A stretch of DNA of 35,035 nucleotides. It comes from Deltaproteobacteria bacterium. Its GTDB lineage: Bacteria > Myxococcota_A > UBA796 > GCA-2862545. Location: the NCBI GenBank assembly GCA_011376105.1, contig DRPG01000548.1:1-35035 (forward strand), given 5' to 3'. This document shows positions 1 to 35,035 of the stretch, in pieces (the stretch's first letter is position 1; each line of letters begins with the position of its first letter). Under the pieces are notes generated by a model. That model did not search any database. It saw only the letters and a list, made by a program, of their open reading frames with translations, and was not told the DNA's origin. The translations under genes were made by a program, and so were the position numbers.

Positions 1-1
1 C

Positions 2-3000
2 CGCCACGACTGGCGGCGGGGCACCCGTGGCCACACCGAGATCCCCAGCTCATCGGATCGGAGCCAGGAGGCTGTGCTGTACGGTGAGCTCCGGATGCTC
101 CTGGGGGGCGCGACCTCGATCGCGGGCTCGAGCTCCGAGGGCGAGGGTCTGATGCGCAACCTCGACGACGCTGCTCTCAACGAGGGCCTGGGGGGTTGGG
201 AGGTCGGCTACGAGACCTTCCCCCTCGGCGACATCGACGGCGATCTGTACGCCAGCGGATGTGATGGCTACTACATCGATCCTCCCTGGGTCCTCGACGA
301 CCGGATCTACCTGCCCCACATCTCGGAGGGCATCGACGCAGAGGCGAACAACGAGTTCCGCTGTCTGTCGGGCATCGATCCGGGCGGCGAGGATCTGATC
401 GCCGACAACACCTCGATCATCCACGGGATCGGCCTGACCACCAGCGACGTGGCCGAGGTCAGCCGGGAGGGGGCTCACCTGGTGTGGTCTCCGCGCTCGA
501 ACGTCTCTCTGTACGGAGAGACCGCGCAGGTGGTGCTGTACGACAACCTGGCGGTGCCCATCGCGCTGGGCACCGACTGGGTGCCGTCCGGCTCGGGGAC
601 CCTGCTGCGGGAGCTGCAGTGTGCGGATCAGCTCAACCGGGATCAGTACGGTGGTCACTTCAGCGATCGTGATCTGTGGTTGATGGTCACGCGCAACGCG
701 GCGGTGGCCACGGGCTCCGACGGCCAGCTTGGGCGCCTGCGGGAGGGTTTCATCGCCGACGTGGCGATCTTCGCCAAGGGTGGGGCCGAGCTGCACCGCG
801 CGGTGATCGAAGCCGACATCCCTGATGTTCAGCTGGTCCTGCGGGGCAGCGAGCCGCTGACCGGGGACGCGGATCTGATCTCCGGGCTGCTGTCTCCGGC
901 CGACTACAGCGCCTGCGAGGCCCTGGATGACTGCGTCTCAGAGCACGTCGTCTGCATGGACACCCTCTCCTTGGCGGCGGTGGAGGCAGCGGTGGGTGGG
1001 GGCGCCTACGATCTGACGATCTGCGGGGTCCCCGCCGGCGAGCCCACCTGCGTGCCCCTGCGGGAGGACGAGGATGGTGACGGGCTGATCTACCCCGTCT
1101 CCACCCTCAACGATCTCGATCAGGACGGGGTCGAGGACAGCGTCGACAACTGCGTGGACGTGTTCAACCCCGGCCGGCCGGTGGACGGCTACGTCCAGAC
1201 TGACGTCGACGGCGACAGCATCGGAGACGCCTGCGATCGCTGCCCGATGGATCCCGGAGGGGCCTGTACCTGGCTCGATCCTGACGGAGACGGGATCGAG
1301 GGCCTCGACGACAACTGTCCGGGGATCGCCAACGCCGATCAGGCCGACACCGACAACGACCTGCTCGGGGACGCCTGTGATGCCTGCCCCGACTTCTGGT
1401 CACCTCAGGGGGCCTGCCTTGAGAGCGTCTATGATCTGAAGCAGGGGCTGCTGGCTGAGGGTCAGAGCGTGGTGTTGGGCGACATGTTGGTCACCGCGGT
1501 GAGCAGCAGCGGCGTGTACATGCAGCTGTCCGAGGACGCGGCGAGCTATGCAGGCCCCGACTACTCCGGGATCTATGCCTACATGCCGAGCATCGATCCC
1601 AAGCCGGTGCGCGGCGACATCATCCAGATCGACGGGGTGGTGAACGACTTCAACGGCCAGCTGCAGCTGTCCTCGGTCGCCGGCTGGTCCCTGCAGTCCG
1701 CGGGCGAGCCCGATCCCTCTCCGGTGGTGGCGGGCCCCGCCGACGTGCAGACCGGGGGGCTCCTGCAGTGGCCGCTCGAGTCAGTGGTGGTGTCGGTCGA
1801 GGACGTGACCGTGACCTCCCTGGATCTAGCGCCGGGCCCAGGCGACGACGCACAGCACAACGAGTTCGAGGTCGACGGTGGGCTCCGGATCGACGATCAG
1901 CTGTACTCGATCGAGCCCTACCCCGCCCTCGGTGAGCGCTTCGCGTCCCTGACCGGGGTGCTGCGCTATGGCAACGGCGACAGCAAGCTTGAGCCCCGGG
2001 ACGCGTCCGACGTCGTGGCCGGGGCCCCCACCATCGAGTCCCTCGATCCTGAGGTCGTGTATGTCGAGTCCGGGATCACCACCGATCAGCTGCTGACCGT
2101 TCGCCTGATCCGGGTCGCGGGCCAGGACGAGGTGATCTCCCTGAGCTGTGCACCGGCTCCGATCGTGAGCTGTCCGGCCACGGTGACGGTGCCCTCCGGA
2201 GATCAGGAGGCGGCGGTCGAGATCACCTCGGGGCTCGCCTCCCAGATCCCCGCCGTGGTCACCGCCACGCTCAACGGCTCGAACGCGCTCGCCGAGGTGT
2301 ATGTCTACGACGACGCTTCGCCCCGCTCGGTGGTGGCCCTCAGCCCCGATCCAATGGGGATCGCGCCCGACACCGTCGCGCCGATGGCCGTCACGCTGGA
2401 TCTACCGGCGGCGTCCGGCGGCGCGGTGGTGGATCTGGCCGCGAGCAACGGGCTGGTCTCGGTCCCCGCGACGGTCACGGTGCCCGCCGGCGAGCTCGAG
2501 GCGGTCTTTGATGTGACCGCCGGCCCCAACCAGGGAGCGGAGCTGATCACTGCGTCTCTGGGTGGATCGTTCACCTCTGCGGTGGTCGACGTCGATCCGG
2601 CGTCCGTCGGGGTGGGTCTGATCTTCAGCGAGTACCTCGAGGGCAGCACCGGGACCAACAAGTACGTCGAGATCAAGAACGTCGATCCTCTAGCCATCGA
2701 TCTGTCGACCTGCGAGGTCAACGTCTACAGCAACGGAGCAGCCTCACCGAGCAACACCATCGCTTTGAGCGCGGCGGTGCTGGCCAACGGAGATCTGTTC
2801 CTGTTGTGCAACAGCTCCGCCACGTTCTCGACCTACGCCCCCTGCGATCAGTCCTCGGGCTCGCTGAACTTCAACGGAAACGACGCGGTGGATCTGATCT
2901 GCGGGGGGATCACCCAGGACGTGATCGGCCAGATCGGCTTCGATCCGGGGAGCACCTGGGGCAGCGGCGCTGAGGTGACCCGGGACGGGGTGCTGCGCCG

Positions 3001-3118
3001 GGACTGCGCGATCAACATGGGCGACACCGACGGCTCCGATCCCTTCGATCCCGCCGTCGAGTGGATCGGTGGGATCACCGATGACGCGTCGGAGCTCGGG
3101 CTCGACACCTGTCCGTAG
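2..3118 (+). CDS. Secreted amidohydrolase / TSP3 / OB-like / lamin-tail fusion (5' end outside window)
   Basis: The frame is open back to base 2, so the GTG at 74 is probably internal and the true start lies upstream. The first part (to about nt 800) looks like the C-terminal half of a metal-dependent amidohydrolase of the COG0402 deaminase group: IIHGIGLT carries a likely metal His, VWSPRSN is a family motif, ALGTDW carries the conserved Asp, and the domain closes with RNAAVATGSDGQLGRLREG. The N-terminal HxH would be off the window. Next come Asp-rich thrombospondin type-3 calcium repeats (nt 1068-1410, DGDGI/DNCPG style), an OB-like segment (nt 1430-2020), two Ig-like repeats (nt 2030-2600), and a lamin-tail-like domain (FSEYLEGSTGTNKYVEIKN) to the end. 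Such exported multidomain proteins are typical of Myxococcota and relatives. Substrate is unknown. The domain calls are by motif, and the fusion is continuous in one frame. Confidence 0.85.
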   Translation, partial: RHDWRRGTRGHTEIPSSSDRSQEAVLYGELRMLLGGATSIAGSSSEGEGLMRNLDDAALNEGLGGWEVGYETFPLGDIDGDLYASGCDGYYIDPPWVLDDRIYLPHISEGIDAEANNEFRCLSGIDPGGEDLIADNTSIIHGIGLTTSDVAEVSREGAHLVWSPRSNVSLYGETAQVVLYDNLAVPIALGTDWVPSGSGTLLRELQCADQLNRDQYGGHFSDRDLWLMVTRNAAVATGSDGQLGRLREGFIADVAIFAKGGAELHRAVIEADIPDVQLVLRGSEPLTGDADLISGLLSPADYSACEALDDCVSEHVVCMDTLSLAAVEAAVGGGAYDLTICGVPAGEPTCVPLREDEDGDGLIYPVSTLNDLDQDGVEDSVDNCVDVFNPGRPVDGYVQTDVDGDSIGDACDRCPMDPGGACTWLDPDGDGIEGLDDNCPGIANADQADTDNDLLGDACDACPDFWSPQGACLESVYDLKQGLLAEGQSVVLGDMLVTAVSSSGVYMQLSEDAASYAGPDYSGIYAYMPSIDPKPVRGDIIQIDGVVNDFNGQLQLSSVAGWSLQSAGEPDPSPVVAGPADVQTGGLLQWPLESVVVSVEDVTVTSLDLAPGPGDDAQHNEFEVDGGLRIDDQLYSIEPYPALGERFASLTGVLRYGNGDSKLEPRDASDVVAGAPTIESLDPEVVYVESGITTDQLLTVRLIRVAGQDEVISLSCAPAPIVSCPATVTVPSGDQEAAVEITSGLASQIPAVVTATLNGSNALAEVYVYDDASPRSVVALSPDPMGIAPDTVAPMAVTLDLPAASGGAVVDLAASNGLVSVPATVTVPAGELEAVFDVTAGPNQGAELITASLGGSFTSAVVDVDPASVGVGLIFSEYLEGSTGTNKYVEIKNVDPLAIDLSTCEVNVYSNGAASPSNTIALSAAVLANGDLFLLCNSSATFSTYAPCDQSSGSLNFNGNDAVDLICGGITQDVIGQIGFDPGSTWGSGAEVTRDGVLRRDCAINMGDTDGSDPFDPAVEWIGGITDDASELGLDTCP

Positions 3119-3155
3119 CTCCTCGTGATCGCGTCTCGTCCCTGGCCCTCCCTCC

Positions 3156-3169
3156 GATCGGGGCCGATC
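3156..3169. terminator. Small palindrome between convergent genes
   Basis: GATCGG GG CCGATC forms a short perfect inverted repeat 38 bp after the hydrolase stop, facing the lipoprotein gene on the other strand. No T-tract follows. A role as a bidirectional terminator is only a guess, because GATC-rich palindromes are common in this genome. Confidence 0.25.
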
Positions 3170-3270
3170 TGCGGGGGCTAGCGCGGGGCGCGTGCCGGAG
3201 GTGACGCACCACCAGCTCCCTCGGGTCCGCCGGTCCCCGGGCCTGCGCGGGAGCCGATCGTGGCCTGGGA

Positions 3271-3729
3271 TCAGGTGCCCTGGATGCTCAACACCAGGGT
3301 CAGGGTCCGGTGATCCCCCGAGCGCGCGATCGAGACCCCCACCCGTCGATCCACCGCGATGTTCGATGAGATGGACGGAGTGCCAAGATCTTCGCTGTAG
3401 CTCACCTCGTGCCCTGCGGCCTCGAGCAGCCTCCGGTAGCGCCCGAGCAGCAGCGCGTCGGACACGCTCGGGGTGAGCTCGTAGATCAGGGTGGTGGTCT
3501 GGGTGCCCGCCACGGACAGCGACAGCGACTGGTGCAGCGAGCCCTCCCCGGGCTCCAGTGGGGGCAGGGGGAAGCCCTTGGGGTGGATCGGGATCTTGGC
3601 GTCGCCCTCCGGAGCGCCGGCTGTGTCGTCGTTGGCTACACCGTCTCCACCGGAACCAAAGATCGCTCTGGACAGCCCCGAACAGCCCAGGGAGGTGAGC
3701 AGAGCGAGGGCGAAGAGGAGCTTGCGCAT
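3271..3729 (-). CDS. Small lipoprotein, unknown function
   Basis: 152 aa. The ATG at 3729 is preceded by GGAGGACAG and gives a standard lipoprotein signal, MRKLLFALALLTSLGCSG, with the lipobox Cys at residue 17; upstream in-frame codons were rejected because they would bury the signal. After a Gly/Asp-rich linker the mature protein has a compact region with QSLSLSVAGTQTTTLIYEL, then a helix LLLGRYRRLLEAAGHEVS and a beta-rich end SGDHRTLTLVLSIQG. This pattern could be a small alpha/beta domain, but I do not recognise the family. The gene is divergent from trpS across an 89-bp gap and convergent with the upstream hydrolase. A possible -10 (TGTAAT, minus strand, 3748-3753) would give a very short leader. 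Confidence 0.75.
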   Translation of the reverse strand: MRKLLFALALLTSLGCSGLSRAIFGSGGDGVANDDTAGAPEGDAKIPIHPKGFPLPPLEPGEGSLHQSLSLSVAGTQTTTLIYELTPSVSDALLLGRYRRLLEAAGHEVSYSEDLGTPSISSNIAVDRRVGVSIARSGDHRTLTLVLSIQGT

Positions 3730-3818
3730 CTGTCCTCCGGGGAGCCTATTACATGCAGCGGGGCCGGGGTGTTCCCCCTGGCGCGTGGCCACCAGGTGTG
3801 GTCTGACAGGAGGAAGGT

Positions 3819-4832
3819 GTGTCAGCCAAGCGGATCTCCCTGACCGGCATCAAGCCTACCGGAAGCCCCCATGTGGGCAACTGGCTGGGCATGTTCCTGC
3901 CGGCGCTGGAGCTCGCAGAGCGCCCGGACGTCTCAGCCGCCTACTTCATCGCAGACTACCATGCGCTGACGACCGTGCGCGACGCTGAGCAGATGCGCTC
4001 GCTCACCCGGGAGGTCGCGGCGAGCTGGCTCGCCTTTGGCCTCGATCCGGAGCGCACCTTGTTCTACCGACAGTCGGATCTGCCCGAGGTCTTCGAGCTG
4101 GCGTGGGTGCTGGCCTGCAACACGCCGAAGGGGTTCATGAACAAGGCCCACGCCTACAAGGCCATGCGCGACGCCAACCTTGAGGCCGGCGAGGACGAAG
4201 ACGCGGGCGTGAACATGGGCCTGTACACCTACCCGATCCTCATGGCCGCAGACATCCTGGTCGTCGACGCCGACGTGGTGCCGGTGGGCAAGGATCAGGT
4301 GCAGCACGTGGAGATCGCGAGGGACATCGCTCGGCGGATCAACCACACCTTCGGGGAGGGCACCCTGAAGCTGCCCACCGCTGAGCTCAAGCCTCAGAGC
4401 GCCTGGGTCCCGGGCACCGACGGCCGCAAGATGAGCAAGAGCTACGACAACACCCTGCCTTGTTTCCTCTCTGGCAAAAAGCTGCGCAGGGCCGTGATGC
4501 GGATCGTGACCGACAGCACCCCCCCCGAGGTCCCCAAGGACCCAGATACCTCCCTGATCTTCCAGATCCACCGATCGGTGATCTCCTCCGGGGAGGCCGA
4601 GGCGCTCGCGGAGCGGTACCGGCGTGGGATCAGCTGGGGGGAGGCGAAGCAGGCCCTGTACGAGTCCCTGGAGGCGGGCCTGGCCGAGCCCCGGGAGCGC
4701 TATGAGGCGCTGCGTCAGGATCCCGACGCCATCGAGGAGCTGCTCCGCGAGGGGGCGAGGCGTGCCCGGGGCCTGGCCGCTCCGGTGCTGGCTCGCGTGC
4801 GCGCCGCGGTGGGGGCCGGGCCCCGGGGCTAG
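3819..4832 (+). CDS. trpS: Tryptophan--tRNA ligase
   Basis: 337 aa, normal length for bacterial TrpRS. It charges tRNA-Trp with tryptophan using ATP in the cytoplasm. Class I signatures are both present: the HIGH-type motif in TGIKPTGSPHVGNWLG near the N-terminus and KMSKS in GRKMSKSYDNTLP. The dimer and tryptophan-pocket regions (YTYPILMAADILVVDADVVPVGKDQ, QHVEIARDIARRIN) are intact. The GTG start is supported by ACAGGAGGAAGG a few bases upstream. The gene stands alone, with no trp biosynthesis neighbours, so it probably is a housekeeping copy. It ends directly before a long octamer repeat array, then a strong palindrome that may terminate it. Confidence 0.97.
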   Translation: MSAKRISLTGIKPTGSPHVGNWLGMFLPALELAERPDVSAAYFIADYHALTTVRDAEQMRSLTREVAASWLAFGLDPERTLFYRQSDLPEVFELAWVLACNTPKGFMNKAHAYKAMRDANLEAGEDEDAGVNMGLYTYPILMAADILVVDADVVPVGKDQVQHVEIARDIARRINHTFGEGTLKLPTAELKPQSAWVPGTDGRKMSKSYDNTLPCFLSGKKLRRAVMRIVTDSTPPEVPKDPDTSLIFQIHRSVISSGEAEALAERYRRGISWGEAKQALYESLEAGLAEPRERYEALRQDPDAIEELLREGARRARGLAAPVLARVRAAVGAGPRG

Positions 4833-4833
4833 G

Positions 4834-5017
4834 GAGCGCCGGAGCGCTGGAGCGCTGGGGCGCTGGAGCGCCGGAGCGCTGGAGCACCGAAGCGCTGGAG
4901 CGCCGGAGCGCTGGAGCACCGAAGCGCTGGAGCACCGAAGCGCTGGAGCGCTGGAGCGCTGAAGCACCGAAGCGCTGAAGCACCGAAGCGCTGGAGCGCC
5001 GGGGCGCTGGAGCGCAG
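4834..5017. repeat. Tandem octamer array, 23 units of 8 bp
   Basis: Twenty-three uninterrupted 8-bp units, mainly GAGCGCTG, GAGCGCCG, GAGCACCG, AAGCGCTG and GGGCGCTG, starting one base after the trpS stop codon. Every unit fits RRGCRCYG except the last, GAGCGCAG. GAGCACCG and AAGCACCG are always followed by AAGCGCTG, showing 16-bp higher-order duplication. The period of 8 is not a multiple of 3, so the array is unlikely to be translated. The core AGCGCT is self-complementary, so a transcript or a single strand could fold in many registers. Confidence 0.95.
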
Positions 5018-5047
5018 CTCTCTCGCCCTGGGGCGTTCGTCTCCGGG

Positions 5048-5065
5048 CAGAGGGGGCCCCCTCTG
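5048..5065. terminator. Perfect palindrome downstream of trpS
   Basis: CAGAGGGGG followed at once by CCCCCTCTG, an 18-bp perfect palindrome 30 bp after the octamer array. In RNA it would give a very stable GC hairpin closing over its central bases. There is no T-run after it. Termination of trpS transcription is plausible but inferred. Confidence 0.5.
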
Positions 5066-5292
5066 GGCCGTCAGCGAGGCGTGGGGCGGCCCTGCTGTGG
5101 TCGCTGTGGACCCCCGTGTGCCCGGGGTGTACCCACCGGATCAGCAGCCCAGCGCGATCCACCTCGGCGCCCTCCAGGAGGGGGCGCTGATCGAGGGGTT
5201 GATCAAGCGCGCGCCGGAAGGGATCACCCTGTGTGTGGGCTGCGGCGGCCCCAGAAGGCAGACCCACCTGCTGCGCGTGATACCCAGAGGGG

Positions 5293-5907
5293 GTGACGTT
5301 CTCAACCCTGGCGCAGACCACGATCTTTGCCGACGAGCCGGTCAAGGGCTCGCGGTTCATCGGGCTCGCTGCGCCCGCCGGTGACGAGGCCGCCGCCCTG
5401 GCCACGGTGGAGGGGGCCCGGGCCCGCTGGCCCGACGCCACCCACCACACCTGGGCGTTCCGCCTCCGGGGCGGGCGCCACCGCCACAGCGACGATGGGG
5501 AGCCCGGTGGATCCGCCGGTCGGCCGATCCTCGCCCAGATCGACGGCCACGGGCTGGTCGACGTGGTGGTGGTGGTGGTGCGATGGTTCGGCGGCACCAA
5601 GCTGGGGGTCGGTGGCCTGATCCGGGCCTATGGGGCCGCGGCAGGGCGCACCCTCGATCGGGCCCCGATCCTCGAGGTGGTGCCCCACGTCGATCTGATC
5701 CTCACTCATTCCTACGATGACATCGGCGCGATCGGCGCGGTGGTGGGCTCCTGGGGCCTGGAGGTGATCGACACCCGCTGGGGAGCCTCGGTGCAGCAGG
5801 TCCTGCGGGTGCCGGAGGCACGCCGGCGTGCGCTGATCGACACCCTCCGGGATCGCACCGGGGGGCGGGTCGACATCGAGCCCTTCGGGGCGGAGGATCC
5901 CCCCTGA
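5293..5907 (+). CDS. YigZ/IMPACT family protein (UPF0029)
   Basis: 204 aa, matching the usual length of bacterial YigZ/YvyE proteins. The N-terminal IMPACT domain is clear: THHTWAFRL, then DDGEPGGSAGRPILAQI and VVVVVRWFGGTKLGVGGLIRAYG, the family signature. A C-terminal ferredoxin-like domain follows (VDLILTHSYDDIGAIGAVV to the end). In eukaryotes IMPACT regulates Gcn2 during translation stress; the bacterial role is not settled. The start is the GTG at 5293 after AGAGGGGG. The downstream neighbour is convergent, with a perfect palindrome in the 31-bp gap. Confidence 0.9.
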   Translation: MTFSTLAQTTIFADEPVKGSRFIGLAAPAGDEAAALATVEGARARWPDATHHTWAFRLRGGRHRHSDDGEPGGSAGRPILAQIDGHGLVDVVVVVVRWFGGTKLGVGGLIRAYGAAAGRTLDRAPILEVVPHVDLILTHSYDDIGAIGAVVGSWGLEVIDTRWGASVQQVLRVPEARRRALIDTLRDRTGGRVDIEPFGAEDPP

Positions 5908-5920
5908 GGGCCGATGCTGT

Positions 5921-5936
5921 CCCCCGCCGGCGGGGG
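5921..5936. terminator. Perfect palindrome between convergent genes
   Basis: CCCCCGCCGGCGGGGG is a perfect 16-bp palindrome filling the gap between the stop of the YigZ-family gene (5907) and the stop of the papain-fold gene (5939). Its position suits a bidirectional terminator, although it has no T-tract on either side. Confidence 0.5.
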
Positions 5937-5938
5937 CG

Positions 5939-6688
5939 CTAACGCTGCTCCGCGGTCGCCTCCGCGGGGAGCCGTGGGCTCGGGGCGGGCCCGGGGAGGC
6001 TCCTGAGGTGCTCGGCGTAGCGCTGGCGCGCTGCCTCGTTGGCCGCCACCGGCTGCAGCTCGGTCAGCTCCAGCACCTTCGCCGGCTCCAGCACGTCGCG
6101 ATCGAGCAACAGCGGGACCCGGTGGTGGGTGGTAGGCAGCACCGGGGCCGCCTCGCCGAGGGCCGCCCGCAGGAACGCATCGGCGATCTCGGTGCAGTAG
6201 TAGCTGTCGTCGCCGGGCATGAAGTCGTAGTCGTAGGGCTTGCCCACCAGGGCGTGCAGGTGCTCGATCCCACGAGCCGCGGCCTCGGGGCTGAGCTCCG
6301 GGTGGCGGAGCACCACCCAGGTGTCGCGCTCGAAGCGCTCGAAGAAGTGATCCAGGGTCTCCTCGATCACGCCGGTGAAGCGCTCGCTGGCCCCGAGCAT
6401 CCTCGCGATCGCGTCTCGGGTGCTGCCCAGCCAGCCCCGCATGGTCTTCTCGGTGGCCATGCTGTGGATCATCTTGCCCTCGCCGATATACACCCCGATG
6501 TGGGACAACAGGCCGTTGTTCCCCAGCAGGAGCAGATCGCCCGGAGCGAGCTTGGGCAGCAGCGACTGCAGCGCCCCGCCCCGGATCCGGGGCAGGCCAT
6601 CCACGCTGTCGTGGTGGCCCCCGATCGTCCACATCAGCTTCAGGAGGAAGCGCAGGATCTCCCTGCGGATGTTCTGTAGCCACCCCAT
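5939..6688 (-). CDS. YiiX/YebB-like permuted papain-fold (NlpC/P60 superfamily) protein
   Basis: 249 aa. The motif order is that of circularly permuted NlpC/P60 enzymes (YiiX-like, PF05708 type): a His-containing strand first, APGDLLLLGNNGLLSHIGVY (His63, with His75 in GKMIHS), and the Cys later in DSYYCTEIADAFL (Cys165). Known relatives are thiol hydrolases acting on peptide, amide or lipid ester bonds; the substrate here is unknown. There is no signal peptide, but the N-terminus (ILRFLLKLMWTIGG) is hydrophobic. The ATG shares one base with the TGA of the upstream leucine-rich-repeat gene and lacks a clear Shine-Dalgarno site, so translation is probably coupled. The C-terminal 40 residues are a Pro/Ala-rich tail. 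Confidence 0.8.
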   Translation of the reverse strand: MGWLQNIRREILRFLLKLMWTIGGHHDSVDGLPRIRGGALQSLLPKLAPGDLLLLGNNGLLSHIGVYIGEGKMIHSMATEKTMRGWLGSTRDAIARMLGASERFTGVIEETLDHFFERFERDTWVVLRHPELSPEAAARGIEHLHALVGKPYDYDFMPGDDSYYCTEIADAFLRAALGEAAPVLPTTHHRVPLLLDRDVLEPAKVLELTELQPVAANEAARQRYAEHLRSLPGPAPSPRLPAEATAEQR

Positions 6689-7818
6689 CAGCGGATCGGA
6701 TCGCTCCCACGAGACCAGTCCTCGCAGCCCACGGTGCCGCGGATCCAGCCGATCCCGTCGGACTGTAGCCCGAGGCGCCGGGCGGCCTCGATCACGTCGA
6801 GCTGATCGTTGTAGTGAAGCACGACCCGCTGGAGCGCAGGGAAGGTCGCCAGCGTCTCCATGCCCTCGGCGGTGACCGCGCTCTGGCGCAGATCGAGGGT
6901 GCGCAGGGACGGCAGGTGGGCGAGGTGGGACAGCCCGGCGTCGGTGACCCGGGTGTGCTGCAGCGACAGGGTCTTCAGGGCGCTGAGGCCCGCGAGGTGT
7001 CGCAGGCTGTCGTCGTCGACGTCGGTGTAGGACAGCTCGAGGACCTCGAGCCTCCGCAGCCCCGCGAGGTGAGCCAGCCCCTCACCGTGCACGCCATCGA
7101 ACGCGTGCAGGCCGAGGTAGGTCAGCCGCCGGAGCCCGGCTAGGTGCACCAGCCCCGCGTCGGTGACGGTGTTCGACTCGTGGGAGCGGACCCCGATCTC
7201 GAGCACCTGCAGCTGGGTGAGCTCCGACAGGGGCTCCATCGCTGCGTCGTCGAGATGATCTCCCTCGAAGGTGAGGTACCGCAGGTTCCTCCACTGAGCC
7301 AGGGGCTTGAGGTTCCGGGGCGCGGTGTAGAAACCCAAGTGGATCCCCGGTAGATCGGCAGCATCCAGCTCGGCGAGGAGCTGGGGCAGCGCAGCCTCCG
7401 GCACGTAGGAGGTGCGCATGTGGAGATCCGGCCGGCCGAGATCCCGCGCTGGATCGGCGGGCTGCAGGGTGCACCCGTCCCAGACGTAGATCCCGAGCAG
7501 GGCCTCGTCGTCGAGGGTGATCCCCTCGAGCAGGGCGTCGGTGGCGGTCCGGGGCTGCTGGGACGGTGGGCTCTCAGGGGACGGACGGGTCGCCTCCACG
7601 ATCAGGGGAGGAGCCACGGGGGGCGCCCGGCGAGCGGTGTAGTCGATCTCGGGCTGGGGCTGGAGCCTCGGTGCCAGCTGTAGCGCTGCGGGCAGCACCG
7701 ACAGCCACGCCACCGTCCACAGGCCCGGGTGGGCGGTCAGGCGTGCGATCCGGGGGCTCTCGTGGGGGCTCTCGTGGGGGCTCTCGTGGGGGCTTTTGCG
7801 ATGGGGGGATTGGGTCAC
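6688..7818 (-). CDS. Membrane-anchored leucine-rich repeat protein
   Basis: 376 aa from the GTG at 7818, chosen because CCGGAGG lies 5 bases upstream; a longer frame to 7911 has no ribosome site and starts inside a likely promoter. A His/Glu/Ser/Pro tandem repeat (residues 9-22) precedes one hydrophobic helix (LWTVAWLSVLPAALQLA, about residues 30-50) and a Pro-rich linker. The second half has about eight leucine-rich repeats of the cysteine-containing/RNI-like length, for example LSHLAHLPSLRTLDLRQSAV and LAGLSALKTLSLQHTRV. Such domains bind proteins. The topology suggests a short cytoplasmic tail with the repeats outside the inner membrane. It is coupled to the papain-fold gene after it, so the pair may work together. 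Confidence 0.8.
   Translation of the reverse strand: MTQSPHRKSPHESPHESPHESPRIARLTAHPGLWTVAWLSVLPAALQLAPRLQPQPEIDYTARRAPPVAPPLIVEATRPSPESPPSQQPRTATDALLEGITLDDEALLGIYVWDGCTLQPADPARDLGRPDLHMRTSYVPEAALPQLLAELDAADLPGIHLGFYTAPRNLKPLAQWRNLRYLTFEGDHLDDAAMEPLSELTQLQVLEIGVRSHESNTVTDAGLVHLAGLRRLTYLGLHAFDGVHGEGLAHLAGLRRLEVLELSYTDVDDDSLRHLAGLSALKTLSLQHTRVTDAGLSHLAHLPSLRTLDLRQSAVTAEGMETLATFPALQRVVLHYNDQLDVIEAARRLGLQSDGIGWIRGTVGCEDWSRGSDPIR
7752..7799. repeat. 12-bp tandem repeat inside the LRR gene
   Basis: Three exact copies of GGGGGCTCTCGT (7752-7787) plus a diverged fourth. On the minus strand they encode HESP repeated in frame just ahead of the transmembrane helix. Confidence 0.9.
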
Positions 7819-7889
7819 CCACACCTCCGGGGTCCATTGTGGCCGAGGGAGGCGACAGCGGACACCCCCGCGACGGTTCTTGACCCTAT

Positions 7890-7904
7890 TTGCCAATATA
7901 GCAA
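7890..7904 (-). promoter_or_regulatory. AT-rich imperfect palindrome, candidate promoter/operator of LRR gene
   Basis: TTGCCAATATAGCAA is an AT-rich island with TTGC/GCAA arms in very GC-rich surroundings, 72 bp upstream of the chosen LRR start. Read on the minus strand it contains TATATT, a possible -10. The symmetry would fit a dimeric regulator. No good -35 is seen, so this is a weak call. Confidence 0.35.
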
Positions 7905-7979
7905 CACTCATTGTCGGCCGTGGGTCGGCGTCCTCGGTCGATCAAAGCAGGATGCTGCGATCTCGTGCCACCACAGCGA

Positions 7980-9488
7980 TCACCGCTTCGGGTCCAGCCC
8001 GTGGTGGTGCGCGAGGAACGCCTCGGTGGCGCGACGGCCGGTCTCCAGGAGAAAGGCCTGATCGTGGGGATCCATGTGGAAGTCCGCGGTGGAGATGTAG
8101 TCGGTGTCGATGGCGACGGTGCGGAACCGATCCTCGGGGTGCAGCGTCACCCGGCGCATGTGCGCCCACACGGTCTGGAACATCACGCTGATGAAGCTGG
8201 TGACGTTCTTGGGCTCGCAGCGGGCCAGGGCGAGGTGGGCGGTCAGCGGCACGTTGGTGCTGTCGATGAAGCGGACCAGCTCGGCGTAGGAGATCTGCCC
8301 ATCGCCGTTGTGGTCCAGCTCGTCGAAGATCGCGTGCACGTCCGTGGTGCCGAACAGCAGCGAGGCGTCCCGGGGGGACAGGCGACCGCCCCGGAACAAG
8401 CCCTCGGCCTCCTCGCGGCTGATCAGCCCGTCGCCGCTGATCTCCACCGCGGCCATCGCGTCCATCAGGCGCTCTGCGGCCCGCCCCAGGGCCTGGGACA
8501 TCCGGGAGCGATCGTGCAGCTTGGCCTCCCGCTCGCCACGGGCCCGGGCCAGCGGGGTGTCGGGCCGCTTGGGGGCCTCGCCCTCGGGCAGGGTCCAGCG
8601 CTGGCTGACGTCGATCTCGGACTGCTCGAACACGGTGAAGCCCAGCGTCTTGGGGTTGCTCGGCTGGAACCGGACCAGATCGTGGACGTGGGAGGCCATC
8701 TGCGACAGGGGTCGCAGGCGGCTGAGGTAGGTGTCCTGCGGAGCGAGGGACAGCCACCACCCATCGTAGGCATGGATCGGATAGTTGCACAGCAGCCCGC
8801 CGTCGGTGTACAGGTCGGTCTCGTGCGTCTCCTCCAGGACCCGGATCAACCGGTAGGGCGCCATCAACACCGGCAGGGACATGGACATCCCCACCGCGAG
8901 CCGCACGGGCATGTCCGGGGTGGTCTTGGGGTGGCAGTACTCGGTGCACATCCGGGTGATGTTCGTGACCGGCACACACAGCTCCCGGCCACAGCGCTCC
9001 AGCAGCTGCTGGAAGGTCACGTCCTCAGAGCCGGTGCGCTCCCGGAGGCGATCGCCGAGGAAGCGCAGCAGACGCGCCCCAGGGTTGAGGCCGTAGACGG
9101 TGAGCATGTTGTAGATGCCCGACAGCATGCCAAAGCGCGCGTCGCGCATCACCGCGCCGAGGTTGTGCTCCGCGAGCATCTCCCGGAGATCCTCGGATGA
9201 ACACCCCACCGCCACCATCGAGGCGAGGAAGCTGCCCGAGCTGGCGCCGGCCACCCGGCGGATGTGGCCCGGATAGAGCCCGACCTCCTCGAGGACCTCC
9301 AGGGCGCCGACGTAGGCGATCCCCTTGACCCCTCCCCCCTCGAACGCGAGGTTCTCGTAGGGCAGCGAGGGGTGGGGGCCCGGCGCGATCTCCGGGGGGG
9401 GCTGGGCGAGGGACTCGACGGGGGGAAGCTGTGGTGCACCGATCTTTCCGATCTCGATGTTCCACGGGTGGAGGCGAACAGGGGGCAT
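7980..9488 (-). CDS. Patatin-like phospholipase with internal EF-hand pair
   Basis: 502 aa. Patatins are Ser/Asp dyad lipid acyl hydrolases. All active-site motifs are present: oxyanion loop FEGGGVKG (residues 49-56), nucleophile elbow GASSG (Ser83) and DGG (Asp229). After about residue 300 come two EF-hand loops, EISGDGLISREE (349-360, near canonical) and DHNGDGQISYAE (392-403, canonical). The segment after them, IDTDYISTADF through GRRATEAFL (460-491), looks like the C-terminal end of many bacterial patatins, so the EF-hands seem to sit inside the domain rather than after it. No signal peptide is seen. The ATG follows TGAGGTCTG. Calcium control of activity is an inference. The upstream spacer carries two DnaA-box matches. 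Confidence 0.9.
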   Translation of the reverse strand: MPPVRLHPWNIEIGKIGAPQLPPVESLAQPPPEIAPGPHPSLPYENLAFEGGGVKGIAYVGALEVLEEVGLYPGHIRRVAGASSGSFLASMVAVGCSSEDLREMLAEHNLGAVMRDARFGMLSGIYNMLTVYGLNPGARLLRFLGDRLRERTGSEDVTFQQLLERCGRELCVPVTNITRMCTEYCHPKTTPDMPVRLAVGMSMSLPVLMAPYRLIRVLEETHETDLYTDGGLLCNYPIHAYDGWWLSLAPQDTYLSRLRPLSQMASHVHDLVRFQPSNPKTLGFTVFEQSEIDVSQRWTLPEGEAPKRPDTPLARARGEREAKLHDRSRMSQALGRAAERLMDAMAAVEISGDGLISREEAEGLFRGGRLSPRDASLLFGTTDVHAIFDELDHNGDGQISYAELVRFIDSTNVPLTAHLALARCEPKNVTSFISVMFQTVWAHMRRVTLHPEDRFRTVAIDTDYISTADFHMDPHDQAFLLETGRRATEAFLAHHHGLDPKR

Positions 9489-9638
9489 CAGACCTCAGGG
9501 GACAGACCCGTGTAGCCTCCTCGAGCCTGGCCCGACAGCGCCGTCCCCCCCACCCCAGGCTCCACGCTCAGCTATGGGGGCGATCCCTAAGGCCTGGCTG
9601 CGACCGAGCCACCACACCTCATCCACTGCTCGCGTTCC

Positions 9639-9647
9639 TGTGGACAA
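9639..9647 (-). promoter_or_regulatory. DnaA-box match
   Basis: TGTGGACAA, the reverse complement of TTGTCCACA, a common variant of the DnaA box in GC-rich bacteria. It is 104 bp from a second match in the same orientation. Confidence 0.5.
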
Positions 9648-9750
9648 CCGGGCCGCCCGCGGCCAAAGATCGCGGAGGCGGAGATCGGTAGTCAGCGATC
9701 TGAGCGGATCATGGTGCTGTGGCGAGACGCCGTCGGGCCTGCGGATTGTC

Positions 9751-9759
9751 TGTGGATAA
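9751..9759 (-). promoter_or_regulatory. DnaA-box match (consensus)
   Basis: TGTGGATAA, the exact reverse complement of the TTATCCACA consensus DnaA box, 12 bp beyond the stop of the MBL-fold gene. Six of nine bases are A/T, which makes a chance match in DNA of this composition unlikely. Confidence 0.55.
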
Positions 9760-9770
9760 CTCGTGGAGCG

Positions 9771-11114
9771 TCAGGGACAGGGCGCCTGTCTGTCACAGAG
9801 GCGTGACACGATGAGCCGGAGCCCCCCCGGAGCCTCCACCACCCTGGCGAGCACCGTGGTGCTGGAGCCCAGGGGGATCCCCAGGGGCGCAGAGAGCAGG
9901 ACCGACTCTCCATCCTCTAGGATCATCTGCCCCTCTCCATGGGTGGATCCCAGGGCCAGGGGCTCGAGCTGCGCCACCGTGCCGGTGATCTTGCCCCATT
10001 GGCGTACGTGAGCCCCGAGGGCTTCGAGGGATCGGAGCTCGGGCAGGCCCTCGAGGTTGGGGGCGACCCCATCGGCGAGCTGTAGGCTCTCGAGCCGGAG
10101 CCCCAGCCCCGCGGGGTAGCTCGGCTCCCGCTCGTAGACCCGGGCCTCCCCGCGGGCGACGACGCGGCGGCCCTGCAGCTGAGCGTGGGCTGGATCGGGC
10201 TGGTCGGCCAGCAGCCACTCCTGCCCGTCGTCGAGCAACAGCAGCTCGGGCGCGGTGCCGTCGATCCCAGGGGGGGCCTGGACGAACACGCCCTCCTGCT
10301 CGATCGTCGGCCCCGGGGCGTCGCCTGGAGCCGGGGCCCGCAGCGACAGCTCCGCCGGCTGAGGACGCCGGCCCACGAGCCGGTGTAGCTCGCTCCGGGC
10401 GTTGTCGACGATCCCCGTCTGGGCGTCGGCGATCCAGTCGAAGTCGACGGGCAGCAGCGCCTTGAGGCTCTCCCCCGCCTGCTCCGGATCGTCGGACAGG
10501 GCCGGCGGGAGGACGCGGAGAGGGGCGCTGGCCAGCACCGCTCCACCGGTCATCAACACGTCCTCCCACAGCCAGACGACGCTGCCGGCGGTGTGCCCCG
10601 GCGCTGAGAGCGCCTGCAGGGTGGTGCCGTCGATCTCGAGCTGCTGTCGGTCCACGACGGTGTGCAGGATCTCGGGTGCGGGGGGCTGATCGATCAGTAG
10701 GCTGAACCACCTCGCCAGCCAACCCCTGGGCGCGGCCTGACCCCGTAGCAACGCCTCGTCCCCCTCGCCCACATACACCGGGACCCCGGGGAACGCGGTG
10801 AGGCCGGCGATCTGCTCGCCGTGGGCGTGGGTGAGGAGGATCGCGTGCACCGGGCGACCGTCGATCTCCCTCCGGACCGCCGCGGCCTGGGGATCGAGAC
10901 CCGCGTCGATCAGGACGACCCCCCCCTGAGTGGGCACGATCCACACATAGGCCCCGCCGGACTGGACCCCGACGAGCTCGTGGGGGCCCCGGATCCGCTC
11001 GCCCTGGGCCGGAGGGAGATCCCACATCACCCAGGCCGCTGCGGTCATGCCGACGAGCAACGGGGCGAGGATCAGGACAGCGAGGGTAGACAGGACGTAG
11101 CGCAGGCGAAGCAA
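9771..11114 (-). CDS. Membrane-anchored metallo-beta-lactamase-fold protein with degraded metal site
   Basis: 447 aa from a TTG at 11114 with TGGAG five bases upstream. An N-terminal hydrophobic helix (STLAVLILAPLLVGMTAAAWV) anchors the protein, with the fold outside. The beta-lactamase fold is recognisable: VVLIDAG (Asp70), LTHAHGEQIAG (93-104), APGHTAGSVVWLW (171-183). The usual HxHxDH is HAHGEQ here, so Asp and the third His are Glu100 and Gln101; the usual GD ligand is Gly-Gly (190-191); and the final His is not found (DWIADAQTG). His96, His98 and His174 remain. Two beta-rich segments in the last 180 residues resemble OB folds (VVARGEARV, ITGTVAQLEP). It may be non-catalytic or use one metal. 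It lies 31 bp after the nucleoside phosphorylase gene. Confidence 0.8.
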   Translation of the reverse strand: MLRLRYVLSTLAVLILAPLLVGMTAAAWVMWDLPPAQGERIRGPHELVGVQSGGAYVWIVPTQGGVVLIDAGLDPQAAAVRREIDGRPVHAILLTHAHGEQIAGLTAFPGVPVYVGEGDEALLRGQAAPRGWLARWFSLLIDQPPAPEILHTVVDRQQLEIDGTTLQALSAPGHTAGSVVWLWEDVLMTGGAVLASAPLRVLPPALSDDPEQAGESLKALLPVDFDWIADAQTGIVDNARSELHRLVGRRPQPAELSLRAPAPGDAPGPTIEQEGVFVQAPPGIDGTAPELLLLDDGQEWLLADQPDPAHAQLQGRRVVARGEARVYEREPSYPAGLGLRLESLQLADGVAPNLEGLPELRSLEALGAHVRQWGKITGTVAQLEPLALGSTHGEGQMILEDGESVLLSAPLGIPLGSSTTVLARVVEAPGGLRLIVSRLCDRQAPCP

Positions 11115-11145
11115 GGGGGCTCCAGGTCTGGCGCGGGCTGTGGGA

Positions 11146-11976
11146 TCAGGGGGACTCCTGGCGCCATAGCTCGATCAGCGCGCTCAGCGCGAGCTCGATG
11201 AGGCGCTCCTCGGCCTCCTGCTCCTCGGCCAGGGCTGCGATCCCGCTGGCTGGGGTCCCGATGATGGCACAGACCGCACCGGCTCGGATCGAGGGGGTGT
11301 GGCTGCGCAGCTGGGCCACGGTGGTCGGTCCGTCGGACAGGGCCGCGCCGAGCACGAAGAGGTGGGCGGCCTCCATCTCGGTCGCCAGCACCCCCATCCC
11401 GGCGAGGCGCGCCATGTAGGTGTGGTTGCGCTCAGCGTCGGGGCCCCTGCCAAACTCCCGCCCGTAGAAGGAGTCCTTGCTGTGCAGCAGCCCACAGTGG
11501 ACCCGATCGGCCAGGCCGAGCTGATCTGCAGCCCGACACAGCGCATGGACCAGCCAGGGATCCGCGACGGCGGGGAAACCCCGGGGAGCATAGACGTCGG
11601 AGGTGGACTCGTCGCGGACCGCACCGGTGGCGATCACCAGATCACCGATGGCCAGCTGAGGCTGCAGCCCCCCCGCGGTGCCCACCCGCAGCAGCCGCCG
11701 GGCTCCCAGGGCGATCAGCTCGTTGACCACGATGTCGACGCTGGGACATCCCATGCCGGTGGGCAGCACCGCGACGTCGATCGTGCCCCCCTCGTGGCGC
11801 AGGGTGCCGAGGTGCACGTCGAGGCGGCGGCGGTTCTCGATCACCTGGACCCCACTTAGGCGCGCAGAGATCCGCGCGACCCGGCCGACCGAGCCCGGCA
11901 GCAGGACGTAGCGACCGATCCCCTGGTTGCCCTCCAGGTGCTCAGGCTCGATCTCGAGGTGGTGGGCCAGGCGCAT
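11146..11976 (-). CDS. Nucleoside phosphorylase, uridine phosphorylase-like
   Basis: 276 aa from the ATG at 11976; the frame is open further upstream but that extension is low-quality coding sequence. Enzymes of the PNP/UDP family split nucleosides with phosphate. Visible motifs: YVLLPGSVGRVARI near residues 23-36 (equivalent to the phosphate loop PGDPxRV, here with Ser for Asp), PTGMGCPSVDIVVNEL, LLRVGTAGGLQPQLAIGD (Arg97), and EMEAAHLFVL (Glu200-Glu202, the ribose-binding EMES-type motif). FPAVADPWL matches E. coli Udp spacing, so a pyrimidine nucleoside is the likelier substrate, but this is not proven. It is divergent from the operon starting at 12153. Confidence 0.88.
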   Translation of the reverse strand: MRLAHHLEIEPEHLEGNQGIGRYVLLPGSVGRVARISARLSGVQVIENRRRLDVHLGTLRHEGGTIDVAVLPTGMGCPSVDIVVNELIALGARRLLRVGTAGGLQPQLAIGDLVIATGAVRDESTSDVYAPRGFPAVADPWLVHALCRAADQLGLADRVHCGLLHSKDSFYGREFGRGPDAERNHTYMARLAGMGVLATEMEAAHLFVLGAALSDGPTTVAQLRSHTPSIRAGAVCAIIGTPASGIAALAEEQEAEERLIELALSALIELWRQESP

Positions 11977-12125
11977 CGCGGGATCCAAGGTCGACAGGTG
12001 GAGCTCAGGGGACGGAGCCCGGGTCTTTATCGTCCCGCGGCTCCCCGGGGTGGATCCTGGACGCCTGAGTGGGCCGGTCTGGGCACGGATCCACCAGAGC
12101 CCGCGCGACTCCCGTCCCCGGGCGA

Positions 12126-12131
12126 CATAAT
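12126..12131 (+). promoter_or_regulatory. Possible -10 element for the 12153-16757 operon
   Basis: CATAAT, one base from the sigma-70 -10 consensus, in the divergent 176-bp gap and 21 bp before the GTG at 12153, with GGGAGG between. The -35 position (GCGCGA) does not match, so support is modest. Confidence 0.35.
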
Positions 12132-12152
12132 AGGTCCCCGCTGGGAGGGCTG

Positions 12153-12605
12153 GTGCACATTCCCCAGGTGCTTCGTCCACGCATCGTCGCTGAGCACAAC
12201 GGGCAGGTCGCCGTCGCCCTAGAGGACGATCGGATCGCCCGCACGCTGGTGCTGAGCCTCGGCACACTGGCGGTCGGCACCCTGGGGGCGGGCTTCACCG
12301 TGGGGGGGCCGCTGTGGCCCTGGGTGGGCCTGGGATCGGTGCCGGTGCTCAGCCTGATCGCGATGGGGCTGGCGGCGACGGTGGGGCGGCGCACCGTCCT
12401 GCTGATCCTCGATCCCCGGACGCTGTGGCTGGCCGAGCGCAGCCTGGAGCTGGGGCAGATCCAAGGGGTCCGGCTGGAAGAAGAGATGTTGTGGCTCGAC
12501 ACGAGTCCCGAGCCGACCCGGATCTGCCTCTCCGGAGAGGAGGAGGTGGTGCGGGAGGCCGTCGTAGACTGGCTCCGGGCCCGGATCGAGGAGGCGAGGG
12601 CCTGA
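12153..12605 (+). CDS. Two-helix membrane protein, unknown function
   Basis: 150 aa from the GTG at 12153, after GGGAGG. After a short polar N-terminus (VLRPRIVAEHNGQVAVALED) come two hydrophobic helices (LVLSLGTLAVGTLGAGFTVG and WVGLGSVPVLSLIAMGLAA), then a small beta-rich soluble part (TVLLILDPRTLWLAERSLEL, GVRLEEEMLWLDTS, TRICLSGEEEVV) that ends in a helix. The layout resembles small bacterial proteins with a PH-like domain behind a helical hairpin, but I cannot assign a family. Its TGA overlaps the ATG of the next gene by one base, so it heads a translationally coupled group of four. Confidence 0.75.
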   Translation: MHIPQVLRPRIVAEHNGQVAVALEDDRIARTLVLSLGTLAVGTLGAGFTVGGPLWPWVGLGSVPVLSLIAMGLAATVGRRTVLLILDPRTLWLAERSLELGQIQGVRLEEEMLWLDTSPEPTRICLSGEEEVVREAVVDWLRARIEEARA

Positions 12606-14404
12606 TGGCGCGCGCCTCGCTCATGCGGGGGTGGACGTGCGCTACACCGCTCGGGCGATCGTGGCGCGGGCTGGGGTGGAGCGGGCGATCGTGGCGCGGG
12701 CTGGGGTGGATCGGGCTGGGGTGCGTGGGCTCCGCCTGCATGGAGCCACCCACCGAGCCCCAGGGGGCGTGGCTCACTCCGGTCGAGCACGCGGTGCGGG
12801 CCAGCCTGACCGTGCGGGGGCTGCGCCCCTCCGCGGCGGAGCTGACCACGGTCCAGCAGGATCCTGCGGCGCTCGATGGCCTGATCTCCACCTGGCTGAC
12901 CGAGCCCGCCTTCGGGGAGGTGGTGCGGGATCTCCACGCTGAGATCCTCCGGATCCGGGTCGACACGGTGCAGCAGTTCCCGGCCCGGGGGCTGCTGCGG
13001 GGGGTCGAGCTGGGGCAGATCAACCGCTCCACCACCGAGGCCCCGCTGAGGCTGATCGAGGCGATCGTCACCGAGGGGCGTCCCTACACCGAGATCCTCA
13101 CCGCAGACTGGATCCTCGCCGATCAGACGCTGGCCACGATCTATGGGCTGCCCTACGATCCAGAGGGAGCGCAGTGGCAGCGCACCTGGTGGACGGATGG
13201 GCGGCCCGCGGCGGGCCTGCTGTCGAGCTCTGAGCTGTACCATCGCTATCCGTCCAACGGCAGCAACTTCCACCGGGGGCGGGCCAACGTCATCGCCTCG
13301 ACGTTCCTGTGCGACGATATCGGTCAGCGGCCGATCGCGGTCGAGGACACGCCGGTGGCCACCGACGTCGCCGACGTGGTGGAGGCCCTGAGTCACGATC
13401 CAGGCTGTGCAGGCTGTCACCAGGCGCTGGAGCCCATCGCCAGCTTCCTGTGGGGGTTCAAGGCGGTGCTCCCACCGAAGTCGATGGCGGCCTACGAGGC
13501 GATCGACTGCGAGGTCGAGGGCTACGACGAGCAAGAGCTGCTGCCCCCCGCCGCCGGCTTCGCCGAGGATCTGTGCTACCCGCTCCGGCTGTACCATCCC
13601 GCAGAGGAGCGCACCTGGGAGTCGCTGGGGCTGCCCGCTCCGGCGCTGTATGGCCGCCCCGGGGAGCGGATCGACGATCTAGGCCGGATGATCACCGAAG
13701 ATCCGAGGTTTGCGATCTGCACCGCCCGACGGTTCGCCGGCTACCTGCTGCAGGCCGATCCCGAGACCCTGGATCATGCGATGGTGACGGAGCTGGCCGA
13801 GTCCTTGGTGGCGTCGGGCTTCGACGCACGGGCCCTGATCCACCGGATCGTGACCTCGGACGCGTTTCGGGCGGCACAGCCAAGGCACGTGCTCCGCCCC
13901 GAGGCGTACGCACGCTCCCTGGAGGCGCTGACCGGCTTCGTGTGGCTGGGGGCCCACGCCGACGGCTGCGATCCCGAGACCTGCTGGGGGACGGTGGATC
14001 TGGCCAACAGCGATCTGTTTGGCTTCCGCACCCTGGCCGGCGGCATGGACGGGATCCAGCGCACCGCGCCGACCCATGTCCCGACCCCGAGCAAGCACCT
14101 GGTGTGGGTGCGGCTCGCGTCCGAGGCCGCCGACGCGGTGGTCGACGCCGATCTGGCCGAGCCCGATCCCTCCCGACGGAGGCTGCTGCGTGCGCTGGGG
14201 CCCGATCCTGCGCACCCGATCCGGAGCCAGCTGGTGGCGCTGCAGCTGGCGATCCTCTCCGAGGCGGTGGCGCCCGATGATGTCCAGATCCTGCGCCTCG
14301 AGGCCGTGTTCGCCGAAGCGATGGCCCGCCACGGTGATCCGGCCCGGGCCTGGAAGCTAGTGATCACCGCGCTGCTGACGGATCCCCGGGGGGTGTTGCT
14401 GTGA
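12605..14404 (+). CDS. Exported CxxCH-containing protein, DUF1592/DUF1588-like
   Basis: 599 aa. The ATG overlaps the preceding stop (TGATG). The N-terminus is an odd, Trp/Gly/Arg-rich signal with a ten-residue duplication (GRSWRGLGWS, GRSWRGLGWI), followed by Cys40 and Cys45, either of which could be a lipid-modified Cys. The central part is like the DUF1592/DUF1588 modules of deltaproteobacterial and planctomycete surface proteins: LLSSSELYHRYPSNGSNFHRG, then IASTFLCDDI, then a c-type-haem-like motif GCAGCHQALEPIASFLWGF (Cys268, Cys271, His272). Helical segments with RFAGYLLQADPET and LVASGFDARALIHRIVTSDAF follow, as in that family. A haem role is inferred from CxxCH only. The next gene encodes a DUF1501 protein, a common partner. 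Confidence 0.8.
   Translation: MARASLMRGWTCATPLGRSWRGLGWSGRSWRGLGWIGLGCVGSACMEPPTEPQGAWLTPVEHAVRASLTVRGLRPSAAELTTVQQDPAALDGLISTWLTEPAFGEVVRDLHAEILRIRVDTVQQFPARGLLRGVELGQINRSTTEAPLRLIEAIVTEGRPYTEILTADWILADQTLATIYGLPYDPEGAQWQRTWWTDGRPAAGLLSSSELYHRYPSNGSNFHRGRANVIASTFLCDDIGQRPIAVEDTPVATDVADVVEALSHDPGCAGCHQALEPIASFLWGFKAVLPPKSMAAYEAIDCEVEGYDEQELLPPAAGFAEDLCYPLRLYHPAEERTWESLGLPAPALYGRPGERIDDLGRMITEDPRFAICTARRFAGYLLQADPETLDHAMVTELAESLVASGFDARALIHRIVTSDAFRAAQPRHVLRPEAYARSLEALTGFVWLGAHADGCDPETCWGTVDLANSDLFGFRTLAGGMDGIQRTAPTHVPTPSKHLVWVRLASEAADAVVDADLAEPDPSRRRLLRALGPDPAHPIRSQLVALQLAILSEAVAPDDVQILRLEAVFAEAMARHGDPARAWKLVITALLTDPRGVLL
12653..12712. repeat. 30-bp tandem duplication in signal-peptide coding region
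   Basis: Two copies, 12653-12682 and 12683-12712, that differ at a single base near the end. In the CxxCH protein frame each encodes GRSWRGLGW plus Ser or Ile, so the duplication lengthens the export signal by exactly ten residues. Confidence 0.9.
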
Positions 14405-15654
14405 GCTGGTCTCGTCGGGCGGTGCTGGCGGCGTCGGCGTCGGCACTGGGGGTGCTGGCGGCTGCGGGGCCCACGCGGCGGCGCCGGCTGATCGTGGTGC
14501 TGGCCGATGGCGGCTGGGACGTCAGCTATGTGTTCGATCCCAAGCCGGGGCTGGCCACGGTGGAGGGCCCCGAGGTCGATCGCGATCCAGGCGATCGAGG
14601 TGACGTCGAGGCGCTGCAGACCTTCTCCGGGCTGACGGTGCAGGTCAACGAGGCCCGCAGGCCCGCGGTCAGCGCCTTCTTCGAGGCCTGGGCCCACCGC
14701 TGTGCGGTGGTCAACGGGATCTTCGTCGGCAGCATCGGGCACCACCTGGCCCGGGTGCGGATGCTCACCGGGATCGCCAGCTCCCACCCCGGCCCTGATC
14801 TGGCCCAGATCGTCGGCGCGAGCCACGCATCGGGGGTGGCGGTGGGCTGTGTCGATCTGTCGGGGTTCTCCTCGCCCGGCCCCCTGGCCGCCACCTCGAT
14901 CGGGGTCGGGGCCCGCAGCCAGCTGGCCTCGCTGCTCGATCCCGCGGCGCCGATCCCACGCCCGGCGGGGCTCCCGTCCGAGCGGAGCTGGATCCCCGAC
15001 GCCGCCGATCTAGACGCGCTGACGAGCTACCACCACGATCGGCTCGCGCTGCTGCCGCCGGGGCCCGGCGCCGCCGATCTGGGGGTGGCGCTCGAGCGGG
15101 CGGAGGCGCTGCGGGACCGCTCTGACACCCTCACCTCGATCCTCCAGCCGGGCCGGGCCCCGACGCTGCCCGGCCAGATCGATCTCGCGGTGGCGCTGCT
15201 GGCCGAGGAGCTCTGCCACACCGTGTTCCTCGACACCGCCGAGGGCTGGGACACCCACAGCGACACGGTGAGCCAGCACGGACTGTTCGATCGCACCTTC
15301 ACCCAGCTCGATCGCCTGGTGCGGGGGCTGCGGTCCGCGTCCCTGCTCGATGACACGCTGGTGGTGGTGCTCTCGGAGATGACCCGGGCGCCGGTGCGCA
15401 ACGTCCAAGGGGGCAAGGATCACTGGCCCCACACCTCGGCGCTGCTGATCGGGGGGGGCACGGTGGGGGGGCAGGTGCTGGGCCACACCGATCCCTGGCT
15501 GCAGGCGCTGCCGATCGATCTCCAGACGGGGCTGCCCGATCCAGGGGGCGTCCGCCTGGATCATGCGAGCTTCCTCGCGGGCCTGCTGGAGCGCCTCGAC
15601 GTCGATCCCGGAGCCTGGATCCCGGGGGTGCAGCCATGGCGCGGCGCCTGCTGA
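14401..15654 (+). CDS. DUF1501 family protein with Tat-like signal
   Basis: 417 aa. GTG start in a GTGA overlap with the previous gene. The N-terminus SWSRRAVLAASASALGVLAAAG has a twin-arginine pair and a hydrophobic stretch, as in Tat-exported proteins. The fold is the sulfatase/alkaline-phosphatase-like DUF1501 type: LIVVLADGGWDVSYVF at the start, AEGWDTHSDTVSQH in the middle, and VVVLSEMTRAPVRNVQGGKDHWPHTSALLIGGG late, the family hallmark (commonly SEFGRTP...GRDHWP). GGQVLGHTDPW follows. No enzymatic activity is established for the family; it is usually encoded next to cytochrome-like DUF proteins, as here. A 19-bp overlap joins it to the next gene. Confidence 0.88.
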   Translation: MSWSRRAVLAASASALGVLAAAGPTRRRRLIVVLADGGWDVSYVFDPKPGLATVEGPEVDRDPGDRGDVEALQTFSGLTVQVNEARRPAVSAFFEAWAHRCAVVNGIFVGSIGHHLARVRMLTGIASSHPGPDLAQIVGASHASGVAVGCVDLSGFSSPGPLAATSIGVGARSQLASLLDPAAPIPRPAGLPSERSWIPDAADLDALTSYHHDRLALLPPGPGAADLGVALERAEALRDRSDTLTSILQPGRAPTLPGQIDLAVALLAEELCHTVFLDTAEGWDTHSDTVSQHGLFDRTFTQLDRLVRGLRSASLLDDTLVVVLSEMTRAPVRNVQGGKDHWPHTSALLIGGGTVGGQVLGHTDPWLQALPIDLQTGLPDPGGVRLDHASFLAGLLERLDVDPGAWIPGVQPWRGAC

Positions 15655-16757
15655 TCGGGCTGTGGCTCACGGGCTGTGGCGGAGGCCCCGGCCCTGAGCC
15701 GGCTGAGGGCTGTGATCCCTCGTTGTCGTGGGACGCGGTGGGGGCACCGTTCGTCACCACCTGGTGCACCCCATGCCACGCCGAGGGCCTGCAGGGGCCC
15801 GCCCGCTCCGGTGCGCCGGTGGGGCTCGATCTCGAGACGCTGGAGCAGGTGCGAGCAGCAGCGGATCGGATCCGGGCGCTGGCCTTGTCCGACGACGCCA
15901 CGATGCCCCCGGCGGGCCCCGCACCCGCCGACGAGCGGGGCCGGATGGCGGCCTGGCTGGACTGTGGTGCACCGGGGACCTCCGTCCCGATCGAGCCCCC
16001 GGGCTGCGACGGCCCGGTGTGGTCCGGCCCCCTCGTCGCCTCTAAGGGGCCGGGGCCCTGTCCAGGCCACGCCCGCCTGGGCGGAGATCTGGTGGTGGAC
16101 GAGGCGCTGGATCCCTCCTGGGGCTGCGTCTGCGCGATCGACGGCACGCTGTCCGCCCGCGCTCCCCAGGTGGTGCTGCCGTCCCTGATCCAGGTGGGGG
16201 CGCTGTGGGGAGAGGCTCCCCTGGAGCGGCTGGAGCTGCCGTCCCTGGCTGAGGTGGAGGGCGAGATCAGGCTACAGGGCGACACCCTGCAGCAGGTCGC
16301 CCTGCCGCTGCTCGCCCACACCGGCGCGCTGATCCTCTCCGACGCCGGGCAGCTGTGGGATCTACAGCTACACCGGCTGGCCACGGTGGACGGTGCGCTC
16401 ACGCTGCAGGCGCTGCCGTCGCTGTCCTCTCTGCAGCCCCTCGACGCGCTCGTGGAGGTGGGCGGTGCGGTGCAGCTCGACGGGCTGGGGATCGTCGAGC
16501 CCCTGCTGCTGCGACGCCTGGCCCGGGTCCACGGTGCGCTGATCCTGGCCAACAACCCCGGCTGGATCGCGCTGGACGGCCTGGACGCCCTGGTGCAGGT
16601 GGACGGCGCGCTGCAGATCGTGGACAACCCCGAGCTTGTGCGCCTCGGGGGGCTGCCCGGGCCGGTGGAGATCGAGGGCGGGATCCTGATCGAGGGCAAC
16701 GAGGCCCTCTCAGACACAGAGATCGCTCTGTTCCTTGCACGCCTGTCGGGGGGATGA
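15636..16757 (+). CDS. Lipoprotein with CxxCH motif and repeat domain
   Basis: 373 aa. ATG start within the end of the DUF1501 gene. A very short lipoprotein signal, MARRLLIGLWLTGCGGG, has its lipobox Cys at residue 14. Next is a planctomycete-cytochrome-like stretch with WCTPCHAEGLQGPAR (Cys44, Cys47, His48) and an MPPAGP motif downstream (position of a possible second haem ligand), ending at GRMAAWLDCGAP. The C-terminal two thirds is a regular series of about 23-residue beta repeats (VDGALTLQALPSLSSLQPLD, VHGALILANNPGWIALDGLD, VDGALQIVDNPELVRLGGLP), resembling receptor L-domain-like right-handed solenoids. This suggests surface display with a redox or metal site. Last gene of the four-gene block; a palindrome follows. 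Confidence 0.82.
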   Translation: MARRLLIGLWLTGCGGGPGPEPAEGCDPSLSWDAVGAPFVTTWCTPCHAEGLQGPARSGAPVGLDLETLEQVRAAADRIRALALSDDATMPPAGPAPADERGRMAAWLDCGAPGTSVPIEPPGCDGPVWSGPLVASKGPGPCPGHARLGGDLVVDEALDPSWGCVCAIDGTLSARAPQVVLPSLIQVGALWGEAPLERLELPSLAEVEGEIRLQGDTLQQVALPLLAHTGALILSDAGQLWDLQLHRLATVDGALTLQALPSLSSLQPLDALVEVGGAVQLDGLGIVEPLLLRRLARVHGALILANNPGWIALDGLDALVQVDGALQIVDNPELVRLGGLPGPVEIEGGILIEGNEALSDTEIALFLARLSGG

Positions 16758-16766
16758 ACCCCCGGA

Positions 16767-16780
16767 TGGGCCGCGGCCCA
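16767..16780. terminator. Perfect palindrome after the CxxCH/DUF1501 operon
   Basis: TGGGCCGCGGCCCA, a perfect 14-bp palindrome starting 10 bp after the operon's last stop, in the gap before a convergent gene. No T-tract. Confidence 0.42.
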
Positions 16781-16800
16781 CCGGACGGGGCGGGGCGACC

Positions 16801-16839
16801 ACCCAGACCCGTCGAGCACGACCGACCCAGACCCGTCGA
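16801..16839. repeat. Direct repeat in convergent gap
   Basis: Two exact copies of ACCCAGACCCGTCGA at 16801-16815 and 16825-16839 (24-bp period), between convergent gene ends. Function unknown. Confidence 0.8.
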
Positions 16840-16856
16840 TCTTCTGTGCTGGATCT

Positions 16857-17351
16857 TCAGAGGATCAGGACCACGAAGATCGTGGTGAACATGGCCGCAA
16901 AGAACAGGGCCGTGAGCAACATCCCAAGGAGGAACGCCGACAGTGGAGACAGACCCACCGGGTCATGGAGCGGATGGAGCGGATGGAGCGGATGGAGCGG
17001 ATGGAGCGGCAGGGCCCGGGACACGGGGGGGGTGACCTCCCGGGGAGGCGGCACGATCGTGCCCCCCGAGGACGCGGGCTGGTGCACCTGGGGAGCGCTG
17101 GTCTCGGCCAGCGCCTGCCGCTCCCGCATCATCGCGTCGCGGATGCTCTCGTTGAGCTCCCGCCGCGCCGGGGCCGCGCCCCCGGGCTCCTGGTGGGATC
17201 CGAGGGGATCGAGCACCGGGCCTGTGGGGTTGGGGGGTGGCTTGTTGCTGTCATCCATCAAGACCGTGATGGACTCCTCATCTTCGCCTCCGAGTGAGTC
17301 CTCGCCTTCTACCTTGGGCAGCACGGTGGGATCGGGTGTGGAGGTGGCCAT
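16857..17351 (-). CDS. Tail-anchored membrane protein with His-Pro-Leu repeats
   Basis: 164 aa from the ATG at 17351 (GGAG 9 bases upstream); an in-frame GTG at 17372 has no ribosome site. The long polar N-terminus is acidic and Pro/Ser-rich (GEDEESITVLMDDSNKPPP, then RRELNESIRDAMMRERQAL, a likely helix). Five exact HPL repeats lie just ahead of a single strongly hydrophobic C-terminal helix (SAFLLGMLLTALFFAAMFTTIFVVLIL), so the protein is probably tail-anchored with its bulk in the cytoplasm. I do not recognise the family. It lies 160 bp downstream of arcA on the same strand, across a hairpin. Confidence 0.7.
   Translation of the reverse strand: MATSTPDPTVLPKVEGEDSLGGEDEESITVLMDDSNKPPPNPTGPVLDPLGSHQEPGGAAPARRELNESIRDAMMRERQALAETSAPQVHQPASSGGTIVPPPREVTPPVSRALPLHPLHPLHPLHPLHDPVGLSPLSAFLLGMLLTALFFAAMFTTIFVVLIL
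16965..17009. repeat. 9-bp tandem repeat, five copies
   Basis: Five exact copies of ATGGAGCGG. On the minus strand each encodes Pro-Leu-His in frame in the tail-anchored protein. Confidence 0.95.
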
Positions 17352-17472
17352 GGTGGGAGCTCCAGAGGCCACGACTATAGCAAGTCGCCTGAGGATCCGT
17401 CGAGGCTCCCTGAGCCGGCCTCCTCAGCCACGGGCTGCCGCATCTCGGTCCACGATCTCCCCTGGATCCGGG

Positions 17473-17489
17473 GACGAGGCTCCCTCGTC
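17473..17489 (-). terminator. Hairpin downstream of arcA
   Basis: GACGAGG CTC CCTCGTC, a perfect 7-bp stem with a 3-base loop, beginning 23 bp after the arginine deiminase stop. No clear T-run follows on the minus strand. Confidence 0.45.
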
Positions 17490-17511
17490 GTCCTCCCGGT
17501 GGATCCCCGGC

Positions 17512-18798
17512 TCATCCCCGGATCAGGGGCATGGTCATGCAGCGGGCTCCGCCCCGGGCCCGGGACAGCTCAGCGCCGTCGAAGGTGTACACGACGCGCT
17601 CCTGCCGGCGCCCCTCCGCCAGGATCTGTGCGCGATCGCCCCGCCCCAGGGAGAGGTGCTTCTCGACGAAGCCATGACGCTGGCACAGGGTCTCGGTGGT
17701 GCGGCGGTTGCGACTGTACAGCAGGATGTGGCCCGGACGGAGGCAGACCGCGTTGGCGCCGTCGGTCCACTGCTCGCGGCGCTGGAAGAGGGGATCGTCA
17801 CCTCCACAGGGCACCAGGATCACCCCCCCCAGCTCCTGGTCGAGGATGGACAGCACCGTCTCGCCCTCCCGCAGCCGGCAGGGACGATCCCGCTGCAGGG
17901 TCACCACCGCGGTGTCCACACCCTGAGCCACCATCGGCTCGTGCCCGAGGAACATCGCGCGATCGATCTGGGTGAGCACCGTGTCGAGGTGCATCACCGA
18001 GCGCTTGGGGGGCATCAGCACCGCATGGATCCGCTCTAGCGCTGGGAAGCTGGGGAAGAGGAACACCTCCGCCATACGCTCGATGGTCTGAGGGGTCGTG
18101 CGCTCAGAGCAGCCGATCAGCAGGAAGCGCTCCGACAGCACCAGCACGTCTCCGCCCTCGATGGAGCGGAACGAGGGGTGGCGATCCCAGTCGGCCTGGT
18201 GGAACCCGAACGGCGCGGGCTCGTCCTCGGCAAAGGTCAGCGCGAAGCGGACCAGCAGGGGCTCCCGGGCCCGGGCCCCCGTCGCCATCCGGCCCATCCC
18301 GATCCGATCGAACAGAGAGAAGCACGGATCCCGGGTGAACATCAGGTTGGGGAGCGGAGAGAGGGCCATGTCGCGGGTGCCGAGCTGTCGCCCACGGATC
18401 CGGGCGAGGGTCATCGGAGCCTCGGGGAGCTCACTCCAGGCCAGCCCCTCGACCAGGCCCCGGGCCAGCGCGGATCGCTCGAGCTGTAGCAGGATCGGCG
18501 CGAGGTGCGCGTGGCCCGCCAGATCACAGATCCGGCCAACGAGATCGGCGAGCTGATCCTCGGGGGCCCGGTGAACGGCGGCGTCCAGCAGCTCGGTGAT
18601 CTCGAGGACCTCCACCCCCTCGGCCTCGAGGATCTCCCGCATCAGATCGTGCTCGTCCCCGGCCGGATCGGCCGCGAGGATGTCGTCGAACAGCAGCGGC
18701 TCAAGCTCGTACTGAGTCATCCGCACGATCTCGGGGCCGGGGCGGTGCACGATGACACGCCTCAGGGGATCGACCTCGCTCTGGACCTTGATCTGCAC
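17512..18798 (-). CDS. arcA: Arginine deiminase
   Basis: 428 aa, close to the family's usual 400-420. It hydrolyses arginine to citrulline and ammonia. All catalytic elements are visible: PNLMFTRDPC (Asp157), SIEGGDVLVL (Glu214), HLDTVLTQID (His270, Asp272) and GGARCMTMPLIRG with nucleophile Cys420 near the C-terminus. These correspond to the Asp/Glu/His/Asp/Cys set known in Pseudomonas ArcA. The GTG start has GGGAGGACAGC upstream. The usual partners, ornithine carbamoyltransferase, carbamate kinase and an arginine/ornithine antiporter, are not in the window, so it may serve nitrogen or acid-stress supply rather than a local ATP-yielding ADI operon. A DUF4870 gene lies 80 bp upstream on the same strand. 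Confidence 0.95.
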   Translation of the reverse strand: MQIKVQSEVDPLRRVIVHRPGPEIVRMTQYELEPLLFDDILAADPAGDEHDLMREILEAEGVEVLEITELLDAAVHRAPEDQLADLVGRICDLAGHAHLAPILLQLERSALARGLVEGLAWSELPEAPMTLARIRGRQLGTRDMALSPLPNLMFTRDPCFSLFDRIGMGRMATGARAREPLLVRFALTFAEDEPAPFGFHQADWDRHPSFRSIEGGDVLVLSERFLLIGCSERTTPQTIERMAEVFLFPSFPALERIHAVLMPPKRSVMHLDTVLTQIDRAMFLGHEPMVAQGVDTAVVTLQRDRPCRLREGETVLSILDQELGGVILVPCGGDDPLFQRREQWTDGANAVCLRPGHILLYSRNRRTTETLCQRHGFVEKHLSLGRGDRAQILAEGRRQERVVYTFDGAELSRARGGARCMTMPLIRG

Positions 18799-18878
18799 GC
18801 TGTCCTCCCGGGATGGGTGCTAGATAGCCCATCCCCCGGCTGTGGGGGCCACGGCACAGCGAGCAGATCCAGCGGGAG

Positions 18879-19238
18879 CTAGTGGAAGAAGCGGATCGTG
18901 AACGCGTAGCGGTGGCTGTGGCCGCTCGCCGCCGCCACCGCCGCAGAGATCGGCGCGATCATCCCGAACAGCAGCGCCACCAGCAGGAACGGGATCCCGA
19001 TCAACACGAGGCTTAGCAGGCCAGACAGGGCGATGGCCCCCCACAGGGTGATCTCGAGGTTCAGCGACTCCAGGGCGTGCTCCCGGACGAAGGGATCGTC
19101 AGGGCGAGACGCCAGGATCAAGATCGGGATCACGATCGGGGCGATGGCGGGCAGGAAGAAGCCGCTGTACGCCGCGAGGTGAGCCACGATCGCGAGGTTT
19201 CTGGCCGTCGTGTCGGGCTCGGCTAAGTGGTGCTGCAA
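18879..19238 (-). CDS. DUF4870 membrane protein
   Basis: 119 aa. Small DUF4870/Tic20-like protein: an N-terminal amphipathic segment (TTARNLAIVAHLAAYSGFFLP), then AIAPIVIPILILASRPDDPFVREHALESLNLEIT, the family signature in which the DPFVREHA stretch joins two helices, and a last pair of helices (IALSGLLSLVLIGIPFLLVALLFG). About three to four membrane segments in total. Function unknown. The TTG start at 19238 is preferred because GGAGG stands five bases upstream. Confidence 0.85.
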   Translation of the reverse strand: MQHHLAEPDTTARNLAIVAHLAAYSGFFLPAIAPIVIPILILASRPDDPFVREHALESLNLEITLWGAIALSGLLSLVLIGIPFLLVALLFGMIAPISAAVAAASGHSHRYAFTIRFFH

Positions 19239-19331
19239 TCCAACCTCCAGCCCCTCGTACGGCCGAGGCGATCTACTGTTGCACCTCGATTGGATCGTTG
19301 GGGCTGGGGCCCGGCGTCCCAGCCCAGAGAG

Positions 19332-19368
19332 GAGAGCCCACCGAGAACGTTGTCCTCGGTGGGCTCTC
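19332..19368 (-). terminator. Strong hairpin downstream of tRNA-Pro
   Basis: A perfect 14-bp stem (GAGAGCCCACCGAG with CTCGGTGGGCTCTC) around a 9-base loop, beginning 7 bp past the tRNA 3' end. It is the longest hairpin I noticed in the window. The sequence after it lacks a T-run, but the position strongly suggests a transcript end for the tRNA. Confidence 0.65.
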
Positions 19369-19375
19369 GATGAGA

Positions 19376-19449
19376 TCGGGGTGGCAGGATTCGAACCTAC
19401 GACTTCCTGCTCCCGAAGCAGGCGCGCTACCAGGCTGCGCTACACCCCG
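19376..19449 (-). tRNA. tRNA-Pro (anticodon CGG)
   Basis: 74 nt cloverleaf on the minus strand. Acceptor arms CGGGGTG and CACCCCG pair fully with discriminator A; the D arm has GCGC AGCCTGGTA GCGC; the anticodon stem CCTGC/GCAGG encloses the loop TTCGGGA, giving anticodon CGG; the T arm GTAGG TTCGAAT CCTGC is intact. CCA is not encoded (TCTCA follows). It lies 24 bp after the rpe stop on the same strand. A weak promoter (TTGAAG 19483-19488, GATACC 19462-19467, 15-base spacer) overlaps the end of rpe; otherwise it would be co-transcribed with it. Confidence 0.97.
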
Positions 19450-19473
19450 ATGACACAGCTCGGTATCCGGTCC

Positions 19474-20124
19474 TCATGCATCCTTCAAGGATCGGATCGC
19501 TGTGGCTCGATCTTCGGCCTTGAAGATACCGGAGCCGCTCACCAAGACGTGGGCCCCGGCCTCGACGAAGCGGTGGGCGTTGTCGGGCTTCACACCACCG
19601 TCGACCTCGATCTGAGTCGACAGGCCCCGCCGATCGAGCTCGGCACGCAGGGCTGCGATCTTGGGGAACATCGCCTCGATCAACGCCTGCCCCCCGAAGC
19701 CGGGGTCCACGGTCATGATCAGAACGAGATCGAGCTCATCGAGGACGTAGTCGAGGACGCTTAGGGGGGTGTGGGGGTTGAGGGAGACCCCGACCCGGGC
19801 CCCCAGCCCACGGATCTGCTGGACGCTGCGGTGCAGGTGGGTGGTGGCCTCGGCATGGACGGTCAGTACGTCGGCGCCGGCCTCCCGGAAGTCGGCGACG
19901 TAGCGCTCGGGCTCGACGATCATCAGGTGGACGTCGACGGTGGCCTCTCCCGCGGCCTCGCGCACCGCAGCGGTCACCACCGGGCCGATCGTGAGGTTGG
20001 GGACGAAGCGACCGTCCATCACGTCGACATGGATCCAGTCTGCCCCGAGGGACAGCACCTGCTGGATGTCTGCGGCGAGGTGACCGAAGTCTGCTGAGAG
20101 GATCGAGGGTGCAACGATGGCCAT
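19474..20124 (-). CDS. rpe: Ribulose-phosphate 3-epimerase
   Basis: 216 aa, standard length. Interconverts ribulose 5-phosphate and xylulose 5-phosphate in the pentose phosphate (and Calvin) pathway. Motifs: VAPSILSADFGHL at the start, WIHVDVMDGRFVPNLTIGP (metal and catalytic His/Asp), VDVHLMIVEPERY, VLIMTVDPGFGGQ (catalytic Asp) and IEVDGGVKPDNAHR, then VSGSGIF for phosphate binding. The ATG at 20124 begins MAIVAPSIL, the normal family N-terminus; the open frame upstream is not conserved-looking. Divergent from the next gene; followed by the tRNA. Confidence 0.97.
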   Translation of the reverse strand: MAIVAPSILSADFGHLAADIQQVLSLGADWIHVDVMDGRFVPNLTIGPVVTAAVREAAGEATVDVHLMIVEPERYVADFREAGADVLTVHAEATTHLHRSVQQIRGLGARVGVSLNPHTPLSVLDYVLDELDLVLIMTVDPGFGGQALIEAMFPKIAALRAELDRRGLSTQIEVDGGVKPDNAHRFVEAGAHVLVSGSGIFKAEDRATAIRSLKDA

Positions 20125-20213
20125 GGCGCCTGGTACCCCCCCGGAGGCCCGACAGCCACCGGGGACTGGAAGCCGGGCGTCTCGTGTCCTACAAGGAAGC
20201 GACCGGAGGTCCT

Positions 20214-20870
20214 GTGACACCCCAAGCCGCGTTCGCGCTCCTGACGCTCGGTATCCACCACGGCGACGAGATCCCCAGCGGCGCCGACGGCGAGTGGATG
20301 GCCCTGATCCAGCGCAGCGGGGGCTGGCAGCTGGAGTCGGCCGCGGTGCAGATCGAGGCGATCCCCGATCCAGTCCTCGACGAGCCCGGGGAGCCTCCCA
20401 CGGGCAAGGCCGTCGGGGTGCCGGATCTGGGGGGGGCGCCTCTGGTGCTGCTCCGGGGCCCCGGGCTGGCGGCGGGCCCGGTGCACGTCGCCCAGATCGA
20501 CCCTCGGCCCCTGTTCCCCGGAGATCAGCAGCAGCTGTCGCTGCCCGGAGGGGAGCCCCTCACGATCCAGTCCTATGGCCAGGCCAGCCCCAACCAGCAC
20601 GGAGCCCTGGTGCTGGGGGACTACCGGCTGGTGGTCCGGCGGGCCCGGGCGCCCGAGGTCGAGCTGTTCCCCTCAAGCCACCTCGACAAGGAGGGGCAGG
20701 TCCCCCGGGTGCTGTTCGCCGGCGATCTCGATCGGGACGACCAGCTGGATCTGCTGGTGGACACCTCGGATCACTACAATGTGTCCCAGCTCACCCTGTT
20801 CCTGTCGTCCGCGGCGAAGGGGGGAGCGGCGCTGGCGCCGGTGGCGAGCTTTCGCACCCTGGGGGGGTGA
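20214..20870 (+). CDS. Hypothetical protein with FG-GAP-like end
   Basis: 218 aa from the GTG at 20214, chosen for CCGGAGG four bases upstream; earlier in-frame GTG codons lack a site. The chain is mostly beta: GEWMALIQRSGGWQLESAAV, GPVHVAQIDPRPLFPGD, HGALVLGDYRLVVRR. Near the end is VLFAGDLDRDDQLDLLVDTS followed by HYNVSQLTLFLSSAAKGG, an FG-GAP-like calcium loop with a tail often seen in myxobacterial proteins of unknown role. From this start there is no signal peptide. Function unknown. Confidence 0.65.
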   Translation: MTPQAAFALLTLGIHHGDEIPSGADGEWMALIQRSGGWQLESAAVQIEAIPDPVLDEPGEPPTGKAVGVPDLGGAPLVLLRGPGLAAGPVHVAQIDPRPLFPGDQQQLSLPGGEPLTIQSYGQASPNQHGALVLGDYRLVVRRARAPEVELFPSSHLDKEGQVPRVLFAGDLDRDDQLDLLVDTSDHYNVSQLTLFLSSAAKGGAALAPVASFRTLGG

Positions 20871-21041
20871 GGGTGGGCCCGGGGCGCCGGGATCCGGGTG
20901 GCCAGAGCCGACGGGTCAGACCTCGGGGGTGCACGCTGGGCCGTGCTCACCCCGATCCAGGGTGCGCGATCGGAGGGGGAGCCCTGAGCCCCCCCCGGGA
21001 TCCAGGCTGGCCCTGCGCCGGAGGAGGGCCTGATCCGGGGA

Positions 21042-21371
21042 TCAGCTCCTCTCGGAGGGGGGGCTTGGGGCCTGCTCGGGGGGAAGGCGCTGGACCAGCA
21101 GCCAGGGCTGCAAGATCAGGAGCTGAAACCAGGGGTCTTCGTCAGCCCAGGCGATCCCGTCGGCGGTGGTGGCCCGGTGCAGCTGCCCGTCGTCGAGCCA
21201 GCGGGACACCGCGCCCTGATCGTCGGAGGCGATCGCCACGCCCGCCTCGAGCAGATCCAGCTCGGGCTGAGCCACCAGCAGCACGCCCCGGGCGAAGTGG
21301 GGCGCGAGATCGGCCCAGCCAGCACGCATCACCTGAGCGCGGAGGCGCTCTCTGAGGGGGGGCCCGCTCAC
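21042..21371 (-). CDS. DUF2288 protein
   Basis: 109 aa. Small cytoplasmic protein matching DUF2288: LRERLRAQVMRAGWADLAPH, FARGVLLVAQPELDLLEAGVAIASDD (family core, reads like FARGAVI...DLDLVEVA), then WLDDGQLHRAT and WFQLLILQPWLLVQ at the end. Function unknown. The GTG start at 21371 overlaps the stop of the DUF4105 gene (GTGA), with AGGAGG 7-8 bases upstream inside that gene, so the two are coupled. The remaining 168 bp before the convergent hypothetical gene hold no clear feature. Confidence 0.82.
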   Translation of the reverse strand: MSGPPLRERLRAQVMRAGWADLAPHFARGVLLVAQPELDLLEAGVAIASDDQGAVSRWLDDGQLHRATTADGIAWADEDPWFQLLILQPWLLVQRLPPEQAPSPPSERS

Positions 21372-22540
21372 GCGATGCTCCTCCTGGGCCTCAGCACGAT
21401 CAGGCTGGCCAGCAGCCACGGGAAGGCCAGCCCCATCACGCCGAGGTTGCGATCCTGCAGCCCCCCGGCGACGGCGAGCAGCCCCCCCACGACGGCGAGG
21501 GCGAGCAGGCCGGCGGCGAAGCGCGCGGGGAGCCTACTGTGGGGAGCGCGCCGGGCCCACAGCGCGGCGGGGATCAGGCCCGCGCTCAGGGGGCTCAGGA
21601 GGGGGAGGTTGTGCAGCTGCCACACCGGCTCGAACATGCCGAACACGCCCACGATCCACACGACCGAGCCCAGGATCCCCAGCACCCCCCCCAGGACAGC
21701 GATCCCGAGCAGCGCCAGCTTCTGGCTGGAGCGATCGGCGGCGAGGACCAGGCCGCCCCCCGCCAGGCCGGCTGCGAGCAGGCCCAGATCACGACGGGGG
21801 GGCTGCGCCGGCGCAAAGCCCCGGGTGCCCCCGCCGAGGGTGCAGGTGTGATCGACCAGGGGGTGCTGGGTGCCGTCGGGCCAGGTGAGGCTGGAGCTGG
21901 CCAGCCCATCGAACCCGGTCTGGGGCATGAACATGGCCTCCCACTCGGTCAGCGGGGCGTCCGCGATCCGGCCACAGCCCAGGTGAAGCCCCAGCCACAC
22001 CGGCAGGTTGCCGCCTGCGTGGCGCAGGGCCTGGCGCACCGCGGTGTGTGGCGATGGGCCCGCGCGCTGGGTGGAGATCTGCCCCCCGGTTGCATCATCG
22101 ATCAGCGACATCACCTCGTTGGTGCAGTTGCGCCGGTACCAGTGGTAGGCGAACGGCTCGAGATCCCCCGGAGCGCGCCAGTCGATCTGGGCCCTGACGG
22201 CCTGTGCCATGGGCTGCGGCAGCGCCAGACGCTGAGCGTAGATGGTGCGATCCTGGCCCTCGAACTTGGCGATCACCTCGTCCAGCGCATCGGCGCCGAG
22301 CCAGAAGGTGGGGTTGCCCCTGAGGAAGTCCAGCGCGGTACTAAGCTGGCCCGCGGCATAGTGCCCCCAGTCATACACGATGGGATCGCGCTGCTCCGAG
22401 GTGATCAGCAGGGCCGTGTGGCCAAACAGATCGGTGACCTCGGCGCCCGGCGTGATGGTCAGGACATAGATCGCGTCTCCCCCGAGATCACAGGCCTCGG
22501 GGGGGGCGGCCAGGGCAGCGGTGGTGAGCAGGGACAGCAC
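21368..22540 (-). CDS. DUF4105 (Lnb N-terminal-like) membrane protein
   Basis: 390 aa. An N-terminal export signal (MLSLLTTAALAAPPEAC) leads to a DUF4105 domain, a permuted papain-like fold also found in the Lnb N-acyltransferase: TDLFGHTALLI (His41), PIVYDWGHY, and YHWYRRNCTNEVMSLID (Cys139), the proposed Cys/His pair. The C-terminal third has about five hydrophobic helices (LLAAGLAGGGLVLAA onward), so the catalytic domain sits in the periplasm on a membrane base. Lipoprotein N-acylation is known for the Lnb group; whether this one does so is open. GTG start, 47 bp after the biotin carboxylase gene. Confidence 0.82.
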   Translation of the reverse strand: MLSLLTTAALAAPPEACDLGGDAIYVLTITPGAEVTDLFGHTALLITSEQRDPIVYDWGHYAAGQLSTALDFLRGNPTFWLGADALDEVIAKFEGQDRTIYAQRLALPQPMAQAVRAQIDWRAPGDLEPFAYHWYRRNCTNEVMSLIDDATGGQISTQRAGPSPHTAVRQALRHAGGNLPVWLGLHLGCGRIADAPLTEWEAMFMPQTGFDGLASSSLTWPDGTQHPLVDHTCTLGGGTRGFAPAQPPRRDLGLLAAGLAGGGLVLAADRSSQKLALLGIAVLGGVLGILGSVVWIVGVFGMFEPVWQLHNLPLLSPLSAGLIPAALWARRAPHSRLPARFAAGLLALAVVGGLLAVAGGLQDRNLGVMGLAFPWLLASLIVLRPRRSIA

Positions 22541-22587
22541 GCGTGGACGCCCTTAACGACGCGGCGCGGTGGTGTCTGTGGCCTCGA

Positions 22588-24573
22588 TCATGTGCGCTGC
22601 TCCACAGGCTCCAGGCGGACCAACAGATCGCCCTCGTCGATCTGATCCCCGGGCGCGATCCGCACCTCTGTGACGGTGCCGGCCTCCGGCGCGAGCACCG
22701 CATGCTCCATCTTCATCGCCTCGATCACGACCAGCTTCTGACCCTGCTGGACCCGATCCCCGGGCGCGATCCGCACCTCGAGGACCCGGCCGGGGGTGGG
22801 GGCGGCGCAGGTGCCTGGCTCGGTGACCTGGCCCGGCGGAGAGAACCTGGGCACCAGCTGGACGAAGGCCTCTCCGTCGCCGAGGTGGACATACACCGTG
22901 TCGCCGTCGTCGAGCAGCTCCGTGTCGCCGCGGGCAGGGACCCAGCACAGGCGCCAGCGGGTGCGGAGGCCGTCGAGCTCGACCTCGAGGACGTCGCCCT
23001 CAAGGGCCCCGAGGCGGAGCTGGTGGGTGATCGGTGGATCGGAGCCGATCGTGGCCACCAGCCCACAGGCGGTGGGGGTCCAGCGGACGGTCACCTCCTG
23101 ATCGCCACACCGCCAGGTGTCGGCCTGCTCAGCGCGCCCATGCAGCCGAAACCCGGCGGGGATCGAGCCATAGCGCCCCCGGCGCTGGGCGACCCCCAGG
23201 GCGGTGGCTGCCAGCGCCCCCCGCTCGAGGTTCAGGGGCGGAGGCTGGGGCAGCTCAGCGCGGGCGAGGAAGTGGGTGTCGAGTTTGCCCGCGTGCCACA
23301 GGGGGTGGTCGATGATCTGGCGCAGCAGCGGGAGGTTGGTGACGATCCCCGGGGCCCAGGCTCCCTGCAGGGCCCGGAGCAGCCGCCGGCTCGCCGTCTG
23401 GCGATCGGGACCGGTCGCGATCACCTTGGCGATCATCGCGTCGTAGTAGGGCGAGATCTCAGAGCCTGAGGCAAAGCCGGTGTCGATCCGCACGCCGGGC
23501 AGCGCCGGCAGCTCCAGCCGGTGCAGCCGGCCGGTGGCGGGCAGGTAGTCTCGCAGTGGATCCTCTGCATAGATCCGGGCCTCGATGGCCCAGCCCTCGA
23601 GCACGAGCTCGTCCTGGCTTAGGGGCAGGGGCTGCCCCTCGGCGATCTGCAGCTGTAGATCGACCAGATCCAGGCCGGTGATCGCCTCGGTGACCGGGTG
23701 CTCCACCTGCAGCCGGGTGTTCATCTCGAGGAAGTAGAACGCGCCGTGGGCGTCCACCAGGAACTCCACCGTACCGGCCCCGACGTAGCCCACGGCGGCC
23801 GCGACCCGACAGGCGGCCTCGCCCATGCGCGCCCGCAGCGCTGGATCCACCGCGAGGGAGGGCGCCTCCTCGATCACCTTCTGGTGCCTGCGCTGCACCG
23901 AGCACTCTCGCTCCCCGAGGTGGATCACCGCGCCGTGGACGTCGGCGAAGATCTGCACCTCGACGTGGCGGGGCCCGTCGACGTAGCGCTCAAGGATCAC
24001 CGCGTCGTCTCCAAAGGCCGCGCGCGCCTCCCGCTGAGCGGACGCGAGCGCGTCGGCGAAGGCGTCGGGGCTCTCCACCCTGCGCATGCCCCGTCCTCCG
24101 CCCCCGGCGACGGCCTTGATCAGCACCGGGAACCCAAGCTCGGCGGCGGCCTCGACCGAGGGGACGCCGTCGAAGCCGGGCACCACCGGCACCTCGTGCT
24201 CGATCGCGATCCGGCGGGCCGCCGCCTTATCGCCCATCGCCTCGATCGCTCCAGGCGGTGGCCCCACCCAGGTGAGGCCTGAGTCGATCACCGCCCGGGC
24301 GAAGGCTGCGTTCTCAGAGAGGAAGCCGTAGCCGGGGTGGATCGCGTCGGCCCCGGTGCGGCGGGCGGCCTCGAGGATCCGCTGGGGATCGAGGTAGCTC
24401 TCTGCGCCGGGGGCTGGCCCAAGGCAGACCGCCACGTCGGCGGCGGCCACATAGGGCAGCCGCCGATCCGCCTCGGAGAACACCGCGACGGTCCGCAGGC
24501 CCCGATCGCTCGCGGTGCGCAGTACACGGTGGGCGATCTCAGCACGGTTCGCCACCAACAGGGTTCGCATCAT
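22588..24573 (-). CDS. Acyl-CoA carboxylase biotin-carboxylase/biotin-carrier subunit (MCC-alpha-like)
   Basis: 661 aa. An ATP-grasp biotin carboxylase (RTLLVANRAEIAHRVLRT, IHPGYGFLSENAAFA, VAGGGGRGMRRV, FYFLEMNTRLQVEHPVTEAI) joined to a C-terminal biotinyl domain with VVIEAMKMEHAV (biotin on Lys621). It carboxylates its own biotin for the transferase encoded just upstream; together they resemble 3-methylcrotonyl-CoA carboxylase of leucine breakdown. Propionyl- or geranyl-CoA carboxylase is less likely but not excluded. The biotinyl half-repeats both read EVRIAPGD and share 25 identical nucleotides. ATG start, 28 bp after the partner gene. Confidence 0.93.
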   Translation of the reverse strand: MMRTLLVANRAEIAHRVLRTASDRGLRTVAVFSEADRRLPYVAAADVAVCLGPAPGAESYLDPQRILEAARRTGADAIHPGYGFLSENAAFARAVIDSGLTWVGPPPGAIEAMGDKAAARRIAIEHEVPVVPGFDGVPSVEAAAELGFPVLIKAVAGGGGRGMRRVESPDAFADALASAQREARAAFGDDAVILERYVDGPRHVEVQIFADVHGAVIHLGERECSVQRRHQKVIEEAPSLAVDPALRARMGEAACRVAAAVGYVGAGTVEFLVDAHGAFYFLEMNTRLQVEHPVTEAITGLDLVDLQLQIAEGQPLPLSQDELVLEGWAIEARIYAEDPLRDYLPATGRLHRLELPALPGVRIDTGFASGSEISPYYDAMIAKVIATGPDRQTASRRLLRALQGAWAPGIVTNLPLLRQIIDHPLWHAGKLDTHFLARAELPQPPPLNLERGALAATALGVAQRRGRYGSIPAGFRLHGRAEQADTWRCGDQEVTVRWTPTACGLVATIGSDPPITHQLRLGALEGDVLEVELDGLRTRWRLCWVPARGDTELLDDGDTVYVHLGDGEAFVQLVPRFSPPGQVTEPGTCAAPTPGRVLEVRIAPGDRVQQGQKLVVIEAMKMEHAVLAPEAGTVTEVRIAPGDQIDEGDLLVRLEPVEQRT

Positions 24574-24601
24574 CGGTTCATCCTGCCACGCTCGACCGCG
24601 T

Positions 24602-26200
<1,599 letters not shown>

Positions 26201-26308
26201 ATGATCTCCTCCGGGACGCCGGGCGAGCCAGGAACGCAACCATACGAGAGCGTGCCTGCTCCGTCCAGCCGGCCCGGACGCCCGCCCGCAGCGGGGGGAG
26301 GGCGGCGG

Positions 26309-26776
26309 CTACTGCAGCAGATCGTCTGGGTCGACGAGGCCAAGCTTGGCAAAGTCTTCGGGGCATGCTCCGAAGATCTCAGTCGCCTGGACCTCCTCTT
26401 CCTCAGCGGCCTCGCGCCAGGTGGCGAGATCGCTCCCCCCAAAGGGATCCTCTCCGACGGCGAGATCGACCCGGGTCACGTCCTCCCGGAGCAGGGGGTT
26501 GGACTCGAGATCGGACAGATCGTCGTCGATGTAGGTCGAGGGGATCTGGGTCATCGGCGCAGGGATCGGAGACCGGTGCGAGGCCGGGACGAAGGTCTCG
26601 ATCGGATCGTCTCGATCGAAGTACTCGGTGGGCTCTTCCGCGTCCAGCCACAGCTGGCGCCTCCGACGACTCCGCAGCAGCACCACGGCCCCTGCGCTCA
26701 GCACGAGCAGCAGGACCACCGACAGCGCGACGGACATCAGCGAGGCGATGATTGCGATGAACAGGGTGGGATCCAC
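26309..26776 (-). CDS. Single-pass membrane protein with acidic tail
   Basis: 155 aa from the GTG at 26776 with GGAGGTGGG upstream. A hydrophobic N-terminal helix (TLFIAIIASLMSVALSVVLLLVL) followed by RSRRRRQ indicates N-out topology with a cytoplasmic domain. That domain is Asp/Glu-rich with short motifs (YIDDDLSDLESNPLLREDV, ATEIFGACPEDFAKLGLVD, DPDDLLQ at the end) and no fold I recognise. Located 108 bp upstream of the carboxylase genes on the same strand; it is divergent from P5C dehydrogenase. A regulatory or docking role cannot be judged from sequence. Confidence 0.7.
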   Translation of the reverse strand: MDPTLFIAIIASLMSVALSVVLLLVLSAGAVVLLRSRRRRQLWLDAEEPTEYFDRDDPIETFVPASHRSPIPAPMTQIPSTYIDDDLSDLESNPLLREDVTRVDLAVGEDPFGGSDLATWREAAEEEEVQATEIFGACPEDFAKLGLVDPDDLLQ

Positions 26777-26866
26777 CCCACCTCCAGGCGGCGAGTCTAA
26801 CCGATCGGTGGCCCGATCAGGGAACAGGGCCGGGTTACAACGCGACCCCTCACCCCGGAGGTGACG

Positions 26867-28489
26867 ATGTCCGCCGCGATCTCCCAGATCCCCGTCCCCG
26901 CCAACGAGCCGGTCCACGACTACGCTCCCGACAGCGCGAGGCGCGCCTCGCTGCAGTCCGCCCTCGACACCGCCGCCGCTGAGGTGGTGGAGATCCCCTG
27001 TGTGATCGCCGGGGAGCACGTCTTCACCGGCGACACGGTGGACGTCACGATGCCCTGCGATCATGGCCACGTGCTGGCCCGGCTCCACGCCGCGGGGCCC
27101 GCCGAGATCGCCCGCGCCGCGGAGGCGGCTGAGGGGGCCCGGGCAGGCTGGGCGGCGCTGCCCTGGGAGGAGCGCGCAGCGGTCTACCTCCGGGCCGCTG
27201 ATCTGCTCTCAGGTCCACACCGGGATCGGGTCAACGCCGCGTGCATGCTGGGGCAGGGCAAGACCTGTCACCAGGCGGAGATCGACGCGGCCTGTGAGCT
27301 GATCGATTTCTGGAGGTTCAACGCTGCGTACTCAGCGCAGATCCTCAGCGAGCAGCCCCCGATCAACCCGCCGGGGGTCTGGAACCGGCTCGATCATCGC
27401 CCCCTCGACGGGTTCGTGTTCGCCATCACCCCGTTCAACTTCACCGCCATCGGGCTGAACCTGCCCACCGCTCCGACCCTGATGGGCAACTCCGTGCTCT
27501 GGAAGCCAGCCCAGACCGCATCCTTGTCCTGTTTCCGGGCGTTCCAGGTCCTCGAGGCCGCGGGGCTGCCTCCGGGCGTGATCAACATGCTCAACGGCCG
27601 GGGCTCGCAGATCGGTGGCCAGGTCCTGGCCCGTCCCGAGCTGGCGGGGCTGCACTTTACCGGATCCACCTCGACATTTCAGCATCTGTGGCGAACGATC
27701 GGCGAGCGGATCAGCGAGTACCGCACCTACCCCCGGATCGTGGGGGAGACCGGCGGCAAGGACTTCATCCTGGCCCACCCCAGCGCCGAGCCCCAGGCGG
27801 TGGCGACCGCGATCCTCCGGGGGGCCTTCGAATACCAGGGCCAGAAGTGCTCAGCGGCGAGCCGGATGTACCTGCCCAGCAACCTCTGGCCTGCGATCCG
27901 GGATCGGCTGGTCGATCAGCTGGCCCAGATGAAGATGGGCGACGTCCGGGACTTCTCCAACTTCCTGGGCGCGGTGATCGACGCCTCGGCCTTCCGGGAT
28001 CACGAGGGCTACCTGGCGCTGGGGGCCGAGTCGGCCGAGACCGTGGCGGGTGGCACGGCGGATCGGAGCGTGGGCTGGTTCGTCCAGCCCACCGTGTTCC
28101 GGGTCGACGATCCCAAGCACCGCCTGATGCAGGAGGAGATCTTCGGACCCATCGCCACGGTGTTCGTCTACGACGAGGCCCGCTGGGATGAGGTGCTCCA
28201 GCTGGTCGACGGCACGAGCCCCTACGCCCTGACCGGGGCGGTGTTCGCGATGGATCGGGCCGCGATCGTCTCCGCCAGCGAGGCCCTGAGGTTCGCTGCG
28301 GGCAACTTCTACATCAACGACAAACCCACCGGCGCGGTCGTCGGCCAGCAGCCGTTCGGCGGGGGCCGGGCCTCGGGCACCAACGACAAGGCGGGCTCTC
28401 CGCTGAACCTGCTGCGCTGGACCAGCCCACGGGCGATCAAGGAGACCTTTGGGCCCCCCACCGACTGGCGCTATCCCTTCCTGGGGTAG
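26867..28489 (+). CDS. Delta-1-pyrroline-5-carboxylate (glutamate-semialdehyde) dehydrogenase
   Basis: 540 aa. Oxidises glutamate 5-semialdehyde to glutamate with NAD, the second step of proline breakdown. Aldehyde dehydrogenase hallmarks: PFNFTAIGLNLPTAPTLMGN, GSTSTFQHLW, GETGGKDFILA (catalytic Glu294) and YQGQKCSAASRMY (catalytic Cys328), then EEIFGPI. The ATG at 26867 is used because GGAGG stands five bases upstream; the GTG at 26861 is too close to that site. The form is the monofunctional mitochondrial-like ALDH4 type rather than the PutA fusion. No proline dehydrogenase gene is in the window. A 10-bp tandem repeat follows the stop at once. Confidence 0.93.
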   Translation: MSAAISQIPVPANEPVHDYAPDSARRASLQSALDTAAAEVVEIPCVIAGEHVFTGDTVDVTMPCDHGHVLARLHAAGPAEIARAAEAAEGARAGWAALPWEERAAVYLRAADLLSGPHRDRVNAACMLGQGKTCHQAEIDAACELIDFWRFNAAYSAQILSEQPPINPPGVWNRLDHRPLDGFVFAITPFNFTAIGLNLPTAPTLMGNSVLWKPAQTASLSCFRAFQVLEAAGLPPGVINMLNGRGSQIGGQVLARPELAGLHFTGSTSTFQHLWRTIGERISEYRTYPRIVGETGGKDFILAHPSAEPQAVATAILRGAFEYQGQKCSAASRMYLPSNLWPAIRDRLVDQLAQMKMGDVRDFSNFLGAVIDASAFRDHEGYLALGAESAETVAGGTADRSVGWFVQPTVFRVDDPKHRLMQEEIFGPIATVFVYDEARWDEVLQLVDGTSPYALTGAVFAMDRAAIVSASEALRFAAGNFYINDKPTGAVVGQQPFGGGRASGTNDKAGSPLNLLRWTSPRAIKETFGPPTDWRYPFLG

Positions 28490-28490
28490 C

Positions 28491-28530
28491 AGGGGCCAGC
28501 AGGGGCCAGCAGGGGCCAGCAGGGGCCAGC
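28491..28530. repeat. 10-bp tandem repeat, four copies, after P5C dehydrogenase
   Basis: Four exact copies of AGGGGCCAGC, starting 2 bp after the stop codon, in a 100-bp gap between convergent genes. Each unit holds the palindrome GGCC. No obvious terminator stem is present in the rest of the gap. Confidence 0.95.
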
Positions 28531-28589
28531 CGCCTCCGTGGCCTGCTCCCGGTGGGTGGGGCCTGGTGGCTCCTCGGCGGGGGGGGCGG

Positions 28590-29075
28590 CTACTCCTCAT
28601 CCTCAGGGAGGCCGGTGTCGAGCAGGGCCTCCTGGATTGGCTCGATGAGCTCGAGCTCCTCCTCGAGGAGATCGGCGCGATCGAGGCGGGGTGAGAGCAG
28701 GATGGGATCGGTGTTCTGGAGTGGCCGGGCGAGGCCCCCGAGGCGCTCGATCCGACGCTGCTGACGCATGGCCCGCATCGTGGCGAGATCCTCGGGGTAT
28801 TCCTCGGAGAGCTTCTCGCGGCTGCGACGCTTCTTACCTCCGGAGCGCCGCTTTGGTCGAGCGGGCTCGGCGTCGGCCTGAGCGGTGATCGTGGCTGCGT
28901 CGCCGGGCTGGGCTCGATCGCGCTGCCTACGGCGGGTGTCGTCGCTGCTGCCGAGCTGACTCGCGACGGACAGGGCCTCAGCGGTGTTGTAGACGAGCCT
29001 GCGGCCCTCGTAGAACCCCACCGTGAGCGAGATCCCGATCAACAACATCGCTGCGTGGGTCCAGTACCTGCTCAT
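28590..29075 (-). CDS. Small membrane protein with basic and acidic blocks
   Basis: 161 aa from the ATG at 29075 (GGAG six bases upstream). One N-terminal hydrophobic helix (HAAMLLIGISLTVGFYEGRR) then a long charged cytoplasmic or periplasmic tail: a basic cluster (RPKRRSGGKKRRSREK), a helix rich in Arg/Glu/Met (DLATMRAMRQQRRIERL), and an acidic end (DRADLLEEELELIEPIQEAL). No known family. It is the last gene in a run that begins beyond the window's right edge, 49 bp after the frameshifted small gene. Confidence 0.68.
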   Translation of the reverse strand: MSRYWTHAAMLLIGISLTVGFYEGRRLVYNTAEALSVASQLGSSDDTRRRQRDRAQPGDAATITAQADAEPARPKRRSGGKKRRSREKLSEEYPEDLATMRAMRQQRRIERLGGLARPLQNTDPILLSPRLDRADLLEEELELIEPIQEALLDTGLPEDEE

Positions 29076-29124
29076 GGCGCGCTCCGGGGTCACATCCCAG
29101 CGCCATAATCCAGCCGCCGAGCCG

Positions 29125-29413
29125 TCACCAGTGACAGAGCAACCACTGGAGCTGCTCGTCGCCGGCGTAGAGCTCCTCGAGAGCGGGGGAGGCCGGGAGC
29201 TTGAGCGCTAGGCTCTCCCCGCCGCTGGCCCGCGCCGGGGCCAGGTGACGAACGAGGACCGGGCAGACCTCCGGAGATCCTGAGCTCGAGGTGGTCTAGG
29301 CGGGGGAGGGGGGAGGGGGGCGTGGAGCCGGGCTCGGGCCCGTCGGGGGGGACGATCCGGGAGCCGGGCCCGGGGATGTGGGCAGAGATCGGGACCTCCT
29401 GCCCTGAGCACAC
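29125..29413 (-). pseudogene. Small gene with apparent +1 frameshift, downstream of DUF3999
   Basis: Coding character switches frame midway. From the GTG at 29413, 12 bp after the DUF3999 stop, one frame reads SGQEVPISAHIPGPGSR and LPRLDHLELRIS. After about 29272 that frame turns into Arg/Pro-rich low-quality sequence, while the next frame reads PEVCPVLVRHLAPARASGGE, LKLPASPALEELYAGDE and LQWLLCHW, then stops at 29125. The second part has no start codon of its own after a TAG at 29298, and its third positions are almost all G or C. Joined, the product would be about 95 residues. A single extra base near TCCGGAGG would explain it: mutation, sequencing error or, less likely, programmed shifting. 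Confidence 0.5.
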
Positions 29414-29425
29414 TCAGGGGAGAGA

Positions 29426-31387
29426 TCAGGTTCTGTCCTGCCCCCCGTCGCCGGGCCCCCTGTTGGCTCCGTCGGCTCCGGTGTCTCCGTTGGGCTCTGG
29501 GACGCCGGGGGGGGCCACCGCGGGGGCCCGACGGAGGAGATCGAGCAGCAGCGCCGCCAGGCCGATGGCCAGCGCCCCCATGCCCGCAGCCAGCACCAGC
29601 CGATCCAGCAGGGAGAGGGAGCGCCGGGCCACGGGGGCTGGAGCGCCCACCGTGGCCTCGGTCAAGGCCCGCCGACGCAGCTGATCCGCGAGCAGGACGA
29701 GATCGTAGTCGGGGGGATCGCGATCCTGGTCGCCGTGGTACAGCCGCACCGGACCCTGCGGCAGCACCGCCACGATCTCCCACCCCGGCAGGTGCACCTG
29801 CAGGTCGTCGATCTGCAGCGGAGGATCGTCGCCGTTGTCGATCGTGATCAGGAAGCTGTCGCCGACGGGCTGGCCGACGTTGATCGCCAGCGCGCCGGGG
29901 CGCTCCCCCCCCCGCCAGCGCACCGCCCGGATCGGCTGCAGGGAGGCCCCCCGGGCGATGTCCAGCCGGATCCGCCGATCGAACAGCGGCGCGGGGGAGC
30001 TTAGGAGCACGGTCGAGATCGGGACGTCGGAGATGGGCAGGGTGACTTGGAGCTTCGAGCTTGGGCCTTCCTCGGTGCGCTCCCAGGTGACTCCCTCGAG
30101 GGCGGGCTCGTGGGCGCTGCGCCGCACCAGGTGTGGGATCTTGTCGCCCGTCTCGGTCGTGAGCCGCACGTCGGAGAGATCGGGGCGGCTCTGGGCGAGG
30201 AGATCAGCGGGGATCTCGATCTTCACTGGTCCCGCGGGCCCATTGATCGGCCGCCACCAGGCGAAGCCCCGGGTGTCCAGCGGTGTGCTCGGTGCGATCA
30301 GCCCGGACGCTGCCTCGGGGGGGACCCAGGTCGGGTTGGGCTCGACGGAGCCCACCTCCACCACCGCGGAGGCCTCCCGGGCCAGCTCGGCTGCGGCCGC
30401 CTCGAGGTCCCAGGCCGGAGACGTCCCCGGGGGGGCTCCCCCGTACAGCGTGTGGGGCCCGGGGCCTGGATCGAGGACCAGCAGGTGCACCCCGTCGAGC
30501 TCCAGCTCGATCTGATCCAGCGGCAGCGGGGGCTTGTCGTGGGCGGAGATCAGCAGCACCAGCCGCTCGGCCCGGGGCGGGATCGCGACGTCGAGGAGCT
30601 CGGCGGCGATCTCACCAAAGGTGACCTTGCGGATCGGAGTGGCGGTGCCGGGGGGCGACAGCTCCTGCCACCGATCGAACACCGAGCTCTCCCAGGGCAG
30701 CGAGAGCACCGCCGCGTTGCGCTCTACGTTGGGCTGTGGCGTCGAGGGGCGGAGCCGATCGAGGGGCAGGGGCCGATCGAGGGGGAGCTCGTGCACGACC
30801 CAGCCGTTCTCCTGGAGCACCGGCGCGCCTGGCTCCACCGACCACCGATCCGGTGGGACCCCGGGCGCCACCCGTCGCTCGGCGAACACCCGCGGGGGCT
30901 GGCGTGGGATCGGGCCATGGGGCTCGAGGTGTAGGGAGAGCGTGCCGGTGAGCCCGGGCAGCGCGATCCGATCGCGGCTCCCGTCGGGCAGCCGCCACAG
31001 CAGGGTCGGAGCCACGATCCGTGTCCCCGAGGGATCGTGGACGGTGACCGTGGCGGCGGCGGCCCCGGACGGCAGCACGATCCGCAGCGAGTCGACGGGC
31101 AGCTCCCCGAGTTGGACCGAGATCTCGCGGGGATCCTCGGTCGGGATCACGGTCAGGGGACCTTGATCCTCGAGCTGCTCCGCCCCCTCCACCCGGATCA
31201 TCTGCACCGGGTTGCCCTCGCCGTCGATCAACAGCAGATCGGTCCCGTCGGGGGGATCCTCGGGGGTGCGCAGCTCGGGGGGCACATGGATCCGCACCAC
31301 CCCCTCGGGGGGTAGATCCACGCGAGCCTGCAGCGGGTAGCGATCGGGGCTCGTCCCCAGGGCGGCGGCCATGCACCAGGCCAGCAT
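29426..31387 (-). CDS. DUF3999-like exported membrane protein
   Basis: 653 aa. The ATG shares its first base with the stop of the DUF2339 gene (TGATG), with GGGGAGGAG upstream. A short signal (MLAWCMAAALG) begins a long beta-rich periplasmic part: VDLPPEGVVRIHVPPELR, LLLIDGEGNPVQMIRVEG, a central block, then GPVKIEIPADLLAQSRPDLS and VRLTTETGDKIPHLV, typical of DUF3999 (jelly-roll-like units). One transmembrane helix near the C-terminus (LVLAAGMGALAIGLAALLLDLL) is followed by a Gly/Pro-rich tail. Function is unknown; DUF3999 genes often sit directly after DUF2339 genes, as here. Confidence 0.8.
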   Translation of the reverse strand: MLAWCMAAALGTSPDRYPLQARVDLPPEGVVRIHVPPELRTPEDPPDGTDLLLIDGEGNPVQMIRVEGAEQLEDQGPLTVIPTEDPREISVQLGELPVDSLRIVLPSGAAAATVTVHDPSGTRIVAPTLLWRLPDGSRDRIALPGLTGTLSLHLEPHGPIPRQPPRVFAERRVAPGVPPDRWSVEPGAPVLQENGWVVHELPLDRPLPLDRLRPSTPQPNVERNAAVLSLPWESSVFDRWQELSPPGTATPIRKVTFGEIAAELLDVAIPPRAERLVLLISAHDKPPLPLDQIELELDGVHLLVLDPGPGPHTLYGGAPPGTSPAWDLEAAAAELAREASAVVEVGSVEPNPTWVPPEAASGLIAPSTPLDTRGFAWWRPINGPAGPVKIEIPADLLAQSRPDLSDVRLTTETGDKIPHLVRRSAHEPALEGVTWERTEEGPSSKLQVTLPISDVPISTVLLSSPAPLFDRRIRLDIARGASLQPIRAVRWRGGERPGALAINVGQPVGDSFLITIDNGDDPPLQIDDLQVHLPGWEIVAVLPQGPVRLYHGDQDRDPPDYDLVLLADQLRRRALTEATVGAPAPVARRSLSLLDRLVLAAGMGALAIGLAALLLDLLRRAPAVAPPGVPEPNGDTGADGANRGPGDGGQDRT

Positions 31388-34017
31388 CACGTCTCCTCCC
31401 CAGTCGCGCGGGACACACCACGCAGCACCAGGCGCTCGAACAGCAGCGCCGCCACCAGCAGGGACACCGCCAGGCAGCCGAAGGATCCCACCCGGGCGAA
31501 CCCCGCGAGGCCCCATACGTCGAACAGGAACACCTTGACGGTGGACAACATCACGAAGCCAAAGCCGACGAGGCGCACCCACCGCAGATCCCTGAGCAGC
31601 CCGATCCCCAGGATGGCCAAGCCGTAGCCTGCCCAGGAGGCCGAGCGGACGGTGCCCTGTAGCCAGCCCGAGCCCCCCAGCTCCAGGGGACCAGCCCCCT
31701 GGAAGGCGTGGGAGACCTGGACGTTGACCAGGGCAAACCCGATCGCCACGGCCACGGACGCCATCAGGGTGGCGTGCCGGGGCAGCCGGCGGGCGACGAG
31801 CAGCACACAGATCAGGGGGACGCCCCAGGTATACAGCGTCCAGTTCAGGATCGGCCAGCCCTCGGCCGCGGTGCCCCAGCTCAGGGCCCAGGGGTTGATC
31901 ACCAGGCGCACCCCCACCATCAGGGACAGCAGCACGGCGCTGGCCTCGAGCAGGGGGTGGCGCAGGCGGCGGTGGATCCAGGCCAGCGCCGCCGCCTCCA
32001 GGGCCCAGGCGACGGTGAGCCAGCGCTCGCTCAGCTGGAGGGGGACCGCAGCGACGGCCCCCAGCAGCACGATCGCCGCAAACAGGGCGGTGATCGCCTC
32101 GGTGCGCAGCAACGCCCCCCGTCGGACCAGCACCGCCGCCCCGAGCAGGGCGTTGGCCCCCAGCAGCAGCGGCAGCAGGCCGATCGCCGTGTCGTCCAGC
32201 GCGATCCACCAGCAGGCGTGCAGCGGCGGGAACAGCACCAGCCCCGCGACGGCGGAGGCGGCCCAGGCCAGGCGGGGGCCGCTGGACCAGCGCCACAGCA
32301 CCGGCACCTGGGAGGTCGTGGCCAGGACCGCCGCGGTGGTGCCCGCGGTCCACCGCAGCCCCAGGGCCTCGGGATCCACCGCGAGCAGCGAGGGGCTCAG
32401 CGCCGCCAGGGTGGCGATCGCGATCCCACCCCACCCCGAGGACAGGGACAGGACGAACGCAGCCCCCACGAGGGCCGCGAGGCCAGGGGGCAGGGCCGTG
32501 TCGAGGGAGCTCGCCAGCACAGCCAGGGCGAGGCCCGAGGCCACCAGGGACAGGGCCGCGCCACGGGACGCTGTGGCGTGGCCCAGCGCAGCCCCCGCGC
32601 CGATCAGCGCGGGCCCCACGGCCCCGATCAGCAGCCAGCCCCACCCCGCACCCTCGACCGTAGACCACCCGAGGCCAAAGGCCCCCACCAGGACGCTGGC
32701 GATCAGGGACCCGATCGGGAGCCACGACAGCAGATCGGAGCGTCGGGACGCGAGCAGCAGCGGCAGCGGCAGCAGGGGCGTCGCCAGCGCAGCCGCCGCC
32801 AGCGCCGTCGGCGACGTCCGCGACACCACCTCGCCGGTTCGGGGATCGACAAACAAGGGATCGATCGGGACGATCCATGGGATCGCGCTCAGGAGCAGGA
32901 GCGTGGCGCCTCCCGCGCTCACGATCCGGATGCGTCGATCGGAGGAGGTGCTGGCCAGGCTGAAGGGCAGCACGAGGAGCAGCAGGCTGATCAGGGCCTC
33001 GATCACCTCGTCGGGGGCCAGCGCGGTCTGGGTCCAGGTGAGGAACAGCAACCACACGGCCGCAGCTGCGCCGGCCACCAGATCCCACCAGCCCCGCCGG
33101 GAGGCCGCGGTGACGAAGCCCGCGCACAGCAGGCTGAGGTAGGCGAACAGCTTCAGCGCGTCGCCCTCGCCGGTGGAGACCAGGATCGGGGTGAGGATCC
33201 CGCCGGTCAGGGCGAGCCAGGCCAGGAGACGATCGCGATGTCGGACGGCCCGGATCGCAGCGAGGGTGGTCACCGCGACCATCACCGCGCCGGAGGCGGT
33301 CGACGAGAGCAGCCCATAGAGGCTGGCCGCGGCGAACAGCGCCCCATAGAGGGTCCCGACCCCGGACCCGGCCAGGGCGGACGCCCCCCACCGATGGCCG
33401 ACCCGACGCAGCCAGGCTCCGGCGACCCACAGGACGATGCCGAGCCCCAGGGCCGCCGAGGTGCGGGCGGCGGGGCCCAGCCAGCCCCGCTCGATCGCGG
33501 CCGTCAGGGCGAGCAGCGCGGTGAGCACCGCGGCGAGACCGCCGAGCACCGCAGCGATCCACACCACCATCCGCTCGGGACTGGGCCACTCGAAGGCGGG
33601 ACGGACGGGGCGCAGAGGCTGGCGCTCGCCCCCCGGCTCGTCAAGGCCCGGGTGGAGGAGCGCCTCTGCCCCCTCTGCCCCCTCTGCCCCCTCTGCCCCC
33701 TCTGCCCCGATGGGCTCGTCGAGCAGCGCGCCGACGCTGGGGCGCTCCTCGGTCTCGAGGAACTCCTCGGTCTCGAGGGCCTCCTCGGTCTCAAGGAAGC
33801 CCTCACCGGCGCCGGGCACCGGAGCAGACAGTTGTCCTCCGGGGGCTGGGGGGAGCTCTGCGGTGGCCCCGCCGCTGGCCTCGACCGTGGCGAGGCGGCG
33901 CTCCAGCCCCCGGACGCGGCGCAGCGTCGGGATCCACAGGGCGAGGGCGATCCCCAGGGGGGCGAGCCACACGAGGAGCGCCGTCCCCACCGCGAGCAGG
34001 CCGAAGAGGATCTCCAC
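31387..34017 (-). CDS. DUF2339 polytopic membrane protein
   Basis: 876 aa, about the family's usual size. N-terminal helix (LFGLLAVGTALLVWLAPLGIALALWI), a coiled segment (RVRGLERRLATVEAS), a low-complexity acidic linker that includes five Gly-Ala-Glu repeats, and then more than 20 hydrophobic helices to the end. The start of the membrane core, FEWPSPERMVVWIAAVLGGL, with GLGIVLWVAGAWLRR, is the DUF2339 signature region. Function unknown; such proteins are often linked with envelope or surface polymer genes. GTG start after GGGGAGCGCTGAC. Confidence 0.85.
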   Translation of the reverse strand: MEILFGLLAVGTALLVWLAPLGIALALWIPTLRRVRGLERRLATVEASGGATAELPPAPGGQLSAPVPGAGEGFLETEEALETEEFLETEERPSVGALLDEPIGAEGAEGAEGAEGAEALLHPGLDEPGGERQPLRPVRPAFEWPSPERMVVWIAAVLGGLAAVLTALLALTAAIERGWLGPAARTSAALGLGIVLWVAGAWLRRVGHRWGASALAGSGVGTLYGALFAAASLYGLLSSTASGAVMVAVTTLAAIRAVRHRDRLLAWLALTGGILTPILVSTGEGDALKLFAYLSLLCAGFVTAASRRGWWDLVAGAAAAVWLLFLTWTQTALAPDEVIEALISLLLLVLPFSLASTSSDRRIRIVSAGGATLLLLSAIPWIVPIDPLFVDPRTGEVVSRTSPTALAAAALATPLLPLPLLLASRRSDLLSWLPIGSLIASVLVGAFGLGWSTVEGAGWGWLLIGAVGPALIGAGAALGHATASRGAALSLVASGLALAVLASSLDTALPPGLAALVGAAFVLSLSSGWGGIAIATLAALSPSLLAVDPEALGLRWTAGTTAAVLATTSQVPVLWRWSSGPRLAWAASAVAGLVLFPPLHACWWIALDDTAIGLLPLLLGANALLGAAVLVRRGALLRTEAITALFAAIVLLGAVAAVPLQLSERWLTVAWALEAAALAWIHRRLRHPLLEASAVLLSLMVGVRLVINPWALSWGTAAEGWPILNWTLYTWGVPLICVLLVARRLPRHATLMASVAVAIGFALVNVQVSHAFQGAGPLELGGSGWLQGTVRSASWAGYGLAILGIGLLRDLRWVRLVGFGFVMLSTVKVFLFDVWGLAGFARVGSFGCLAVSLLVAALLFERLVLRGVSRATGEET
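33664..33708. repeat. 9-bp tandem repeat, five copies, in DUF2339 gene
   Basis: Five exact copies of CTCTGCCCC, encoding Gly-Ala-Glu units on the minus strand in the linker between the first helix and the membrane core. Confidence 0.95.
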
Positions 34018-34095
34018 GTCAGCGCTCCCCGGATCGGGTGTTGGGGTGCAGGGCCCCCGGTGCTCGACCCCGAGGCGTGCCCTCTGGGGCGTGGA

Positions 34096-35035
34096 TCACT
34101 GGGAATGACCTCGACACTGAGAGAAAGCCGCGACGCAGCGCAGCGCGAGCTGTTGCCCCGGGGTGAGGACGATCCGGCCTGCAGCGATGGGGGGCTCGCC
34201 CGCCTCGAAGGTGGCCCGGACGATGTAGGTCCCCGCCGGGACTGCGCTGAGCTCGTGCAGCTCAGAGCCCGAGGCTGCGTCCTCAAGCCACAGGGCATGA
34301 GCGCCGGTGAACGCCACCGAGGCCGCCCGGCCCGGGGTCGGAGCCTGCTCGGGCTCAGGCTCGGGGGCTGGCCCGGGCTCGGGGGCTGGCCCGGGCTCGG
34401 GGGCTGGCCCGGGCTCGGGGGCCCGGGGCGGGCTCTCGGATCGTGCTGGAGCGGGCTGTGCCCCTGGATCGGCGGGCTCCCCGGTGGCCTCGGCTCCCTC
34501 CCCGGAGCCTCCGGTGGCCTCCCCAGCGCCTCCCCCGGGATCGGGGCCGGCGAGGGCCAGCTCGTCGGGATCGTCCGCTGGAGCCCGGTCTCTGTTGGGG
34601 GCCCCGATCGCGGCGGGGTCGCGATCGAAGGTGTGGCCGATGGTCACGATGAGGAACGCGGCGCCGAGGGCCACGAGGATCATCACCGAGCCGATCCCGG
34701 CCGCGATCAGACCCATCGCCCAGACCAGCGCTCGCTGCAGGCCGGTGCGGCGGGGCCCGGGGATCTCAGTGTGTGGGTCGCCGGTGTGTGGGTCGCCGGT
34801 GTGTGGGTCGCCGGTGTGTGGGTCGCCGGGGGACAGGGCGGAGGGGCTGGAGGGGCCGATGAGCTCGACGGGGCTGGCCATGGGGGTGCCCTGGCGCTCC
34901 AGCTTCGGCAGCAGCCGGATGGCGTCCTGCTGTTGTCGTCGTGCGTGCTCGACCCCGGGGCTGCCCCCGGGGAGCTTCGTCAGCTGCCGGGTCTTCGGGG
35001 ACTTCGCCTCGGGCAGCTCGGTGCCGAGGATCACC
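34096..35035 (-). CDS. Single-pass membrane protein with C-terminal sensor-like domain (5' end outside window)
   Basis: At least 312 codons; the frame is open to the right edge, so the start is not seen. The visible N part (LPEAKSPKTRQLTKLPGG) is polar, followed by four GDPHT repeats, one hydrophobic helix (LVWAMGLIAAGIGSVMILVA), a Pro/Glu/Gly-rich linker with EPGPAP repeats, and a compact end: AASVAFTGAHALWLEDAASG, VPAGTYIVRATFEAGEP, AGRIVLTPGQQLALRCVAAF and a final Cys. Extracellular ends of this kind, with AG-Y-I-A-F and a terminal C-F-C pattern, occur on myxobacterial Ser/Thr kinases, so an upstream kinase domain is possible but unseen. Located 78 bp upstream of DUF2339. Confidence 0.7.
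   Translation of the reverse strand, partial: VILGTELPEAKSPKTRQLTKLPGGSPGVEHARRQQQDAIRLLPKLERQGTPMASPVELIGPSSPSALSPGDPHTGDPHTGDPHTGDPHTEIPGPRRTGLQRALVWAMGLIAAGIGSVMILVALGAAFLIVTIGHTFDRDPAAIGAPNRDRAPADDPDELALAGPDPGGGAGEATGGSGEGAEATGEPADPGAQPAPARSESPPRAPEPGPAPEPGPAPEPGPAPEPEPEQAPTPGRAASVAFTGAHALWLEDAASGSELHELSAVPAGTYIVRATFEAGEPPIAAGRIVLTPGQQLALRCVAAFSQCRGHSQ
34360..34425. repeat. 18-bp tandem repeat in linker
   Basis: Three full and one partial copy of CTCGGGGGCTGGCCCGGG, encoding EPGPAP hexapeptides on the minus strand in the Pro-rich linker. Confidence 0.92.
34771..34830. repeat. 15-bp tandem repeat, four copies
   Basis: Four copies of GTGTGGGTCGCCGGT (last base differs in the fourth), encoding GDPHT pentapeptides on the minus strand before the transmembrane helix. 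Confidence 0.95.

Follow-up and report, generated by a model that had tools for sequence, protein, structure and literature searches.

The window analysed here is a whole stretch of 35,035 nucleotides from an assembly of 6.7 Mb in 766 contigs, which is 81% complete and gave 13 DUF1501 matches. It contains four successive overlapping genes, called A to D (Table 1). A and B overlap by 1 nt (TGATG, 12603-12607), B and C by 4 nt (GTGA, 14401-14404), and C and D by 19 nt (15636-15654). The reading frames, overlaps and motifs given in an initial annotation of this DNA were all borne out, and its descriptions of the four products also held. Two hydrophobic segments were seen in A, as expected of a two-helix membrane protein. 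B, described as a CAGCH protein with DUF1592/1588 features, had Pfam matches to PSD2, PSCyt3 and PSD4. C, described as a Tat-like DUF1501 protein, matched that family and had SRRAVL near the N-terminus. In D, the lipobox (LTGC), the CTPCH motif and the repeats were all found.

Table 1. Positions of the genes, motifs and domains in the window.
Feature	Position	Strand	Description
MBL-fold gene	9771-11114		ortholog lies beside the A relative in G001
Gene A	12153-12605	+	small membrane protein with two helices; regarded as a bystander outside the module
Gene B	12605-14404	+	599 aa; divergent DUF1592/DUF1588/DUF1585 (PSD4/PSCyt3/PSD2), exported, helical, probably lipoprotein
CAGCH codons of B	13406-13420	+	residues 268-272; C268, C271 and H272 invariant in 55/55
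Gene C	14401-15654	+	417 aa; DUF1501, Tat-like signal (SRRAVL)
Candidate metal-site motifs of C	15250-15423	+	invariant in 54/54 C homologs
D284-x-H286 of C	15250-15258	+	candidate metal-site motif
K339-D340-H341 of C	15415-15423	+	candidate metal-site motif
Gene D	15636-16757	+	373 aa; lipoprotein, cytochrome c domain then LRR/receptor-L-like solenoid
CTPCH codons of D	15765-15779	+	residues 44-48; invariant in alignments A3 and A8
Met90-Pro91 codons of D	15903-15908	+	candidate distal haem ligand; invariant in A3 and A8
Solenoid of D	16083-16754	+	LRR proteins and the ErbB2 L domain matched by profile A3

The domain content of B was divergent. B matched PSD2/DUF1585 with an E value of 3e-10 (40.0 bits, cut-off 25.8). 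The match to PSCyt3/DUF1588 had an E value of 9e-6 and scored 26.4 bits against a cut-off of 27 with hmmscan, and 30.2 bits, above the cut-off, at the DNA level. PSD4/DUF1592 was slightly under its cut-off (E 2.5e-4, 22.0 bits against 23.3), and Pfam also gave a weak match to DUF1800. DUF1587 and DUF1595 (PSD3 and PSD5) were absent from the window B in the Pfam search. Among 55 relatives of B, PSCyt3 was present in 43 and PSD2 in 42, with PSD5 in six and PSD3 in one. The AlphaFold model of B was mostly helical (pLDDT 88.7), and Foldseek found no match to it in the PDB at E<=0.001. Sequence searches of the PDB with B or C returned nothing meaningful, and the B profile gave only a 29-residue match around the CxxCH, to an engineered cytochrome c555 trimer. 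Besides the cysteines of the CAGCH motif, C236 and C372 were likewise invariant in the 55 homologs, and these four residues could form disulfides or bind metal. No further His or Met column was conserved in this alignment, so that B has no conserved distal ligand. Haem on B, if bound, would thus be five-coordinate or would use a borrowed sixth ligand.

C matched DUF1501 with an E value of 9e-23 (81.5 bits, cut-off 27). Its AlphaFold model (pLDDT 90.3) resembled sulfatases and phosphonate monoester hydrolase in Foldseek searches (E around 1e-7, probability 1.00). There were 259 PDB matches at E<=0.001, and the best 50 of these 259 were mostly sulfatases, together with other members of the alkaline phosphatase superfamily. 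The identity between C and these fold matches was about 10%, and the TM-scores were about 0.3-0.5. C is therefore predicted from its model to have an alkaline phosphatase/sulfatase-superfamily fold. Besides the two motifs of Table 1, H114, D40 and S111 were conserved in 100%, 98% and 88% of the 54 homologs. D284, H286, D340, H341, H114, D40 and S111 are the candidates for the metal site and nucleophile.

By its conserved motifs, the N-terminal domain of D is a class-I-type cytochrome c with His and Met motifs. A Met about 41 residues downstream of the CxxCH was present in all 65 D proteins that have a CxxCH. Six called D reading frames had no CxxCH, and in at least some of them the start was called too late. 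The family profile matched CcoP and cytochromes c551, c5 and c6 in the PDB with E values of 1e-5 to 1e-2. As a single sequence, the N-terminal domain of the window D scored 25.1 bits against PF13442, under the cut-off of 27. The invariance of the B motif and the constant pairing of the D motif with its downstream Met indicate that the CxxCH motifs are not due to chance. The initial annotation had also asked whether the motifs had a haem-compatible geometry. At the motif level this applied to D, with its CxxCH and invariant Met, while B has a CxxCH without a conserved distal ligand. The c-type cytochrome maturation genes that it proposed to look for were found as homologs of the Cytochrom_C_asm family on contigs C395 and C88.

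The C-terminal part of D forms a solenoid, whose profile matched the LRR protein 5il7 (E 2e-20), internalin A (E 1e-19) and ErbB2 domain I (E around 1e-6). The solenoid of the window D alone was under the Pfam cut-offs. When its presence or absence was placed on the C tree (29 against 31 tips), a single change was needed, on a branch with SH-aLRT 97. Read on this tree, the pattern shows that the LRR-like arm was gained once, in one clade. All sampled solenoid-bearing loci with an identified genome were in the window's family. Loci with a short D were also found in this family, and the window's own genome had two of these. The solenoid-bearing D proteins were 341-706 aa long. We also noted that further large ORFs of these genomes have portions resembling the solenoid.

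The conservation of the arrangement was examined in two sets of loci, in which the genes outside the window were called with a simple codon-score caller. The window's genome and its relatives supplied the 40 loci of the first set. Most of these were picked via B or D, which inflates the share of B and D in this set. For the second set, C was the only query in GTDB genomes, which gave 57 loci. Almost all of these came from records of Myxococcota or Deltaproteobacteria, three Nannocystis genomes among them. The Myxococcota loci contained 79 distinct C genes. On the same strand and at most two genes away, B was found for 72 of these, D for 63, and both for 60. In the second set, four called C genes had no B within two genes. 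Two of these lay at or near contig ends (L135 and L143), one had its B three genes off (L142), and one was in a complete locus (L100). The B-C gap did not exceed 20 nt in 39 of 72 cases, and C and D overlapped in 32 of 56.

The B-C-D order was kept across diverse Myxococcota loci, Nannocystis included, and B-Dn-C or Dn-B-C orders were seen in some clades. Some C genes had no adjoining D. In view of this absence and the variable order of Dn, D may not be essential. The distances between paralogs within a genome were correlated for B and C (0.61), B and D (0.55) and C and D (0.64), with the cytochrome domain representing D (33 pairs, permutation p 0.001-0.003). The paralogs of the three genes have diverged together, and B, C and D are co-linear, inherited jointly and duplicated as one unit. 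B-C-D is thus an exported myxococcal module of three proteins and belongs to the PSD/PSCyt plus DUF1501 type. As to whether the last lipoprotein stays next to the DUF1501 pair in relatives, a question raised by the initial annotation, its cytochrome part was found with the pair across the Myxococcota loci, those of Nannocystis among them. The solenoid was restricted to one clade.

The recurrent neighbours of the triads were protein kinases, MopE-like Cys-rich lipoproteins and an extra lipoprotein of about 280 aa. None of the recurring neighbours of the B/C/D loci was an enzyme that would point to a substrate. In Nannocystis and one other genome (G014), a cytochrome-copper type II monooxygenase gene lay one or two genes upstream, in three triads only. 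These three cases hint at oxidative chemistry and serve as a lead only.

The four-gene block proposed in the initial annotation did not hold, as A was not kept beside the DUF1501 pair. A six-frame search of 38 genomes, including the window's own, gave one clear relative of A, with 36-37% identity, on contig C213 of G001, which is the other member of the genus. A second, weak match was in G022, a genome with no B homolog. The relative in G001 adjoins, divergently, the ortholog (52% identity) of the MBL-fold gene of the window. The gene on its other side runs on the opposite strand and is none of B, C and D. No A-like gene was present in any other fetched B/C/D locus, and among the genomes examined B-C-D adjoins A only in the window's genome. 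This arrangement indicates that A is syntenic with the MBL gene. A might otherwise be the membrane anchor or electron entry point of a four-gene complex, as its 1-nt overlap with B on the same strand would allow. This overlap implies that A and B are probably co-transcribed in the window's organism. However, the position of the G001 relative beside the MBL gene and the lack of A in the other loci make such a role very improbable, and A as a subunit of a four-gene operon was rejected on synteny. From these comparisons, A is judged to be a neighbour of the B-C-D module and not a subunit of it.

We consider that the chances are about even for the best explanation of these features, a diversified exported B-C-D complex with redox and esterase-like activities and a recognition arm. 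In such a complex, B, C and D would assemble in the envelope, and the D solenoid, where present, would hold a substrate or partner. C would carry out metal-dependent ester hydrolysis or transfer on what is held. B, with a c-type haem whose sixth ligand is open or external, would perform a redox step, and the D cytochrome would link B to the respiratory chain by shuttling electrons. The divergent copies, of which a genome holds many, might then act on different substrates. The earlier suggestion of a surface redox or polymer-modifying complex is plausible in the light of the predicted C fold and the cytochrome maturation genes. A more specific form of the idea is that the cytochrome c and the variable leucine-rich arm together make D the subunit that confers specificity on an exported redox-hydrolase complex. 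Through duplication of this complex, each genome would hold a repertoire for different targets. This we regard as unlikely.

The module might also be non-redox, with the CxxCH of B structural or metal-binding and the D cytochrome serving as an electron sink for another enzyme. The core would then be a DUF1501 hydrolase with B as a helical scaffold and a surface-binding lipoprotein. The missing distal His or Met in B and its two additional invariant cysteines, C236 and C372, are consistent with this possibility. So is the presence of the CxxCH and extra-Cys equivalents in the complete genes among six PSCyt3 genes on DUF1552 contigs, which nonetheless have no D homolog in the fetched stretches. 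However, the cytochrome motif of D shows full conservation and D is kept together with B and C, suggesting that electron transfer is part of the module function. We therefore hold the non-redox explanation to be possible but somewhat doubtful. A role in recognition or signalling, in which diverse D solenoid arms sense or adhere to partners and B and C are structural or maturation proteins, appears unlikely. The solenoid does resemble LRR and receptor L domains, as well as parts of the other large ORFs mentioned above, and it is variable in length. However, the module has no solenoid outside one clade, and recognition by the D solenoid therefore cannot be the ancestral function.

Planctomycetes, Verrucomicrobia and Myxococcota contain DUF1501 and PSCyt/PSD proteins in very large numbers, and our literature search found no functional or biochemical study of any member family. 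In the myxococcal version the parts are spread over three proteins, and one of these is a cytochrome that lends itself to separate testing. The module is also present in cultivable Nannocystis, as B-C-Dn without the solenoid. With separate proteins and a cultivable host, both the question of a redox enzyme and the target of C are directly testable.

Several known systems share parts of this module. PSCyt/PSD genes are abundant and paired with uncharacterised families, some with carbohydrate-binding fusions (PMC5615132). Biochemical characterisation of DUF1501 has been described as lacking (PMC4452313), where the DUF1501 clusters of Kamneva et al. 2012 are cited. The PSCyt-PSD systems of Planctomycetes and Verrucomicrobia are similar to B-C-D in domain families, in the neighbouring uncharacterised family, in a high copy number per genome and in export. 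In contrast to the planctomycete systems, the window B is short and has no fused N-terminal cytochrome, and the cytochrome is on the separate lipoprotein D, with an LRR-like solenoid in one clade.

Related pairs also occur in the window's own genome, where six stronger PSCyt3 genes, one of them cut by a contig end, are on the same six contigs as six DUF1552 genes. These DUF1592/DUF1588-DUF1552 (HXXSHH) pairs are likewise small exported clusters, and have in common with B its superfamily, the CxxCH and, in the complete genes, the extra cysteines. They differ in having DUF1552 and not DUF1501 as the partner, a full-strength PSCyt3, and no D nearby. No D homolog was found in the fetched stretches around the six pairs, which argues that they are a separate pair type. 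The canonical long DUF1592 architecture with a DUF1552 partner was rejected for the window, since PSD3 and PSD5 are absent from B and the partner is DUF1501.

DUF1501 also pairs with DUF1800 beside bacterial chitin synthase genes (PMC5122149). The window resembles these pairs in having a Tat-type DUF1501 protein beside a DUF1800-like protein, B being only weakly so. It differs in that it contains no chitin synthase or epimerase, while B has a CxxCH and a cytochrome lipoprotein is present. The sulfatases and phosphonate monoester hydrolases share the predicted fold of C at about 10% identity, the catalytic residues of C being candidates only. Finally, the N-terminal domain of D is similar to class I cytochromes c (CcoP, c551, c5 and c6) in its CxxCH and downstream Met, with weak profile matches. 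Unlike these proteins, D has a conserved MP motif, extra Cys, a lipid anchor and, in one clade, the fusion to a solenoid.

The small two-helix membrane protein gene A and the metallo-beta-lactamase-fold (MBL-fold) gene formed a divergent pair that was conserved within the genus. In the window, a PNP_UDP_1 phosphorylase gene sat between them. Within the signal-peptide region of B, the DUF1592/DUF1588/DUF1585 protein, an in-frame tandem duplication (29 bases, period 30) was noted, which doubled GRSWRGLGW as read from the sequence. A short tandem GAGCGGATG repeat could also be read directly in the window.

A further exported lipoprotein family (~275-330 aa) was encoded immediately or almost immediately upstream of B in several loci (L060, L139, L141, L142 and L146), one of which, L060 on C358, belonged to the window's own genome (G000). 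L149 carried a gene of comparable size at this position. In the window's own genome, six DUF1592/DUF1588 genes shared contigs with six DUF1552 genes, and no gene for D, the cytochrome c-type lipoprotein, was found at these six loci.

In Nannocystis and G014, genes lying one to two genes upstream of the B-C-D module combined a CxxCH domain with the domain of copper type II, ascorbate-dependent monooxygenases (PF01082/PF03712).

Features and loci in and around the B-C-D module
Feature	Locus	Position	Strand
MBL-fold gene	window	9771-11114	-
Gene A	window	12153-12605	+
B signal-peptide duplication	window	12652-12710	
GAGCGGATG repeat	window	16965-17010	
CxxCH + PF01082/PF03712 gene	L118	3895-5292	same as B-C-D
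CxxCH + PF01082/PF03712 gene	L148	3958-5310	same as B-C-D
CxxCH + PF01082/PF03712 gene	L074	4537-5928	same as B-C-D
DUF1592/DUF1588 + DUF1552 contigs	L184-L189	G000 C709, C265, C480, C195, C426, C192	

Modules typical of Myxococcota also occurred in metagenome-assembled genome (MAG) records titled 'Klebsiella pneumoniae' (L094, L098, L104, L107, L108, L110, L124 and L125), titles that are probably wrong. In L085 and L108, two B-C-D modules were arranged convergently, tail-to-tail.
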